Position numbers and translations under genes: made by a program | Assembly: GCF_025699255.1 (NCBI RefSeq) | Contig: NZ_JAILWA010000001.1 | Coordinates: 124,001 to 188,000, forward strand | Source of the DNA: Nitrosopumilus sp. | GTDB taxonomy: Archaea; Thermoproteota; Nitrososphaeria; Nitrososphaerales; Nitrosopumilaceae | Direction: 5' to 3' | Length of the DNA stretch: 64,000 bases | The notes under the pieces: model-generated | What the model was told of the DNA's origin: nothing | The model's input: the letters and a program-made list of their open reading frames with translations, nothing else | Databases searched by the model: none | Shown here: piece after piece, positions 1 to 64,000 of the stretch | How positions within the stretch are numbered: the first letter of the stretch is position 1 | How the letters are laid out: each line of letters begins with the position of its first letter

Positions 1-170
1 TTGTAAACAGTAGATAATGAAATTTTTAATTCATCTGCAATTTGAGTGGCATCTTTTGATTCATTTTTTACAGAGAATAATACTGATCTAGTACAAACGT
101 TGCTCAGAGATTCAATTATTCTCTGGGTGATGTCAAACTCAGATAATTGGATTATTGTGGGTTTTTGCAT
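1..170 (-). CDS. ArsR-like wHTH regulator, N-terminal part (cut by window edge)
   Basis: The reading frame starts at ATG 170 and runs off the window. The visible 56 residues (MQKPTIIQLSEFDITQRIIE at the start, later IADELKISLSTVY) align almost position by position with the next gene, so the two are tandem paralogues. The segment DATQIADELKISLSTVYK is the recognition helix region of an ArsR/TrmB-like winged helix. It is probably a DNA-binding repressor or activator; the ligand cannot be told from what is visible. The gap to its paralogue is only 8 bp. Confidence 0.75.
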   Translation of the reverse strand, partial: MQKPTIIQLSEFDITQRIIESLSNVCTRSVLFSVKNESKDATQIADELKISLSTVY

Positions 171-178
171 AATATCAC

Positions 179-508
179 TTAATTTGGAATTAGTGTTAAA
201 CTAGGTTCTGGTTTTCTTATTGAAATATCTGCTTTACTAATTCTACTTCGATACACTTTGTATTTTCTGCCTTTGTCAGAAAGCATCCATTTTTCAACTT
301 CTATCAGAGTTAATTCTTCAAGATCTGCCAATTTTTTGTATACAGAACTAAGAGGTATTTTGAGTTTGTCAGATAATTCAGCAGCAGTGTTGCCTTTTTT
401 TATTATAGAAAAGAGAATAGCCCTAGATTCAGAATCTGCCAAAGCCTCAATAACTTTTTGAGTAATATCATATTTTTTTAATTGTGGGAGAGTTAATTTT
501 CTAGACAT
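179..508 (-). CDS. ArsR-like winged-helix transcriptional regulator
   Basis: 109-residue protein. Residues about 15-85 form a winged helix: TAAELSDKLKIPLSSVYKKL is the HTH and LIEVEKWMLSDKGRKYKVYR the wing. No cysteine cluster for metal sensing is visible. An A/T-rich TATA-like box at about 531-542 lies the right distance upstream for a leaderless start at ATG 508. It sits just downstream of cbtBA on the same strand and upstream of a paralogue, so control of cobalt uptake is possible but is inference. Confidence 0.8.
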   Translation of the reverse strand: MSRKLTLPQLKKYDITQKVIEALADSESRAILFSIIKKGNTAAELSDKLKIPLSSVYKKLADLEELTLIEVEKWMLSDKGRKYKVYRSRISKADISIRKPEPSLTLIPN

Positions 509-579
509 GCAAATATCAAAAATATTCTACATCTATTTAAACGAGAGGGAATGATTCTCATTCTATGGATTCAGAACCA

Positions 580-1308
580 TCATGAATATTGTTTTGTTTT
601 TTCCTGTGATTCTATTTTGTTCCAAAAAATTCCCAGCATTATGCCAACTGACAACCAAAATGAAGAAACGCCTAGAACAGACATCAGCCTAAATTCATTG
701 ACAAAACTCATTGGAGCAGATACGTCATCGGGATTTTCAGGCATTATAAAAAATACCACAGAAATGAATATTCCATATCCAATCAATGACACAAGTTTGT
801 TTCTATGTTGTATTTTCTTAGATAATTTGTAAAATGATAATGCTCCAATTCCAGAAATTGCAATAAATGACAAGTACAATACTGCTCTTAGAACAATAGT
901 TTCAGAATCACCTACAGTAGGAGGATTTGCAGGGTATTTGATAAACGGAATCAAGTATAATGTAATCCACATAATTCCTGCCAACACAAGAGATTTTTTC
1001 AGAGGATTATTCCCAGGCAAAGAATTTTTCGATAATGCAAACACAATTCCAAAAAGAGCACCTATTGATGTGCCCAAGATGACACCTGACACAATTTGAC
1101 CACTTTTTTGCCAAACTCTATACCCTTCATACTCTACCCAAAATTCCAAAGTGTCTTCTTCTTCACCAGTTGCAAAAAGATTTTGATTTTCAATTCCAAT
1201 TGCTTGATCAAGATAGGGTTCCACCATAGCAAAATTTACAGTTCCATGAATCAATCCTGCAAATGCTCCAGAAAGCAATACAATAATTATAAAAACAGAT
1301 GTTTTCAA
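580..1308 (-). CDS. cbtA: CbtA-like cobalt transporter subunit
   Basis: 242-residue integral membrane protein with about five hydrophobic helices (residues 5-25, 70-90, 105-122, 140-160, 175-195 and a C-terminal one). The first helix region (FAGLIHGTVNFAMVEPYLDQ) and the motif with E-Y-E-G-Y-R before helix 2 match the CbtA family of predicted cobalt transporters. It lies 13 bp downstream of cbtB in the usual cbtB-cbtA order. Thaumarchaea make cobalamin, so cobalt supply is a plausible role. Substrate assignment rests on family knowledge only. Confidence 0.8.
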   Translation of the reverse strand: MKTSVFIIIVLLSGAFAGLIHGTVNFAMVEPYLDQAIGIENQNLFATGEEEDTLEFWVEYEGYRVWQKSGQIVSGVILGTSIGALFGIVFALSKNSLPGNNPLKKSLVLAGIMWITLYLIPFIKYPANPPTVGDSETIVLRAVLYLSFIAISGIGALSFYKLSKKIQHRNKLVSLIGYGIFISVVFFIMPENPDDVSAPMSFVNEFRLMSVLGVSSFWLSVGIMLGIFWNKIESQEKTKQYS

Positions 1309-1321
1309 GAGGGATTATTTC

Positions 1322-1549
1322 CTAATGACAAGGAAACCCTGCAGCGTGTCTCATATCATGAGTAAATTCATGTATTACTAAAGGGTCAATACCATCGGCA
1401 GAACCTATTTCGCCAAATACCAAATTTACAATATGACCATTATCAAATCCAACAACAAATAATCCAGCAGCAAATACAACTGCCAATGCAAGAATTGCAA
1501 GTTTTGACACTCCTGTTTTTGAGACAGTGATTTGTCTTGATTCAGACAT
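1322..1549 (-). CDS. cbtB: CbtB-like cobalt transporter subunit
   Basis: Small protein with one membrane helix (about residues 16-36) and a C-terminal histidine-rich tail (HEFTHDMRHAAGFPCH) that is diagnostic for CbtB and probably binds the metal. The frame could open at 1561, but a TATA-like TTAAATAT at about 1571-1578 is centred 26 bp before ATG 1549, so I chose 1549 as a leaderless start. It is the first gene of a cbtB-cbtA operon. No cobalamin riboswitch is apparent upstream. Confidence 0.85.
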   Translation of the reverse strand: MSESRQITVSKTGVSKLAILALAVVFAAGLFVVGFDNGHIVNLVFGEIGSADGIDPLVIHEFTHDMRHAAGFPCH

Positions 1550-1693
1550 GAAAATCATCATTCTATGAATATATTTAAGCTCTTGGATATCTATTTCATT
1601 TATAAAGAAATCATATTTTCTTTACGAAAACTGTTTGTATAAGATCTAACATACTGTTGCTTTTGATAGATTTTGCCAAGATAAAATAAGAAA

Positions 1694-2470
1694 ATGAGTG
1701 CGTCAAATTCAGAATCAAAAGACAAAAAATATGAAAAACAACTATCGGAGATCATACAAGGTGAATTAATTGAACTGTATGGCGGTGCAGGATACAAATC
1801 AATTATACAAACAATGGTCGGAATATCTGGAAAAAAAGAATATGAAATTATTACAAATTATGAATTGTTCAAAGAGTTATCTGAAGATGTTTTTGGAAGA
1901 TTAGCAGAATCAAAGATCCTAGGCCCAATCAAATTAAAAGTTGATAAAATTGGTGAAGAAAATATCAAACAAGAGAAAATCACCAAAAGAGAATCTTTAA
2001 GAATTTTAATTGCAGATGATGAAATTGAGATATTATCCCTGTATAAGACATATTTGGAAGCTAAAGGTAAAGAAATTACAGTTAGAACAGATGGAAGAAA
2101 ATGTGTGGATACATTTAAGAAAAAATTTGAAGAAAACAACAATGAATCTTTTTTTGACGTAGTAATTCTTGATCAAAAAATGCCCATAATGACAGGGTTC
2201 CAAGCTGCAGTTGAAATTCTAAACATCAATCCACAACAAAAAATTATTTTTGCGTCAGGTTATCTTGAAAAAACATTATTAGAACTTTTAACAAAATTAA
2301 ACAGGGCCATAGCAGTAATAGAGAAACCATTTTCATTAGAAGCATTAGATCATATGATAAACAATACCGAAGTTTTTGAAAAAATAAATAAAATAAACAT
2401 CAATCAAGAAGAAAAAGACATTAGTAAAAAAGTATCAGAAGTAATAACAATATTAGAAAATCAGATTTAA
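1694..2470 (+). CDS. Response regulator with N-terminal extension
   Basis: 258 residues. A receiver domain spans about residues 100-220: acidic pair D108/D109, phospho-acceptor D160 (VVILDQKMP), S188 and K211 (EKPF). The N-terminal 95 residues (GELIELYGGAGYKSIIQTMV) do not match an output domain I can name; they may be a small sensory or dimerisation domain. The C-terminal 35 residues are helical and charged. No HTH is visible, so it may signal through protein contact. No histidine kinase gene is adjacent. Confidence 0.85.
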   Translation: MSASNSESKDKKYEKQLSEIIQGELIELYGGAGYKSIIQTMVGISGKKEYEIITNYELFKELSEDVFGRLAESKILGPIKLKVDKIGEENIKQEKITKRESLRILIADDEIEILSLYKTYLEAKGKEITVRTDGRKCVDTFKKKFEENNNESFFDVVILDQKMPIMTGFQAAVEILNINPQQKIIFASGYLEKTLLELLTKLNRAIAVIEKPFSLEALDHMINNTEVFEKINKININQEEKDISKKVSEVITILENQI

Positions 2471-2508
2471 TCCACAAGGTATTTACTTGAAAAAAAAGTT
2501 GTCCACAT

Positions 2509-3153
2509 ATGACAAATTACTATCTGTTGGCAATTCCAATAATCATAGGAATTTCAACAGGAATATTTTTGACATTTAATTTTAATTCAGAATCCGAGTC
2601 AAACATACTTACAAGCAAAAATCTAATTGACGGAGGTTCTCCAATTCTTGGAAATCCAGATGCGTCAATTACAATATTAGAATGGGGAGATTACCAATGT
2701 ACATATTGTTACAAATTTCATCAAAATACTTTAGAATCAATTGAGGACAATTTTATTAAAACAGGCAAAGTTAAACTAGTTTTCAAAGATTTTACATTAA
2801 ATGGTCCTGATTCAATTCTTGCTGCAGAGGCATCATATTGTGCTCATGATCAAAAAAAATACTGGGAGTATCATAATGAGATTTACAAAAATTGGAAGGG
2901 AGAAAGAACAGGATGGGTTACTAGAGAGTCATTAAGTAAATTTGCAAACACTGTTGAATTAGATTTAGAGAAATTTAACAAATGTCTTGATTCAGAGAAA
3001 TATCAAAACAAAGTTTTATCATTATATGAATTTGGAAAAGAAATCAATATTGATGCAACACCATCATTTTTAGTATTTAATGATGAAAAAATTATCAAAA
3101 TCAGAGGAAACCAACCTCTAGAAGTATTTCTCAAAACATTTGATGAATTATAA
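2509..3153 (+). CDS. DsbA-like thiol-disulfide oxidoreductase, membrane-anchored
   Basis: 214 residues. A hydrophobic anchor or uncleaved signal (residues 4-23) is followed by a thioredoxin-fold DsbA/Thioredoxin_4 domain with the redox pair C64-T-Y-C67 and the cis-proline at T184-P185. It probably oxidises or isomerises disulfides in exported proteins outside the membrane. The gene starts 38 bp after the response regulator on the same strand. Confidence 0.9.
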   Translation: MTNYYLLAIPIIIGISTGIFLTFNFNSESESNILTSKNLIDGGSPILGNPDASITILEWGDYQCTYCYKFHQNTLESIEDNFIKTGKVKLVFKDFTLNGPDSILAAEASYCAHDQKKYWEYHNEIYKNWKGERTGWVTRESLSKFANTVELDLEKFNKCLDSEKYQNKVLSLYEFGKEINIDATPSFLVFNDEKIIKIRGNQPLEVFLKTFDEL

Positions 3154-3206
3154 TTTAAAAATCAATTAATCAAAAAGATATATTCGCAAATTTAGGATGT
3201 AACATA

Positions 3207-4487
3207 ATGCCAAAGATCGATATTGAAAAACAAGATTCAGTCAAAATATACAAAATCAGAAAAACACTTGAAGAATTATCCAAAAAATCAGGAAGAGGGA
3301 CAGAATTGATCACAGTTTACATTCCAAAAGGAAAGCAACTTCACGAAATCATCAATTCACTTCAACAAGAACAAGGAACTGCAGACAACATAAAATCAGA
3401 TTTGACAAGATCTCATGTAGTTGATTCTCTTGGCAAAGTTGTTCAAAGATTAAAGCTATACAAAAAAACCCCCGATAAAGGACTGGTAATGTTTTGTGGC
3501 GCGTTGCCTCCAGACGAAGGAGGACCACTAGGAAGTGAAGTAGTAAAAGTTTGGGAAATTGAACCGCCAAAAGATTTGAATCAGTATTTGTACAGATGTG
3601 ATGATCATTTTCATGTAGATATTCTAAAAGATATGTTAAAAGACGACAATCTGATTGGTTTTTTGGCAATTGATGCAAAAGATGCTGGTTGGGGATTGTT
3701 GCATGGAGATAAAATTGAAGTGTTATCACAAACAGGTTCAGGAGTAGCAGGAAAACATAGACAAGGAGGACAATCTGCAAAAAGATTCCAAAAACTAAGA
3801 GAAATGGAATTAAGTTATTTTTACAACAGAGTAGCCCAAACCACCAGAGAGTATTTTATCGACATTTACCCAGTAAAAGGATTAATCATTTCAGGGCCAG
3901 GACCTACAAAAGAAGATTTCATCAATGGGAATTATCTAGAATACCGATTACAAAATAACATTATCAGTACAATTGATTCATCATACTCAGGAGCCGAAGG
4001 AATAAGAGAAGCATTTGCAAAATCAGCAGATATTTTAGGAAATTTTAGATTAGTAGAAGAAAAAAAACTAGTGGAAGATCTTTTTAGAGAAATCAACACC
4101 AATACAGGGAAAGGATCTTATGGATTACAGGAAGTAATTGAATTTCTGAAAAACAATGTAGTTCAAACTTTGTTAATTACAGATAATACAAATCTACACA
4201 GAGTAGAAGGGAAATGCAGACGATGCCAACACATGCAGGAGGAAATTGTAGAGAGGCCTTTGGTAATTCCAAAGAAAACAGAGTTTTCTTCAAAGCCATG
4301 TCCAGGATGTAATGCGATGGAAGTAGAAGTTAATGAACAAGATATTGTAGACTATTTACAAATTCTAGCATCTAAAACAGGCTCTCAGTTGGAAGTAATT
4401 TCAGGGAGTGCAGAGCATGGAAATATGCTTGCAAGTCTAGGAAAAATAGGAGCAATTTTGAGATATAATCCAGGTCATGCTAAATAA
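3207..4487 (+). CDS. prf1: Peptide chain release factor aRF1
   Basis: 426 residues, full length for archaeal/eukaryotic class I release factor. Domain 1 carries the stop-codon-reading NIKS motif (residues 61-64), domain 2 the peptidyl-tRNA-hydrolysing GGQ loop (187-189), and domain 3 a zinc-binding minidomain with CRRC and CPGC. It recognises all three stop codons at the ribosome. Its 3' end overlaps the convergent HIT gene by 8 bp. Confidence 0.97.
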   Translation: MPKIDIEKQDSVKIYKIRKTLEELSKKSGRGTELITVYIPKGKQLHEIINSLQQEQGTADNIKSDLTRSHVVDSLGKVVQRLKLYKKTPDKGLVMFCGALPPDEGGPLGSEVVKVWEIEPPKDLNQYLYRCDDHFHVDILKDMLKDDNLIGFLAIDAKDAGWGLLHGDKIEVLSQTGSGVAGKHRQGGQSAKRFQKLREMELSYFYNRVAQTTREYFIDIYPVKGLIISGPGPTKEDFINGNYLEYRLQNNIISTIDSSYSGAEGIREAFAKSADILGNFRLVEEKKLVEDLFREINTNTGKGSYGLQEVIEFLKNNVVQTLLITDNTNLHRVEGKCRRCQHMQEEIVERPLVIPKKTEFSSKPCPGCNAMEVEVNEQDIVDYLQILASKTGSQLEVISGSAEHGNMLASLGKIGAILRYNPGHAK

Positions 4488-4884
4488 AACTACGAATTTT
4501 TTTAGCCAATTCTAACAATTCGTCGTCACTTGAAATTTGGCGTTTTGTCCACACTGTTCCTTTACTGTTGTATCTTGGAATAATGTGAATATGTACATGA
4601 GGGATGATTTGTTTGGCAGCCCTGCCATTATTCTGACCAAGACTAAAGGCATCAGCACCTGTAGCTTCCAAAATAGCTTTTGCTATTTTTGGCACTACTG
4701 AAAACACATTTCCTACATCTTCAGAATTCATATCAGTTATTTTTTCATGATGTTTTCTAGGAATTACCAAACTATGCCCAACATCAATAGGATATTTATC
4801 TAAAAATGCAACATGGGATTCATCCTCATAGAGAAAATGACCATCTCTTTTACCGTTTAAAATATCACAAAAGATACAATCCAT
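4480..4884 (-). CDS. HIT-family nucleotide hydrolase/transferase
   Basis: 134 residues with the histidine triad HVHIHIIPR (H96, H98, H100; H98 is the catalytic nucleophile) and an N-terminal CIFC pair that with downstream His residues usually binds zinc in the HINT branch. It probably hydrolyses nucleoside phosphoramidates or adenylated intermediates in the cytosol. It is convergent with and overlaps the prf1 stop. Confidence 0.93.
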   Translation of the reverse strand: MDCIFCDILNGKRDGHFLYEDESHVAFLDKYPIDVGHSLVIPRKHHEKITDMNSEDVGNVFSVVPKIAKAILEATGADAFSLGQNNGRAAKQIIPHVHIHIIPRYNSKGTVWTKRQISSDDELLELAKKIRSFI

Positions 4885-4983
4885 AGAAAATAAGATTTTT
4901 CAATTTTATTTATTGTTTTGATTTGATAAAAAATTAAATTTTATCAGGCTGGAGGTTATCTATAAAATATAAAACCCAAAGTT

Positions 4984-5076
4984 TTACTTTTCTTCTTCTC
5001 CACAATGCATACATCTTTTTGCAGATAAAATCTCAAACCACACAAAATCATGTATAAACCCCTCTTTGCAATTCAC
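4984..5076 (-). CDS. Possible 30-residue Cys/His microprotein
   Basis: A short frame from GTG 5076 encodes a peptide with C3, H9 and a C-terminal CMHCG pair (residues 22-25) and aromatic-rich middle (HDFVWFEILSAKRCMHCG). The composition looks like a mini zinc ribbon and resembles the other tiny zinc proteins in the window. No convincing TATA box precedes the GTG, so the start and even the reality of the gene are uncertain. Confidence 0.35.
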   Translation of the reverse strand: MNCKEGFIHDFVWFEILSAKRCMHCGEEEK

Positions 5077-5109
5077 AAAAAAGATTAAGAAAGTAACATT
5101 ACAAAGAGG

Positions 5110-5208
5110 ATGGTCAAAAACAGTATCGATCAGGATAAACTCTTTTTAGAATTTGAAACAAACAAAAGAAGTCTATGCCATTCTAGAAAGATAGTGACGA
5201 ATGGTTAA
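5110..5208 (+). CDS. Possible 32-residue peptide
   Basis: Short frame beginning ATG 5110 (MVKNSIDQDKLFLEFETNKR). A TATA-like GATTAAG at about 5083-5089 lies 25 bp upstream, which fits a leaderless transcript. No domain is recognisable. It could instead be untranslated leader of the gene at 5239, although that gene has its own TATA-like sequence near 5204-5214. The 4885-5238 stretch holds only this and the opposite-strand Cys/His frame. Confidence 0.3.
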   Translation: MVKNSIDQDKLFLEFETNKRSLCHSRKIVTNG

Positions 5209-5238
5209 TTAGGGCAAATTTTAGAGTTGAAATATCTA

Positions 5239-5835
5239 ATGGGCCGAAAAGAGAGACGAGAACGTGAAGTAAAACGTGAAAATTATGCTACAAAGCATTC
5301 TGCTGAAAAAAGAAAACAAACTCTAATTGCAGTAGGTGTATTAGCAGGAATTGCCTTAATTGTAGGATATGCAGGTTTTATGTTTATGAATATGACAGAG
5401 ACTGCTCCAGGAGGTCCAGAAAATGCAGGGGCTTTAGGCAGTGAACACTCACATGCAGCACTTTTAGTGAAGATTTTCGGAGATACATTTGAATTTTCTA
5501 GTCCAGCATTTCAAATCAAATCAAGTTGGATTCATTTTGAAGGAAGAGATGGAACTACAATTCATAAACATGCAACAGGAGTAGATTTAGGATATCTCTT
5601 TGAAACATTAGGAATTGGTCTTGATGATCAATGTTACATTTTCCCAGATGGAAAACAATTCTGTTCAAATGAAGATTACAAATTAAGATTCTTCATCAAT
5701 AGAGAAGAAGTATCAGACATTAGAAGCTATGAAATTCAAGAAGATGACAGGATACTAATTTTGTATGGTGCTGAAACACCCGAAGAAGTTGAAGCGTATT
5801 TGTTACAACTAGACAATCAAGAATTAATCAAATAG
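5239..5835 (+). CDS. Membrane-anchored conserved protein with His-rich extracytoplasmic domain
   Basis: About 198 residues from ATG 5239; the frame is open from a TTG at 5227, but the TATA-like sequence near 5204-5214 favours 5239. A very basic N-terminus (GRKERREREVKRE) precedes one membrane helix (about residues 30-50), then a soluble domain with EHSHAALL, WIHFEGRDGTTIHKHATG and two cysteines (CYIF, FCSN). I recall similar thaumarchaeal proteins annotated loosely as disulfide isomerases, but no CxxC is present. The His motifs might bind metal. Function unknown. Confidence 0.8.
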   Translation: MGRKERREREVKRENYATKHSAEKRKQTLIAVGVLAGIALIVGYAGFMFMNMTETAPGGPENAGALGSEHSHAALLVKIFGDTFEFSSPAFQIKSSWIHFEGRDGTTIHKHATGVDLGYLFETLGIGLDDQCYIFPDGKQFCSNEDYKLRFFINREEVSDIRSYEIQEDDRILILYGAETPEEVEAYLLQLDNQELIK

Positions 5836-5840
5836 AAAAA

Positions 5841-6041
5841 TCAAGATTTGTCTTTAGTGGTAAAAGATGATGCATTTTTGTCAAACATCATATAAAATCC
5901 ACACATGGAACATCGTAGTACAGTTAATTCAGTAGTAAGAAATTCTTTATCTTCAAAACGACCACTAAGTTTTACATGATCTCCAGCAATCTCAGCTTTG
6001 TTGCTCTTACAGATTGGACATTCGAGGGCTTTTTGTTCCAT
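5841..6041 (-). CDS. Small double-CxxC zinc-ribbon protein
   Basis: 66 residues from ATG 6041: MEQKALECPICKSNKAEI opens with CPIC, and a second pair CSMC follows at about residue 45 in LTVLRCSMCGFYMMFD, so a zinc ribbon is expected. A TATA-like GTTTAAATT at about 6064-6071 is centred 26 bp before ATG 6041; the upstream in-frame TTG at 6053 is less likely. Stop is 6 bp from the convergent gene's stop. Function unknown. Confidence 0.75.
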   Translation of the reverse strand: MEQKALECPICKSNKAEIAGDHVKLSGRFEDKEFLTTELTVLRCSMCGFYMMFDKNASSFTTKDKS

Positions 6042-6138
6042 AAAATGATTCAAAATATTTACAATTTAAACTAATGAAAGTTTCCCATAAGAAAATTTCA
6101 ACAAAGTCTAAATTATACCAACACAGATTTTACATATT

Positions 6139-7812
6139 ATGGAAATATCAAGTCAAAACGTAGTTGGTGGAACTGCTCGTTCTCCACATCGAGCAATGTA
6201 CAAAGCTATGGGTTTAGACGATAACGATCTTAGTAAACCATTCATCGGAGTTTGTCATACAGGTAATGAAGCAACTCCTTGTAACATTTTATTGCCCACA
6301 CTAGCCGAAGAGGCAAAAAGAGGAGTTGCAGAAAATGGAGCAACTCCAAGAATATTTTCAACCATAGCAGTAAGTGACGGAATTGCCATGGGACATGAAG
6401 GAATGAAATCATCATTGATTTCACGAGAAGTAATTGCAGATTCTATTGAATTAATGGTTAGAGCTCATCAATATGATGGCATTGTAGGAATTGCAGGATG
6501 CGATAAGAGTTTGCCAGGCACCATGATGGCAATGGCCAGACTCAACTTGCCATCGGTTTTTGTATATGGTGGGACTATTATGCCAGGAATTTTAGATGGA
6601 AAGGAACTCACGGTTGTGGATGTTTATGAAGCAGTAGGAGCGTATGATGCAGGGCAAATTTCTCTGGAAATGTTGAAAAATATTGAAAATACAGCGTGTC
6701 CAAATTCTGGTTCATGTGGAGGAATGTTTACCGCAAACACAATGGCATCAATTTCAGAAGCTATCGGATTAGCATTGCCAGGGAGTGCAAGTCCTCCTGC
6801 AGAAGATGAACGTAGAAACAAAATGGTTTATGACACAGGAGCTGCATGTGCAAAATTATTAGAATTAAACATCAAGCCACGTGACATAATGACTTTTGAA
6901 GCATTTGAAAATTCAATTGTAATGTTAAATGCAGTGGGTGGTTCAACAAATGGAATTTTACATTTGTTATCAATGGCAAATGAAGCCAGAATCAAATTAA
7001 CTTATGATGATTTTGAAAGAATTAGAAAAAAGACCCCCCATATTGCAGATATGAAACCTGGAGGAAATTATGTCATGAATAGTCTTGATAAAATTGGAGG
7101 TATTCCATTTGTTCTAAAAAAATTATTAAGTAAAGGACTGTTAAACGGAGATTGTATCACAGTTACAGGAAAAACAATCAAAGAGAATCTTGATGCAATT
7201 ACAATTCCGGAACCAGAACAATCAATCATCAGACCAATTGAAAATCCATTACATTCAGTAGGCACTGCAGTAGTACTCAAAGGAACTCTTGCACCAGAAG
7301 GAGCAGTGATTAAAACCGCAGGAGTTGAGATGACAAAATTTACTGGAAAAGCAAAAGTCTTCGATAGAGAAGAGTATGCATTTGATGCAGTATCCAAAGG
7401 GGAAGTAGACGAAGGAGACGTGGTAGTAATTAGATATGAAGGACCAAAAGGAGGCCCAGGTATGAGAGAAATGCTAGCAACAACTGCAGCTCTTGTTGGT
7501 CAAGGTCTAGGGAAAAAAGTGGCAATGGTAACAGATGGAAGATTCTCAGGAGGCACCAGAGGATTCATGGTAGGACATGTTGCACCTGAAGCATATGTAG
7601 GAGGGCCTATTGCATTAGTACGAAACGGAGATGAGATTACTATTGATACAGAAACCACCATTATTGATCTTCATGTGTCAGAAGAAGAATTAGCAAAAAG
7701 AAAACAGGAATGGAAAAAACCTGAACCAAACTATACTTCAGGAGCTCTTGCAAAATATGCAACACTTGTAGGTTCAGCTGCTCAAGGAGCAATAACTACT
7801 GCACATCCATAG
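6139..7812 (+). CDS. ilvD: Dihydroxy-acid dehydratase
   Basis: 557 residues, normal length. It dehydrates 2,3-dihydroxy acids to 2-oxo acids in valine, leucine and isoleucine synthesis. The three Fe-S ligand cysteines are present: C48 (ATPCNI), C121 (GCDKSLPG) and C193 ([12 protein letters not shown]), as is the C-terminal GRFSGGTRG segment. It is a single gene here, without other ilv or leu genes nearby. Confidence 0.97.
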
Positions 7813-7838
7813 AAAGAACAACTTATTCACAAGCTTTA

Positions 7839-7852
7839 TAGATCGCGATCTA
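7839..7852. promoter_or_regulatory. 14-bp perfect palindrome TAGATCGCGATCTA
   Basis: The palindrome lies 27 bp after the ilvD stop and about 226 bp before the multicopper oxidase start. It contains a central CG-rich core unusual for this AT-rich DNA. It could be an operator for a dimeric regulator or a short RNA hairpin at the ilvD 3' end. No T-run follows, so a simple terminator is less likely. Confidence 0.35.
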
Positions 7853-8077
7853 AATCATAAATCAGAGATAACAGGAAATAATATCAAATTATGCTTATCA
7901 GACTACTGTTGTCTACTACAGATTATTTTAATTTAGAACAAATTATCATTTTAGAATCAATTCAAATGAATCATTAAAAAGATTAGAAAAATGAATCTAA
8001 ATCGATAATCTCAAAGATTAGAATATCATCAAGGAATGTACTCATGATTTAAATGAAATTTTTCTTTTGTTGATACA

Positions 8078-9351
8078 ATGACTAAATCAAGAGTTTCTCT
8101 TATGCTAATTGCACTATCTGTAATACTTGTTGCATCTTTGTCTGTAGGATTGTTTCAAGAAAGTGAAGGTACCAAAGGCCAAGGAGTATCGCTAACAGAA
8201 ACAGGATCTAAAAAAGTTTGTGGAGATAGATTGTGTTCAGAATCAATTGTTAGTTCTCCAGATAAAAAAATGCATATTCAAACTTCATCGCAAACTAGTG
8301 AATGTAAAAGTAATGAAGGTAAAATACGCACATATTACATTGCAGCAGACGAAATAGAATGGGATTATGCACCATCAGGATTAAACCAGATAAAAGCACA
8401 TGAATTTAATGAAGATGAAAAAATATTTGTAGAAAATACATCAGATAGAATTGGAAGTAAATACATCAGGCATTATACCAAGAGTATACTGATAGTACAT
8501 TCTCAAAACTTAAACCACGAACATCTGAATGGAAGCATCTTGGAACGTTAGGGCCAATAATTCATGCAGAAGTATGCGATACAATCAAAGTGATATTCAA
8601 AAACAATTCGGATAAATTAGATTATTCCATGCATCCACATGGAGTATTCTATGATAAAAATTCAGAAGGTTCTGAATATAATGATGGGACCGCTACAAGT
8701 AACAAATCAGATGGAATTGTATCTCCAGGGCAAACACATACTTACACATGGGCAGTTCCAGAACGGGCAGGTCCTGGACCAAATGATCCAAGTTCAATAA
8801 TTTGGATGTATCACTCACATGTGAATTCTCCAATGGATACCAATTCAGGATTAGTGGGCCCAATGGTTGTAACAGCCAAAGGCATGGCAGATTCAAGTGG
8901 CAGACCAATTGATGTAGATAGAGAAATGGTAAGTTTGTTTACAGTATCTGATGAAAACTCTAGCCATTATCTATGTAAGAATCTAGAAACATTCACAGAT
9001 GAAACTTGCAAGAATGAAGAATTAGTAGAAGATGACGATTTTGCTGAAAGCAATCTCATGCACGGTATTAACGGATATGTCTATGGGAATTTACCTGGAC
9101 AAACACTTCAAAAAGGGGAACATGTACGTTGGTATCTGATTGGCATGGGAACTGAGGTAGATTTACACACGCCACATTGGCATGGAAATACAGTCTTGTG
9201 GAATGGTATGAGGGTAGATGTAATGGAATTAATGCCAGCCAGTCTAAAGACAGTTGATTTTGTTCCAGACAACATAGGAACTTGGATGTTTCATTGTCAT
9301 GTAAATGATCATATCTCTGCAGGAATGATGTCACTATTCAAAGTGATCTAA
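8078..9351 (+). pseudogene. Ceruloplasmin-like multicopper oxidase, broken by a one-base frameshift
   Basis: Two adjacent frames (8078-8551 and a second open through 9351) together make one two-cupredoxin-domain oxidase of about 424 residues with an N-terminal signal/anchor (residues 5-25). Domain 1 has YYIAADEIEWDYAPSG, HPHGVFYD and MYHSHVNSP; domain 2 has HTPHWHGN and FHCHVNDHISAGM, so the trinuclear site and a type 1 copper in domain 2 are complete. Reading switches at about 8465-8472: after KYI the expected ALYQEYTDSTF is one base out of frame, implying loss of one base. A TATA-like GATTTAAATG at 8046-8055 fits a leaderless ATG 8078. It is either a recent pseudogene or a sequence error. 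Confidence 0.85.
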
Positions 9352-9368
9352 CTCTTTTTTATTTTTTA
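9352..9368 (+). terminator. T-rich terminator after multicopper oxidase
   Basis: Right after the stop codon the plus strand has two T-runs (TCTTTTTTATTTTTT). Oligo-T tracts at gene ends are the usual archaeal intrinsic termination signal. Confidence 0.5.
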
Positions 9369-9447
9369 AAATTATTTTAAAAAAATGAATAGATCACAAT
9401 ATAAAATTAAAAAGAATTAAACAGTAAAAACAATTCAAAAGAAATTA

Positions 9448-9660
9448 ATGGATATTTATTCAAGTAAATTTGCAATCATCATAATCATAGTACTTGTTAC
9501 CATACTGGCACTTCAAATAATGACAAATAATACAAATTCAGTTCAACTAATTGATCCAGAAACATGTGAACTATACGTTATTGATTCACAAATTAATGCA
9601 AGGCAATACCATGGAGAATTTGATTCAAAATGTCTAGATTTTAAAAATTTAAACCCATGA
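9448..9660 (+). CDS. Small single-pass membrane protein
   Basis: 70 residues: a membrane helix (about 8-27, rich in Ile) followed by a short extracytoplasmic tail with two cysteines (C40 and C62) that could form a disulfide. A TATA-like GAATTAAAC near 9414-9422 precedes the ATG by about 28 bp. No family recognised. Confidence 0.6.
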   Translation: MDIYSSKFAIIIIIVLVTILALQIMTNNTNSVQLIDPETCELYVIDSQINARQYHGEFDSKCLDFKNLNP

Positions 9661-9681
9661 GAAATATCTACTAAAAATATT

Positions 9682-9879
9682 ATGGACACACCATCAGAAA
9701 TCAACTCAGTGTTTTGGAATGAACAGACAAAATCTTGGGATTATAAAATCGTAAAAGTAGACGAATATTTTGGATTCAGTGAATGCCAGCAATGCAGAAA
9801 ACCAATGTCTCACAATGTCAAAACAGATGGCAAATTCAAGGTAGTCTATGTCAAATGTGCCTGTGCAGATAGAAAATAA
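9682..9879 (+). CDS. Small zinc-ribbon-like protein
   Basis: 65 residues with CQQC at about 36-39 and CAC near the C-terminus (VKCACADRK), spaced like a zinc ribbon. It follows the previous small gene by 21 bp on the same strand and ends 12 bp from the convergent helicase stop. Function unknown. Confidence 0.65.
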   Translation: MDTPSEINSVFWNEQTKSWDYKIVKVDEYFGFSECQQCRKPMSHNVKTDGKFKVVYVKCACADRK

Positions 9880-9891
9880 AGAAAACCAAAA

Positions 9892-11565
9892 TCAATTCAT
9901 TCCCAATACGTCATAGTAAGCTTTTGGAATCATTTGTTGACCCTTGAAAAATACATTGTTTACTGCAGTATCAAGAACATATGTTTTAGCCCAATCATCA
10001 TTACTTCGAATCGAGCGTCCAAAACCTTGTAAAATCTTAGTAAGAGTTTGAGACGTATACCACAAAGGAAATTTATTCATTTTGGCCCTAGTACGTTTTT
10101 CAGTATAGTTTGGATATGGAACTTTTGCAATAATTTGAAATCTAGACAAATCATCTTTCAAATTAACTCCTTCCCAAAGAGAAGAAGAAAGCAAGACCCC
10201 AGTAGGATCAGCAGCATGTTCAGAAATCACTTCATCTTGGGTTTTATCATCTTTGTTTTTACTATGACAAAGTCTAATTCTCTTAGTATTTTTTGGAGAA
10301 AGATATCTAATTATTTTTTGACATCTAGGAATAGAAGAAGTTAAAATCAATCCTCGTTCTTGAGAATGCTCATCCATTATTCTGTCAATTGCTTTAATAA
10401 CTTCAAGTTCATCCTCATCGGTAGAACCATAGCTTAGTCGTCTTATGTTAAGAAGATCTATAGTTCTATGTTCAAGAGGGAAAGGAGATTTTGGAGTGTC
10501 AACAAAAGCCACATCGTCTTGTTCCAAACCCATATTTTCACAAAAGCTTGACTTGTCAATTGTGGCAGACATAAAAATTTGATATTCAGTTTCAAAAAAA
10601 GAATTTGCAAATTTTGAAACGTCAATGGGTTTTACAGAGATAGTTCTAAAATTACCATTAAGATCCTTTACAGGATCATTTACAACAAAGTTTTCCTTAT
10701 TAGACATTATGTCAATTTTAGCTTGTGCCGACCTATCATGACGGCGTTCTAAACCTGTGATTAATTCATAATCAGGGTTATTTTGAAATGCGGGACTTTC
10801 TTTGATATCTTTAATTTTTTTTGCATATGCATATGCCATATCGTCAGTTAATTTTATCATGGAATCTAAATCAGTAAAATCATATTTTTCAGAATTAAGA
10901 TTACATTCATCTACCTGACCACTAAAAATATCAAACCCGACAAACTGAATTATTTGGTCTTCAATTTTATGAGCCTCATCAAAAATAGTTATTTTTCTAT
11001 CCAAATAATCCTCAAAGAGTTTTCGGTTAAATTTCATTATTGTGAAAAAGGCATGGTAATTCCAAAGAGAATGTTTTGAGACTAGAGCATCATATTTTTG
11101 TAAGTAATAATGACAGGATTCAGAATCATATGAGTTGTCTTCAACTTGGTTTATGGTAGGCTTGAATTTACAAATTTCAAAAACTTCTTTACCGTTTTTA
11201 GAAACTCTTTCTTGACATTCTCCTTTGTCACAAGTCAGACCCCACCTCATGGCTCTTCTTTCATTATCCACTTTTTCTGAGGACATCAGTTTAAGACAAG
11301 GGAAATTTTGCTTACCTTTTACAGGTTTTAAAAACGGAATATCTTTGATATATTGATCCTGTAGATGTTTTGAGGCAGTAACAGTAAATGAGCTATCAAA
11401 ATAATTTGATACTGTTGCTCCAACAAGAGATTTTCCCACACCCGTAGGTGCACATAAAATAATTTTTTTAAACCCAGAATTTAATTTCTCTTCAATTTGG
11501 GAAAGAATGTCTTTTTGTATTTCTCTAGGTATAAAATTTTCAGGGAATTTTTGTAATAATGACAG
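9892..11565 (-). CDS. XPD/DinG-type Fe-S superfamily 2 helicase, start codon unclear
   Basis: Walker A (APTGVGKS) lies just upstream of the first available ATG (11439), so the true gene must begin further up. The frame is open to a stop at about 11582-11584 and encodes FPENFIPREIQKDILSQIEE before Walker A, the usual family N-terminus, but contains no ATG, GTG or TTG. A TATA-like box (about 11589-11596) is centred 27 bp before CTG 11565, which I give as provisional start. Other motifs: four cysteines for a 4Fe-4S cluster (LTCDKGEC, CKF, SCHYY), DEAH in FDEAHKIEDQ, SSSLWEGVNL and the QGFGRSIRSNDD motif VI. It is probably a 5'-3' DNA helicase in repair. Confidence 0.85.
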   Translation of the reverse strand: MSLLQKFPENFIPREIQKDILSQIEEKLNSGFKKIILCAPTGVGKSLVGATVSNYFDSSFTVTASKHLQDQYIKDIPFLKPVKGKQNFPCLKLMSSEKVDNERRAMRWGLTCDKGECQERVSKNGKEVFEICKFKPTINQVEDNSYDSESCHYYLQKYDALVSKHSLWNYHAFFTIMKFNRKLFEDYLDRKITIFDEAHKIEDQIIQFVGFDIFSGQVDECNLNSEKYDFTDLDSMIKLTDDMAYAYAKKIKDIKESPAFQNNPDYELITGLERRHDRSAQAKIDIMSNKENFVVNDPVKDLNGNFRTISVKPIDVSKFANSFFETEYQIFMSATIDKSSFCENMGLEQDDVAFVDTPKSPFPLEHRTIDLLNIRRLSYGSTDEDELEVIKAIDRIMDEHSQERGLILTSSIPRCQKIIRYLSPKNTKRIRLCHSKNKDDKTQDEVISEHAADPTGVLLSSSLWEGVNLKDDLSRFQIIAKVPYPNYTEKRTRAKMNKFPLWYTSQTLTKILQGFGRSIRSNDDWAKTYVLDTAVNNVFFKGQQMIPKAYYDVLGMN

Positions 11566-11664
11566 GATTACATCTTTTTTTATTCAATATTAAAAGGATA
11601 AGGGTTATTGGAATATCAAAATTTTTGTAAACTAGTTTAATATCTAGTAAAACCATCCAATATC

Positions 11665-11982
11665 ATGCAATTATTAGATGACAAAATGAGAGTATGGACA
11701 GATAGTGCAAAATTTGTAAAACCAAATTCAGGAGTATTTGTATTGTATAATAGAAACAAAGATCCAATTTACATAGGAGAAACCAATAATTTAGAAGAAA
11801 CGTTTTCGATATATGTAGACACAGAATTTGAAGGGGATGAATGCAAGCAAAAAACTTCATCATATCAGAGAATTTTTTCGGATAATCCCAAAGAGATGCA
11901 ATTACAATTAATTGATGATTTTAAAAATGAAACAGGTAATGTGCCTGTATGTAATTCTAAAATTAAAATAGAAACTCATTAG
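11665..11982 (+). CDS. GIY-YIG-like nuclease-fold protein
   Basis: 105 residues. GVFVLYN followed by IYIGETNNLEETF matches the two core strands and the first helix of a GIY-YIG fold (here GVF and YIG). The catalytic Arg/Glu are not obvious, so activity is uncertain. A TATA-like TTTAATAT at about 11637-11644 fits a leaderless ATG 11665. Divergent from the Fe-S helicase. Confidence 0.65.
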   Translation: MQLLDDKMRVWTDSAKFVKPNSGVFVLYNRNKDPIYIGETNNLEETFSIYVDTEFEGDECKQKTSSYQRIFSDNPKEMQLQLIDDFKNETGNVPVCNSKIKIETH

Positions 11983-11990
11983 ATAGTTTC

Positions 11991-12008
11991 ACTGCATTGC
12001 AATGTAGT
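11991..12008. promoter_or_regulatory. Near-perfect palindrome upstream of a TATA box
   Basis: ACTGCATTGCAATGTAGT: a perfect 10-bp core (CATTGCAATG) flanked by ACT/AGT. It ends about 5 bp before the TATA-like GATTAATAG (12016-12024) of the gene at 12045, the position expected for an operator that affects TBP/TFB binding. Confidence 0.4.
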
Positions 12009-12044
12009 CTTACTTGATTAATAGAAAAATTATCAAAACATATC

Positions 12045-12287
12045 ATGTCAAACGCATTGATTTACATTGGAATTGCCGTTGGCGTTGCAGCTATGGCAGC
12101 AGCAATCGCTTATGGTACAGAAAACCAAAAGAACTACTTGCCAGAAGATGCAGTTTTAGCTCCGGCAGCTGAAGAGGGATTACTTCCTAAAACAGGAACT
12201 TTTGGAGCAGATTTAAACAAAGAACAATGGCATGAGGATCCTTTTGGCGAATTAGCTCAAAAAGTTAGAGAGAAGAATGGAGGATAA
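12045..12287 (+). CDS. Small membrane protein with Ala-rich helix
   Basis: 80 residues. One membrane helix near the N-terminus (IYIGIAVGVAAMAAAIAYG) and a soluble tail with DPFGELAQKVREK. TATA-like GATTAATAG lies 27 bp upstream, so ATG 12045 is probably leaderless. I recognise no family; the clean codon pattern and strong promoter suggest a real, perhaps well-expressed, gene. Confidence 0.7.
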   Translation: MSNALIYIGIAVGVAAMAAAIAYGTENQKNYLPEDAVLAPAAEEGLLPKTGTFGADLNKEQWHEDPFGELAQKVREKNGG

Positions 12288-12402
12288 TCTAAATTAGATT
12301 ATCATTCATTTTATTTTAAAAATTTTTCAATATTAAACAAATTTAAGAAAAATCAATGAATTTCAGGTAAAGTAATTTATCTAAGAAAGGCGTAATTTAA
12401 CA

Positions 12403-12534
12403 ATGCATCAATGCTATTATTGTGAACAAATATTTGATTCCAAAGAACAGCTGTATGAACATGTAGAAGTTCATTCAGATATTGAGCGAAATAAAGAAAT
12501 CATGGAAAGGAAGAAACAAGCAGAGAAAAAATAA
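12403..12534 (+). CDS. C2H2 zinc-finger microprotein
   Basis: 43 residues: MHQCYYCEQIFDSKEQLYEH continues with VEVH, giving the classical C-x2-C-x12-H-x3-H finger, then a charged helix (DIERNKEIMERKKQAEKK). It is a single free-standing finger, likely a nucleic acid or protein binder. Confidence 0.7.
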   Translation: MHQCYYCEQIFDSKEQLYEHVEVHSDIERNKEIMERKKQAEKK

Positions 12535-12571
12535 TTATTTATGCCTAGACTAAAAAAAATAGAGCTAAGGT

Positions 12572-12590
12572 CAGAATTTTTCAAATTCTG
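12572..12590. repeat. 8-bp inverted repeat with 3-nt loop
   Basis: CAGAATTT-TTC-AAATTCTG lies between the C2H2 microgene and the next gene, about 6 bp before the TATA-like GATATAAG at 12596-12603. It can fold as a hairpin in RNA or act as an operator for the gene at 12623. Confidence 0.4.
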
Positions 12591-12622
12591 GAACGGATAT
12601 AAGAATTCTAATCATAATCAAC

Positions 12623-12889
12623 ATGGATTGGGTTGAAAATTTGTTACAAAAATCATGTGAGAGAACATTAACAAAAAGTGAAGTATTACACAGTTTATTT
12701 CACATGATAGAAGTAAATGAAAATACTCTAAACCACATACAGGCTAGCAATTTAGATTTTGGTCCAGAATTAGAAGAACTAAAACAAACGGAAATAAGAG
12801 ATTTAGATTTTCATTTAAAATACTATCGCAGCTTGGTAAATTACATTAACTCAGTTCCAGAAAATAAAATTATAGAAAACAACTCCTAA
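12623..12889 (+). CDS. Hypothetical helical protein
   Basis: 88 residues, acidic and probably all-helical; only one cysteine. GATATAAG at 12596-12603 is centred about 25 bp before ATG 12623, fitting a leaderless transcript. It overlaps the convergent small gene by 4 bp. No family recognised. Confidence 0.65.
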   Translation: MDWVENLLQKSCERTLTKSEVLHSLFHMIEVNENTLNHIQASNLDFGPELEELKQTEIRDLDFHLKYYRSLVNYINSVPENKIIENNS

Positions 12890-13029
12890 ACATCCCAAGA
12901 AACAGTATAGGATACAAAAGATTTGGGAGCAGATTGTTTCTTTTTCGTACCCCATTCATTTTGGGTGTGTCCAGAATTTTGGTCAGACAATTCACCCCAA
13001 TTGAATTTTGGTAGTTTTGCAGTTTCCAT
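12886..13029 (-). CDS. 47-residue hypothetical protein
   Basis: Short frame from ATG 13029: METAKLPKFNWGELSDQNSG opens a hydrophilic, probably disordered sequence with several Lys and Trp residues. Good codon texture and tight convergent overlap (4 bp) with the neighbouring stop suggest a real gene. No motif known. Confidence 0.55.
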   Translation of the reverse strand: METAKLPKFNWGELSDQNSGHTQNEWGTKKKQSAPKSFVSYTVSWDV

Positions 13030-13084
13030 AAAGCAAAATATAACAAATAGTTATTAAAAAAGCAGTATGCAGTGCAGGCAAATT

Positions 13085-13618
13085 TCATTTAATTTGTTTG
13101 TAGAGCCTGTCATATTTTGATTGTTCGTCAGGATTTTGACCAAAATTTGTATCTGCATGATATTTTAGACATTTATCATCAAATAATTTTTGTAATTTTT
13201 CTACTTCTTCATTAATCATTTTTCCAGAATCTTCTTTTGCAAATTGTTTTCGTTGCTCTTCATTTTGCCCCCTAGTAGGAAAATACTGGTCATAGAATTT
13301 TTCATGAATTTTAAAAATATTTTCACATTTAATCAATTCAGCAAGGTCAAATTTTCCTTGTTCGTGATTCAATAATGTATCTGTAGATTCCGATAATCTC
13401 ACCCAAGACAACAAAGGATGAAATTCAGCAAAAAGTTGTATATTTTCAATTAAAAAAACAACTTTACCATCTATTTTATCAGAATTCACTATCCATGTGA
13501 ATCGATATTTGATTACACTGTGAGAATCTTCAAAGACTGCAGGGTTTGATTCGGCCTGAAAATCATTCCATTTTAGAGAAATACCAGGTTCCCATGAAAT
13601 AGTGGTATTTTCCCCCAT
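13085..13618 (-). CDS. DUF922-like protein with altered zinc-protease motif
   Basis: About 177 residues from ATG 13618 (TTG 13633 is possible). The N-terminal ISLKWNDFQAES strand and the helix LLNHEQGKFDLAEL match the DUF922 family of predicted zinc proteases, whose motif is HEQGHFD. Here the second His is Lys, so HEXXH is broken and catalysis is doubtful. No clear signal peptide. A TATA-like AATAATTTTA (about 13640-13649) is centred 26 bp before ATG 13618. Confidence 0.7.
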   Translation of the reverse strand: MGENTTISWEPGISLKWNDFQAESNPAVFEDSHSVIKYRFTWIVNSDKIDGKVVFLIENIQLFAEFHPLLSWVRLSESTDTLLNHEQGKFDLAELIKCENIFKIHEKFYDQYFPTRGQNEEQRKQFAKEDSGKMINEEVEKLQKLFDDKCLKYHADTNFGQNPDEQSKYDRLYKQIK

Positions 13619-13664
13619 ATTGGGGAATAACAAGATGGCAATAAAATTATTTTTAGAAAAAGAG

Positions 13665-13728
13665 TGTTTGACGGCAAATGAATTCTAAGGCATGGTCGAC
13701 TAAGACAAATGTATGAGGTCGTCAAACA
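13665..13728. ncRNA. Possible stem-loop RNA or long-spaced operator
   Basis: TGTTTGACG (13665-13673) and CGTCAAACA (13720-13728) are perfect 9-bp inverted copies separated by 46 nt in a 270-bp stretch with no convincing gene. The arms contain GC unusual for the surroundings. Strand and function are unknown; chance is possible. Confidence 0.3.
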
Positions 13729-13889
13729 GATGACTCAATTTTACTATAACATATGAGACTAAAAGAAAACGTGTGTACAAAATGAACAAAACAATATGTT
13801 TTGAAAATTCATGTACATATAGGATCAAATTCAAAATGGATCGTTTTTTCAACCCTTTTTGATCAATATTCAAGACATGTTTTATTTTA

Positions 13890-14006
13890 TCAATTTTTGA
13901 AAATATCAATCATTACAAATATTGGAAGCAAGGTGATTGCGGATTTGGCATCTACTGTAACCCCCAAAGGGCCGATGATGAAAGAGCCAAATTTGCTTGC
14001 TTTCAC
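13890..14006 (-). CDS. Possible 38-residue hydrophobic microprotein
   Basis: Frame from GTG 14006 encodes SKFGSFIIGPLGVTVDAK followed by a hydrophobic stretch (SAITLLPIFVMIDIF), which would form one membrane helix. A competing frame on the plus strand (about 13801-14022) looks less protein-like. No clear promoter; weakly supported. Confidence 0.35.
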   Translation of the reverse strand: MKASKFGSFIIGPLGVTVDAKSAITLLPIFVMIDIFKN

Positions 14007-14047
14007 AATTCTAAACTATTAATTTCAGAGATTAAATTCAATATTTT

Positions 14048-14125
14048 ATGATGACGAGATTTTATATAACAATGGGGATTTCAGTTGCAGCATTAGTTGT
14101 AGGATTGATTTTATTATTTAGTTAG
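14048..14125 (+). CDS. 25-residue single-helix membrane microprotein
   Basis: ATG 14048 (or 14051) opens MMTRFYITMG followed by a hydrophobic helix (ISVAALVVGLILLFS) ending at the stop. It overlaps the 3' end of the convergent matrixin gene by 12 bp. Small one-helix peptides of this kind are common but easily overlooked. Confidence 0.4.
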   Translation: MMTRFYITMGISVAALVVGLILLFS

Positions 14126-15028
14126 TTGGGATTTAACTTCAAAATTAGGATCACATCCCAATTGATTTATGATGTCATTAATTTGTATGATTAAATCATT
14201 TTGCTGATCAATTAAGGCATTAACTTTTTCTATTTGAATATTAAGAGTATCTAACGCTCTTTGAGCTTTTTTGTAATCTGATTGAGAAAGCATCTTTCCT
14301 TCATAGAATTCGTATTGCTTAAGATATTCATCATATTGGGATTGCTCTAAATTTATTTTTCTGTTTAGAGATTCAATTTGGGATTGGAGTTCTTGTTCTT
14401 GAATTAATAATAATTTTTGCCCCACATAAAGTTCATCTAATCTTTCTGGTACATTATAGCCTTGAGAATTAAAATCAATTTCAGGTGATTGAGTAGAATA
14501 CATTAGATGATTTTTTTCACTTGTATGACCCAATCCCAACGCATGGCCTATTTCATGCATTAAAATATTCACAACCATATTTTCGTCATTCTGTACAAAA
14601 TTAGAATTACAATCTTCTGCTCCAATTGAAATATCTAAAACACAATGACTTAAAATTCCAAATAAAACGGAATTACATGTTGCAAGTCCAGTATGCGTTA
14701 ATGGAGCATATTTTTGCCATTTAATTTCAATATTAGATTTTTCAGATTGAATAAATTCTAAATTAGGATTTGTATTTTCCCAGTTATCTATTGCTTTCAT
14801 TAAGGCATTAATTGGAATCTGTTTATCTGGAACATCAGGTACATTTTCAAACGAGTAATAGATAATCTGATGATCATCAGTAATTGCATTAGAAATTTGT
14901 TGAATCTTTTCAACTGAAGGAGATAGTCCTACAGATGAAGAGTTAGGTGAAAAGGGCAATAAATCAGCATACCAGACATAGCCAACAAATAGAACTAGTG
15001 CAATTATTACATAAACTGCTTTCAACAA
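14114..15028 (-). CDS. Matrixin-like (M10) exported metalloprotease with C-terminal coiled coil
   Basis: 304 residues from TTG 15028. An N-terminal membrane anchor/signal (3-20) leads to a metzincin domain with HEIGHALGLGH and the Met-turn LMYS; cysteines in the catalytic domain may pair. Residues about 205-300 form a long coiled coil (SQIESLNRKINLEQSQYDEY), unusual for the family. It likely acts outside the cell, anchored in the membrane or bound to a partner by the coiled coil. Confidence 0.85.
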   Translation of the reverse strand: MLKAVYVIIALVLFVGYVWYADLLPFSPNSSSVGLSPSVEKIQQISNAITDDHQIIYYSFENVPDVPDKQIPINALMKAIDNWENTNPNLEFIQSEKSNIEIKWQKYAPLTHTGLATCNSVLFGILSHCVLDISIGAEDCNSNFVQNDENMVVNILMHEIGHALGLGHTSEKNHLMYSTQSPEIDFNSQGYNVPERLDELYVGQKLLLIQEQELQSQIESLNRKINLEQSQYDEYLKQYEFYEGKMLSQSDYKKAQRALDTLNIQIEKVNALIDQQNDLIIQINDIINQLGCDPNFEVKSQLTK

Positions 15029-15229
15029 ATAAAGAAAGAACTAGGATTACCTAAAACTTTCCATCCCACTAGAGAGATTTAGGCTGGATTGGTTTTTTAA
15101 ATCAACTTTAGTATAGTTTTTTATTTTAAAAGAAATTAGTCATAACCAACATTGCCATATAATATCTGGATTTTGGTAATCGCTTAATGCAATTCGACAG
15201 GATTACCAAAGTTATCTGTGGCCAACAGA

Positions 15230-15484
15230 TTATTTTGGATGAGAATTTTTAAAATAATCAATTTTTTCTTTTTCAGAATAAGGCAAATCATTATTTTTTG
15301 ATAGATTAAAAATATTTCCAAATGCAGGACATTCACAGTCAACTGAAAATAATTCTTCACATTTAGGGCATTGTATAACAAAATGATTTCCCCAATCACA
15401 TTCTATATCTTCAATAATTTCAAAAAAGACACTTTCATCACAAATACAATGTAATCTATTTTGAAATCTTTGATTAAAATCCAT
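15230..15484 (-). CDS. Cys-rich zinc protein
   Basis: 84 residues with CIC at about 13-15, CDW, then CPKC and CEC, enough for one or two zinc sites. The C-terminus (SEKEKIDYFKNSHPK) is hydrophilic. No family recognised. It is divergent from the double zinc-hairpin gene at 15550. Confidence 0.65.
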   Translation of the reverse strand: MDFNQRFQNRLHCICDESVFFEIIEDIECDWGNHFVIQCPKCEELFSVDCECPAFGNIFNLSKNNDLPYSEKEKIDYFKNSHPK

Positions 15485-15549
15485 AATAATTACATTAAAA
15501 AATCAAATATAATTTATTAACAATAAGAATAATTTTCAACTGTTATACT

Positions 15550-15756
15550 TTGACAGAATGCCCCACATGTAAACTTGCAATGGAATCACATTCAACTGAA
15601 GAGTTGATGGAATGTTGTATGAAGCAAGTAGGTGATGAATTCAATGAAGAGAAATCAGGCATTTGTCCTAATTGTAAACATGCTATCAAAAAACACTCAA
15701 GTAATGAACTAGCTGAATGTACATTAGAGTTCCTCAAATCAGGGATTAATAATTAG
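15550..15756 (+). CDS. Internally duplicated Cys/His zinc-hairpin protein
   Basis: 68 residues from TTG 15550. Two similar halves: CPTCKLAMESHSTEELMECC and CPNCKHAIKKHSSNELAECT, each with C-P-x-C, H-S and E-C at identical spacing, so each is probably a Cys3His zinc site. The start TTG is required to include the first finger. Confidence 0.7.
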   Translation: MTECPTCKLAMESHSTEELMECCMKQVGDEFNEEKSGICPNCKHAIKKHSSNELAECTLEFLKSGINN

Positions 15757-15797
15757 TTCAAGATAAGATTAAACAGTAGAAAAAAATATCATAGGTA

Positions 15798-16385
15798 TTG
15801 GATCAAGCAACTAGAAATATAATTTCAGAATATTCTCCCATGTGGACAAACAAAGAGATTTGGGAATTTGAACAGCTCAACGAAAATTTGACATTTGATG
15901 CAGTGTATGCTGAAAAAAATAAGTTTGAATCATGGAAATCAAAGTCATCTTTCCCAGACTCAGATATTCGAGACATGATAGTTAGAACTTTTGATAACTT
16001 TTTGAACGGGAATGAATTATGGATTGCAAATAAGGATGAAGGTAAATTAGATAAAAAATATGTGGCATATCTCATGTCAGTCATGGCAGATGTTATGATT
16101 GAGGAAGAAATTTGTCTAAATTTTAGAATTGAAAACGATTGTCTAGTATCAGTAATTGATGAAAAAGCAGATGTAATTGACTGTAAAGAATTTTTTGAAG
16201 AATTTTATCATTTAGCAACAGGATTTAATTTTGACGTAGATACGGGAATTCCAGATGATGAAACAGAAGCTGAGATATATCTCACCAGACTGCAAGAAGA
16301 ATTTGATGAGAAAATGAAAAGAAAACTAGGTGACAAATACATGTCAGGCAATAATGATCCAGACACAATAAATGCAGAGACTTGA
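15798..16385 (+). CDS. Hypothetical acidic protein
   Basis: 195 residues from TTG 15798; a TATA-like AGATTAAAC at about 15764-15772 supports this start over ATG 15840. Strongly acidic and Trp-containing; no known motif. The following gene overlaps its stop, so the two are probably translated together. Confidence 0.65.
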   Translation: MDQATRNIISEYSPMWTNKEIWEFEQLNENLTFDAVYAEKNKFESWKSKSSFPDSDIRDMIVRTFDNFLNGNELWIANKDEGKLDKKYVAYLMSVMADVMIEEEICLNFRIENDCLVSVIDEKADVIDCKEFFEEFYHLATGFNFDVDTGIPDDETEAEIYLTRLQEEFDEKMKRKLGDKYMSGNNDPDTINAET

Positions 16386-16390
16386 GAAAA

Positions 16391-16741
16391 ATGTCAGACA
16401 AAAGACATCACAATAATTTCAAAAAAAGAGAACAAAATTTAACAACAGAACAAAAAGTGGAACAATTCATCATTAGAAATTCAAATAATGGGTTTTTTAC
16501 CAAGGTATCTACCATATCATACAAATTCGATATTCCAAAAGACACAGCATGGAGTATTGTAGGAGAATTACTAGCAAGTGAATTATTTGACTCGATTCAT
16601 GATGAGTATACAGGAGAGATGAAGCTTTGTGAAACAGGAAAAATATACACCATAAAAAATATGGAAATGAAAAGAAAACGAGAAAAATACAAATCTAAAA
16701 AAATCATAAATAAAGAATCAGAACAGAATGCAAACTCTTAA
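16391..16741 (+). CDS. Winged-helix-like DNA-binding protein
   Basis: 116 residues from ATG 16391. Residues about 25-85 look like a winged helix: TKVSTISYKFDIPKDTAWSI as the HTH and ETGKIYTI as the wing. Both tails are very basic (Lys/Arg runs), fitting nucleic acid binding. Translation probably follows from the gene that ends at 16385. Confidence 0.6.
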   Translation: MSDKRHHNNFKKREQNLTTEQKVEQFIIRNSNNGFFTKVSTISYKFDIPKDTAWSIVGELLASELFDSIHDEYTGEMKLCETGKIYTIKNMEMKRKREKYKSKKIINKESEQNANS

Positions 16742-16841
16742 TTTTAATTAGCAGGAATTTACAATGTGGAAGATGAAAATTTACCTGCACAATGTCATCC
16801 AATTATAAAATCAAAAAGAAAAAAGAAAGTTGAGATAAAAA

Positions 16842-16988
16842 ATGATACAGTGTAAGTTATGTGGAACCCCATTAGGGAAAGAACCAACTACCAAAGAATT
16901 AGAAACGCATTGGAAAAAACATCATAATTGGCACTGGGAATCAAACAAAGATAAAACACCTGAAGACGCATTATTAAAAAAAAGATAA
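16842..16988 (+). CDS. C2H2 zinc-finger microprotein
   Basis: 48 residues. MIQCKLCGTPLG provides C-x2-C and ELETHWKKHHNWHW provides several His at C2H2 spacing. Free-standing single finger, similar in plan to the genes at 12403 and 26787. ATG 16842. Confidence 0.65.
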   Translation: MIQCKLCGTPLGKEPTTKELETHWKKHHNWHWESNKDKTPEDALLKKR

Positions 16989-16991
16989 TCA

Positions 16992-17045
16992 ACGTCTTGG
17001 AATAGTGATCGTTTATAGCATGCCTAGACCACTAATCGAAGGCGT
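16992..17045. ncRNA. Possible structured RNA (nested stem)
   Basis: ACGTCTT (16992-16998) pairs with AAGGCGT (17039-17045, one G-U), then after matched 4-nt internal loops TAGTG (17003-17007) pairs with CACTA (17030-17034), enclosing a 22-nt loop with GCATGC. The region is noncoding between two zinc microgenes. Covariation is needed to support it. Confidence 0.3.
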
Positions 17046-17198
17046 CAACAATACTTTAGATTTGAGACATAAAAGGTAGATTATGGAATTTCCAAACATA
17101 TGTTTAGTATAGATAAAAAAATAGAACTAATTTTTAGAATTCTTGTCAAGTAGTTTATCAATTAAAAATGAGAATACACAATATGGGTGGCATACTAA

Positions 17199-17336
17199 TT
17201 GAATGAGGATTTTGCAGAATATACAAAATGCATTTCATGCAATCAGGCACTGATTTACTGTGATTGTAATTGTCCATATTGCGGAAAACGAGAAGAGTGT
17301 GATTGTGAAATGACTGCATTGAAAATTACACAATGA
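17199..17336 (+). CDS. Nine-cysteine zinc microprotein
   Basis: 45 residues from TTG 17199: CISC, then CDCNCPYCGKREECDC. Eight or nine closely spaced cysteines can hold two metal ions, like a treble-clef or metallothionein-like knuckle. No other domain. Between 17046 and 17198 I see no gene. Confidence 0.6.
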   Translation: MNEDFAEYTKCISCNQALIYCDCNCPYCGKREECDCEMTALKITQ

Positions 17337-17460
17337 ATTTTTTACAAGCCTGAAAAATAATTTTAAAAAACTCTTATGCGTAATGTTTTGTTTATTTTCA
17401 GCTAATAGATTTGAAAAAACTCACTTTTGATATGTAATACAGATTTTGTCATTATGGCAC

Positions 17461-17694
17461 ATGTCAAAAATAGAGGCATACGATATCAAAGTAAGGAAAA
17501 AAGTACTCATGAAAAATCCACAACCATATAAGATGAAAAATGGATCATGGGCACTGAAAGGAACTAGCACCGAAACAGGAATTAATCTATTCAAAATTGT
17601 GGGCAGGCAAAAACCAACAATTAGCCAATCAAGATTTGAGGCAATCAAGGATTTGTTTACCAGCAGACAATGTGAATGTGATAAAATATGCTAG
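17461..17694 (+). CDS. DUF5679-like protein lacking its zinc cysteines
   Basis: 77 residues from ATG 17461 (TTG 17446 possible). KVRKKVLMKNP followed by KNGSWALKGTSTETGINLFK matches DUF5679, whose members have two CxxC pairs at AYCVKCRKKV and GTCPVCG. Here those positions are D, V, S and E, so the ordinary zinc ribbon is gone, while a different CECDKIC cluster sits at the C-terminus. Confidence 0.6.
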   Translation: MSKIEAYDIKVRKKVLMKNPQPYKMKNGSWALKGTSTETGINLFKIVGRQKPTISQSRFEAIKDLFTSRQCECDKIC

Positions 17695-17800
17695 TTGTAT
17701 TTTTATTTTATCTAGAGATTTTGCATATTATCAAATTCATGGCAACATCATAAATCAATGAATTAGAAAACATTAATTTGATATTTTTTTACAATTATTT

Positions 17801-18268
17801 ATGTCCCTAGAGATCGATTGGAAGAACAATTTCTATGGAATTTCTTGGGCATATGAAAAAGACAGATTGGTAGTATCCACAGTGTTTGAAGATAAAAAAG
17901 AGGCAATAGCCATTGCCAGAGACATAGAAGATTGGAGTGATAAATTTACCAGATTGACAATTATTGAAAAAGATAATGATGAATTTGCAATTTGTGTTTA
18001 CCAAGATCCGTTGGTTTCAAAAAATGACAGACATTTAGGATTATTCAGAACAGGTATGAGACAGAGTGGTGGATATGAACAAGCAAAACCAATGATGGAG
18101 GAAAAATCACCACTATTGCAAATTGCATATGCTGCAGATGTCAGAGATATGAATACATATGAACAAATTTCACGACTAGTTCCAATGCGTAAATGTAGAA
18201 TTATTGCAGAAAAAGATTTGAAAAAGCAAGAATACTATTATGAAAAACTAGCAAATTCTCAGAATTAA
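17801..18268 (+). CDS. Hypothetical protein
   Basis: 155 residues, ATG 17801. Mixed alpha/beta pattern (YGISWAYEKDRLVVSTVFED, then LTIIEKDNDEFAICVYQDP), without known motif. Charged, cytoplasmic. No operon partner. Confidence 0.65.
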   Translation: MSLEIDWKNNFYGISWAYEKDRLVVSTVFEDKKEAIAIARDIEDWSDKFTRLTIIEKDNDEFAICVYQDPLVSKNDRHLGLFRTGMRQSGGYEQAKPMMEEKSPLLQIAYAADVRDMNTYEQISRLVPMRKCRIIAEKDLKKQEYYYEKLANSQN

Positions 18269-18437
18269 GAAAAAGGTGAGATTCAAAAACAAATCTAGGA
18301 TTTGAATCATCACCAGGTATGGTCGGGTATCAATCATATTCCAAATTCAATATAAAGAATCACTACTCATTGCTACTGAGAAATTATACTGACAAATCGT
18401 TCATTGATATTAAATAGAAATTTTACCAGGATATTTT

Positions 18438-18509
18438 ATGCAAGATAACAATAATCAAACAAACTGGGAAGAAGCAATCGGTCTTTCTTGGCTGATATCA
18501 GATGATTAA
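18438..18509 (+). CDS. Possible 23-residue peptide
   Basis: ATG 18438 opens MQDNNNQTNWEEAIGLSWLI ending SDD. A TATA-like ATTAAATA at 18409-18416 is centred 26 bp upstream, which is the main support. The rest of 18269-18655 contains only this and a hairpin. Confidence 0.35.
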   Translation: MQDNNNQTNWEEAIGLSWLISDD

Positions 18510-18583
18510 AATGTCAAGTTTTAATTCAATTTGCAGCCCAAATTGTTGGTGTAAACTGAATAAAATAGCAGATACCACCGACC

Positions 18584-18616
18584 AGCCTTTGAAATATCTA
18601 AGGCTTTAATTTTTTA
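18584..18616 (+). terminator. Hairpin followed by T-run
   Basis: AGCCTT (18584-18589) pairs with AAGGCT (18600-18605) over a 10-nt loop, followed by TTAATTTTTT. It would end a transcript coming from the 23-residue frame. A GGTG/CACC pairing just upstream may extend the structure. Confidence 0.4.
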
Positions 18617-18655
18617 ATTCACAATATTCATAAAGTAATATTTTTGTCTGGATGT

Positions 18656-19702
18656 ATGAAATTAACAGTAAAATTTGTTCTAATTGTTTTAATCATATCA
18701 TTATTTGGAAGTGTTTTAGAGATTTGGGGCGGGAGTTGGGATATTACTAGCCACGCAATTGGCGCCCCTGAATCATTTTTCACACCGCCACATGCTGTTT
18801 TGTATTCTGGAGTAGGCATTTCATTAATTGCGGCAATTGCATCCTTAGGCATCATTAGTAGAGATAAAGAATTACGCCAAAAATCATTTTCTTTAGGTTT
18901 AAAATTAGTTTTTGTTGGGAGTATAATTCAAGTTATTGCAGGTCCAGGAGATTATTTGTGGCACGAACTCTTTGGAACTGACGGATTACTTAGTCCAACT
19001 CACTTGACATTGATTACAGGAATTTTAATTCAATCAGTAGGGATCATTATGGGATTAACTAGATTAATTCCATATAATTTCAAAGCAGTGAAACCTGCAT
19101 TAACTGTAGGATTTTCAGCACTGTGGTTTATTGTAATAGCGTTTACGTTTCAATTTGGGCTGCCAATATCAAACGGAGAAACAATAAACTGGAATCCAGA
19201 TCCTTATGTAGGTGCAGCAATTCTGGGTATAACAATACCATTTTTTGGTACACTAATTTTCTGGGGAGCAGCAAAATCTATGAAAAAATTTGGGTGGGTC
19301 AGTGCATCAATTGCAGGATTGTTAATTCTAAATGTTACAGCAAATGTAATTCCAAATAATGCACTGTGGGGATTTTTACCATGGTTTGCAATACCAATGA
19401 GTGTATCGCTTGTGGCGGATGCAATAATGAATGATAAAATTAAACTTGGTAAATATGGAGAGGAGATAAGTGGAGGATTAGTAGGAACAGTTTTTCTAAT
19501 ATGTAGTATGCCACTGATAGGAATGGCCTATATCCAATTTTATGTATTCAGTGGAGTTTCAGGATATACTTTGTTACCAGAATTTTCAGAAACTCTAGCA
19601 ATGATTTTAGGATTAATGGGTATTTCAGGAGCAGCCATTGGAATTATCGCTGTAAAAATGGCAAGAAAAAAAATATCCATACCTGTTGAATCTACAATCT
19701 AG
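18656..19702 (+). CDS. Multi-pass membrane protein with duplicated W/H motifs
   Basis: About 348 residues from ATG 18656 (TTG 18644 possible), 8-10 membrane helices. Two related motifs: GGSWDITSHAIG with FFTPPHAVLYSG, and GDYLWHELFG with SPTHLTLITG. The repeated Asp/His and Pro-x-His pattern in membrane segments suggests an internal duplication and possible metal or proton handling. No family named with confidence. Confidence 0.75.
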   Translation: MKLTVKFVLIVLIISLFGSVLEIWGGSWDITSHAIGAPESFFTPPHAVLYSGVGISLIAAIASLGIISRDKELRQKSFSLGLKLVFVGSIIQVIAGPGDYLWHELFGTDGLLSPTHLTLITGILIQSVGIIMGLTRLIPYNFKAVKPALTVGFSALWFIVIAFTFQFGLPISNGETINWNPDPYVGAAILGITIPFFGTLIFWGAAKSMKKFGWVSASIAGLLILNVTANVIPNNALWGFLPWFAIPMSVSLVADAIMNDKIKLGKYGEEISGGLVGTVFLICSMPLIGMAYIQFYVFSGVSGYTLLPEFSETLAMILGLMGISGAAIGIIAVKMARKKISIPVESTI

Positions 19703-19740
19703 AATTCAAAGATTAAATTCTATTTCATCATAATTTCATT

Positions 19741-19899
19741 ATGCATTGTGATGATAAACGCACACTACATGTATTAAAAAAAGAGATTGAAAAATCTTGG
19801 AAATTGCTTGAGAATTCAGGATTTACTGATCAACAATTATTAGAAGATTTCAACAATACAATTACAGCATATTTTGATTGTAAATCATCATCAGAATAG
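19741..19899 (+). CDS. 52-residue hypothetical protein
   Basis: ATG 19741 opens MHCDDKRTLHVLKKEIEKSW; the rest is helical with a second Cys near the end. A TATA-like GATTAAATTC at 19710-19719 lies 26 bp upstream, so a leaderless gene is well supported. Function unknown. Confidence 0.55.
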   Translation: MHCDDKRTLHVLKKEIEKSWKLLENSGFTDQQLLEDFNNTITAYFDCKSSSE

Positions 19900-19956
19900 A
19901 AATCAAATATGATTTTCTGGATAGAGCTTAAGTATCATTTTAACATAATTAAGTAG

Positions 19957-20349
19957 ATGAACTATGAAAATCTCTTAAAGAGAATTATGGATTCGGATGT
20001 CAACATAAGACATAGTATTATCACAGACAATGAAGGAAATATCTTAGCTACAAGTCACAGAGAAGGGATTACAAATTATCTATCTCCAGAGGAAACAGCT
20101 GCATCCTTGAAAAGAGCATCAGTAGCATGGAAAGGAAGAAACGAATTGGCTCCAAAGATAGGTCATGGATTGTATGCAGTAGCAACATTTGAGAAAATTA
20201 CCAGAATGACATTTCCATTAGGGGACAATAATTTGATATTTGTTAGCATGGGTTCTGATGCAGTGAGAACAGATTTACATGAAGGAGGTCAAAAACAGAT
20301 TATTGAACACGTCCTGAACATTTTGAGTAAAGATCCTACAAAGCAATAA
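19957..20349 (+). CDS. Profilin/roadblock-like small protein (DUF6659 type)
   Basis: 130 residues. The pattern IRHSIITDNEGNILATSHRE followed later by FPLGDNNLIFVSM resembles roadblock/profilin-like folds and the thaumarchaeal DUF6659 proteins; another copy lies at 50574. A sensory or scaffolding role is a guess. Confidence 0.65.
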   Translation: MNYENLLKRIMDSDVNIRHSIITDNEGNILATSHREGITNYLSPEETAASLKRASVAWKGRNELAPKIGHGLYAVATFEKITRMTFPLGDNNLIFVSMGSDAVRTDLHEGGQKQIIEHVLNILSKDPTKQ

Positions 20350-20415
20350 TCTAAAAATTGATTTTAAGAATATTATAAATTTGAATCAAGAGGAGTCAAA
20401 ATATCTAAATTGACA

Positions 20416-20541
20416 ATGGTTGAACATACCAAAGAATGCAAGTATAGAATGGACAATGATATGCCACATACTAATTGCTATTGTCAATGCCATAAAATCA
20501 TCATGGCAGAATCTTCAAAACTTGAATCAAGGACTTTTTGA
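20416..20541 (+). CDS. Cys/His zinc microprotein
   Basis: 41 residues from ATG 20416: H4, C8, then HTNCYCQCH gives H18, C21, C23, C25 and H26. Enough ligands for one zinc. It overlaps the convergent gene's end by 15 bp. Confidence 0.55.
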   Translation: MVEHTKECKYRMDNDMPHTNCYCQCHKIIMAESSKLESRTF

Positions 20542-20754
20542 TTCAGGCTCAAAATTGTCAATAATCTCAGTAACACTAGCAAGAATGGTCTCTTTGATTT
20601 TCTCTTGACTCATTCCAGATTTATGCATTAATTTCATTTGATCCATTAAGGAGAAATGAACTCGACCTTGAAGATAATCAACTAGTCCAAATCCTTGTTT
20701 TGGAAATTCAGTGACAAAAATATCATGTTCTGAAAATTCATCGACATCATTCAT
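20527..20754 (-). CDS. Hypothetical protein
   Basis: 75 residues from ATG 20754. The middle part (FSLMDQMKLMHKSGMSQEKI) suggests an amphipathic helical bundle. No recognised family. Confidence 0.6.
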   Translation of the reverse strand: MNDVDEFSEHDIFVTEFPKQGFGLVDYLQGRVHFSLMDQMKLMHKSGMSQEKIKETILASVTEIIDNFEPESKSP

Positions 20755-20823
20755 AAAACGACTACAGGAAAACCAGTTATAAAATTTCCAAATATTCTTT
20801 AACCCAATTAAAAATTACAACTC

Positions 20824-21174
20824 ATGACAGAATTTGTCCACAAACCATACGATAAAATCTATGTTAGAGATATGATAAAACTCAATTTAGATGATCTAAT
20901 AGGCATGATGTCATCCCTAGAGGCAGCAAATGCCTATTGGGTTGACGGAGTTTTATTTGCCAGTTTTGCTATGACTGAATCTGAAGAATTAGCAAAAAAA
21001 GAGATGCAAAATGAAATGTTTCTAGACAAAATTATTTTTGCAGCATATGAAAAATATACAAAGACAGTGAAATCATCAACAAATTTAGAGATAGGGGTAT
21101 TAAACATGCAAAAAAGTAAATTGTACAAGGATCTAATAGCGTGGTTAAAAACTCAATCAATATGGAATGAATAA
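20824..21174 (+). CDS. Hypothetical protein
   Basis: 116 residues from ATG 20824; helical with Tyr and Met-rich segments (LIGMMSSLEAANAYWVDG). Ends 4 bp before the convergent rhodanese stop. No family recognised. Confidence 0.65.
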   Translation: MTEFVHKPYDKIYVRDMIKLNLDDLIGMMSSLEAANAYWVDGVLFASFAMTESEELAKKEMQNEMFLDKIIFAAYEKYTKTVKSSTNLEIGVLNMQKSKLYKDLIAWLKTQSIWNE

Positions 21175-21178
21175 AAAA

Positions 21179-21475
21179 TTAAGATTGATTCCAAGAACCG
21201 TATCCGCCATCTAGAGTAACTGCATCGAAACCCTCCTTAATCAATTCATCAGCAGCAATATTTCCTCTATAGCCAGTACCACAATAGGTACAAATTTTCT
21301 TGTTTCTCAAATCTTCTATTTGTTTTTTCTTTGCATTTCTAATGGATAGTCCCAATGGCATATGGACAGAGTCAGATATAACTCCCCCAGATAACTCATC
21401 TGCCTCTCGGACATCAATAATGACAAAATTACTTTGTTGTATTTTTAAATCATTTGCAGTGATTTTGTTTGCCAT
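21179..21475 (-). CDS. Single-domain rhodanese
   Basis: 98 residues. FVIIDVREADELSGGVI is the rhodanese entry motif and ICTYCGTGYRGNIAADEL the active-site loop with the catalytic Cys in C-G-T-G-Y-R. It transfers sulfane sulfur in the cytosol. Stand-alone gene. Confidence 0.88.
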   Translation of the reverse strand: MANKITANDLKIQQSNFVIIDVREADELSGGVISDSVHMPLGLSIRNAKKKQIEDLRNKKICTYCGTGYRGNIAADELIKEGFDAVTLDGGYGSWNQS

Positions 21476-21561
21476 GTATTTGAAAAGACAAGGTGTAATT
21501 TATTTCTGTTTTGATGAAAGAGCAACACATGGAAGAAATCTTGAATTCAATAGATAGCAAA

Positions 21562-21733
21562 TTAGTTATCAGCAATTAGGCTTTCAAGAGACAATCCATA
21601 ATACGAATTATCCACAGGTTTTAATTTTTCTATTAATTCAGATTTTAGTAATTTGATTTCTTTTTCAGTTTTCATAATATTAAAAGAATCAGTATTTTTG
21701 ATAAACCGCTCTTTGTAAACACCATCAACCCAT
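21562..21733 (-). pseudogene. Small gene with start-proximal frameshift
   Basis: A frame of good protein texture (VDGVYKERFIKNTDSFNIMK, then KTEKEIKLLKSELIEKLK) runs to a stop at 21562 but upstream has no start codon. A TATA-like ATTTTAAAAATTAA at 21747-21760 predicts a leaderless start at ATG 21733, which reads only ATG GGT TGA. Removing one G from the GGG (CCC at 21729-21731) joins this ATG to the long frame (56 residues). If that G is real, translation may instead start at the internal ATG 21675 (37 residues). Confidence 0.45.
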
Positions 21734-21817
21734 AGTTAATAACAAATTAATTTTTAAAATTTCAATTATGAAAAATAACCAAAAACTTAAGTTTTAAGAT
21801 CATTGAGAAAATAATCA

Positions 21818-22069
21818 GTGGATGAGCCATTAGTAGAGATTTCTAAGAAGTTGATAGCGACAGATTATGAGATCGATGAAATATCAAAACAATGGACCAT
21901 ACTTAAACATGAATATCGAAGTAGTAAAGACCCTACACTTAGAGAAGAAATTAAAAAAAAATGGAATAGACTAGAAAATAAGAAGAAAAATCTGGAAATG
22001 AATCGTAGGAAAATTATTGAAAAAAAAGAAGAAATAGAATTTAAAAACAGATGGAAGGGATGGAAATGA
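21818..22069 (+). CDS. Coiled-coil protein
   Basis: 83 residues from GTG 21818. Almost wholly charged helix (EEIKKKWNRLENKKKNLEMN), a likely coiled coil. It precedes another helical protein by about 40 bp. Function unknown. Confidence 0.6.
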   Translation: MDEPLVEISKKLIATDYEIDEISKQWTILKHEYRSSKDPTLREEIKKKWNRLENKKKNLEMNRRKIIEKKEEIEFKNRWKGWK

Positions 22070-22111
22070 AAATATCAATAAGCTTAAGTTCACAGAATAT
22101 TCAAAAAATTA

Positions 22112-22783
22112 TTGAGTTTTGAGCCTAATTACAGAGCAACACTAGTAATTTTGGATGATTTTGAAGTTAACGGATTAATCCAATTCAACAAAGAATATGC
22201 AGATGAAGGTTTTTTTAATAATTTTATAAAATTTAGAAGATCATTTTCTCATTCAATAAATGAATTAATTAGTAAATTAGACACTTTTGAAACAAAAAAT
22301 AGTGAGATGATGAGTTTTATTATCTATTCAGAATTATCTTTTATCAATTCTCATCTAGAGGCCATAAAGAAATTTCTCAAAATCATCATTAATCCGACAA
22401 AAGTGGATGAAGGGCTTGAAAAAGACACAACTCTTCAACAAATGATTCAAAAAATTTGTAAAAAATTGAACTATAATCAAAAACTAGAAAATTCAATCAA
22501 AGGGTTATTTTTGCTTGATTTGAAAGATGCCATCATGCTAGAGATGTTCTTAATTGAGACAGACCATTTAATCATTTATCCAAATAACTTAAAAATGAAA
22601 AAACAGTTAGACATTAAAGATTTAGCTACTCATGTATCGCAAGCAACGGAAATTTTATCTGCAATGCTTGATTGGTCAAATGGAAAAACAAAAAAACAGA
22701 AGCCAGATGAATTAGATGGAATAGTCAGAGATTTGTCTAAGCAAGTAGAAGAACTAGATAAAAAACTTGAAAAACTTTCTTGA
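22112..22783 (+). CDS. Hypothetical helical protein
   Basis: 223 residues from TTG 22112. Mostly long helices with a C-terminal coiled coil (VRDLSKQVEELDKKLEKLS). May pair with the preceding coiled-coil protein. No known domain. Confidence 0.65.
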   Translation: MSFEPNYRATLVILDDFEVNGLIQFNKEYADEGFFNNFIKFRRSFSHSINELISKLDTFETKNSEMMSFIIYSELSFINSHLEAIKKFLKIIINPTKVDEGLEKDTTLQQMIQKICKKLNYNQKLENSIKGLFLLDLKDAIMLEMFLIETDHLIIYPNNLKMKKQLDIKDLATHVSQATEILSAMLDWSNGKTKKQKPDELDGIVRDLSKQVEELDKKLEKLS

Positions 22784-22784
22784 A

Positions 22785-23450
22785 TTAGTCCAAGTTGTTC
22801 AAATAATATTTTTCTATACGTTCCATCATAGGTTGAACATAATCATCACATGTTTTGATAAATTCTTGTCTAGTATTTTTTTCACTGCTTACTAAAATAA
22901 CTACTTGATTAATTTTTTGTCCTGTAACTTCGTGAAACATATGAGCATAGCATGTGGTCTGCAAGTAGTATTCATACATGTATTCATCAACTTGAGGTTT
23001 TCTTTTTGTTTTATAGTCTATGATAGAGAGTTCACCATTGTATTCAGCAATTAAATCACTTGTACCAGCAACTTTTAGTTTATCTGAATACATTCGTTGT
23101 TCAATACATGTGACATTTGAAATATTCTCAAGAAATGGTTTTAGATTGTGAAAATGGGCAATAGGCAATAAATCAAAGTCTTCCATGGACAAAGTATTAC
23201 TCAAGTAATCTTCAATCATTTTGTGAGATTGTGTACCAATGTCTTGAGCTTGTTTTGTAATGTATTCATGAGCGGGTTCATTTTCTTTCCACATAGCTAA
23301 ACCATTTTTTTTATGCTCAGGGGCAGTAGCAGATAGAATCGTGCTGATGGAAGGATAAATTTTATCAAATTTGGTTTGATACCAATGACCATCTTCTCTA
23401 TCCAATAATACGGGCTCACGGATCTTTAGCATTTGTGTAAAATTTGCCAC
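22785..23450 (-). CDS. PD-(D/E)XK nuclease, MGME1/RecB-like
   Basis: 221 residues. YPSISTIL, then GTQSHKMIEDYL, GTSDLIAEYNG and LSIIDYKTKRKP form the RecB-type nuclease core (His, Asp, Asp-x-Lys) most like mitochondrial genome maintenance exonuclease MGME1. It probably trims single-stranded DNA ends in repair or replication. Stops are 2 bp apart from the convergent gene. Confidence 0.82.
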   Translation of the reverse strand: MANFTQMLKIREPVLLDREDGHWYQTKFDKIYPSISTILSATAPEHKKNGLAMWKENEPAHEYITKQAQDIGTQSHKMIEDYLSNTLSMEDFDLLPIAHFHNLKPFLENISNVTCIEQRMYSDKLKVAGTSDLIAEYNGELSIIDYKTKRKPQVDEYMYEYYLQTTCYAHMFHEVTGQKINQVVILVSSEKNTRQEFIKTCDDYVQPMMERIEKYYLNNLD

Positions 23451-23498
23451 TAAAAATTGCAGTAAATTCTAGTTATTGAATGATTTGGATAATTATTA

Positions 23499-23912
23499 TC
23501 ACGTCATCATTTTTTTAAATTTATTATATTCTGATCTAGTTTTTACAAATTGATCTGTTACAATTTTTCTCAAGGAAAACAAATTTTCCATTTTTGGATT
23601 TATTATAGAAATAGATTCGTTAAAAATTACTGTATCAATGAACTCCTCATTAGGATATACAGTAAATTCTAAAAATTTTGAATCAATTTGAATTTGCAGT
23701 TTAAACCCCATCAACAATCCTAATTCATCATGTTTATTCAAAAATCCAGTCAGGTTAGCCTTCAAAGAAGGATTATTAGAAAAAGACAAATATTTTGAAT
23801 CTTGTGAATTTTCATCAATTATGCATGCAACAGGTTTTCCTTGAGTATGCAATACCACAGAATTATGAGTGAGTGCAAAATCTTCAGAATCAGGCATTTT
23901 GTCTAAGGGCAT
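23499..23912 (-). CDS. Hypothetical protein
   Basis: 137 residues from ATG 23912. Beta-rich first half (VVLHTQGKPVACIIDENSQD), then helical. Lies downstream of a tiny frame on the same strand and upstream of the MGME1-like nuclease with a 48-bp gap. No family recognised. Confidence 0.65.
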   Translation of the reverse strand: MPLDKMPDSEDFALTHNSVVLHTQGKPVACIIDENSQDSKYLSFSNNPSLKANLTGFLNKHDELGLLMGFKLQIQIDSKFLEFTVYPNEEFIDTVIFNESISIINPKMENLFSLRKIVTDQFVKTRSEYNKFKKMMT

Positions 23913-23961
23913 AGTCAGAATTCCAATGTTTAATTAATAATTTTTTCAAGAAATATGAAAA

Positions 23962-24042
23962 CTATTCTTCATCAGGCTCATTTGCCTTATCTCTAACCTT
24001 TTTCATGACACAGAATTTACTCAGAGTCTTTTTCCATCCCAT
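23962..24042 (-). CDS. Possible 26-residue basic/acidic peptide
   Basis: ATG 24042 opens MGWKKTLSKFCVMKKVRDKA and ends NEPDEE. A CTTAAG-centred A/T-rich stretch near 24066-24071 is at the right distance for a TATA box. Otherwise 23913-24128 holds nothing else. Confidence 0.35.
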   Translation of the reverse strand: MGWKKTLSKFCVMKKVRDKANEPDEE

Positions 24043-24128
24043 AATATTCAAACAAACTACAGAGTCTTAAGTGTGTTTGATAAATCCAATCAACTCATTG
24101 GTAATAATACAGTCTCATATGTTCATTA

Positions 24129-26795
24129 ATGGCAAATTTACCTCAAATCATATTAATGAAGTTCTGTTCTAACTGCGATACTAGACTCGTTCAAAGTTTT
24201 GAGGATGTAGGAGGACCTTGGATTTGCCCCAAATGTAATCCCGAAAAAATTCAAATCAAAGTTCCAACATACGGAGTAAATTATTCAGGAAGAACAAAGC
24301 AATGTTCCAAAGGATGTGGCGCAGAAATTTACTGGGATGAAGGATTCAAATCAGATAGCGGAAAATTCATTCCAATTGATTCAAGAACGGATGAACCACA
24401 CAGATGTGAGGGGTCCAGGGAATCAAGAGAATACTTTCCAGATGAAATTAAAAAATATTCAAAACCAAAAATAAAAGATCCTACACCAAGCATCCCTATA
24501 CCTCAAAATATCCTATATGATATTAATAAAATTCCAAAATCATTAATTGAAAATGACAGTATAATCAGAGAAATTGTTCAAGGACATAAAGAAGAATCAT
24601 TTGCTTTAATTCATTATGAGCGGTTAATTGCACCAGAGGCAGATAAAATCCCAATTGAATCACTAAAAGATGTTTTATCAGAAAATATCCTAAAAGGATT
24701 AGTAAAATATGGATTTACAGGATTTTTGCCATTTCAAGAAGAATCAATCAGAGAAATTCTGAAGGAAAATAATACAATCATTTCAGCACCCACAGGATCT
24801 GGAAAAACAGAAGCTTTTGCAATTCCAATTTTACAAAAAATCTCAGAAGATACAACACCAGGAGTGCACACATTGCTGATATATCCACTTAATGCTTTGA
24901 TTGATGACCAAGTTACAAAAATTAGGGATTTAATCCAAAAATGCAAACTCGGAGATAAAGTTGGAATATATTCAATTCACGGAGGTCAGAGCACAGAATA
25001 CAAGGATATGATAATATCTGATGCAAACAATAAATCTCTAATCATAGCAACAAATTTTGATTTTATCAACTATCATCTAATTTTACAAGACAAAAAATGG
25101 AACGAATTATTCAAAAATGCAAAATTGATTGTTATGGATGAAGCCCACTCCTACACGAGTTTTCACGGTTCAAATGTATATCATGTTTTAAAGAGAATGA
25201 AAAGATACATGAATAAAGTTCAGTTCATAGGCGCTTCTGCAACTTTGGATAACTCCAAAGAATTTTTTTCAAACATGTTTGATTTACCCGAAGATTCTTT
25301 TTCATGTATCAAAAGTCAGTTCAGAAGAAAACAAAATATGTACATGTTTTTCATTATGCCCAGAAAATTTAGACAACGAACCACTATGGAGATGCTATCA
25401 TCCATATGCTACAAAAATAAATCAATCCAGCTTGTGTTTAGTAATTCTCATAATGATGCAGAATTTCTTGCATCAAATGTAGAATCTGCAAATGAAGGCA
25501 TTAGAATTCAAATTCATAGAGGAGGTCTTGATCAAAGAGATAGAAAAATGTATGAATCTCAAATGAAGGCAGGGGAACTAGATGTATTATCGTGTACACC
25601 CACGCTAGAACTTGGCATTGACATTGGACATGTAGATGTAGTGATATCGGCATTCAAAAATGAATTTGATTCATTTATTCAAAGAATTGGAAGAGCTGGA
25701 AGGATGGGTCAAAAATCATATGCAATTTGTGTATTTGATCCAGATGATGCAGCGTGTCATTATTTTGCACGGCATATTGATGAATATCTAAAACAAGATC
25801 ACGTCATCCCAATAAACAAGAAAAATCCAATTATTTCAGAAAGACATGTAGAGTCTGTAGAAATTGAGAAACAAGCATCAAATGAATCAGATAAATCACA
25901 ATTTTTTGATTTTGCAAACAGCATTAACCTAAGAGGAGCATCAGGAGAAATCTCCATTTACTATAATTCAAGGAAAATTGGTACCAGAGGAGTGCCAGTA
26001 GGATATTACCAATTACATCAAAAAGCAATCTATCATTTTAACAAACAAAACTACGAAGTAAATTCTCTCATAAAATCCCAAAATGGAGCCAGAGCATATC
26101 TAGTAAGATCAAATGAGAAAGGAAAAAGAACTATTCCAGTTGTCAAAACATCACTTATTCAAACATCAGAAGGTAAAGCAATTCATAGAGAGATCAAAGT
26201 AAAATCTAAAAAAATCTCATTACGATATGGAATAATTTCACTTGATAGAACCATTACAGGGTACATGAAAGGAAACTATAATGAATCAGCAGACAAATTC
26301 GCAAGATACAATGGCAGTAATATTCCAGGATGGAGAAATTTTCATTGGAAATCAAAACATTCTTCAGTAAGCATCACGATACCGACAGAGTTTATCACAA
26401 AGACAATTTCAGATTCTAAAAGTCCAATAGTCAATGACCCCAGAATTCACACCATTGCACATATCTTAGTCAATGCAAGTAAAATTCTAACAAAATCAGA
26501 ATCAAGTGACATCGATGTGTATTATGAAAAAGGGACAATTTATCTTTATGATAATTCATCAGATGGATTTAATGGATGTAGTAAAATAATATACAAAGAA
26601 TTTGAAAAAATAATAAACACAGGATTCACTCTTTTACAAGATTGTGATTGCCCAACAGACAAATATCAAAAAGATGAAAAAGATTGGGGAGGGTGTCCAA
26701 AGTGCACATTTTCAACCAACTATTGTCAAACAAAAAATAAAGAATTAACTAAAAAGGGAGCAAAAGAGTTTTTCTCATCTTTCCAATCATTGTAG
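24129..26795 (+). CDS. MrfA/Hrq1-like DEAH helicase with zinc ribbons and DUF1998-type C-terminus
   Basis: 888 residues. N-terminal zinc sites: C13/C16 with C33/C36, and C59/C63 with H91/C93. Helicase core: Walker A APTGSGKT (220-227), DEAH 337-340, and QRIGRAGR motif VI. C-terminal CDCP then GGCPKCTFSTNYC matches the four-cysteine DUF1998 end of MrfA/Hrq1. Those proteins are 3'-5' DNA helicases in crosslink or damage repair. The two N-terminal zinc modules are additional to the usual architecture. Confidence 0.88.
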   Translation: MANLPQIILMKFCSNCDTRLVQSFEDVGGPWICPKCNPEKIQIKVPTYGVNYSGRTKQCSKGCGAEIYWDEGFKSDSGKFIPIDSRTDEPHRCEGSRESREYFPDEIKKYSKPKIKDPTPSIPIPQNILYDINKIPKSLIENDSIIREIVQGHKEESFALIHYERLIAPEADKIPIESLKDVLSENILKGLVKYGFTGFLPFQEESIREILKENNTIISAPTGSGKTEAFAIPILQKISEDTTPGVHTLLIYPLNALIDDQVTKIRDLIQKCKLGDKVGIYSIHGGQSTEYKDMIISDANNKSLIIATNFDFINYHLILQDKKWNELFKNAKLIVMDEAHSYTSFHGSNVYHVLKRMKRYMNKVQFIGASATLDNSKEFFSNMFDLPEDSFSCIKSQFRRKQNMYMFFIMPRKFRQRTTMEMLSSICYKNKSIQLVFSNSHNDAEFLASNVESANEGIRIQIHRGGLDQRDRKMYESQMKAGELDVLSCTPTLELGIDIGHVDVVISAFKNEFDSFIQRIGRAGRMGQKSYAICVFDPDDAACHYFARHIDEYLKQDHVIPINKKNPIISERHVESVEIEKQASNESDKSQFFDFANSINLRGASGEISIYYNSRKIGTRGVPVGYYQLHQKAIYHFNKQNYEVNSLIKSQNGARAYLVRSNEKGKRTIPVVKTSLIQTSEGKAIHREIKVKSKKISLRYGIISLDRTITGYMKGNYNESADKFARYNGSNIPGWRNFHWKSKHSSVSITIPTEFITKTISDSKSPIVNDPRIHTIAHILVNASKILTKSESSDIDVYYEKGTIYLYDNSSDGFNGCSKIIYKEFEKIINTGFTLLQDCDCPTDKYQKDEKDWGGCPKCTFSTNYCQTKNKELTKKGAKEFFSSFQSL

Positions 26796-26894
26796 ATTTG
26801 AAATAAATTTTTCAGCTACATGGATTGTACGAATATGACGATTAAGAAAACCGTTACTCATTAATTGTATTTCGCAATGAGGGCATTGTACCAT
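26787..26894 (-). CDS. C2H2 zinc-finger microprotein
   Basis: 35 residues from ATG 26894: CPHC, then FLNRHIRTIH, a textbook C2H2 finger. The frame is open further upstream through more cysteines (HHCYLCCVNC), with a GTG that might be an alternative start. It overlaps the helicase 3' end by 9 bp. Confidence 0.6.
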   Translation of the reverse strand: MVQCPHCEIQLMSNGFLNRHIRTIHVAEKFISNLQ

Positions 26895-26982
26895 ATCTAT
26901 ACAATTCACACAACATAGATAACAATGATGGAATTTTAATGATAAAAATTATTCCAAAGTGGTACAAAGGACCAAATGATTA

Positions 26983-27168
26983 TTATAATGAATAATGAAC
27001 ATCACAAAATAATACTATTCCATTAGGTAATGTTTTAGCTGAAATAGAACATCCATCTTGCAACCCCTTCCCACAAACATAGCATTCCACTTTACTTACA
27101 GAAGTGGAACTATTTTGGGTTTTTAGGATCTGCATATCTTGTACAATTGTTTGATGTGTTCCCTGCAT
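26983..27168 (-). CDS. Small zinc-binding protein
   Basis: 61 residues from ATG 27168 with CYVCGKGLQDGC and FCDVHYSL, a Cys4/His site. A TATA-like TTTATAG near 27196-27202 lies upstream, next to the TACCGTA direct repeats. Divergent from trpE. Confidence 0.65.
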   Translation of the reverse strand: MQGTHQTIVQDMQILKTQNSSTSVSKVECYVCGKGLQDGCSISAKTLPNGIVLFCDVHYSL

Positions 27169-27202
27169 GATGTTTATTCTACGATCAACTAGACTATAAA
27201 GG

Positions 27203-27220
27203 TACCGTACTATACCGTAA
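27203..27220. promoter_or_regulatory. Two TACCGTA direct repeats one helical turn apart
   Basis: TACCGTAC (27203-27210) and TACCGTAA (27213-27220) are spaced exactly 10 bp, so a protein could bind both on one DNA face. They sit in the divergent region, next to the TATA box of the zinc gene at 27168 and about 95 bp before trpE. Confidence 0.4.
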
Positions 27221-27316
27221 TAATTTTATGCCTAAGGGATCAATATTATCCGACAAAAAAAGAGTGAAGACAATCTAATCACTTTAAATAATAAACCACC
27301 GGAATTTTGTTTATGG

Positions 27317-28666
27317 GTGGACACCTTTGGAAAAAAACAAGCAAAAGTAATACCTCTAGATTTATCTGAAAACCAATTCCAAATTTACAATAAAATTTCA
27401 AGAAATTATTCTCACTCATTTCTCTTTGAATCACTGACAGGTCCTGAAGAATTAGCTGAAACATCAGTAATGGGATTTGATCCTAAAATTATTCTAAAAG
27501 GATATTTAGACAAGGTAGAAATTATTGAAAAAGAAAAGACTACAACAATTCAAACAAAAGACCCATTTGGAGAATTAAAAAAACTACTAGACAAATCAGA
27601 TGATCAAAATTATAGATATCTTGGAGGAGCAGTAGGAGTAGTAAATTATGATTCAATTAGACTTGTCGAAAACATTTCAGATTATCACAATTCTCCACAA
27701 CCACTAATGGAATTTGGGATTTATGATGACGGAATTCTATACGACAAAATACATGAGAAATTATTTTATTTTTATCATGATGAAAACAGATTTGATAGAT
27801 TAAAAATTGAAAATAATTCATTTGGAGAATTTAACTCTAGTGAAGTCACGCCTAACATGAATGAAGAAGAATACTCAGAAATTGTAAACAAGGCAAAAAA
27901 ATACATTCATGACGGAGATGTTTTCCAAGTAGTACTTTCAAGGAAATTTACATTTGATGTTACTGGAGACAATCTAACATTGTATAAAACACTAAGAAAA
28001 TTAAATCCATCACCTTACATGTATCACTTGAAACAAGATAAAAAAACAATAATCGGCGCATCACCAGAAATGTTAGTTAGAATAACAGATGACAAAGTAG
28101 AAACATTTCCAATTGCAGGAACTAGAAAAATCACAGATGACGAAGAAAAGAACAAGGCATTATCTGAAGAACTAATCAACGATGAAAAAGAATTGGCAGA
28201 ACATACAATGTTGGTGGATTTAGGCAGAAACGATATTGGCAAAGTCTGCAAATATGGAACAGTTCATCCAGAATCATTAATGAAGATTAAGAGATTCAGT
28301 CATGTTCAGCATATAGTAAGTCATGTTGTGGGGAATTTGGCGCCTGAAAATGACATGTTTGATGCATTTCAGGCAGTATTTCCAGCCGGAACAGTATCAG
28401 GAGCGCCCAAAGTCAGAGCAATGGAAATTATTGATGAATTAGAAATAGAAGCAAGGGGGCCATATGCCGGAGCAGTAGGATATTTCTCGTATAACGGATG
28501 CTGCGACTTTGCAATTGCAATTAGGAGTATTTTCATAGAAAATGACAAAGGATTTGTGCAATCAGGAGCAGGGATAGTTTCAGATTCTATTGCAAAAAAT
28601 GAATTTAAAGAAACAGAACACAAAGCAGGAGCAATGCTTCAAGCATTAAAGGAGGCATCAAATTGA
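27317..28666 (+). CDS. trpE: Anthranilate synthase component I
   Basis: 449 residues from GTG 27317; TATA-like CTTTAAATAA at 27282-27291 predicts transcription starting near 27313. It makes anthranilate from chorismate with TrpG ammonia. Chorismate-binding motifs GASPEMLV, TFPIAGTRK and FPAGTVSGAPKVRAME are intact. First gene of the trp operon; stop overlaps trpG start. Confidence 0.95.
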   Translation: MDTFGKKQAKVIPLDLSENQFQIYNKISRNYSHSFLFESLTGPEELAETSVMGFDPKIILKGYLDKVEIIEKEKTTTIQTKDPFGELKKLLDKSDDQNYRYLGGAVGVVNYDSIRLVENISDYHNSPQPLMEFGIYDDGILYDKIHEKLFYFYHDENRFDRLKIENNSFGEFNSSEVTPNMNEEEYSEIVNKAKKYIHDGDVFQVVLSRKFTFDVTGDNLTLYKTLRKLNPSPYMYHLKQDKKTIIGASPEMLVRITDDKVETFPIAGTRKITDDEEKNKALSEELINDEKELAEHTMLVDLGRNDIGKVCKYGTVHPESLMKIKRFSHVQHIVSHVVGNLAPENDMFDAFQAVFPAGTVSGAPKVRAMEIIDELEIEARGPYAGAVGYFSYNGCCDFAIAIRSIFIENDKGFVQSGAGIVSDSIAKNEFKETEHKAGAMLQALKEASN

Positions 28667-29259
28667 AATTTCTAATTATTGATAATTATGACTCGTTTGT
28701 ATACAACATTGCACAGTATTTGGGAGAATTAGGAGTAGACTGTGATGTCATTAGAAATGACAAGATCACATTGCAGCAAATCAAAGAAAAAAACTATGAT
28801 GGAATAATCATTTCTCCCGGTCCAGGAACGCCAGAAGATAAAAAATATTTTGGAGTGTGTTCTGAAGTGATTAAAGATATTGGGCCAAGCATCCCTATAT
28901 TCGGAGTATGTTTAGGGCATCAAGGAATTATTGACGCATTTGGAGGCAAAGTAACTAATGCAGGATGTGTAAGACATGGAAAAACTAGTCCTGTTGAACA
29001 TTTAGAATCAAAATTATTTGCAAATGTGAAAAATCCATTCAGGGCAACAAGATATCACAGTTTAGTAGGAGATAAAACAATAATTCCAGAGGTTCTCAAA
29101 GTTACTGCTACTGCATCTGATGATGGAGAAGTCATGGCAATAGAGCATAAGAAATATCTAATTCAAGGTGTTCAATTTCATCCAGAATCAATAATGACAG
29201 AAGATGGAAAAAAGATCTTAGGTAATTTCATCAATCAAGTCAAGGAGAAAAAAAAATGA
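28663..29259 (+). CDS. trpG: Anthranilate synthase glutamine amidotransferase component II
   Basis: 198 residues from TTG 28663, overlapping the trpE stop by 4 bp. Class I amidotransferase triad: C83 (GVCLGHQG), H173 and E175 (QFHPES). Supplies ammonia to TrpE. Confidence 0.95.
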   Translation: MKFLIIDNYDSFVYNIAQYLGELGVDCDVIRNDKITLQQIKEKNYDGIIISPGPGTPEDKKYFGVCSEVIKDIGPSIPIFGVCLGHQGIIDAFGGKVTNAGCVRHGKTSPVEHLESKLFANVKNPFRATRYHSLVGDKTIIPEVLKVTATASDDGEVMAIEHKKYLIQGVQFHPESIMTEDGKKILGNFINQVKEKKK

Positions 29260-30302
29260 TATCAGAAATTATTTCAAAACTACAAGAAAAAACAGATCTC
29301 ACATATGATGAAATGAACAAGGTGATGACAGACGTTCTATCAGGCAAAACAAATGATAAAGAAAATACAGATTTCCTATCATCACTTGCAGATAAGGGAG
29401 AAACTGACGATGAACTTTTAGGAATGTTGGATAAAATGCAGGAATTTTCCCTCAAAGTTGAGGCCAAAAATCAAGGCACTTTAATTGACATGTGTGGAAC
29501 TGGAGGAGATAAACTGCAGACATTCAATATATCTACAACTGCATCATTTGTTGTAGCATCTGCTGGTGGAATAGTAGCAAAACATGGTAACAGGTCAAGT
29601 TCAGGAGTTTCAGGAAGTGCAGATATTTTTGAATATTTTGGATACGATTTAAATTCAGAACCTGCAAAGATTGCAGATATTTTGCAAAAACACAATATCT
29701 GCTTTATGTTTGCACAAAAATTTCATCCTGCAATGAGACATGTATCAGCAGCAAGAAAACAACTAGGTAAAAGAACAGCATTTAATCTTCTAGGGCCATT
29801 ATCAAATCCAGCAAATGTAAAAAATCAGCTAGTAGGAGTATTCTCAATTGAATATTTGGACAGATTACCATTATTACTCAAAAGAAAAGGTGCAGAAAAC
29901 ATAATGACTGTCCGTTCTGATGATGGAATGGATGAATTCTCCACAAGTTCAGTTAATCGAGTATGTGTATTAAAAAAAGATAAAGTGTTAATGAATGCAA
30001 TTGATCCCGAAGTATTAGGATTGCATAAATCAACATTGCAAGATATACAAATTACTACAAAAGAAGATGCAATAAGATCATTTGTCGGGGTGTTAAACAA
30101 TACTGCAAATGAAGCAATGATAGAAACTACTGCACTCAATGCAGCTGGAGGATTAATTGTTGCAAATATTTCTAAAAATTTTGAGGAAGCATTAGAACTA
30201 GCACTAGATACAATAAAGAGCGGTAAAGCATTTTCATTATTAAAAGAATTTGTACAAGATACAGGAGACATTTCAAAATTAGAGGAGATTGTTAATGGCT
30301 GA
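29256..30302 (+). CDS. trpD: Anthranilate phosphoribosyltransferase
   Basis: 348 residues. GTGGDKLQTFNIST and KHGNRSSSGVSGSAD are the PRPP and anthranilate binding loops. ATG overlaps the trpG stop (ATGA). Confidence 0.95.
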   Translation: MISEIISKLQEKTDLTYDEMNKVMTDVLSGKTNDKENTDFLSSLADKGETDDELLGMLDKMQEFSLKVEAKNQGTLIDMCGTGGDKLQTFNISTTASFVVASAGGIVAKHGNRSSSGVSGSADIFEYFGYDLNSEPAKIADILQKHNICFMFAQKFHPAMRHVSAARKQLGKRTAFNLLGPLSNPANVKNQLVGVFSIEYLDRLPLLLKRKGAENIMTVRSDDGMDEFSTSSVNRVCVLKKDKVLMNAIDPEVLGLHKSTLQDIQITTKEDAIRSFVGVLNNTANEAMIETTALNAAGGLIVANISKNFEEALELALDTIKSGKAFSLLKEFVQDTGDISKLEEIVNG

Positions 30303-31071
30303 AAATATTCTAAGAAAACTAGTAAACAATTCACAGATGGCAATTGACGATGGGGTGTATGATGTAGATGCAAATTTGGAAAAATCAGACAAAGACTTTC
30401 TGCAAATAATAAAAACAAATCCACATGCCACATTACTAACTGAAATAAAATTTTCATCTCCATCACTAGGAAAAATTAGAACCTTGACAGATCCAGTAAG
30501 CATTGCAAATCAAATGATTGCAGGAGGTTCAAAAGCACTCTCAGTTTTAACCCAGCCACACCTATTTCACGGCTCACCAGAGTATTTCATGAAGGTACGA
30601 GAGGCAGTAGATGTACCAATGCTGATGAAAGACATCATGATTGATAAAATTCAGATAGATGCTGCAAAGAAAATAGGAGCAGATTACATGTTAGTGATTC
30701 AATCATTATATGACCAAAAATTTCTATCAGATATTGACGAGTTTATAGATTATGGACATAAAAAAGGATTACAAATCTTACTTGAAGTACATACAAAACA
30801 GGAACTAGAAAATGCATTAAACACAAAAGCAGATCTTATTGGAATTAACAATAGAAATCTGGACACTCTAGAGATAGATCTTAAAACTACAGAAATTATT
30901 CTTGCAGGAATAAACAAATCAAGGCCAATTCTATCCGAAAGTGGAATAAACACGCCAGAAGATATTCAACGTCTAAAAAAGTGTGGAGCTGACGCATTTT
31001 TGATAGGATCAAGCATAATGCAAAGTGATAACATTGAAGAACAAGTAAGAAAACTGGTGAATGCGTATTGA
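30295..31071 (+). CDS. trpC: Indole-3-glycerol phosphate synthase
   Basis: 258 residues from ATG 30295, inside the end of trpD. TIM barrel with [10 protein letters not shown] (substrate Lys), LMKDIMID and [14 protein letters not shown]. No TrpF domain is fused. Confidence 0.95.
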
Positions 31072-32258
31072 AATATCCTAAAAATGGTAGATTTGGAGAA
31101 TTTGGTGGAAAATATATTCCAGAAACTCTGGTTCCAGCAATTGAAGAATTAGAAGAAAATTATTTAAAATTTAAAAATGACAAAAAATTCAAAAAAGAAC
31201 TTGATCATTACCTTAAGATCTATGCAGGAAGACCAACTCCATTATACTATGCAAAAAATTTATCAGAAAAAATAGGAGGAGCTAAAATTTATCTCAAAAG
31301 AGAAGATTTGCTTCACGGAGGAGCTCATAAAATTAACAACACGTTAGGTCAAGCACTTCTTGCAAAAAAAATGAACAAGAAGAGAATCATAGCAGAAACA
31401 GGGGCAGGGCAACATGGAGTTGCAACTGCTATGGCATGTGCAGCACTTGGAATGAAAGCCGAAGTATACATGGGATATAGAGATACAATAAGACAAAAAC
31501 AAAACGTATTTCGAATGAACATGTTGGGATGCGAAGTTCATCCGGTTAAATCAGGCTCAAAAACGCTAAAAGATGCAATTAACGAGGCAATTCGTGATTG
31601 GATTACTAATGTTGAAAATACATATTATTTATTGGGATCAGCTGTTGGACCACATCCATATCCAGTTATGGTCAGAGATTTTCAAAGTGTCATTGGAAAT
31701 GAAATTAAATCACAGATGAAAAAAATTAACAACAAATCACCAGACACTGTGATTGCATGTGTAGGTGGAGGATCTAATGCCATAGGGACATTCTATCCAC
31801 TAGTTGATTCTAATTCAGAATTAATTGGAGTAGAAGCTGCAGGTCATGGTTTAAAATCAAAAAAACACTCAGCAACATTATCAGTTGGAAGTAAAGGAGT
31901 ATTACACGGAATGATGACATATCTGTTACAAGATAAAGAAGGTCAAATTACTGAAACTCATAGTATTTCTGCAGGATTGGATTATCCAGGAGTAGGTCCA
32001 GAACATTCTTTCTATAAAGATACAAAACGTGTAAAGTATCATGCAGCTACAGATACAGAAGTCATTGATGCATTTCTAACACTGACAAAAACTGAAGGAA
32101 TTATTCCAGCTTTAGAATCATCTCATGCAATTGCAGAAGCAATCAAGGTTGCAAGAAAAAGTAAAAAATCCGAATCAATTGTAGTAACACTCTCAGGACG
32201 TGGAGACAAAGACATAGAAGAAGTACAAAATTATTTGAAGAAACATGACAAGAATTAA
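31068..32258 (+). CDS. trpB: Tryptophan synthase beta chain
   Basis: 396 residues from TTG 31068 overlapping trpC. PLP lysine in [13 protein letters not shown], catalytic-loop AETGAGQHG, phosphate loop GGGSNAIG. This is the TrpB1 type that pairs with TrpA. Confidence 0.96.
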
Positions 32259-33045
32259 AGAAAAATTTACAGAATTGGAATCAAAAAACCAAAAGGCCCT
32301 AATATCATACATCATGGTAGGATTTCCAAATGAAAAATCAACAATGGCAACGATAAGAGGATTGGTAAAGGGAGGAGTAGACATCATAGAGTTAGGATTT
32401 CCATTTTCAGATCCATTAGCAGATGGACCTGTAATTCAAAATGCAAGCACAATTTCACTTGAAAAAGGAACAAAAATAGTAAATTTCTTCAACATAGTGA
32501 AAAAGATCAGAAAAGAGACAGACATTCCATTGGTACTCATGACATATACAAATATTCTGTACCACAAAGGATATTCAAAATTTATCTCAGAGGCAAAAAA
32601 AGTGGGAATTGATGGATTTATCCTTCCAGATATGTCAATTGAAGAATCACAAGAATATCTAAAAGCAGCTAAAAATAATTCAGACACAATATTTCTAATC
32701 TCACCAAACACTAGTAAATCAAGAATTCAAAAAATATCAAATGCATCATCAGGATTTTTGTATCTGGTTGCAGTGTTTGGAACTACAGGAGTTAAAACAG
32801 GAATTAAAAAGTATACGTTAGATGCAATCAAACAAGTCAAAAAACAAATCAAAGGAAAAATTCCAATAGGAGTAGGGTTTGGAGTGTCAACTCCAGAAGA
32901 TGTAAAAAAATACATCAAAGCAGGTGCAGATGCAGTAATTGTAGGTAGTGCATACTTAAAATTAATAGAAAAGACGCCTCAAAATCAACTGGAAGTAAAA
33001 ATTGCTTCGTTTACAAAGAAGCTTAAAAAACAAACTATCATCTAA
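32245..33045 (+). CDS. trpA: Tryptophan synthase alpha chain
   Basis: 266 residues, ATG 32245 within the end of trpB. Catalytic Glu and Asp in [16 protein letters not shown]; phosphate-binding [12 protein letters not shown]. Last gene of trpEGDCBA; trpF is absent from the operon. Confidence 0.96.
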
Positions 33046-33060
33046 AACAAAATCGTCTAA

Positions 33061-33124
33061 GTTGGCGGTCAGATGTTCTAACTTTCACGGAGGGGAACTC
33101 AATTTCAGTTAATGGCCGCCAAAC
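33061..33124. ncRNA. GC-rich putative structured RNA after trpA
   Basis: TTGGCGGTC (33062-33070) pairs with GGCCGCCAA (33114-33122) in a 9-bp stem with one T-G wobble, closing about 43 nt that contains GTTC (33075-33078) and GAAC (33095-33098). The GC content is far above the surrounding DNA. Not a tRNA: no T-arm. It may be a small RNA, a trp 3' element, or a guide RNA; strand unknown. The rest of 33046-33254 holds nothing I can name. Confidence 0.45.
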
Positions 33125-33254
33125 TAGAGGTTCTCACTAGATTATATCTAAAGAAAGATAAAAAATTAGTGTTCAAAAATTCTAAAATTCATTTGAAAAT
33201 ATACAAAATAATTTACATGTGTAAAGATACAAAATTAATTTAATTTTTAGAAAT

Positions 33255-33677
33255 TTATTGATCGTTTTGATTATCATAAAGCATTCTTGCTTCTTGCCAA
33301 GAATACCAAACCAATTTCCAAGTTAGATCATCTATCTCTTGTTTTTGTTTTTCTGTAATTTGATTACCACGTAAATTAAAAATTATTTTTCCTCTCATTG
33401 TTCCCAATCTAACTCCCAACATCACACATTCACGATAATTTTTGGGTAATGAACATCCTCTAAAAATATCAGAAGAAGAATCAAAAACATCAAAATGTTC
33501 AGACCTCCATTGAAAATTGGATTTGTTAAACACTTCAAGAATTAATGAAACAGTATCGTAGTCGAGTTGTTTATTCTTTAATTTTTCTTTAATGATATCA
33601 TCATAGATTGTTTTCAATTCTCTACCCAGTTTTTTCTCAAATTTTTTGTGAGGTTTAGATTCTAAATTTTTACTCAA
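33255..33677 (-). CDS. Hypothetical protein
   Basis: 140 residues from TTG 33677. A TATA-like CTATTTAT (opposite-strand ATAAATAG) at about 33699-33706 is centred 26 bp upstream, supporting the leaderless TTG. Helical, basic at the N-terminus, with motif WYSWQEARMLYDN. Unknown function. Confidence 0.65.
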   Translation of the reverse strand: MSKNLESKPHKKFEKKLGRELKTIYDDIIKEKLKNKQLDYDTVSLILEVFNKSNFQWRSEHFDVFDSSSDIFRGCSLPKNYRECVMLGVRLGTMRGKIIFNLRGNQITEKQKQEIDDLTWKLVWYSWQEARMLYDNQNDQ

Positions 33678-33713
33678 TAAATTACGAATTAATTACTCCT
33701 ATTTATCAAAACA

Positions 33714-33854
33714 ATGCTCAATCAGGCAAAGAATTTAGAAGAAAGAAACAGCATATCATTAATGGAAATAGAACAATTTTTAGTTCCAATAGCAATAATT
33801 TTAGCAGTAGGAATTTTTGTAGGGTCTAGATTATGGATTTTGTTTAAAAAATAG
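33714..33854 (+). CDS. 46-residue single-pass membrane protein
   Basis: ATG 33714 gives a short hydrophilic head and a membrane helix (VPIAIILAVGIFVGSRLWIL). TATA-like AATTAATTA at 33688-33696 lies about 23 bp upstream. An internal ATG would leave 30 residues. Divergent, with overlapping promoter, from the gene at 33255. Confidence 0.55.
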   Translation: MLNQAKNLEERNSISLMEIEQFLVPIAIILAVGIFVGSRLWILFKK

Positions 33855-34653
33855 ACAGTTTAGAACGAGTTAAAAAAAGGGCAGAAGAAAGTCCAATTCC
33901 CAATATGCCTAATGCCAAAAATCCGAATTCTGGGATTACCTTGGTGCCAATAATTTTAATTTCAGAAGAATCAACAGTTAAAGGAATTATCAGTTTAGTG
34001 CCAGAAGAAGTCATCTCACTTTCAAAATCAGTCATTGAACCATCAACTAAGACAGTATTTGGGTTTTCAATTAATTTTTCAGGAAGAACAAGAGTAATTT
34101 GCTCATTTTCAGTAGTTCCAGATATTCTAAAAGTTAAGCTTTGATTATCAGGACTAACGTGAACTGCCTTTTGTAAATTGGTATCCAGAATATATTTTAC
34201 TTCAAACCCCAACCCGTTTTCACTAAAACCAGAACCTACATTGTGAATTGATTGAACAGTGCCGGGATTCTTTACCACATGAACTATTCCACTCATCCAA
34301 GGATGAAGACTACAAAAATAGTAAAAATCACCTAGATCAGAAAATTTTCTTTGGTAAGAACTTCCTGCATCAATAAATCCACTATCAAAAAGACCATCAA
34401 GTTCTCCAGAAGAGGTAACTGAGGTAATGGTATGAAATGCCATGTCAGCATTTTTCCAAATAACTACATCATCAGGAAATACTGTAATTTCGCCGGTTGT
34501 GATACCAGTAGATTTCTCAGACCAAAAGAAAGGAGCACCAGGATCAGATGCACCAGAAGGCATTGTGATTTCAAAAGATTCAGCAAAAGCAGGTACGCCA
34601 ATGCTAGAAATCAATGAAATAGATAATAGAATTAGAAACAAGAAAATCCTCAT
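33844..34653 (-). CDS. Plastocyanin-like cupredoxin with C-terminal PEF-type anchor
   Basis: 269 residues from ATG 34653 (an upstream frame to 34743 would run into pyrG). Signal peptide ending near PAFA-ES. Blue copper domain with ligands H74, C114, H117, M120 (FCSLHPWM). A second beta domain follows, then VIPEFGFLALG and a membrane helix with basic end, the archaeal PEF sorting/anchor pattern. Extracellular electron carrier or copper protein. Confidence 0.88.
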   Translation of the reverse strand: MRIFLFLILLSISLISSIGVPAFAESFEITMPSGASDPGAPFFWSEKSTGITTGEITVFPDDVVIWKNADMAFHTITSVTSSGELDGLFDSGFIDAGSSYQRKFSDLGDFYYFCSLHPWMSGIVHVVKNPGTVQSIHNVGSGFSENGLGFEVKYILDTNLQKAVHVSPDNQSLTFRISGTTENEQITLVLPEKLIENPNTVLVDGSMTDFESEMTSSGTKLIIPLTVDSSEIKIIGTKVIPEFGFLALGILGIGLSSALFLTRSKLSIF

Positions 34654-34733
34654 ATCATAATTAAATAATATCCAGTATTTCAATTGATCAAGATCGACAA
34701 AACATACAAAAACTAGACAAACATTAGTTGAAT

Positions 34734-36338
34734 GTGCAGACAAAGTTTATTTTTGTCACAGGTGGTGTGATGTCTGGCCTTGGTAAAGGCGTAACAACTT
34801 CCTCGATTGCAAAACTCTTACAATTAGCAGATCAAAAAGTATCGTGTATCAAAATAGATCCATATCTAAATTATGATGCAGGAACTATGAATCCAGTAGC
34901 ACATGGAGAGGTCTTTGTCACAGAAGATGGAGGAGAGTGCGATATGGACATAGGGAATTATGAAAGATTTCTAAATCAAAACATACCTAAAAGTCACAAC
35001 ATTACAACTGCACAAGTATACTCATCAGTAATAGAGGCAGAAAGGAAAGGGGAATATTTAGGAGCATGTGTTCAAATCATACCGCATATCACAGATGAGA
35101 TCAAGAATAGAATAACAAGTATTGCAGATGATGAAAAATTAGATTTTTTGATAGTTGAATGTGGAGGAACTGTAGGAGATATTGAATCACTTCCATTTTT
35201 AGAGGCATTAAGACAAATGAGAGTAGAAGAAGGACCACAAAGCGTAATTTTTGTGCATGTAACACTAGCCCCATCTCTAGATGTAGTTGGAGAACAAAAA
35301 ACAAAGCCAACTCAACACAGCGTTCAAGAATTAAGAAGAATTGGTATTCAGCCGGATTTTTTGGCAGTTCGATGCACCTTACCATTAGAAGAGAAAACAA
35401 AAAAGAAAATTGCAATGTTTACAAATGTCACTACAAATGATGTGTTATCATGTCATGATGCAAAATCAATTTTCGAAGTTCCTCAGATGTTATATGATCA
35501 AGGAATAATGGATTCTATATTTACAAAGTTTGGAAAAGTAGGGATGGTTAACGCATCATCTAATTGGGATAAATGGAATGAAATTGCAAAAAGCATGATC
35601 AATCATGAAAGCAACAAAATCAAAATAGCAATGGTTGGAAAGTATGTGACATTAACAGACAGTTATGTAAGTGTCAATCATGCATTAAGACATGCAGGAG
35701 CAAGTATTGATAAATCAATAGATATAGATTGGATAGATTCTGAATCGATTACAGATTATAGTATACTGTCAAATTATGATGGAATTTTAGTTCCAGGAGG
35801 ATTTGGAACTAGAGGTTCCGAGGGAATTATTCAAACTGCAAATTATGCCAGAGAGAAGAACATTCCATATCTGGGCATATGTTTTGGATTCCAACTTGCA
35901 GCAATTGCGTTTGGAAGAAATGTTTTGAATTTAGAAGATGCAAATTCAACAGAAATTAAAAGAGATGCAAAAAATCCAATTGTAGATTTACTTCCTGAAC
36001 AAAAAAATATTTCAGATATGGGGGGATCATTAAGATTAGGAGCTAATGAAGTATTCATAAAAGAAAATACAAATGCTCAAAAAATATACAACACAACTAC
36101 CATTAGCAAACGCCACAGGCATAGATATGAAATCAACAAGGAATACATTCCAGAATTTGAGAAAAATGGATTAATATTCTCGGCAGATAGCGATAAAGGA
36201 AAAAGAATGGAGATGTTAGAAATTCCTTCTCATAAATTTTATCTCGGAGTGCAATTTCACCCAGAATTTAACAGTAGACCAGGATTCCCAGAAGAAGCAT
36301 TTTCAGCTTTTGTCAAGGCATCTTCTGAAAAAAATTGA
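34734..36338 (+). CDS. pyrG: CTP synthase
   Basis: 534-536 residues; the start is GTG 34734 ([19 protein letters not shown]) or TTG 34728. N-terminal ATP-dependent synthetase domain with the [10 protein letters not shown] loop; C-terminal glutaminase with the nucleophile in LGICFGFQ and QFHPEF. Makes CTP from UTP and glutamine. Confidence 0.96.
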
Positions 36339-36430
36339 ATCGATGTTGAAATTTTTACAATATTTGGTGTAAAATATTATGCCTAAAAACAAGTATAGTG
36401 TTTTTAGAAATAGAAATAGTATGAAGATAT

Positions 36431-36452
36431 GTTTGTAATACTAATTACAAAC
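36431..36452. promoter_or_regulatory. 9-bp inverted repeat upstream of matrixin promoter
   Basis: GTTTGTAAT-ACTA-ATTACAAAC ends about 7 bp before the TATA-like AATAATATATG at 36459-36469 of the metalloprotease gene, the classic place for an operator. It could also form a hairpin behind pyrG. Confidence 0.45.
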
Positions 36453-36486
36453 TTATGAATAATATATGCTATGATTTTCATACTTT

Positions 36487-37092
36487 ATGAGATACATCAT
36501 ATTGTTATGCTTAGCGGCAATAACAATCATCACACCATTAGATATTTTTTCTGAAGAGGATGATCAATGGAATGAGTTAAGAAAATGGAAAAAAATTCCT
36601 GATGATAAAATCCCAGTTTTAATAGTAAGAGATGCAAAAGTTAGTCAAAATCAAGTAGACATAGTTGAAAATGCTATTAATTCAAAAGAAGTAAAAAATT
36701 CAAGAACGTTATTTTTAGGATGGAATGAAGGAATTAAGGAAATTTCAAAATCTTTTGGAGTAAAAGTTCCAACATTAGAAATTCAATACAAACTAGAAAG
36801 TGTAGAAGCAATAACAATACATCTTAAAGACAAATCAAGTTCAAACAACTATAATGGATATACAAATCTATTTTATGATAAAAATGGAAATATTCAAAGA
36901 GCAATGATAACAATCTACAACACAGATGAACTTAATAAAATTGAAGTAGAATCAATAATTAGACACGAGCTAGGTCATGCATTAGGACTAGGACACACCA
37001 ATAAAGAAAATGATTTGATGCAGCCAAAAATCAATATCAATTATAATTTAATTTCATTCTTAGATTTGAAAACTCTTGCAAATATTTACTGA
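36487..37092 (+). CDS. Matrixin-like exported metalloprotease
   Basis: 201 residues with signal peptide (YIILLCLAAITIITPLDIF) and HELGHALGLGH plus Met-turn LMQP. Shorter than the matrixin at 14114 and without its coiled coil. TATA box centred about 24 bp upstream. Confidence 0.85.
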   Translation: MRYIILLCLAAITIITPLDIFSEEDDQWNELRKWKKIPDDKIPVLIVRDAKVSQNQVDIVENAINSKEVKNSRTLFLGWNEGIKEISKSFGVKVPTLEIQYKLESVEAITIHLKDKSSSNNYNGYTNLFYDKNGNIQRAMITIYNTDELNKIEVESIIRHELGHALGLGHTNKENDLMQPKININYNLISFLDLKTLANIY

Positions 37093-37208
37093 TTTAGCAG
37101 AAGAATGTTATTTTCAATTAAAATTCACACTCACTACCAAGAATAAATTCCAAAAATGGGAATTTCTAAGATTATGTAAATAACATACACAGTCAGAAAA
37201 ATAGAGTA

Positions 37209-37361
37209 ATGGGGGATTGTAAGAGATGTGGTAGAGGATATGAGGTTGGGATTAAAGAATTTTGTTCAGAAGAATGTTTTAAAAAAGATCTCCAAGAAAG
37301 AATCAATGAAGCTACTGCAAAAGAAAAGTCACATACCAATAATCTTACCAAAGAAGATTAA
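37209..37361 (+). CDS. Four-cysteine zinc microprotein
   Basis: 50 residues: MGDCKRCGRGYEVGIKEFCS then EECFKKDL, giving CxxC and CxxxC at zinc-ribbon spacing (DUF2116-like pattern), with a charged tail. ATG 37209; ends 3 bp before the convergent NAD kinase stop. Confidence 0.65.
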   Translation: MGDCKRCGRGYEVGIKEFCSEECFKKDLQERINEATAKEKSHTNNLTKED

Positions 37362-37364
37362 TAA

Positions 37365-38363
37365 TTATTCAATTTTAGAAATTTCATAAATTTTTTGTCT
37401 TGCGTCCCGGATAGAAACTTTCTTTTTGACATAACCTTTTTTTAATAAATGACTTAACGCCAACCTAACAGTTCGATCAGGAAGTAATGTTTTATTTGCT
37501 AAATCTTTTTGAGTAAGAGCCCCTTCATATTCTAGTGTTTTTAATAATAGTTTAGAGCTAGGAGGCATGCTTAACAATTCCTCAGCCAAATGAACTTTTT
37601 TTGCCAGTGCAGAAATTGCAGTAGAATCTTTTTTCAAACGAATGATTTTAGCTGGAGGGAAAAACTGAGTACATTCAACAGTTTTGTTTACTTTGTATCT
37701 ATCTAGTCCATCAAGAACTACTTCACAATGTAATCGTGCAGAAATATCATCAATTTCAATAGAGCTGTCATTTGAAACAATAATTGGTCTACGAGTAACG
37801 TCAAGAGAATTTACAGAAATAATTTCAAAAACTGCAGAATCCTGAAAAAGTACGGGTCCACCAGCTGACATAGAATATGCAGAAGAGCCAATAGGCGTTG
37901 AAACAATAATACCATCACTGTTATCGTGCCAAACTTCATCACCATTAACACGCAATGTATGTTCCATCAACATTGCACTTTTTGATGAAAAAACAGCTAC
38001 ATCATTTAGAACAGGGTAAACATTTTTTCCATCAATTTTAACACCCAATCTAGGAACTTCTTCAACAGTGTAGTTTTGTTTTTTTAGAACATTCACATAT
38101 GTAGAAAATTCTTTAAGTTCAATTTGTGCCAAAAATCCACTAGCCTCACCCTCACTAATACCCAAAACAGGTAAAGTAGAATCAAAAGTCCTATGAAAAT
38201 AATTTCGAACGCCCTTATCACCACCTAATACAATTATGCAATCAGCAGGCTTGTTCTTTGATTTTGTCAGAGTAAAAGATTTGATTCCAGATTCATCAAG
38301 GATTTTTTTGATGGTCTTTGAAGCAGATTCAGTTGTGCCGGAACCATAAATGCCTATTTGCAT
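37365..38363 (-). CDS. NAD kinase fused to a winged-helix domain
   Basis: 332 residues from ATG 38363. Kinase part: IIVLGGDKGV (residues 43-52, in place of the common GGDGT), LNDVAVF and STPIGSSAYSMSAGGP. The final 68 residues are a MarR-like winged helix: GALTQKDLANKTLLPDRTVR then LKKGYVKKK. Phosphorylates NAD to NADP. The added DNA-binding module suggests DNA contact or redox-linked regulation; this is inference. Confidence 0.88.
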   Translation of the reverse strand: MQIGIYGSGTTESASKTIKKILDESGIKSFTLTKSKNKPADCIIVLGGDKGVRNYFHRTFDSTLPVLGISEGEASGFLAQIELKEFSTYVNVLKKQNYTVEEVPRLGVKIDGKNVYPVLNDVAVFSSKSAMLMEHTLRVNGDEVWHDNSDGIIVSTPIGSSAYSMSAGGPVLFQDSAVFEIISVNSLDVTRRPIIVSNDSSIEIDDISARLHCEVVLDGLDRYKVNKTVECTQFFPPAKIIRLKKDSTAISALAKKVHLAEELLSMPPSSKLLLKTLEYEGALTQKDLANKTLLPDRTVRLALSHLLKKGYVKKKVSIRDARQKIYEISKIE

Positions 38364-38403
38364 AGAAGAAACAATCAATTTGCCATAATAAAAGAATAAT
38401 GTA

Positions 38404-39273
38404 TTACAAATCTCTAAATTTTACTAGATTGTAAAAATACGAGGCATTAGTTTCAACGATTCCTTTTTTAGGGATTTTTTGTAGTCCAACATTATTAGAT
38501 TCTAATGCAGCCTGAGCAGCACCTCCAGCAAAACAAAGTGCCCACAAAAAGTCTTTTTCTTTAAGCATAGTACATGTAAAAGTAGAACAAAAAATATCAC
38601 CAACACCTGTTGTGTCATGAATTTGTTTATTGGGCAAAGTGATCGAATAGATTTTATCTTTTACCAATAACGAAACATCGGTTTTATTTGTGAATAACAC
38701 ATAATCAATTCCTTTCTTCTGTAATGCAATCATCATTTCATCATTAGTTCCATTGACAATTTGTTTTGATTCCTCAGGATTTACTTTGATTGCATTAACA
38801 TGAGATAAATCCAGATTAGTTTTTTCTAAGAATACATTATTTTGTGGATCTTTTTGTCTTAAAAATCCCTGAGGATCAAGAAAAAGAAAATTAGAATCAT
38901 TTTTGATTTTTTTAAAGACATCGTCAGACACCTCATGAAAAATAGGACTAACTAAATGCCCATCAGCATTATTTTTAAAATAATCAAGTTGATCACACTC
39001 ATTTTCAAGTTTCAGAGTTCTATCTGAGCCATTAATATTGATTGCAAATTTTGTTGTATTTTTTTCAGATTCTGAATTGTGGAAGTTGATTTTATGTTCA
39101 GTTAAATATTGCTTTGGGAAATCAGGTCCAAATTTCGTATACAAATCAACATCAAATTTGAATTGTCTAGCAGTAATCCCACAATAACATGCAGCCCCAC
39201 CAATTTGTTCATAATTATTTTCACCTATAGTAATTGTATCAATTGCACAATGAGAGAACACAGATAATTTCAT
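38404..39273 (-). CDS. PfkB-family sugar/nucleoside kinase
   Basis: 289 residues. Carries the anion-hole/catalytic motif HDTTGVGDIFCSTF and the N-terminal GGAACYCG motif. Substrate unknown. Follows the NAD kinase gene closely upstream on the same strand (40 bp), perhaps one transcript. Confidence 0.9.
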   Translation of the reverse strand: MKLSVFSHCAIDTITIGENNYEQIGGAACYCGITARQFKFDVDLYTKFGPDFPKQYLTEHKINFHNSESEKNTTKFAININGSDRTLKLENECDQLDYFKNNADGHLVSPIFHEVSDDVFKKIKNDSNFLFLDPQGFLRQKDPQNNVFLEKTNLDLSHVNAIKVNPEESKQIVNGTNDEMMIALQKKGIDYVLFTNKTDVSLLVKDKIYSITLPNKQIHDTTGVGDIFCSTFTCTMLKEKDFLWALCFAGGAAQAALESNNVGLQKIPKKGIVETNASYFYNLVKFRDL

Positions 39274-39298
39274 TTTTTAAATTTGTTTTAGTATAGAT

Positions 39299-39406
39299 TT
39301 AGTTATTTGCATTGATTTCAGACATGCAGTCATGACAGATTATCTCTCCTTTCACTATCTCTATTTCAACTCCAGATTTGAGACAAGTATGGCACAAACC
39401 ACGCAT
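39299..39406 (-). CDS. Zinc-ribbon microprotein
   Basis: 35 residues: MRGLCHTCLKSGVEIEIVKG then EIICHDCMSE, two CxxC pairs, a minimal zinc ribbon. ATG 39406; upstream of the PfkB kinase by 25 bp on the same strand. Confidence 0.6.
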   Translation of the reverse strand: MRGLCHTCLKSGVEIEIVKGEIICHDCMSEINANN

Positions 39407-39533
39407 GATATATCAATAGAATTTAACCGATCTAGAATTAAAACATAGAGGATTTTTTGTCATAATTTAGGCACAAAAATGCTTTTTTTGTAAGATTCTA
39501 CAAGAATATAAGTAGGCAAATTAGTTCATGTGC

Positions 39534-39821
39534 ATGCCACTTAAACGTGCAAGTCGAGGTCGTACAAAAGGAGGAAAAGGATCCTCAGGAGTTGTTCAAT
39601 GTACAAACTGTGGTCAGACAGTCCCAAAAGACAAAGCAAAAAAAGTTACATCAAAATTAAATTTGGTGGAACATACTTTGGCAAAAGAACTTCGGGCACA
39701 AGGAGCATATATTGCATCACCAACAGTATTGAAACATTACTGTATATCATGTGCAATACACTTTAAGATTCTTAAAATTAGATCTGCCGATAATAGAAGA
39801 AAACGAGGAAAGCTTCGTTAA
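39534..39821 (+). CDS. rps26e: 30S ribosomal protein S26e
   Basis: 95 residues from ATG 39534, 27 bp after a TATA-like GAATATAAG near 39505; ATG 39528 is in frame just upstream. Zinc cysteines CTNC and CISC, and the family core PKDKAKKVTSK. Component of the small subunit near the mRNA exit; typical of eukaryotes and TACK archaea. Confidence 0.95.
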   Translation: MPLKRASRGRTKGGKGSSGVVQCTNCGQTVPKDKAKKVTSKLNLVEHTLAKELRAQGAYIASPTVLKHYCISCAIHFKILKIRSADNRRKRGKLR

Positions 39822-39823
39822 GA

Positions 39824-40417
39824 TTAATCTTTAATATTTTTTCCAGTGAAAACCATTCTTTGAATTAAAGTTATTCCGGCAATTATAACCACAATAAGGA
39901 CAGCATATTCCATAAAACCAATTATTCCAATTATTGCAATTACCAAAAGTCTTTCGGCTCTTTCACCAATTCCTATACCTTGAAGCTTTATGTTGATGAT
40001 ATCAGATTTTGCTCTAGCATAACTTACTAACAAAGACAAAGTGATTGCAAGTAATACAAGATAAGGTTGAGCATATCCACCAATCAAAATTCCCAAAAAG
40101 ATAGCAACTTCAGAAATTTTATCAAACATAGAGTCAAGATATTCTCCTTTCTTGGAGGTCTTTCCTGTGATTCTTGCAACTTGTCCATCTACCATATCAA
40201 AAAAACCAGAAACCAGTAACAAAATACCTCCAATAATCAATCCAAATTCAACCCCCATTCCATAGACTATTGCAGATGCAAGTGCAAATCCCAATCCTAC
40301 AAAAGTCCAAAAATTTGCTGACAAACCAGTAGATGCAAATCCTTTTCCAATTTTTTCCAATGTGGGACGAAGAGAGTCTCTCAGATTATTTAACACGAAA
40401 TACACCCAAAATACCAT
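39824..40417 (-). CDS. CDP-alcohol phosphatidyltransferase (archaetidylinositol phosphate synthase-like)
   Basis: 197 residues, six membrane helices. The signature D-G-x2-A-R-x8-G-x3-D-x3-D is present (DGQVARITGK then KGEYLDSMFD). It joins CDP-archaeol to a polar alcohol such as inositol phosphate in ether lipid synthesis. Confidence 0.9.
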   Translation of the reverse strand: MVFWVYFVLNNLRDSLRPTLEKIGKGFASTGLSANFWTFVGLGFALASAIVYGMGVEFGLIIGGILLLVSGFFDMVDGQVARITGKTSKKGEYLDSMFDKISEVAIFLGILIGGYAQPYLVLLAITLSLLVSYARAKSDIINIKLQGIGIGERAERLLVIAIIGIIGFMEYAVLIVVIIAGITLIQRMVFTGKNIKD

Positions 40418-40523
40418 CTAATAAAGTGAACAGAAGCAAAAACAAAGCAAACAGGGTAAAAAATCATTGAAAAACCAAAATTCTAGAATGAAAATTAGTG
40501 AAATGCAATAATATTTTTGAATC

Positions 40524-40556
40524 AATAATCATGAAAAGATTGCATGTTTGATTATT
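40524..40556. repeat. 8-bp inverted repeat near T-run
   Basis: AATAATCA (40524-40531) and TGATTATT (40549-40556) with 17-nt spacer in the 180-bp gap between the transferase and the agmatinase-like gene. Could fold at the 3' end of the latter or mark a promoter element. Confidence 0.25.
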
Positions 40557-40597
40557 TTTTTATGTTGTATGTCAAATAATGATGAATTGATGAAAAA

Positions 40598-41473
40598 CTA
40601 GGAATTTTGAGAAAGATTGATTGCTATGAGGGTTGAAATAATTTTAGCAGCTAAAGATGCAGTAGAACCATTATCATGATAAGGGTTTAATTCAACTATA
40701 TCCACACCGGTGATTTTAGAATTATCAAAAGTATGAATCATGTCAAATAATTCTCTAGATGTAATTCCCACAGCTTCGGGATTGCCAACTCCAGGAGCAA
40801 ATGCAGGATCTAAAACATCAAGATCAAAACTAGAATAAATAGAATCAAAACTTGAGATATGATCTTTTAAAAGTTCTGGACCCTTGCCTTCTCTAATTTG
40901 TTTATCAGTAATGGTTTTAATTTTATTTTCAGTAAGAAATTCTAACTCTTCTTTTACAAAAGCTCTAGCACCAACATGTAAAATATTTTCAGGGCCTCTC
41001 TCCTCTACAATCCTTCTCAAATATGATGCATGGCTTAACTTTATGTCTGCAAATTCGTCACGTAAATCATAATGTGCATCAAAGACAACATATCCTGTCT
41101 CTTTTGGAAAACTGGTGTATGTCCCATAGGTAATAGAATGCTCTCCACCCAAAATGAATAATTGTCTTTGTTTAGACACAAGCTCAGTTGTAATTTTTTT
41201 AACCATGTCAATCATTTCAGATGCAACAACTGTATGTCTGGTATTTCCTAAATCTTCAATATTCACAGTTTCTAAATCAACACCTAATTCAGGATGAAAA
41301 ATCTCAATATTATTAAAAGAATCACGAATTGCGTCAGGACCAAATCTACACCCAGATTTGTAAGAATGTGTGGCATCAAAAGGAATTCCAAATATGGTGG
41401 CTACAGGATCAGAGTCATCCTCAGAAGAGGTGATGAGAGGATTATTGTTCATGTATAAATCCAGAAAACTCAT
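40598..41473 (-). CDS. speB: Agmatinase/arginase-family ureohydrolase
   Basis: 291 residues. Binuclear manganese motifs GGEHSITYG, FDAHYDLRDE and SFDLDVLDPAFAPG are all intact. Probably makes putrescine from agmatine for polyamines. It directly follows thrS on the same strand (3 bp gap). Confidence 0.9.
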   Translation of the reverse strand: MSFLDLYMNNNPLITSSEDDSDPVATIFGIPFDATHSYKSGCRFGPDAIRDSFNNIEIFHPELGVDLETVNIEDLGNTRHTVVASEMIDMVKKITTELVSKQRQLFILGGEHSITYGTYTSFPKETGYVVFDAHYDLRDEFADIKLSHASYLRRIVEERGPENILHVGARAFVKEELEFLTENKIKTITDKQIREGKGPELLKDHISSFDSIYSSFDLDVLDPAFAPGVGNPEAVGITSRELFDMIHTFDNSKITGVDIVELNPYHDNGSTASLAAKIISTLIAINLSQNS

Positions 41474-41476
41474 TTT

Positions 41477-43345
41477 CTACACCATCAAGTTTGGTCTCTT
41501 GGAGAGATATTTTGGAAGATTCAAACCGCTGAAAGGTTTTCCTTTAGTTTGATTATTAAATTCTTCAATAAAGTTATCAAATGATAATTCTCTAACATCT
41601 CCAGTTTCTCTGTCACGAATGCTTAGATTTTGAGAATGGGCTTCTTTCTCACCGATAACCAGAATGTATCTTATCCATTCTTTTTCAGCTTCTCGAATTC
41701 TTTTCCCAATACTTTCATTTCTATCATCAACATCTACGCGTATATTGTTTGCAGAAATTTTATCACTTAATGTTTCAGCAAATTCATAAAATTCTTCTTT
41801 AAGAGGAATTATTCTAACTTGGGTAGGGGCCAGCCATAATGGGAATTGGGGTTTACGTCCTTCATAGGAATCTTTTGCTGCCTTTTCAAGTAAAGCATAG
41901 ATAATTCTTTCAATTGCACCACTAGGAGAATTGTGTAATATGATAGGATTTTGTTTTGTATTATTTTCGTCAACAAAGTCAATCCCATATCGTTTTCCAT
42001 TTTCAACATCAATCTGATCTGTGGATAATGCTGATGCTTTTCCAAGACCATCAACAAAATTAAATTCCCATTTTAAAACAAAATAAAAGAATTTTTCTTT
42101 CCACATTTCCACTAAAACAGGCCTCCCATGTTTTTTTACCAATTCTTCAATGGCAGATTTATTCTCATTGTAAAAATCTTCAGTAAATCTAATTGCCATA
42201 TCATAGTCAGTTTCGTCAATACCAAGTTCACGAAGAACACTTTGTGAAAGATCAAAACGAATCTTTATCTCGTCTACTGCTTGTTCCATGTCCTTACAAA
42301 AGGCATGACAATCAGGCATGGTAAATGCTCTTAATCGTCTTAATCCAACTAATTCTCCAGATTGCTCACGTCTAAAGCTATATCGTGTAAGTTCATAGAG
42401 TTTGTAAGGTAAATTTTTGTAAGATAATTGATATTGATTTGCCATCAAAAATTGTCCAAAACAAGCAGCAAACCTCAAAAAGAGTTTTTTTCCCTCTGAA
42501 TCAATATTGTATTGTCGAGCAGGAAATCGATTGAAGTAACTTACCATACTAGGATGTTCTGAATCATACATTATCGGAGTTTCAACTTCATATCCACCAT
42601 ACTCCTTAACCCTATCAGTCACATAACGTTCAATCAAAGATTTGATTAATCGTCCATTGGGATAAAATCTCATATTCCCAGAATCAGATGCAGGTTCATA
42701 ATCAGAAATTCCCATTTTTTTCATTAATCCAACATGAGGCGGAGGTTGATCAACTTTACGAATTTTTGCAGATTCATATTTTGCCAAAACTTCTAATTTC
42801 TTGTGTTTGGAAAAATCAAAATCGCCAATGTTTGTCATAGTTCCATCAGGAGAAAGAATTTTCCAAAATGAACGAATTTTTGATTCACCTTTAAGAGCTT
42901 CAGATGTAATTTCCTCATCAGAATTAGAAATTTCAGAGTTTTTTGTAACAACTTTGGAACTTTCTGCAAGCGGATGTCCTTTTACTTGTATTTTGTAGGA
43001 TTTTGTCCAACCAAAAGGAGAATGAGATACTTCAAGTTCAGATGCACCATCTTCCATTTCTTTTAACAATTCAATTGCAATTGAAGGTTTTGCAAGATTA
43101 GAGCTTAGATGAGCATATGGATAAAGTAATAATTTTTTGCAGCCAATTTTTTCCATAGAGGATTTTATTTGAGATATGGCATTTTGTGCAACAGATTTAT
43201 CATCACCATCTTCTATTGCAACAAAAACAACTACAAGTTCTTCTAATCTTTGAGTTTGAGGGTTTTCAATATCTTCGGCGGATTTTATCTCTTTTTTTGT
43301 AGGAGTATATTCAATATGATCACAATGCAGTTGTAATATACGCAT
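41477..43345 (-). CDS. thrS: Threonyl-tRNA synthetase, archaeal type
   Basis: 622 residues. N-terminal archaeal editing domain (LQLHCDHIEYTPTKKEIKSA), then class II core: motif 2 FRREQSGELVGLRR, zinc Cys in AACFGQF with downstream His, and the anticodon-binding domain from about residue 510. Charges tRNA-Thr and edits mischarged Ser. Confidence 0.96.
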   Translation of the reverse strand: MRILQLHCDHIEYTPTKKEIKSAEDIENPQTQRLEELVVVFVAIEDGDDKSVAQNAISQIKSSMEKIGCKKLLLYPYAHLSSNLAKPSIAIELLKEMEDGASELEVSHSPFGWTKSYKIQVKGHPLAESSKVVTKNSEISNSDEEITSEALKGESKIRSFWKILSPDGTMTNIGDFDFSKHKKLEVLAKYESAKIRKVDQPPPHVGLMKKMGISDYEPASDSGNMRFYPNGRLIKSLIERYVTDRVKEYGGYEVETPIMYDSEHPSMVSYFNRFPARQYNIDSEGKKLFLRFAACFGQFLMANQYQLSYKNLPYKLYELTRYSFRREQSGELVGLRRLRAFTMPDCHAFCKDMEQAVDEIKIRFDLSQSVLRELGIDETDYDMAIRFTEDFYNENKSAIEELVKKHGRPVLVEMWKEKFFYFVLKWEFNFVDGLGKASALSTDQIDVENGKRYGIDFVDENNTKQNPIILHNSPSGAIERIIYALLEKAAKDSYEGRKPQFPLWLAPTQVRIIPLKEEFYEFAETLSDKISANNIRVDVDDRNESIGKRIREAEKEWIRYILVIGEKEAHSQNLSIRDRETGDVRELSFDNFIEEFNNQTKGKPFSGLNLPKYLSKRPNLMV

Positions 43346-43483
43346 GTTTAGGGATTCAAAATGGGCATAAATATACGATTCTCAAAATAAAGAACAAAAT
43401 ATGATGAAATTGGAATATTGAGAAAAAATACGGGTGGAATTTACTAATAATGAAATTTAAGCAATCATACATAGAAATCACAT

Positions 43484-43633
43484 ATGAAGGCAAAGAAAAA
43501 TGAGAAAAGATACCAAGAATTAATCAAAGAAAAAAAAGAGTTAGAAAAAAACAGACCACATGGAATAAATGAAATGAGAAGATGGAAACACAGCATGGGT
43601 AAAGTTTTGCAAGAATTAGAATTGTACAATTAA
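43484..43633 (+). CDS. 49-residue basic helical microprotein
   Basis: ATG 43484: MKAKKNEKRYQELIKEKKEL, Lys/Glu-rich with a later MRRWKHSMGK. TATA-like AATTTAAGC at 43454-43462 is centred 26 bp upstream. May bind nucleic acid; unknown. Confidence 0.55.
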   Translation: MKAKKNEKRYQELIKEKKELEKNRPHGINEMRRWKHSMGKVLQELELYN

Positions 43634-43685
43634 GTCACATAGCGTTTTAAATTAAGTTCAAATGTGTGAAATAAAAATATGAACT

Positions 43686-44183
43686 ATGAATCCATCAGAT
43701 GTTTTTCGAAAGAGAAATCTTACAAAAGTAAATTTCGAGTATGAAGAATTGATTGGAAAAGATTTTTCTGATTCAAATATGAATGGAGTAAATCTCAAAA
43801 ATAGAGACATCCATAATGCTGATTTAAGCTGTACTGATCTTACTGATGCTGATTTAAGTGGGTCAATATTGTTTTATGTAAAATTACGAGGGGCAGACAT
43901 GCGAGGAGCAGATTTGTCAAATGCAAAGATATGGGATGCTGAATTGTATGGAGCAGATTTAAGAAGTACAGACATGCGAGGAGCAGATTTGTTTTATGCA
44001 GATATGCGAAATACAGATTTGAATAAAGCAAATCTCAGCGGAGTAAATCTTAGACATGCAAACTTTGATGGAGCAATTTTAATTGATGTAGATTTTTCTG
44101 ATGCAAAATATGATTCAAGTACAATAAATACAATGTCAGAAAAAGGAAAAATCATATTAAAAAAACAAGGACAACCTTGGTAA
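43686..44183 (+). CDS. Pentapeptide-repeat protein
   Basis: 165 residues from ATG 43686. Residues about 25-145 are consecutive A-(D/N)-(L/M)-x-x pentapeptides (NADLSCTDLTDADLSGSILF), predicting a right-handed square beta-helix. Some such proteins mimic DNA and protect gyrase; role here unknown. The overlapping ATG at 43679 is in another frame and ends early. Confidence 0.9.
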   Translation: MNPSDVFRKRNLTKVNFEYEELIGKDFSDSNMNGVNLKNRDIHNADLSCTDLTDADLSGSILFYVKLRGADMRGADLSNAKIWDAELYGADLRSTDMRGADLFYADMRNTDLNKANLSGVNLRHANFDGAILIDVDFSDAKYDSSTINTMSEKGKIILKKQGQPW

Positions 44184-44208
44184 AATATATTAAAAAAATA
44201 AAAAGGAA

Positions 44209-44832
44209 TTATTCCTCTATGTTGGAATCAGCAACGAAATCATCAGTAGAGAAGATAGGATCAACTTTGATCAAACCATTTTGAAACAATGGGATTCTCA
44301 AGCCATTTTCCATATTCTGAACTTTGGCAGTAGAAAAATCCAATACAAAGAATCCAGGAGAATCAGCCACTGGTGCATAATGTCCTCTTAGAATAATTCT
44401 AAAAGTATCACCGCCATCCAATGTTCCTGTTCCATGTAGTCTAAGTTTTCCATTTACTGCTTTTCCTTTAAGTTCTAATGGGATATCCATCCTATCACCC
44501 ACAGAAATTTCTGCAGATGATTTTACTTTCCAGACTCCATTATTTTGATGAATTGCATTTCCTTCTGTAATTACTATTTTAGAAGGGAATGCCTGATCAC
44601 CAAAAATGGCCCATCCATCAGTCTCACCACTAAAAATTACTTGAGCTTGACTGTCTGGAGATACTGTTGATACATCAGATAATGCATCAATAGTTGCTGA
44701 TGAAACACTAGTTGGGAATAAATCATTTACATCTTCTGCAAATACATTAGTTGTTCCAAGGGAACCAAAAACAAGCACTGTTAGCACAGGGAGTACAAAC
44801 AACAATGACTGTTTTTTACTAGATTGTTTCAT
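44209..44832 (-). CDS. Exported hypothetical protein
   Basis: 207 residues with signal peptide (LLFVLPVLTVLVFGSLGTTN, cleavage near VFA-ED). Beta-rich mature domain with LHGTGTLDGGDTFRIILRG. No C-terminal anchor. Function unknown. Confidence 0.75.
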   Translation of the reverse strand: MKQSSKKQSLLFVLPVLTVLVFGSLGTTNVFAEDVNDLFPTSVSSATIDALSDVSTVSPDSQAQVIFSGETDGWAIFGDQAFPSKIVITEGNAIHQNNGVWKVKSSAEISVGDRMDIPLELKGKAVNGKLRLHGTGTLDGGDTFRIILRGHYAPVADSPGFFVLDFSTAKVQNMENGLRIPLFQNGLIKVDPIFSTDDFVADSNIEE

Positions 44833-44961
44833 AGAGAAGAAAAAACAAAAAATCTACTTAAGGAACAAGCAGCAATCATCAGTAATAATACTCTGTGTCA
44901 AAAAAAGAAATTACGGTAATTACAATTAAGATTAGAAAAATCACCCAACTCTTAAAAAAGG

Positions 44962-45294
44962 TCAGATTTTTTCTCGCAGCACAATAATTGAACGTAAAAT
45001 CAGCCCAGAAATACCTAGATTTGAAATTAGAAATTCAGATGCTCGCTTGAGAGGATACAAACCACGAAAGCCTTCATCATAAATCATTTCAATTGAACCA
45101 TGATTGGTTTTAACAAATGAAGTGATTAATGAAAAGTCACCCAATTTTTCATCGTGTCTTTCAAGATATAGACGCAATTCAACATGAGTGATAACAAATT
45201 CATCTTGAATGAAATTTCCAGAAGACATTAAAACTTCTACATCATCTGGAGATTTATTGACTCTTGCAGGATCGTGTAAATCAATTATATCCAT
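44962..45294 (-). CDS. Hypothetical protein
   Basis: 110 residues from ATG 45294. Mixed fold, ends with a hydrophobic C-terminal segment (LGISGLILRSIIVLREKI). No recognised family. Divergent from the deoxyhypusine synthase gene. Confidence 0.65.
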   Translation of the reverse strand: MDIIDLHDPARVNKSPDDVEVLMSSGNFIQDEFVITHVELRLYLERHDEKLGDFSLITSFVKTNHGSIEMIYDEGFRGLYPLKRASEFLISNLGISGLILRSIIVLREKI

Positions 45295-45401
45295 TCTGTT
45301 TTGATTAACATCATTCCTAAATAAGTAATAAATGAAAAAATCAAGTATTTCAAATCAAATCTTTGCGATAGTATTATTTACTGAAAAATTATTTTTGATA
45401 T

Positions 45402-46496
45402 ATGGATCCTCACAAGTTTCACGGTAAAGATATCCCACACATAAAATTAGATCCAAAAATGACCATCGAGGATTTAGTAGAAGTTTTTGCAAGTTCAGGA
45501 TACAATGGAAGACAGTTAGGAGATGCAGCAAAACTCTATGCACAAATGATTCAAGAAAATGCAACAATTTGCCTGACAGTTTCTGGAGCTATGACCCCCG
45601 TAGGATTTGGAGGAATAATCAAAACACTGATTGAAAGAGGTTTTGTGGATTGGATTGTAACAACCGGAGCTAATGTATATCATGAGGATCATTTTGCATG
45701 GGGACTACCAGTAAAACAAGGAAGTTTTGATGTTGATGATATGAAGCTATATGAAAATGAAATTGTCAGAATTAGAGATGTCTACATAAAATTTCATGAA
45801 ACATTGGAAGCGCAAGATGAATTAGTCCAAAAGATGTACGGAGAAGACTTTCCAGATAAGCCGTTCACCACGGCAGAATTTTGTAATTTGATGGGCAAAC
45901 TCAGTAAGGAAAAATCAAAACATCCTGAAAAAAGTTTCATCACTACAGCTTATGATTACGATGTCCCAGTGTACATTTCAACAATGAAAGATTCATCATT
46001 AGCATTGAATCTAGCAGTTCATAGATTACAAGATAAAGAATACAATTTAGATTTTGTAAGAGAGATAATTGAGCAAGCTGCAATTTTGTATGATTCAAAA
46101 AAATCAGGAATTTTAGAATTAGGTGGAGGAGTGCCAAAAAACACAGCTCAACAAACCGGACCTCTTTTAGATCAAATTCTAAAAAGAGATGACGGAGGAC
46201 AAGATTACATCATCCAGATAACAGATGCCAGACCAGATACAGGAGGATTATCAGGAGCTACTTTACAAGAGGGGAAAAGTTGGGGAAAAGTTCAAGATGC
46301 ACATAATGGCATGGTGACAGTATATGCAGATGCGACTATTGCATTTCCAATACTTGCACTATACGTGCTAAGTAATCAAAAATCCAGAAAACCAAAAAGA
46401 TTGTACAAGCAACTTGATAAACTATACAAAAAATTAAGTGATGATTATTTTAAACATCCAGATAATAAATTAAAAAAATCAAAAAAGAAAAACTAA
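45402..46496 (+). CDS. dys: Deoxyhypusine synthase
   Basis: 364 residues. NAD and substrate motifs TGANVYHED, LELGGGVPKN and DARPDTGGLSGA; the Lys in GKSWGKVQ region is the usual active-site zone. It transfers the aminobutyl group to a lysine of aIF5A. The agmatinase-like gene nearby may help supply polyamine. Confidence 0.92.
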   Translation: MDPHKFHGKDIPHIKLDPKMTIEDLVEVFASSGYNGRQLGDAAKLYAQMIQENATICLTVSGAMTPVGFGGIIKTLIERGFVDWIVTTGANVYHEDHFAWGLPVKQGSFDVDDMKLYENEIVRIRDVYIKFHETLEAQDELVQKMYGEDFPDKPFTTAEFCNLMGKLSKEKSKHPEKSFITTAYDYDVPVYISTMKDSSLALNLAVHRLQDKEYNLDFVREIIEQAAILYDSKKSGILELGGGVPKNTAQQTGPLLDQILKRDDGGQDYIIQITDARPDTGGLSGATLQEGKSWGKVQDAHNGMVTVYADATIAFPILALYVLSNQKSRKPKRLYKQLDKLYKKLSDDYFKHPDNKLKKSKKKN

Positions 46497-46705
46497 AATT
46501 TGTTAAATCGTGCTCGTTCTAGGTCACGATCATCCTTTGATTCTTTTTTGTATTCTTTGTAATGTTCTTTGCATAGAACTGTTTTTTTGCCAGTAGAGTT
46601 TACGCGTAGCCCTGCATTCTCCACTTTACTAGTATTTAGAGAACGGGCACCATCTTGATCACACCCTTCAAAATTACATTTTGCACCTTTAGACACTATT
46701 CCCAT
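46493..46705 (-). CDS. Conserved small zinc-finger-like protein
   Basis: 70 residues from ATG 46705. CNFEGC and VLCKEHYKEYKKE give a Cys3His pattern; the tail is strongly charged (KDDRDLERARFNKF). It overlaps the dys stop by 4 bp convergently. Probably nucleic acid or ribosome-associated, by charge only. Confidence 0.7.
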   Translation of the reverse strand: MGIVSKGAKCNFEGCDQDGARSLNTSKVENAGLRVNSTGKKTVLCKEHYKEYKKESKDDRDLERARFNKF

Positions 46706-46827
46706 AAAAGACAATAATCAAGATGTTATTTATACTTGAAAATAATTTCCCATATTTTTTACAAAAATAAAAAGAAAAGAAAGGTTATGGTTCATCGTTT
46801 ATAAGAGGAATATTTTTTTCTTGTGTC

Positions 46828-47136
46828 ATGGGTGGAGCAAAAAAACCAACTGCTGCAAACAAAGACAAATCAGCAGGAGTCAAAGATACAAAGAAAAAGA
46901 AAGACAAAGGAGAAGGCGGACCAAAGAAAGCCGAGATCACTGTTAAAGTAGATGAAACCCAAGCTTTGAAAATAATTCAAAATTCCAAAGTTGTTACCGT
47001 TCAAGATCTTGCAAGACAAACAGGAGTCAAAATATCTGCTGCAAATGCATTTCTAAGAGAATCAGCAAACAAGGGAATTGTAAAAAGAGTTGGCGGATAT
47101 TCAGGCCATCATTTGTATCAAGCAGTGTCTTCATAG
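46828..47136 (+). CDS. rps25e: 30S ribosomal protein S25e
   Basis: 102 residues: Lys-rich disordered N-terminus (1-35), then the winged-helix core (VTVQDLARQTGVKISAANAF). Small-subunit head protein of archaea and eukaryotes. Confidence 0.95.
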   Translation: MGGAKKPTAANKDKSAGVKDTKKKKDKGEGGPKKAEITVKVDETQALKIIQNSKVVTVQDLARQTGVKISAANAFLRESANKGIVKRVGGYSGHHLYQAVSS

Positions 47137-47504
47137 ATACACAATACATCACCAGATTTAACATCCTTTAGTAAATCCACATTTCCATTCAATTTTCCAA
47201 TAGGAGTCATAGCTTTTGCAAATACAGCATCATTTAGAAAAAAACAAACGCTGCCAGTAGAAGGTAGAAATGCCACATCTCCTTTTTTGAATTCGGTTTT
47301 AGATCTTTCAATCCCACTATCCACATTGGTTTCAAAATACAAAATACTCTTGCCTAGCAAATGAGCATGTCCCTCCAAAGGTAAAGATCTCATTATGATT
47401 CCAACAGTTCTGGGGGACAAATGTCGTTTTAAATCACATGAAATTTTTGCCTTACCTCGAATTTCCAAAACTAGTTGTTTTCTAGAGACTGACGATGTAC
47501 TCAA
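47118..47504 (-). CDS. Cyclophilin-like fold protein (TM1367 type)
   Basis: 128 residues from TTG 47504. The pattern CDLKRHLSPRTVGIIMRSLP with EGHAHLLGKSILYF and FKKGDVAFLPSTGSVCFF matches the cyclophilin-like PF04126 family of unknown function. Overlaps the rps25e end by 19 bp and is divergent from rpoK. Confidence 0.75.
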   Translation of the reverse strand: MSTSSVSRKQLVLEIRGKAKISCDLKRHLSPRTVGIIMRSLPLEGHAHLLGKSILYFETNVDSGIERSKTEFKKGDVAFLPSTGSVCFFLNDAVFAKAMTPIGKLNGNVDLLKDVKSGDVLCIYEDTA

Positions 47505-47556
47505 TTCGTACTTTAAAATGATTAGATTATATAACGTTTTAAGAAAATTTTCTTAC

Positions 47557-48048
47557 TTGTCTGATGCCCAAGAACCTGAATTAATTGAAGCTCCACAACC
47601 AGAAGAAGTAGAGTCAGAAGTTGAAGAGAATGCAGGATTAAACAAAGCATTAGATACATATCGAAAATTAATTGACAGAAAAGATCTTGTTGAACCATTA
47701 ACTGAAAAAGAACAAGAAAACCTTGAAAAAAGAATTAAGGAAATCGAAGAAAGAGAAGTTGTTGAAAAAATTGAAGAGCATGAACCTGTAGAAATACCAT
47801 GTGAAAAAAATAAAATTACGATTGGACCACCTACATTAACAAGATTTGAAAAAGCAAGAATTATGGGTGCAAGAGCTTTACAATTATCATTAGGAGCACC
47901 ACCATTCATACCAATTCCTAAAACAGCAAGAATATCATTAGATATTTCCATGGAAGAATTAGAAGAAAGAGTAATTCCAATTACGATTAGAAGAGTATTG
48001 CCAAATGGAGATTACCAAAACATCCCAATTGATTATTTTGAAAAATGA
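47557..48048 (+). CDS. rpoK: DNA-directed RNA polymerase subunit K (Rpb6)
   Basis: 163 residues from TTG 47557: a TATA-like ATTATATAACG at about 47525-47535 is centred 26 bp before it. The Rpb6 core is C-terminal (LTRFEKARIMGARALQLSLG, then IPITIRRVLPNGDY). The acidic N-terminal extension (about 85 residues, EPELIEAPQPEEVESEVEEN) makes it longer than the usual archaeal RpoK. Confidence 0.93.
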   Translation: MSDAQEPELIEAPQPEEVESEVEENAGLNKALDTYRKLIDRKDLVEPLTEKEQENLEKRIKEIEEREVVEKIEEHEPVEIPCEKNKITIGPPTLTRFEKARIMGARALQLSLGAPPFIPIPKTARISLDISMEELEERVIPITIRRVLPNGDYQNIPIDYFEK

Positions 48049-48105
48049 ATCAATGGTCGATAAAACTTAAAAGAACATAAAATTTCTAAATATTGAATAA
48101 TGCTC

Positions 48106-48414
48106 ATGGAAGAGACAACTGAACTGCGTGGTCAAGAGCAGACCCAAAAGTCTGAAGAAACCACATTACAAATTGGAAATTATCCTGTAATGCAGTCAGC
48201 TCTAGATGTTTTAGAAGCATTAGGCAAAAAAAATAAAATAATTTTAAAATCAAAAGGTAATTCAATACCAAACGCAGTGGCAGTAGCAAACATCATTACT
48301 GAAAAAATGTTAAAAGATAAGTCCAAAGTTGAAAAAATTATTTTGGACACAGTTGCAGCTGCAGGAATAGGAAATATGACATCAACAATCGAGATTATAT
48401 TAACAAAGAATTAG
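48106..48414 (+). CDS. albA: Alba DNA/RNA-binding protein
   Basis: 102 residues from ATG 48106 (ATG 48100 also in frame); TATA-like CATAAAATTTC is centred about 26 bp upstream. Core IGNYPVMQSALDVLEALG and LKSKGNSIPNAVAVANII with the acetylatable-lysine region. Chromatin and RNA-binding protein. Confidence 0.93.
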   Translation: MEETTELRGQEQTQKSEETTLQIGNYPVMQSALDVLEALGKKNKIILKSKGNSIPNAVAVANIITEKMLKDKSKVEKIILDTVAAAGIGNMTSTIEIILTKN

Positions 48415-48827
48415 TAAACGCTGCCAGGTCCTTTTAGCAACATATTTTCACATTCTTTACACACTTGCTCATCAATATCAGATTCTAAATTATGATGAAT
48501 TTCACAAATAAGCAAACTGGATTTAATGTAATTACATAATCCAATAAATTTTGACAGACTTGATGGAGTATATGCCAAATCAGAAGAAAGATTATCACTT
48601 AGCTCATCAATCATTGTTGCAACTTGTTTTTCTGCTAAAAGTTTAGCAATTAAAGAAGGATCACCCCTTGTTCCACGGATATAATTGCTAATGGCAGCTT
48701 GAGTTACTCCAAGCATTTTTGAAATCTCATCTTCCCGTATATTATGATCTTCTGCAAGTTTTTTAGCAAGAATAGCACGTAAAGCTGGGATTAAAGTTTT
48801 AGATTCTATCTCAGCAGGAAGTAGCAT
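48411..48827 (-). CDS. XRE-type helix-turn-helix regulator
   Basis: 138 residues from ATG 48827. HTH in EISKMLGVTQAAISNYIRGT, C-terminal helical domain with CEIHH and CKECE cysteines that may bind metal. Resembles archaeal regulators of the same layout. Overlaps the alba stop by 4 bp; divergent from the AsnB-like gene and may control it. Confidence 0.82.
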   Translation of the reverse strand: MLLPAEIESKTLIPALRAILAKKLAEDHNIREDEISKMLGVTQAAISNYIRGTRGDPSLIAKLLAEKQVATMIDELSDNLSSDLAYTPSSLSKFIGLCNYIKSSLLICEIHHNLESDIDEQVCKECENMLLKGPGSVY

Positions 48828-48931
48828 ATCCCTCAAGAATTTGATAAAGAATTTAAAGTTTGCAATGTAGTGTTTTCAATTCTAGTCCCATTAGGCATAT
48901 CTATTTTAATTTCAAGAATACATCGAGAAGG

Positions 48932-49876
48932 GTGGAAGAAATTTATGAAAAACTTTACAGTGATATAGATGAATCATGTAAAGAATGTAAATCAAATCTA
49001 ATATCATTGTCAGGAGGACTGGACAGTTCCATTATTGCATATTTATTAAAAGAACGAAAACCTAAAGCAATATCTGTAATAGCAGAAGATTTTGTATCTA
49101 CGGATTTGACATATTGCCAAATGATTTCAAAAGAATTACAATTACCTCTAACAATATACAATGTCAAAACAGAAGAAATTCTTGAAGCAATAGAACAAAC
49201 AATAAAAATTTTAAAAAATTTTAACGATATTGAGATTCGAAATAACTTAGTCATGTATCTTGCAATAAAATGGGCAAAAGACAAAGGGGAAAAATCAATC
49301 ATTACAGGAGACGGTGCAGATGAATTGTTTGCCGGATATAGCTTTCTCAAAAGCAAATCAGAAGAGGAATTAGAAAAAGAAATTAAACGAATTTGCTCAG
49401 TCATGCATTTTCCCACACAGAAAATAGGTAAAGCATTAGGGATTACTGTAGAATCCCCATTTCTTAATGAAAAAGTGAAAAGAAATGCAGAAAGTATTCC
49501 AGTCAATCTAAAAATAAAAGAAGAGAATGGGAAACGCCATGGAAAATGGATTTTACGGAAAATTTTTGAGAAAAAAATTCCGTACCAAATAGCATGGAGA
49601 GAAAAATCACCAATGCAAGACGGATCAGGAACCGCAGGGCTTACCAACCTATTTGATTCAATCATAGGTGAAGAGAAATTTGTTGAAAAGAAATTAACAG
49701 TTGAAAAAAATGATGGGGTGGTGATAAGAAGTAGAGAATCAATGCATTATTATGAAATTTATAAAAAACTATTTGGATCTCCTGTAGAATCTAAATCTGA
49801 AGAATCATGTCCATATTGTAAACATCATGTGGGAAAATCAAAATTTTGTAGAATGTGTGGAGCATTCCCAATCTAA
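48932..49876 (+). CDS. AsnB-like ATP-pyrophosphatase with C-terminal zinc ribbon
   Basis: 314 residues from GTG 48932; the TATA-like CTATTTTAATTT at 48901-48912 is centred 26 bp upstream. PP-loop LSGGLDSS (residues 26-33) and GDGADELFAG belong to the asparagine synthase C domain. There is no N-terminal glutaminase domain. The last 22 residues are a zinc ribbon (CPYC, CRMC). It may amidate or adenylate a substrate other than aspartate, perhaps RNA or protein bound. Confidence 0.85.
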   Translation: MEEIYEKLYSDIDESCKECKSNLISLSGGLDSSIIAYLLKERKPKAISVIAEDFVSTDLTYCQMISKELQLPLTIYNVKTEEILEAIEQTIKILKNFNDIEIRNNLVMYLAIKWAKDKGEKSIITGDGADELFAGYSFLKSKSEEELEKEIKRICSVMHFPTQKIGKALGITVESPFLNEKVKRNAESIPVNLKIKEENGKRHGKWILRKIFEKKIPYQIAWREKSPMQDGSGTAGLTNLFDSIIGEEKFVEKKLTVEKNDGVVIRSRESMHYYEIYKKLFGSPVESKSEESCPYCKHHVGKSKFCRMCGAFPI

Positions 49877-50019
49877 ACATTATTTTTGTATTTTCTAGGT
49901 TTTTTGATAAAAATTCTTCTGCAGCCATTACAGCAAAAATAAAAATTTTTTCCGCTATATTCATGAAGCAATGCTAAATCTTCATCAAGTTCAATTCCAC
50001 ATACAGGATCTACTGGCAC
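49873..50019 (-). CDS. YHS-domain microprotein
   Basis: 48 residues from GTG 50019; TATA-like CTATAAATT (opposite strand) at 50041-50049 is centred 26 bp upstream. VDPVCGIELDED, then SGKNFYFCCNGCRRIF match the YHS/TRASH metal-binding domain. Possibly binds copper or another metal. Overlaps the AsnB-like stop by 4 bp. Confidence 0.72.
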   Translation of the reverse strand: MPVDPVCGIELDEDLALLHEYSGKNFYFCCNGCRRIFIKKPRKYKNNV

Positions 50020-50070
50020 AAATTTTCCACTAAAGGATTCAATTTATAGTTTCAGCTAAAGAAATTCAAA

Positions 50071-50316
50071 TTAAGAAACTAGAAGAATTTTTCGTAGTTT
50101 TTTTGTCATAATTTCAGTCAAGATTGAAAGTTGTTCAACTTTCATGTCAAGTGATGAATCTCTTAAAGATACAATAGATTCGATTTCTTCAGAGCATGCA
50201 AAAAAGTCTTGTTTTCCAAAACATTGTTCACATACAACCCATTCACTTACATTTCCACGGGTAGTTTTGTATTTTATTTTATACAACGGATTATGATTAT
50301 TATTACAAGAATTCAT
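50071..50316 (-). CDS. Small Cys-containing protein
   Basis: 81 residues. C4, H8 and CEQC (about 29-32) form a likely zinc site; the C-terminal half is helical (LSILTEIMTKKLRKILLVS). ATG overlaps the upstream gene's stop (ATGA), so both are one operon. Confidence 0.65.
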   Translation of the reverse strand: MNSCNNNHNPLYKIKYKTTRGNVSEWVVCEQCFGKQDFFACSEEIESIVSLRDSSLDMKVEQLSILTEIMTKKLRKILLVS

Positions 50317-50507
50317 ACTGTTAATTCCTGAAGTTGTAATTTGATCCTGTTGGTTACATCAGAAGTTAATTTTAACACATATTCAATATCAAGAAGAGAT
50401 AAATCTTCACGGCCTTGATCAAATGTATTTTGTACAATAATTTTAATTTCCTTAGTTAATTCAGACATTGCTAAAATATCAGAATCAATTTTTTCTTGAG
50501 AAACCAT
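50313..50507 (-). CDS. Hypothetical helical protein
   Basis: 64 residues, two or three helices (SELTKEIKIIVQNTFDQGRE). Cotranslated with the gene at 50071. Lies downstream of the DUF6659-like gene on the same strand. Unknown. Confidence 0.6.
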   Translation of the reverse strand: MVSQEKIDSDILAMSELTKEIKIIVQNTFDQGREDLSLLDIEYVLKLTSDVTNRIKLQLQELTV

Positions 50508-50573
50508 GAAACAAAAACAAAATCAGGATTAATTAAGAAGATCATAAAGTCCCAAAAATGGAAATTCAAAAAA

Positions 50574-50939
50574 TCAAGAATTTATGATGGCAATAATTTT
50601 TTTAGGCAGAGAGCCATAGTCAGAATCAGGTTCAGCTACAACATACAAAATATCATCATTTATGATTACGCTAATAGCAAGTGCTCGTTCTCGAGAGGCC
50701 ATTGCAAAATTAACCGGTCCAAGCTGTTTATCGAATTCTTTTCTCATTTTTACACGCAAAGCTAATTCCATGAAAATCATTTCATCATCTTTTTCACTTT
50801 CCAAAGGTTCTACATTTTCTTTCATTCCACCAGCAACTAAACGACCACGTTCGTTAATCACTCCAGCAAACCGGATTTTAGGATCAATGGTCAGAATCAA
50901 ATCACAAATTTTGGAATAGTCATAAATTTTTGCAGACAA
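50574..50939 (-). CDS. Profilin/roadblock-like protein (DUF6659 type)
   Basis: 121 residues. IRFAGVINERGRLVAGGMKE and LAISVIINDDILYVVAEPDS give the alternating strand pattern of a roadblock-like fold, as in the protein at 19957. Role unknown. Confidence 0.68.
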   Translation of the reverse strand: MSAKIYDYSKICDLILTIDPKIRFAGVINERGRLVAGGMKENVEPLESEKDDEMIFMELALRVKMRKEFDKQLGPVNFAMASRERALAISVIINDDILYVVAEPDSDYGSLPKKIIAIINS

Positions 50940-51011
50940 ATTACTATGTCACTCTAAATACCACTCATTTATTATCTTTATACAAAAATTTGAGGCTGAT
51001 AATTAATCAAA

Positions 51012-52112
51012 CTAAGATGTTAATTTTTTGACCAATAAAAGAAATTCATCTTCAGTCATAGGAGGAATTTTCATTATTTCAAGATTCTCTGAAACATGTT
51101 CTATAGATTTTTGACCAACTAAAGGAGCTAAAACTCCAGGAGTTGAACGAATGAATTGCAAAGCACGCAATGATGGTTTTAGTTCATTAAACTCAGGCAT
51201 TACACCGGGAGACAGCAATCGTCCCTGCATGAAAGGAACACTAGTAAATACACCAACTCCCAATTGTACTGCAGATTCCAAAATAGACACATGTTTTTCT
51301 CCCAATACTTGATTTTTTGCAAGTAAAGCTTGATCAAAATTCATGTTGTAAGGTAATTGGATAAATCTAAAGCCATGATTTTCATCTCCAACTTCTTTTG
51401 CCATGTTAACTGTTTCTTCCAATGAGAGATACTGAGGGTTATCAGGAGAGACTCTAAAGCATTCCCAAGTAGCCATGCCATAAAATTTTATTTTTCCATC
51501 TTTGCGTTTTTGCTCATATAATTTAAAAACAGATTTTAAATTTTCTAAAAATTTTTCTTTAGATGTATCTTTAATTTGGCCTTCAACAGCATTATGAAGA
51601 TACATCAAATCGATGCATTCAACATTCAAATTTTGTAAACTCCGGTCTAATTGATCAGAGAGATATGGGACGGTCATACAATGATACCCAGATGAAACAT
51701 CGCCCTCGTTAATTACACCTTTTTGGGAATATTCTTCTTTTACATATTCCCAAAAACCAAGTTTTACATCAGCATCATTTGTAACATAGCCATTTTTGGA
51801 GCACAAAAATATCTGATCACGAGAGATCTTTCCTTCTTGTGTTAATTCATAGATAGCTTTACCTACTGAGCGTTCAGCTTTTTGGGATCGGTAGTTTATT
51901 GCAGTATCGATTACATTAATTCCAGATAGAATAGACTGTTTAACTGCATTAGTGACCAATTCATCTGTATGAGCATCAGGATCACCAAGATATGTTCCAA
52001 TACCAACATTTGATAGAGTTAACTCTTCAAATAACTTGAAATTGTCTTGATTAGTGTCTGAATTTTTAGCAAATTTTTGAGTTCCATCGGAACTTGCACT
52101 GCCTGAAATCAC
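51012..52112 (-). CDS. Aldo/keto reductase
   Basis: 366 residues from GTG 52112, whose TATA-like TAAATTTAG (opposite strand) lies at about 52131-52139; TTG 52124 is in frame. Catalytic Asp/Tyr in DTAINYRSQKAE, Lys in LCSKNGY, His in LMYLHN. NADPH-dependent oxidoreductase; substrate unknown. It follows the UbiA gene on the same strand. Confidence 0.85.
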   Translation of the reverse strand: MISGSASSDGTQKFAKNSDTNQDNFKLFEELTLSNVGIGTYLGDPDAHTDELVTNAVKQSILSGINVIDTAINYRSQKAERSVGKAIYELTQEGKISRDQIFLCSKNGYVTNDADVKLGFWEYVKEEYSQKGVINEGDVSSGYHCMTVPYLSDQLDRSLQNLNVECIDLMYLHNAVEGQIKDTSKEKFLENLKSVFKLYEQKRKDGKIKFYGMATWECFRVSPDNPQYLSLEETVNMAKEVGDENHGFRFIQLPYNMNFDQALLAKNQVLGEKHVSILESAVQLGVGVFTSVPFMQGRLLSPGVMPEFNELKPSLRALQFIRSTPGVLAPLVGQKSIEHVSENLEIMKIPPMTEDEFLLLVKKLTS

Positions 52113-52151
52113 AAATAAGTACAATCAACTACTAAATTTATGTCTAAAGCA

Positions 52152-53039
52152 CTATAGTCCTAGGATAAACCCAATTACAAAAAGAGCACCAGTAATTCTT
52201 CCAAACATCAAAGTTGAAGACATGTAGGGAATTAATTCATCTACAGAATCATAATTTTTCTTTAGCCCAATGGCAGATTTTATCATCAAAGGAACTGCAA
52301 ATAAGGTGATAAGCGAAAAAATAGGAAATAGGTGTGTAAAAACACCAATTAGTATTGTCAAATAAGAAAGAATAGGAAAAACCCAAAAGAATTTTGCCGC
52401 TCTTTTTTTACCTAATGCAATAACCAGGGTTTTTCTTCCTTTTGATTTATCTGCATCATGATCTGGAAAAGAAGCAATGAAAAGAACCAAAGAAGATAAA
52501 GAACCTACAACTATACCTGCAAGTATAGATTCTAAAGTAATTTCCCCAGATTGAATAAAATAAGTTCCAATAACAATCATAGAACCCTTTACAGCTACAA
52601 AGAATTCGCCTAAGCCAGAATCAACAATTTTTGTAGAATAAAAGTAGATAGACAAAATTGCAAATCCCAAAATGATTGCAATTGTAATCCCATCAGTAAT
52701 TACAAAGTAACTTCCAATTATAGCTCCAATTATTAAAAACGCAATACCCGCACGATATACAGAAGAAGGTTGAAGTAATCCCTCAGGTAAAACACCAGTT
52801 CCACCACTCATCTTTGTTCGTTTAGTTTTAGTGTCAATTCCTCTTTTGAAATCCCAAAAATCATTGAGCAAATCAACACTTGCATGAAGAGCCATAACAC
52901 CCCCAAAAGTTAATGCAGCTTCAAAAACTTCTAATGATTGATTTTGCCACCAATTTAATGACAATCCAACTGAGACTGCAATCACAGACGCAAGAAGAAA
53001 TCTTATTCGAATGACCCTAAACCATACAGAAAGCATCAA
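52152..53039 (-). CDS. UbiA-family prenyltransferase
   Basis: 295 residues, eight or nine membrane helices. Aspartate motifs NDFWDFKRGID and FPDHDADKSKG bind the prenyl diphosphate through magnesium. Resembles MenA/UbiA enzymes, or DGGGP synthase-like ones; may make a quinone or an archaeal lipid. Confidence 0.88.
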   Translation of the reverse strand: MMLSVWFRVIRIRFLLASVIAVSVGLSLNWWQNQSLEVFEAALTFGGVMALHASVDLLNDFWDFKRGIDTKTKRTKMSGGTGVLPEGLLQPSSVYRAGIAFLIIGAIIGSYFVITDGITIAIILGFAILSIYFYSTKIVDSGLGEFFVAVKGSMIVIGTYFIQSGEITLESILAGIVVGSLSSLVLFIASFPDHDADKSKGRKTLVIALGKKRAAKFFWVFPILSYLTILIGVFTHLFPIFSLITLFAVPLMIKSAIGLKKNYDSVDELIPYMSSTLMFGRITGALFVIGFILGL

Positions 53040-53121
53040 ACAAATTGTTTATCTCTCAATATAATATTCATGACTTTGGAATAAGGTAAAAATTATACAA
53101 AAATAGATAAAAACAGAACAT

Positions 53122-53325
53122 ATGAACATAGGTAAAATCTCAAAAAATGAGAAAACTATCAAATTTGAAGCAGAAATTCACTGCGTACAGTGTGGGAAAA
53201 AAGTTCCAGGAGGATTAAAAACAAGTGAAAAATACTACCACACAAAAGAATTTAAAATTGAACTAGATAATTTTTTAAAAAAATATCTTTGTGGAATTTG
53301 TAGAGATAAAAAAAGAAGAGATTAA
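53122..53325 (+). CDS. Zinc-ribbon protein
   Basis: 67 residues with CVQC (about 21-24) and CGIC (about 57-60), basic C-terminus KKRRD. ATG 53122. Ends 4 bp inside the convergent repeat-protein gene. Confidence 0.65.
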   Translation: MNIGKISKNEKTIKFEAEIHCVQCGKKVPGGLKTSEKYYHTKEFKIELDNFLKKYLCGICRDKKRRD

Positions 53326-53993
53326 GACGAATCATCATCGTGTTTGTCGTCATTATCGTGTTTGTCGTCACTATCGTGTTTGTCGTCACTATCGTGTTTG
53401 TCGTCACTATCGTGTTTGTCGTCAGAATAGTTTTGATCTGGTCCAATGAACGAATAAGTAACATCAATTATACCAGTCTCAATAAACCCACATTCAATTA
53501 ACACTCCATTGATACCATTAAAATTTGCCAAAGTGATTATAAAACACTCAGGGAATTCAAAAATATCATCCACATCTGAAGGAAAATTATTTTGTTCGTG
53601 TACATTTACCTGAATAAGTGTCCTAGTATTTTGTAACTCAGGGTCTGCAATGAATACTTCATTTTCCATATTCAATGGATCTATCAGGATGCAAGGAGGT
53701 GCAATGTTGTCACAACTATCATGTAATTCAGGTTTATCAAATTCAAAAGAGAGAGAATTTACATAAATTCTGGAATCAGGATCAGTTTTGGACATGAAAT
53801 TGTTGTTTGCAGAATAGTTTTTTTGGGATTTGTCACGACTGTGTTCTTCATAGTCATTGTATTTTTTTTGTTCTTTGTCATCATAGTCTTTGTATTTTGA
53901 ATATTTGTCATCTGCAAAAACAGTAGAGCCAATAGTGATTGAGCCAATCAGTAATGCAGACATTACAAACATTACAAATAGTGATTTTGTCAT
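53322..53993 (-). CDS. Exported protein with C-terminal Asp/Lys/His repeats
   Basis: 223 residues. Signal peptide (SLFVMFVMSALLIGSITIGS, cleavage near VFA-DD), a charged stretch, a beta domain with two likely disulfides, and a tail of repeated D-S-D-D-K-H units. The tail may bind metal ions such as copper, zinc or calcium. Its promoter region contains two palindromes shared with the pilus locus. Confidence 0.75.
   Translation of the reverse strand: MTKSLFVMFVMSALLIGSITIGSTVFADDKYSKYKDYDDKEQKKYNDYEEHSRDKSQKNYSANNNFMSKTDPDSRIYVNSLSFEFDKPELHDSCDNIAPPCILIDPLNMENEVFIADPELQNTRTLIQVNVHEQNNFPSDVDDIFEFPECFIITLANFNGINGVLIECGFIETGIIDVTYSFIGPDQNYSDDKHDSDDKHDSDDKHDSDDKHDNDDKHDDDSS
53337..53426 (-). repeat. 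Five 18-bp tandem repeats coding DSDDKH
   Basis: Five nearly identical 18-bp units (plus-strand unit ATCGTGTTTGTCGTCACT) encode the hexapeptide repeat at the C-terminus of the exported protein. Unit 1 differs by one base, and the last unit in three bases. Near identity suggests recent expansion by slippage. Confidence 0.9.
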
Positions 53994-54032
53994 TAATTGT
54001 ATGTATTAGAAAAATCATATATTCTTATGATG

Positions 54033-54046
54033 TGTTCATATGAACA
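54033..54046. promoter_or_regulatory. 14-bp perfect palindrome TGTTCATATGAACA
   Basis: Lies 40 bp upstream of the start of the DKH-repeat gene. The half-site GTTCAT resembles repeats at 57527, 61889 and half of 61823. Confidence 0.5.
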
Positions 54047-54050
54047 AACG

Positions 54051-54067
54051 ATATGTTATGAACATAT
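54051..54067. promoter_or_regulatory. 17-bp inverted repeat ATATGTTATGAACATAT
   Basis: Seven-bp arms around a 3-bp centre, next to the previous palindrome, between the 905-residue gene's stop and the DKH-repeat gene. It matches the element at 61823-61839 at 15 of 17 positions. Confidence 0.5.
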
Positions 54068-56784
54068 TATAATTCTTCTTCTTCCCATTCTTCTTCTAAA
54101 TCAGTTTTAGATTTTCGTAGGAACAAAAATACAATAACTCCAACCATCAAAATACCGCCTATTACAATGTAAATTATCCATTCAGGCAATTCTAAATCAA
54201 TAGAATCGAAAACTCTTTCCGGTGCATCAACATTTACAGTGAATGAATCTTTTCCTTCTGCATAACCTTCAGCAGTAGCAATAATCTCAAATGAAATGTT
54301 AGGGCCTTCAAATGCAGTCAAACTAACAATAGCACTGCCATCAGAGCTTGTCCTAACAACTTCAGGAGTAATAATAGCATCATCTCCAGTAATTATTTTT
54401 AATGAGGCACCAGGAACAGATCCTGCATTTTCATCATCTACAAATAATCTGAATTCGGTAGGTTCATCTACTTTAATTTCGCTAGCTAAACCACCTGTAA
54501 AAATTTGCAATTGAGTTTGTGATGAAGCAGTGGTAATCAGTGTTGATGTGCCATTAACACCTTTAGCACTGGCAGAAATTATAGAGTTCCCTACACTTCC
54601 AGTAGTTTTAATAGGAAATGTAGCATATGATGTACCAGTAGGTATTATCGCATCATCAATTATTTGTACTACAGCATCAACAGAAGAGGTAATTTTTGAT
54701 TTTACAGGTAATTTTGGAATCACAGGGTTTCCTTGTAAGTCAACTAATTGGACCATTCCAAGATTGTGAGTGTGTTCAGAATTGATTTTTGAGAGAGGTA
54801 AGAAAACTTGTATTTTGGAAGAAGGTTGAGTTACAAAAGTTTTAGACCCTTCTAAATCAAAATTTGTTTTTTCACCTATAGGTTCAACAGTTAACGTGAC
54901 ACGTGTTTCCTCTACAGCCACATCAAATGTATCACTACGTAATTTAGTAAAAGTAAAGGTGGTTCCTTTTTCAATTTCCACTAAACCATTTGTAGGAGTG
55001 ATCAAATATTTTTCAGTTTCTTTCATTACTTTTGGTCGCTCTTTTCCATCAAGTGCAATTAAAAATACATCAAAAAATCCATCACGATCAAAAATTATAC
55101 TATCTTCTCCAATGGGAGAAAATATTCTAACTTCTTTTTGTTCCAATGTGTTTACAACATTAGTTGTAAATGAGCCAGTGCCAACACCATTTACAGAAGC
55201 AGAAATAGTTACAGGGCCTGTTTTTTGTCCTGTGGAAATTTCAGTAGTACCAAAAGAATAAGAGCTTGTTATTTTACCACCATCTTCAATTTTTGCTAAA
55301 TCATCATCACTTGAAATTACAGTAATTTGTTGAACATAACCATCACTGTATTGATTTTCTGCTGCTTGGACAGGATATAGTCCTTCATCATCCATACAAT
55401 CTACAGAAAACAGAATTCGTTCTTCAAAATCTAAATTAGAATTGTGTTCTACATCATCATCAGAACCCCCACTTTCATCATTTTGTTCAGCACATTCAGG
55501 ATGAATTGTGATAGGAGTTCCATCAGGACGAATACCATCATCATCTTCATCATCTTCAATTATAGATAATTGATATGTAAAGAATGCAGAAGAATTGCTA
55601 GGAATATTCTCTAATCCATATACACCAACAGTATGATCATAATTTTTTATATCAAAACCATAATCAAATACTTGGTTCATAGATCTTTTTATATTGTTGA
55701 TTCCCTCTATAGAAGTCCCTACAGTTCGAAAAGTGTCAGTAGCAGTTCCGTATCCAGGAGATGTCACACCTATCAAAATATCATTTTCAAGTAAATTTTG
55801 CAAACTAAACTTTTCTTGGAGTAGATATCCAAATTGTCCTTTTTTAATAACGGGTTTTTCAGAAATTCCAAAATCTTTCAATTTCTCACCTATAGGATAT
55901 TGCTCACTAGAAAAAAATTCCAACGGAATATTATCAGGAGTTTTTGTTGGATTTCCTTCTGAATCAACAACAGTTACAAAGATATTCAATTTTCTATCAA
56001 TCTCTGCAGGAATTAATTTTGGAAATACTGAAATTTTAATGGCAGTAGGCAAAGTAGAAGAAATTTTTACACTTTTTGCAACATCAAGTCCAGTTTCTTC
56101 ATGTATTGCACGTAAGAAGGTATTTCCTATTTTTTCATGTGTAGATAATACACCCCAAGCATAATAATCGCCTTTTTTAATTTTCAATGTTTCAGAATTT
56201 GGAGTGGCCAAAGATTCATGATCTAATAAAATATCAATATCATCAGGAGCCCTAACCAATACTCCATCAGGAGTGGTCAAATATACTGAAAAAGGCATCT
56301 CAGAATTTACGTGCATTTCAGATGTAGGCAGATTTAATTCCAAAACCAAATCATCAGGTAGGTAACTTTCATCAGTACCTACTTGGATTTTTTGAAAGGT
56401 TGTTTTTCCATTCAAACTTGCGGTAATAGTTGTTTTACCGGATGTTTCACCAGTAATTACAGGGAATGTCACATATTCTTCATTGGCTTTGAGAATTGCT
56501 TTTTTAGGAACTGATGCAATGGTGGGATCATCAGAATTTAGACTCACAGGAACATCATAAGATGAGGTGATTGGAACACCATGTTTACTTAGAACATATA
56601 GATATCCAACAGGATGTTCTGCAACTCCACTTTCCAAATGATCTGGTGAAATTGCTAGTTTAATAGAATAATCAGATAAAGCTTCTAAATTTTGAGCAGA
56701 TGCAGAATGGATATTCATTCCAAACAGTAAGATTAGTGCAAGAAAGAACATAGTTGGTTTTTTTGTTTTCATCTTTTTCTCCAT
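54067..56784 (-). CDS. Large membrane-anchored surface protein with Ig-like repeats
   Basis: 905 residues from ATG 56784 (ATG 56772 possible). Signal peptide (FFLALILLFGMNIHSASAQ), then a series of Big/Ig-like beta domains marked by repeats such as SGKTTITASLNG and TGPVTISASVNG, two acidic segments (DDEDDDGIRPDG and GGSDDDVEHN), a C-terminal membrane helix (IIYIVIGGILMVGVIVFLFL) and an acidic end (EEEWEEEEL). It lies next to the pilin genes and is probably a cell-surface adhesin or pilus partner. Confidence 0.85.
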   Translation of the reverse strand: MEKKMKTKKPTMFFLALILLFGMNIHSASAQNLEALSDYSIKLAISPDHLESGVAEHPVGYLYVLSKHGVPITSSYDVPVSLNSDDPTIASVPKKAILKANEEYVTFPVITGETSGKTTITASLNGKTTFQKIQVGTDESYLPDDLVLELNLPTSEMHVNSEMPFSVYLTTPDGVLVRAPDDIDILLDHESLATPNSETLKIKKGDYYAWGVLSTHEKIGNTFLRAIHEETGLDVAKSVKISSTLPTAIKISVFPKLIPAEIDRKLNIFVTVVDSEGNPTKTPDNIPLEFFSSEQYPIGEKLKDFGISEKPVIKKGQFGYLLQEKFSLQNLLENDILIGVTSPGYGTATDTFRTVGTSIEGINNIKRSMNQVFDYGFDIKNYDHTVGVYGLENIPSNSSAFFTYQLSIIEDDEDDDGIRPDGTPITIHPECAEQNDESGGSDDDVEHNSNLDFEERILFSVDCMDDEGLYPVQAAENQYSDGYVQQITVISSDDDLAKIEDGGKITSSYSFGTTEISTGQKTGPVTISASVNGVGTGSFTTNVVNTLEQKEVRIFSPIGEDSIIFDRDGFFDVFLIALDGKERPKVMKETEKYLITPTNGLVEIEKGTTFTFTKLRSDTFDVAVEETRVTLTVEPIGEKTNFDLEGSKTFVTQPSSKIQVFLPLSKINSEHTHNLGMVQLVDLQGNPVIPKLPVKSKITSSVDAVVQIIDDAIIPTGTSYATFPIKTTGSVGNSIISASAKGVNGTSTLITTASSQTQLQIFTGGLASEIKVDEPTEFRLFVDDENAGSVPGASLKIITGDDAIITPEVVRTSSDGSAIVSLTAFEGPNISFEIIATAEGYAEGKDSFTVNVDAPERVFDSIDLELPEWIIYIVIGGILMVGVIVFLFLRKSKTDLEEEWEEEEL

Positions 56785-56802
56785 TTTTCATTTTACTCCG
56801 TT

Positions 56803-56824
56803 TTTTTTCATAAAAATGAAAAAA
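56803..56824. terminator. A/T hairpin between pilin and surface protein genes
   Basis: TTTTTTCAT-AAAA-ATGAAAAAA forms a 9-bp stem in the 48-bp gap after the pilin stop. On the minus strand this gives a T-run right behind the pilin gene, a likely partial terminator that would lower expression of the downstream surface gene. Confidence 0.45.
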
Positions 56825-56832
56825 GGGTGGAG

Positions 56833-57483
56833 TTATCCACTTTGTTGTCCAGCTACGACAGTTCCAACAAACACAGCACCGTTAGCTGTAGTTAGTTTGA
56901 TCTGTGCATCTCTACCAAATGAAACATCTTGTTCCAATTCAAGTAGAAGTGTAGCTTGTTGACCTGGTTGTATTACGGCAGTTGGGTTTTGTGAAACATC
57001 TGCAATGTCTAGTGCGACACCTCTTTCAATGATTGTGAAGGAGTTTGGAAGCAGAACTACATCTGCATCAAATGTTTCTAGTGTTCCTTGGGTTGCATAT
57101 GTATATACACTACCAGCAAATCGTACCTCAGTTAATGCGGCTTGTGATACACCTTGGTTAGTCACATAGATTGCAACTCTTTCACCGGTCAATAGACCAT
57201 CATTTGCTCCACCAGATAGTACTGTTGGAATTGCTTGTTGATCAATTAAACCACCATCGTGTAATTGTAGGTTAGTCACATCAGTTGCGTCATATCCATT
57301 AATTTGGAGCGACTCAATTGTTGGGGCACCACTAATTTGTGCGGAACTAAAGAATCCTTGTGAAAACACAAAGACAATACTTCCACCAACGACTGCGATT
57401 GCTACCAGAAGAAGTGTTGCGATAACGGGAGCAACTGCTCTTCTTGAAGTCAATTTGTTTTGTTTTGACTGTAGTTTTGTCAT
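56833..57483 (-). CDS. Archaellin/pilin-like major subunit
   Basis: 216 residues. Class III signal: SRR at 13-15 followed by AVAPVIATLLLVAIAVVGG, cleaved by a PibD/FlaK-type peptidase. The beta-rich remainder has Gly/Thr/Ala composition of a filament subunit, without cysteines. It has its own promoter region with an 8-bp inverted repeat and a terminator, as expected for the abundant subunit. Confidence 0.85.
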   Translation of the reverse strand: MTKLQSKQNKLTSRRAVAPVIATLLLVAIAVVGGSIVFVFSQGFFSSAQISGAPTIESLQINGYDATDVTNLQLHDGGLIDQQAIPTVLSGGANDGLLTGERVAIYVTNQGVSQAALTEVRFAGSVYTYATQGTLETFDADVVLLPNSFTIIERGVALDIADVSQNPTAVIQPGQQATLLLELEQDVSFGRDAQIKLTTANGAVFVGTVVAGQQSG

Positions 57484-57526
57484 TTCTGAATTTCTTAAAA
57501 CTAGAAAAGATGTTAAAGGAATTTGT

Positions 57527-57550
57527 GTTCAAAATGGACTACTTTTGAAC
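57527..57550. promoter_or_regulatory. 8-bp inverted repeat upstream of major pilin
   Basis: GTTCAAAA-TGGACTAC-TTTTGAAC, 44-67 bp before the pilin start. The GTTCAAA half-site and TGGAC spacer recur at 61889-61908 before the ATPase gene. Confidence 0.5.
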
Positions 57551-57584
57551 CATTTGTATTTCTGTTTATTTATTTGAACAAAAA

Positions 57585-59363
57585 TTAAGAACCATCAACT
57601 TGTAAAACAACTTCAGACAAGGGTCCGATTGAAAAATCATTGTCAGTTTGTCCTTGTGCCAATACATACATCACATACATTTGATCAGAGGTTACATTAG
57701 GGGCTCTTGCACTAAATTGTATAGTATCAGCTACATTTGAGGCAGTACCCAAATCAGCAGATGTAGTTCCAACAATTTGAGTAGAGCCATCACCAAATGT
57801 TGTTATCGTAGTAGATGAAAATCCAGAAGTTCCTCCAAGTACAGACACATTTGACCACTCTCTTGGAACATTAATTATTAATTTTGCTCCAGATTTGATG
57901 AAAGTATTATCATCAGTGTCCAAATCAGCAAATACAAGATTAAAAGTTTCAACGTTGTTAGGAGTTATTCCTACTCTTGTAGATTGCATATCAGCATTAC
58001 TTCTAGAATTTACTACATCGGAAAGATAGACATTTCCTACAGTTTCAGAACCATCATACATAGTACTTTGATAACCAGATTTACCAAATGAACCAACGTT
58101 TGTAAATACAGAAGCTTGTACAACTATAGATTCCAAAATATTTTGTCCAGCAATGGTACCAGGCAAAATTTTAACTAAAAAAGACTGTGTTGAATTCGCA
58201 GGAATGGTTACGGGATTAGCAAAATTTTGCCACATGATAATGTTTTCTGAAGGACAATCCCAATAATTCGTACCAGCAGGGAAAATATTCTCAGCTAAAC
58301 AAGAAGCAGCAAAAAGTTTATCATTATTATTTGCTCCAGGAGAAAATGCAGTTATAGATAATTTACTTACTTCCATTGGAGCATTAACAGGGTTTGCAAT
58401 ATTTACTCCCCATAATGCTTTTTGACCAGAGTCACCTTGAGGAGAAGGAATTGTTAAGAATAATTTTGGACGTGCAAGTAATTCTTCATTAATAATATCA
58501 GGATCTTCGTTTCCTCCCCCATCAGTAGGCAATCTCAAGATACTTACATCAGAAACAACATTGCTTGATACATCATCAGGAATTACATCATCACCTCGTG
58601 CAACTGCTGAGAAAGTCAATAAATCAGAGCTATCACCAGTTACTTGATAATCCCAAGTAAACATTACAGATGCACCACTGTCTAAATCAACACTTGATGG
58701 AGTGTGAGAAGAAGATGCAACGATAGAACCACTTCCTGTTCCAACAAAAGATAAAGGATCCGGCTCCACGTTTTGGATTAAAGAGTTACCAGTATTGGTA
58801 ACTACCATAGCTATTGTTACATTTTGTCCAATAATCACATCAGGAGGATCAGTGACCAATTCAGCTCTAAGACCAGATGAACTAGGTCCTGTTCCAACAG
58901 TTAATTCTGAAACTTTGATTGTTCCAAAGGAAGAGACTATTTTGATATCATAAGTATCAGGAGTCATTTGTAGTATCTGATTTTCAACTACATTTTGAGT
59001 GAAACCAGATGGAACAAATGCATCATCATAATTTATTTCATATCGAGTTGCAGGTTGGGTAGGTAGTGTTTTGTTTGTAATCCAAATACTTGAAATTTCA
59101 ACAGGATTTTGACCAAAATTATTTACACTAACATTAAGAAAATTGTTTGCGTCAGTAGAAAGTACTAAACCAAACTGCTCTTGTTGTTTTTTAATTTCAA
59201 TATCAGACACTATTCGCTGAGTGGTCACAATATCAGTTTGAGCATCAAGTGCTAAACTTAGTACTGAAAATCCGGCAATCATTAAAACTGTAAAAAACAA
59301 GGCCCCCACTACAGAAGACAATCCACGCCTATTTCGGAATGAATTTGACGATTTTTTCTTCAT
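57585..59363 (-). CDS. Large pilin-like protein
   Basis: 592 residues. Prepilin-type N-terminus: NRRG (11-14) then LSSVVGALFFTVLMIAGFSV. The long C-terminal part has repeated beta domains, including one with TNTGNSLIQNV typical of surface adhesion modules. Probably a minor pilin or pilus tip/adhesin. Start overlaps the upstream stop by 1 bp. Confidence 0.82.
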   Translation of the reverse strand: MKKKSSNSFRNRRGLSSVVGALFFTVLMIAGFSVLSLALDAQTDIVTTQRIVSDIEIKKQQEQFGLVLSTDANNFLNVSVNNFGQNPVEISSIWITNKTLPTQPATRYEINYDDAFVPSGFTQNVVENQILQMTPDTYDIKIVSSFGTIKVSELTVGTGPSSSGLRAELVTDPPDVIIGQNVTIAMVVTNTGNSLIQNVEPDPLSFVGTGSGSIVASSSHTPSSVDLDSGASVMFTWDYQVTGDSSDLLTFSAVARGDDVIPDDVSSNVVSDVSILRLPTDGGGNEDPDIINEELLARPKLFLTIPSPQGDSGQKALWGVNIANPVNAPMEVSKLSITAFSPGANNNDKLFAASCLAENIFPAGTNYWDCPSENIIMWQNFANPVTIPANSTQSFLVKILPGTIAGQNILESIVVQASVFTNVGSFGKSGYQSTMYDGSETVGNVYLSDVVNSRSNADMQSTRVGITPNNVETFNLVFADLDTDDNTFIKSGAKLIINVPREWSNVSVLGGTSGFSSTTITTFGDGSTQIVGTTSADLGTASNVADTIQFSARAPNVTSDQMYVMYVLAQGQTDNDFSIGPLSEVVLQVDGS

Positions 59364-60046
59364 TACCTAGCATCACCGCTTTCTATCAGAAATTCAACAG
59401 GATGGCTGCTACCCGTGTTAAGCAAGATAGGAATACCTTTGTTTAATTGGATGTCAGGATTTGCCGAATCAAGTTTCACCAGAACGTTAACTATTTGACC
59501 ATTTTGAATCTCTATGTTATCATTATGAAGATTAGGATTATTGCCAGTTTTCAAAATTGAATACATTCCATCTGCAGGAAATTCACCTCCAGGCAAATCC
59601 AATATAGAACCAGAAGTAGACGGATCCCAAGAATACTTTTCCCCACTAACAAATACATCTTTTAAGAAAATTGAATCAATGCCATTATTTTGAACTTGAA
59701 TTACAATAAATTCAGTTCCACCCAATGCAGGAATAGTATCAGGATTTCCTGCACATGACGCTCTACACAAAAAAGAATTTGTCAGATTGTCAACTTCAGA
59801 CAGGGTTAGTAAATCAAGAGAATCTCGAGTATCGTATGCTAAAAGTAACAAATTAAGAGATGAAGATTCTAATGTAGACACTGTTCCAAGATTTCCAGAA
59901 ACAAAAGCATCATTCATAAAATATGTTAATGTACTTGCACCAGTTACAGTAACTGCCATCAACATCATGGTACTAATAACATCAGCTACTCCACGTCTAG
60001 TTTTAAGACGAGATTTTTTCTTTTTTTCAATTTTTGTTGATGACAT
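59363..60046 (-). CDS. Pilin-like protein
   Basis: About 227 residues from ATG 60046 (TTG 60058 possible). Basic head, TRRG (16-19) then VADVISTMMLMAVTVTGAST as the class III signal helix. Two cysteines (LCRASC) could form a disulfide. Minor pilin candidate; operonic with its neighbours. Confidence 0.8.
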   Translation of the reverse strand: MSSTKIEKKKKSRLKTRRGVADVISTMMLMAVTVTGASTLTYFMNDAFVSGNLGTVSTLESSSLNLLLLAYDTRDSLDLLTLSEVDNLTNSFLCRASCAGNPDTIPALGGTEFIVIQVQNNGIDSIFLKDVFVSGEKYSWDPSTSGSILDLPGGEFPADGMYSILKTGNNPNLHNDNIEIQNGQIVNVLVKLDSANPDIQLNKGIPILLNTGSSHPVEFLIESGDAR

Positions 60047-60061
60047 ATTAAATTTCAATTC

Positions 60062-60592
60062 CTATGTGTTAAATGGGCTAGCAACAGTTGTGATAAAATT
60101 ACCTTTTGAAGTCGTTAATGATATCTTATATTCAGAATTAACATAATATGGATCGTCCCAAATATTTGTACCAACAGGAAGAATGATTTCAGAATCATCA
60201 AGCAGATCAAGAATTAGTTTTCTGTTGTCCTTGATTGGAACAGATTCATTTACGTCAACCCAATTTGCAATTATTTCTTGAGTATCTATTTTTAAAATTG
60301 TCACATTTGTAATAGTAGATTCAACAGTTCCAATATTTGCCAAATCTATTTCCATATTATCACTTAGGGGTTCAAATCTAACATGTTCAAAAATTACATC
60401 TTCACGATGAATTTGGTTTTTTGATTTTTCATGAAAAGACAGATCATAAGTAAATGCACTGATACTATCCATCCCATTAAACAAAATTACTGAACCAACT
60501 GAGCTAACAATTCCAAGAATTACAACACTGCCTATTACTTGACTAACTGCACGTCTATTTTTCAAAGGAAGAATAGAAGATACATTTTTCAA
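60062..60592 (-). CDS. Pilin-like protein
   Basis: 176 residues. KNRR (11-14) then AVSQVIGSVVILGIVSSVGS, a class III signal; short beta domain after it. Start overlaps the upstream stop by 4 bp (ATGA). Minor pilin candidate. Confidence 0.82.
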   Translation of the reverse strand: MKNVSSILPLKNRRAVSQVIGSVVILGIVSSVGSVILFNGMDSISAFTYDLSFHEKSKNQIHREDVIFEHVRFEPLSDNMEIDLANIGTVESTITNVTILKIDTQEIIANWVDVNESVPIKDNRKLILDLLDDSEIILPVGTNIWDDPYYVNSEYKISLTTSKGNFITTVASPFNT

Positions 60593-61809
60593 TTTTTGCC
60601 ACCCTTTCGAGATTTCCTACCAGAGATAGCAGACTCAAAGGAAGTATTGTTTTCTGAGTGTGAGTGGTTTTGAGAATACCATTCAGAGACAAATTCTTCC
60701 ACCTTTGTTAAAATTTGAGAAAAGTCAGGTTCAGAAATCAGATGAATACCATAGTGTTTGGCAAGATTTTCAACCCCAGAATTTAATCCAGATACGGTAA
60801 CCAATACAGTATTGGTAGGATCAATGTCTAATTTTGGAACAAGAATTGAATTCATGTCAGATTGATCAATGCCATTATTTTGATTTTTGATAAAAATAAG
60901 TATGGATTCATTGGTGGTTTTACTTTTAGCATAAATTGGAATGTCGTGAATATTTCCACTTTTTCCTTTTATTGAGACATTTAATTTTGCGGTGAAATTG
61001 AATCCTTGTAATAATTTTAACAATTCATCTTTGATTTGATTTGTATCAGAGTTTATAGAAATTTCAGAATTTTTTAATTTATAGCTAAATGTAGTAATAA
61101 ACTGTCCAGAATTGGTATCAAAATCATGTTCGTGTTTTCTACAATGTAATTTTATCACCGCATTATCAAATTTCTCAGAACAATCATCGCATTGATACCA
61201 CATGGCAGGGACACGAATTTCTTTTTCAAAATTTTTAATGGGTTTATTACATGAAGGACAATTAGAGGTATTGCTGTCACTAAAATCAAAATTAACACTT
61301 TCAGTAATATAACCACATTTTTTGTGTTCAAATAGATTCAATTTTTCTACACTCATCGAGTGACATTTTGGACAGTAAAGACGCATACTAGAAGAAAAAG
61401 TATCAGGGTGTATTGGACAAACAATTAATTTTTCATAAACTTTTTTCTCCAGTATTCCATCTGCAACCAAATCATCAAGACATGTAATGTTATCTTGAAG
61501 TTCACCTATTTTAGATAAAATTGGATAAAACAAACGCCCTTCATTATAATCGATAAAAGGTTTGATTGTTCTATCTTCAATTTTTTGAACTTCTTGAATA
61601 AGTTGAACAGCTTTGTTAGCAGTAGGTTTTGAAAAATCTGTTTCTTGTGGCTGCATAGAATCCTCAATTAACGAAGTTTCAACAATCACATCACTTTCAA
61701 AATCAGAAGATTTACCTTTAAAAAAGGAGGACAAAGTGTCTAATTTGGGCAATTTGTGCTCATTTTTAGAAGAAATATCAGAATCAGGCACAGATTTCTT
61801 TCTAAACAT
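60589..61809 (-). CDS. TackOD1-like zinc domain fused to restriction-endonuclease-like domain
   Basis: 406 residues from ATG 61809. After a disordered head, residues about 85-215 (FYPILSKIGELQDNITCLDD, CPIH, LYCPKCHSMSVEKL, HKKCGYITE, CPSC, CDDC) match thaumarchaeal output domain TackOD1. The last 130 residues (IHDIPIYAKSK, SILIFIKNQNNG) look like an Mrr/PD-(D/E)XK fold, with unclear catalytic residues. First gene of the pilin operon, so it may be a regulator or assembly factor rather than a defence nuclease. Confidence 0.75.
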   Translation of the reverse strand: MFRKKSVPDSDISSKNEHKLPKLDTLSSFFKGKSSDFESDVIVETSLIEDSMQPQETDFSKPTANKAVQLIQEVQKIEDRTIKPFIDYNEGRLFYPILSKIGELQDNITCLDDLVADGILEKKVYEKLIVCPIHPDTFSSSMRLYCPKCHSMSVEKLNLFEHKKCGYITESVNFDFSDSNTSNCPSCNKPIKNFEKEIRVPAMWYQCDDCSEKFDNAVIKLHCRKHEHDFDTNSGQFITTFSYKLKNSEISINSDTNQIKDELLKLLQGFNFTAKLNVSIKGKSGNIHDIPIYAKSKTTNESILIFIKNQNNGIDQSDMNSILVPKLDIDPTNTVLVTVSGLNSGVENLAKHYGIHLISEPDFSQILTKVEEFVSEWYSQNHSHSENNTSFESAISGRKSRKGGKN

Positions 61810-61822
61810 TAGGCAACACCTC

Positions 61823-61839
61823 ATATGATGTGAACATAT
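61823..61839. promoter_or_regulatory. 17-bp element ATATGATGTGAACATAT
   Basis: Lies 14-30 bp upstream of the TackOD1-like gene's start. Same length as the element at 54051-54067 and identical at 15 of 17 positions, but the central bases break the full symmetry here. Confidence 0.45.
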
Positions 61840-61888
61840 CACTTACCATGGTAATTTTAGAACGAGAAGAAAGAGTAAAAAGAAAAGG

Positions 61889-61908
61889 TTGTTCAAATGG
61901 ACGAACAA
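61889..61908. promoter_or_regulatory. Inverted repeat TTGTTC-8-GAACAA
   Basis: TTGTTC-AAATGGAC-GAACAA is in the divergent promoter region, 20 bp before GTG 61928 of the ATPase. Its 8-nt spacer contains TGGAC like the 57527 repeat. Next to it lies GCGTTAAAACGC (61909-61920), a second short inverted repeat. Confidence 0.45.
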
Positions 61909-61927
61909 GCGTTAAAACGCGTATCAT

Positions 61928-63565
61928 GTGCATGGAAAGTCGAAATTGAGATTCAATATTTTAAAAAATAGTTTGTCATCCATACAAAAAATATCATCAG
62001 GAGATAAATCAATCTTAAAATCAAATAAAAAACAACCAAAAAAAATTTCAGAAAATATAGAAAATGAGTTAAAAATTCCTCAATTCATGACACTGTCTAA
62101 ATTGGATTGGGATCACAACGAAATTCATGCAGGGATTATCAAAGACCCTTCAGCAAAAGGAGGGTTGAGATACCATGTTATCGAACCTGTTCTTTCAGAA
62201 AGAGACCAAAAAGCATTTGAAATAATAAAGAAATTACTAATGACAGAATTAACAGTGTCTTTACAAGACATTAAATCAAAAAAAGACGCAGAACGCAGAT
62301 TAAAAAAGAAAATCATGTCAATGATTAAAAAATATAGATTAAAGATTCCGCCTAAAAACATTGCAAAAATAAATTATTTTGCAGTAAGAGATTTTGTCTA
62401 TCTAGGAAGAATAGAACCACTAATGCGGGATCATATGATTGAAGAGATTAGTTGTGATGGAACAAATATTCCAATATACATTTGGCACAGAGAACACGAA
62501 TCAATGCCAACCAACATAATTTATGAAAAAGAATCAGAATTAAATAACTTTTCAAGAAAGATGGCATATATTTGTGGAAAGCATGTTTCCATGGCAGACC
62601 CAATTATAGACGCATCATTGCCAAACGGAAGCAGAATAAACCTGACTTTAGGTCATGAAATTACAAAAAGAGGAAGTACGTTTACAATAAGGAGATTTAG
62701 GGCAGATCCAATCACAGTCATTGATTTGATAAAATTTGGGACAATGTCTATAGACATTGCAGCATACATGTGGTATTTGGCTGAAAAAAAATCCACAATG
62801 CTTGTTGCGGGAGGCACTGCAAGTGGCAAAACAACCGCACTCAATGCTTTGGCCACATTCATACGACCAGGCGAAAAAGTAGTCAGTATTGAAGATACTC
62901 AGGAACTAAACCTGCCTCACGAGAATTGGATACCTGCCGTATCTAGACAAAATTTTACAGATACGCAAGTAGGGGAAATTAATCAGTTTGATCTACTCAG
63001 AGCAGCACTAAGACAAAGACCAGACATCATTATCGTAGGAGAAACAAGAGGAAGAGAAGCATATACTTTATTTCAAGCAATGGCCACAGGTCACGGAGGA
63101 TTTTCATCAATACATGCAGATTCAGTAGATGCAACACTCACAAGATTAACATCCTCACCAATGGATGTACCAAAGGCATTAATCGCAAACAGCTTAGATT
63201 TGATCACTCTTCAATTAAAAATCAGAGTAGGAGACAAATCATTAAGAAGAATCATCCAGGTTTCTGAAATTGATGGAATAGATGAAACGACAGGACAAAT
63301 TAAAACACATGAAATTTTCAAATGGAATCCAAAAACAGATGTTCACGAATATGCCGGAGATAGTGTAATTTTTAGAAAACTCAAAGAGCGTGATGGAGAC
63401 AGTGAAGAAAAAATCAATTATGAATTAACCAAAAGAAGATTGGCATTAGAATGGATGGTAAAAAACGACATTCGTGATCATAAAGAAGTATCCACAAATG
63501 TCATGGACTTTTATGCAGATCCTGAAAGATACTATGAACGAAAAAGATTAGAGGTACAAGTATGA
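61928..63565 (+). CDS. Type II/IV secretion ATPase of pilus/archaellum type (TadA/ArlI-like)
   Basis: 545 residues from GTG 61928; TTG 61946 is an alternative. Walker A GGTASGKT (295-302), Asp box SIEDTQELNLPHEN, Walker B DIIIVGETRGRE and His box HGGFSSIHAD are complete. It powers assembly of the filament from the divergent pilin genes. Its stop overlaps the next start (ATGA). Confidence 0.92.
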   Translation: MHGKSKLRFNILKNSLSSIQKISSGDKSILKSNKKQPKKISENIENELKIPQFMTLSKLDWDHNEIHAGIIKDPSAKGGLRYHVIEPVLSERDQKAFEIIKKLLMTELTVSLQDIKSKKDAERRLKKKIMSMIKKYRLKIPPKNIAKINYFAVRDFVYLGRIEPLMRDHMIEEISCDGTNIPIYIWHREHESMPTNIIYEKESELNNFSRKMAYICGKHVSMADPIIDASLPNGSRINLTLGHEITKRGSTFTIRRFRADPITVIDLIKFGTMSIDIAAYMWYLAEKKSTMLVAGGTASGKTTALNALATFIRPGEKVVSIEDTQELNLPHENWIPAVSRQNFTDTQVGEINQFDLLRAALRQRPDIIIVGETRGREAYTLFQAMATGHGGFSSIHADSVDATLTRLTSSPMDVPKALIANSLDLITLQLKIRVGDKSLRRIIQVSEIDGIDETTGQIKTHEIFKWNPKTDVHEYAGDSVIFRKLKERDGDSEEKINYELTKRRLALEWMVKNDIRDHKEVSTNVMDFYADPERYYERKRLEVQV

Positions 63566-64000
63566 AATTAGCTGGCAACAAACAACAAAAGAAAATAGAA
63601 GAAGAGTCAGTAGGCCAACTTCATGTATATAGTTATAAAATTCTAAATGATTATGTTAAATTCCTACATCCAAAATTAACATCATTAGACAAATCAATCA
63701 AACAGGCAATGATGCCAATTCCATTTGAAGTCTATGTTTCAAGCATGGTATTCTTTAGCATGATTGCAGGAGGATGTGGAGTTGTAATGGGAATAGTAGC
63801 ATCTCAATTTATCAACATACAACCAGCAAGTGTGGGAATGATTTTGCCCTTGTTAACAGGATTGATGCTTTTTGGAATGACGTTTGGAATATTACAAACA
63901 ATTCCTGCAATTAGAGTTAAAAATAGGGCAGCAAAATTGGTTGAAGAAATACCACATTTTATTGGCTACATGTCAACACTAGCTACAAGTGGCCTTACAC
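63562..64000 (+). CDS. TadC/ArlJ-like membrane platform protein, N-terminal part (cut by window edge)
   Basis: ATG 63562 overlaps the ATPase stop. The visible 146 residues have a basic soluble head, two membrane helices (VYVSSMVFFSMIAGGCGVVM and VGMILPLLTGLMLFGMTFGI), and then LVEEIPHFIGYMSTLATSG, the start of the T2SS F domain. It anchors the ATPase and the growing filament in the membrane. Confidence 0.85.
   Translation, partial: MKLAGNKQQKKIEEESVGQLHVYSYKILNDYVKFLHPKLTSLDKSIKQAMMPIPFEVYVSSMVFFSMIAGGCGVVMGIVASQFINIQPASVGMILPLLTGLMLFGMTFGILQTIPAIRVKNRAAKLVEEIPHFIGYMSTLATSGLT

Follow-up and report, generated by a model that had tools for sequence, protein, structure and literature searches.

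A probable adhesive type IV pilus locus in a Nitrosopumilus genome, with a nuclease-fold lead protein and a conserved divergent promoter element

Which surface structure is encoded by a pilus-like locus that carries a nuclease-like gene at its head and a giant surface protein at its tail? The question concerns ammonia-oxidising archaea, which rank with the most numerous cells of the planet and whose pili have no established functions (PMC7554672). The locus lies at the end of the window, the 64,000-nucleotide stretch analysed herein (positions 124001-188000 of contig 1 of a 1.65 Mb genome, 99.5% complete). Close relatives of this genome carry the labels Nitrosopumilus and Nitrosarchaeum. A preliminary description, made from the letters of the window, had suggested an adhesion or surface appendage not yet described.

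The open reading frames described for the locus are all intact and on the strands given previously. The lead gene is followed on the minus strand by the genes of the 176-, 227-, 592-, 216- and 905-aa proteins, and the genes of the ATPase and TadC1 diverge, in agreement with the earlier outline (Table 1). A second TadC gene, which had been proposed as a thing to look for past position 64000, is present directly after TadC1. The T2SSF domain of Pfam was matched in both platform genes (4.5e-14 and 2.1e-16), and the two proteins cover successive parts of the NCBIfam ArlJ model (positions 5-249 for TadC1 and 263-541 for TadC2). The ATPase aligned to Archaeoglobus GspE2 with 373.6 bits. A prepilin peptidase of 232 aa is encoded at the genome's second pilus locus (Peptidase_A24, 4.1e-7, above the cut-off). 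Because the part list of a pilus is thus full, with class III signals and a prepilin peptidase, we consider that a complete type IV pilus of archaeal kind is probably encoded here, of a type already recognised in ammonia oxidisers and most likely an adhesive filament.

Table 1. Features of the locus in window numbering, with the evidence for each assignment.
Feature	Position	Strand	Evidence
905-aa exported surface partner, Ig-like, C-terminal membrane anchor	54067..56784	-	sequence; syntenic homologues
Prepilin, 216 aa, class III signal RRA|VAP, candidate major pilin	56833..57483	-	Pilin_N 1.3e-4; TIGR02537
Giant prepilin, 592 aa, candidate tip adhesin	57585..59363	-	sequence, AlphaFold model, fold matches
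Prepilin, 227 aa (231 from TTG), class III signal RRG|VAD	59363..60058	-	sequence; syntenic orthologues
Prepilin, 176 aa, class III signal RRA|VSQ	60062..60592	-	sequence; Pilin_N weak, 0.023; syntenic orthologues
Lead gene, TackOD1 + predicted PD-(D/E)XK-like fold, 417 aa (~406 aa from ATG)	60589..61842	-	TackOD1 match, AlphaFold, Foldseek
Conserved promoter-region element	61871..61918	.	dyad TTGTTC-N8-GAACAA at 61889-61908; 20 aligned loci
Pilus assembly ATPase, VirB11/T2SSE family, 545 aa, start codon uncertain	61928..63565	+	T2SSE 3e-41; FlaI model; tree
TadC1, first half of split ArlJ/TadC platform, 307 aa	63562-64485 (window part 63562..64000)	+	T2SSF
TadC2, second platform half, 309 aa	64490-65419 (outside window)		T2SSF
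TrmB-type regulator	65688-66536 (outside window)		
HEAT-repeat protein	66618-67121 (outside window)		

Searching genomes with the ATPase yielded 22 loci of Nitrosopumilales type (61-93% identity), followed by Bathyarchaeota, one Nitrosocaldus and Asgard archaea. The comparison of gene order across Nitrosopumilales had been recommended earlier. In about 20 loci, judged where the flanks were long enough, the lead, 176, 227 and 592 genes diverge from the ATPase, TadC1 and TadC2 genes, and a TrmB gene usually follows TadC2. In Nitrosocaldus schleperae (L072), homologues of the nine parts, some of them weak, were found in one stretch. The conserved order and the recurrence of the same parts in N. 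schleperae support the reading as an adhesive pilus.

The lead protein is made of two domains. Its N-terminal half matched TackOD1 (PF18551) at 2.7e-22, with 79.7 bits against a cut-off of 32, and the family alignment has invariant cysteines in CXXC-type motifs. The C-terminus gave a weak Pfam match to Mrr_cat (0.06), and a sequence search returned no solved homologue of the protein. The AlphaFold model, confident over residues ~60-390, predicts a restriction-endonuclease-like alpha-beta core in the C-terminal domain. In Foldseek, AF1548 was the best match to this domain (3.7e-6), followed by the CRISPR ancillary nucleases Can2 and Cdn1, with modest TM scores. We compared 44 relatives from Nitrosopumilales, Nitrosocaldus and Bathyarchaeota, with the triad positions set by eye from the alignment and the model. 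A GKSGxxH motif is nearly constant, and a complete D...(D/E/Q)xK catalytic triad was found in none of the 44 rows. The Bathyarchaeota relatives keep the acidic residues and have lost the lysine; in those of Nitrosopumilales the second acidic position is gone, and in most of them the first as well. On these residues, a role as a nuclease is unlikely, and we rejected the lead gene as an active nuclease. Of the earlier term 'nuclease-like', the fold stands and the catalysis does not.

We also determined where the lead protein occurs. The family is present in 196 of 300 genomes of the phylum. Among the matches listed, it lies within 10 kb of at least 32 of 46 pilus-type ATPases, a lower bound since some contigs are short, whereas it lies near 0 of 81 archaellum ATPases. 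The 46 are the listed matches to the FlaI model below its cut-off (~417-465 bits), so other pilus types may be included. Fisher's test gave p = 2e-19, which is indicative only because the genomes lack phylogenetic independence. One locus (L056) has no lead gene, indicating that the gene is not strictly required. The proximity to pilus-type ATPases, together with a triad that is never complete, is a further argument for the adhesive pilus. The specific association of the lead protein with one ATPase type appears to be new.

To place the ATPase, a maximum-likelihood tree was built, in which the ATPases of ammonia oxidisers form four groups: one for the archaellum, one close to Ups and Bas, one linked to vWA and MoxR genes, and the window type. 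The genome's other pilus locus has vWA and MoxR genes and falls in the third of these groups; these genes are tied to thaumarchaeal subclade 4A in the available text of Makarova et al. 2016 (PMC4858521). In the first tree, Bathyarchaeota, Nitrosocaldus and Asgard sequences cluster with the window type (96%), and this cluster is the sister group of the archaellum (99%). A second tree that included Archaeoglobus GspE2 placed it in the window group (99%), and the support for the archaellum as sister fell to 87%. The UpsE sequences of Sulfolobales were identified through the neighbouring UpsF gene, whereas BasE and Aap are presumptive labels. In both trees, the window ATPase groups apart from UpsE/BasE. 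Abby et al. 2020 (PMC7554672) likewise count four types, to which the four groups presumably correspond one-to-one. Clade 2 of Makarova et al. is said, in the accessible part of that paper, to hold a few Thaumarchaea and commonly to have two tadC genes (PMC4858521). The window type would fit this clade, a name taken from a small tree, since GspE2 groups with the window ATPase and two tadC genes are present. By their description there, the euryarchaeal PilA systems of clade 2 differ from the window locus in the pilin set and the lead protein. It is possible, and we put it forward tentatively, that the locus represents a distinct pilus lineage of Thermoproteota with an ATPase sister to that of the archaellum. 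Its mark would be a dedicated cytoplasmic protein that joins zinc ribbons to a nuclease fold, the latter serving as a non-catalytic sensor or scaffold that couples a nucleic acid or other ligand to pilus assembly or to control of its genes.

The pilins and surface partners bear on what the locus assembles. As previously described for the proteins of 176, 227, 592 and 216 residues, all four class III signals were found on the minus strand, each consisting of [KR]R[GA] followed by ~20 hydrophobic residues (RRA|VSQVIGSVVIL, RRG|VADVISTMML, RRG|LSSVVGALFF and RRA|VAPVIATLLL, in the order 176, 227, 592, 216). Only the 216-aa pilin passes the TIGR02537 cut-off (31.5 vs 20 bits), and the 227-aa prepilin has no match in Pfam. 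The 592-aa pilin matches DUF7507 just below the Pfam cut-off. Its AlphaFold model, of moderate confidence (mean pLDDT 75), predicts a 48-residue class III helix and, after it, some four beta-sandwich domains. Fold matches to this model are tandem Ig-type proteins, many of them surface proteins; they are generic (TM ~0.15-0.2). The composition of this giant pilin, as modelled, appears to be new. In the 905-aa protein, proposed earlier as an Ig-like surface protein, the sequence shows a signal peptide at one end and a transmembrane segment at the C-terminus, and the Pfam matches of Ig-like kind are weak (Big_1 0.32, SpaA 0.04). The protein is a distant relative of an 870-aa protein at the genome's other pilus locus. 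A membrane-anchored surface partner is present in nearly all loci examined, and the genes of the 216-aa pilin and its 905-aa neighbour behave as a module, which is inverted in some loci (L054 and L194). A giant pilin predicted to have a helix and adhesin-like tandem beta-sandwiches, and a nearly constant anchored partner, argue for adhesion.

The same set of proteins is the basis of another reading, a non-filamentous surface assembly similar to the Sulfolobus bindosome, in which a short structure would display or anchor large Ig-type proteins. The pilins are few and very unequal in size, large surface proteins are the constant partners, and the bindosome itself is a precedent (PMC4858521, in the part available). 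However, the locus includes a conserved 216-aa pilin of typical form whose class III region is strong, and the ATPase does not group with the BasE candidate. We consider this assembly unlikely.

A pilus of Ups type is a quite improbable explanation. Cells would use it to aggregate and to exchange DNA, and the lead protein with its nuclease fold would act on that DNA at the base of the pilus. Both operons contain a cytoplasmic protein of unclear function, and both systems have a pilus ATPase, a platform and class III pilins, as has Bas of Sulfolobales. The deletion of UpsX in Sulfolobus keeps the pili and lowers DNA transfer (PMC3892339), and a lead protein with zinc ribbons and a nuclease fold would suit such a role. 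Nevertheless, the window ATPase belongs to a clade other than Ups/Bas, the platform has two parts whereas UpsF is a single protein, the catalytic triad is missing, and no DNA-transfer genes were seen beside the locus. The lead protein as a UpsX homologue was rejected, since profile comparison gave no signal (probability 0.1%).

The archaellum has the closest characterised ATPase and platform families. The best NCBIfam match of the ATPase is the archaellum FlaI model, with 409.6 bits against a cut-off of 550, and that of both platform halves is ArlJ. The archaellum ATPases of genus relatives score 580-597 bits, above the cut-off, which neither of the two pilus ATPases of this genome reaches. 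Genome-wide, archaellin (PF01917) and ArlD/E (PF04659) have no match; ArlD/E is a weak test because only 1 of 250 genomes of the class matches it. No arlC-H gene was visible to the preliminary description, and none lies beside the locus past position 64000 either; TadC2, the TrmB-type gene and the HEAT-repeat gene are found there instead of a complete arl set. Two genus relatives (G033 and G030) have the lead gene together with an archaellum ATPase above the cut-off, so the two systems are separate and the locus did not replace the archaellum. A reduced or derived archaellum, that is, a rotating or once-rotating filament without accessory genes, would agree with the FlaI and ArlJ matches and the sister clade of the ATPase, but it is very improbable and, after the genome-wide searches, largely refuted by the ATPase below the cut-off, the platform split in two, the lack of archaellin and ArlD/E, and the relatives that hold both systems. 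The earlier view that this is not a standard archaellum or Tad locus was correct, as it is neither an archaellum nor a bacterial Tad.

The adhesive type IV pilus is of a kind already catalogued for ammonia oxidisers. Type IV pili that are accompanied by an adhesin or S-layer protein have been listed for Thaumarchaeota by Makarova et al. 2016 (PMC4858521) and by Abby et al. 2020 (PMC7554672), and four pilus types are recognised in ammonia oxidisers, two of which are called adhesion-like by Abby et al. These adhesion-like pili share with the window locus an ATPase, one or two TadC proteins, pilins, a large adhesin- or S-layer-like protein and the arCOG06883 double zinc-ribbon protein. As far as they were available, the two texts are silent on a pseudo-nuclease domain, on domains of a giant pilin and on a promoter dyad. 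The arCOG06883/TackOD1 family has been reported from thaumarchaeal pilus loci, with a function called obscure in the parts available (PMC4858521, PMC5847659). A search of open-access literature found it in only these two papers, and priority cannot be asserted; the fusion of TackOD1 to a predicted PD-(D/E)XK-fold domain without a full triad is apparently new. Thus, the suggestion of a pilus-like appendage with an adhesin-like partner is upheld and 'not yet described' finds no support (PMC4858521, PMC7554672, PMC5847659).

The divergent operons are separated by a gap of 85 bp, which contains a conserved element. The order AGTAAAAG, TTGTTC-N8-GAACAA and GTTAAAAC recurs, in varied form, across 20 aligned loci, and the element was not found in the Nitrosotenuis loci examined. 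The exact dyad has one copy in the whole genome, and the shorter form TGTTC-N8-GAACA occurs once in the window against 0.15 expected. The arms hardly vary; by eye, and without a count, some copies lack the outermost pair and show no compensating change. The loop contains ATG or TTG in all copies. The frame from this start is shut within ~25 codons in most copies, the window's included, so the element is not simply the N-terminus of the ATPase, and we rejected that assignment for most copies. The simplest reading of the sequence is that the dyad is a DNA operator for the adjacent TrmB-type regulator; the element may also be a short upstream ORF or an RNA hairpin. This locus-specific element appears to be new, and a conserved dyad that is single in the genome also supports the adhesive pilus.

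Given this evidence, we infer the roles of the individual pilins, the lead protein and the regulator as follows. The prepilin peptidase from the other pilus locus would cleave each of the four prepilins behind its RRG or RRA. The ATPase would drive a two-part membrane platform in which TadC1 and TadC2 are the halves of an ArlJ-type protein, and the platform would stack the pilins through their N-terminal helices. The 216-aa protein would form the shaft, its role as major pilin being a guess from its sequence, and the 176-, 227- and 592-aa pilins would make up a complex that initiates the filament or sits at its tip, where the several domains of the 592-aa protein would be free to bind. The 905-aa protein, anchored in the membrane, may be a partner at the surface or may provide a passage through the S-layer. 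The TackOD1/pseudo-nuclease protein would be a cytoplasmic zinc-binding scaffold or regulator for this ATPase type, not a nuclease. The dyad would let one regulator, for which the adjacent TrmB-type protein is the candidate, switch both divergent operons. Adhesion is suggested by analogy and by the large surface-exposed proteins. The locus is a compact and testable part list, comprising a platform of two genes, a giant pilin, an anchored partner, a constant pseudo-nuclease partner and a genome-unique promoter element.

The DKH-repeat exported protein noted earlier in the locus exists as an ORF and is rarely kept elsewhere. It was matched in only one other of 60 genus genomes, ~7 kb from a homologue of the lead gene, and is missing from the remaining syntenic loci examined; we therefore rejected it as a core part. 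The locus itself is patchy in the genus, as a near-complete lead gene was found in 10 of 40 sampled genomes. Such an uneven distribution could shed light on the question of which lineages attach to biofilms, sediment or groundwater solids.

The source genome carries a second type IV pilus locus outside the window. MoxR and vWA genes are present there, together with an ATPase, a one-piece TadC, an 870-aa Ig-type protein, a prepilin peptidase and two tandem 214-aa pilins that are near-identical to each other. The opposite strand encodes an additional 176-aa class III protein and another of >547 aa. Two further TackOD1 proteins lie apart from both pilus loci.

The dyad in the gap between the divergent operons, TTGTTC-N8-GAACAA, occurs once in the genome. 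Every copy has ATG or TTG in the dyad loop, and the frame downstream is closed in most copies.

In two relatives, an inserted, unrelated ORF separates the surface-partner module from the giant pilin, and this point is possibly a variable slot. The giant pilin homologue of a third locus is broken into two ORFs, reflecting either a pseudogene or a sequencing error.

A single other genus genome (G035, locus L198) encodes a relative of the exported protein with DKH repeats; the two match at 55% over 154 aa, and the G035 gene lies ~7 kb from the lead-gene homologue of that genome.

Coordinates of the features described (G000, source genome; C1 and C8, its contigs; L, extracted loci)
Feature	Location	Remark
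DKH-repeat exported protein	window 53322-53993	
Conserved element containing the dyad	window 61871-61918	between divergent operons
Second type IV pilus locus (L006)	G000:C1:94001-110000	
Additional TackOD1 protein	G000:C1:61384-61803	
Additional TackOD1 protein	G000:C8:44327-44737	
Inserted ORF	L192:3531-4979	482 aa
Inserted ORF	L194:3686-5875	729 aa
Broken 592-aa pilin homologue	L193:4973-6763	374 + 220 aa; genome G099

Among the ATPase relatives, a record titled Nitrososphaeraceae (L042) encodes an ATPase 86% identical to that of the window, and one titled Methanocellales (L093) encodes a Bathyarchaeota-like ATPase ~50% identical to it. Both titles probably reflect mislabelling or misbinning.
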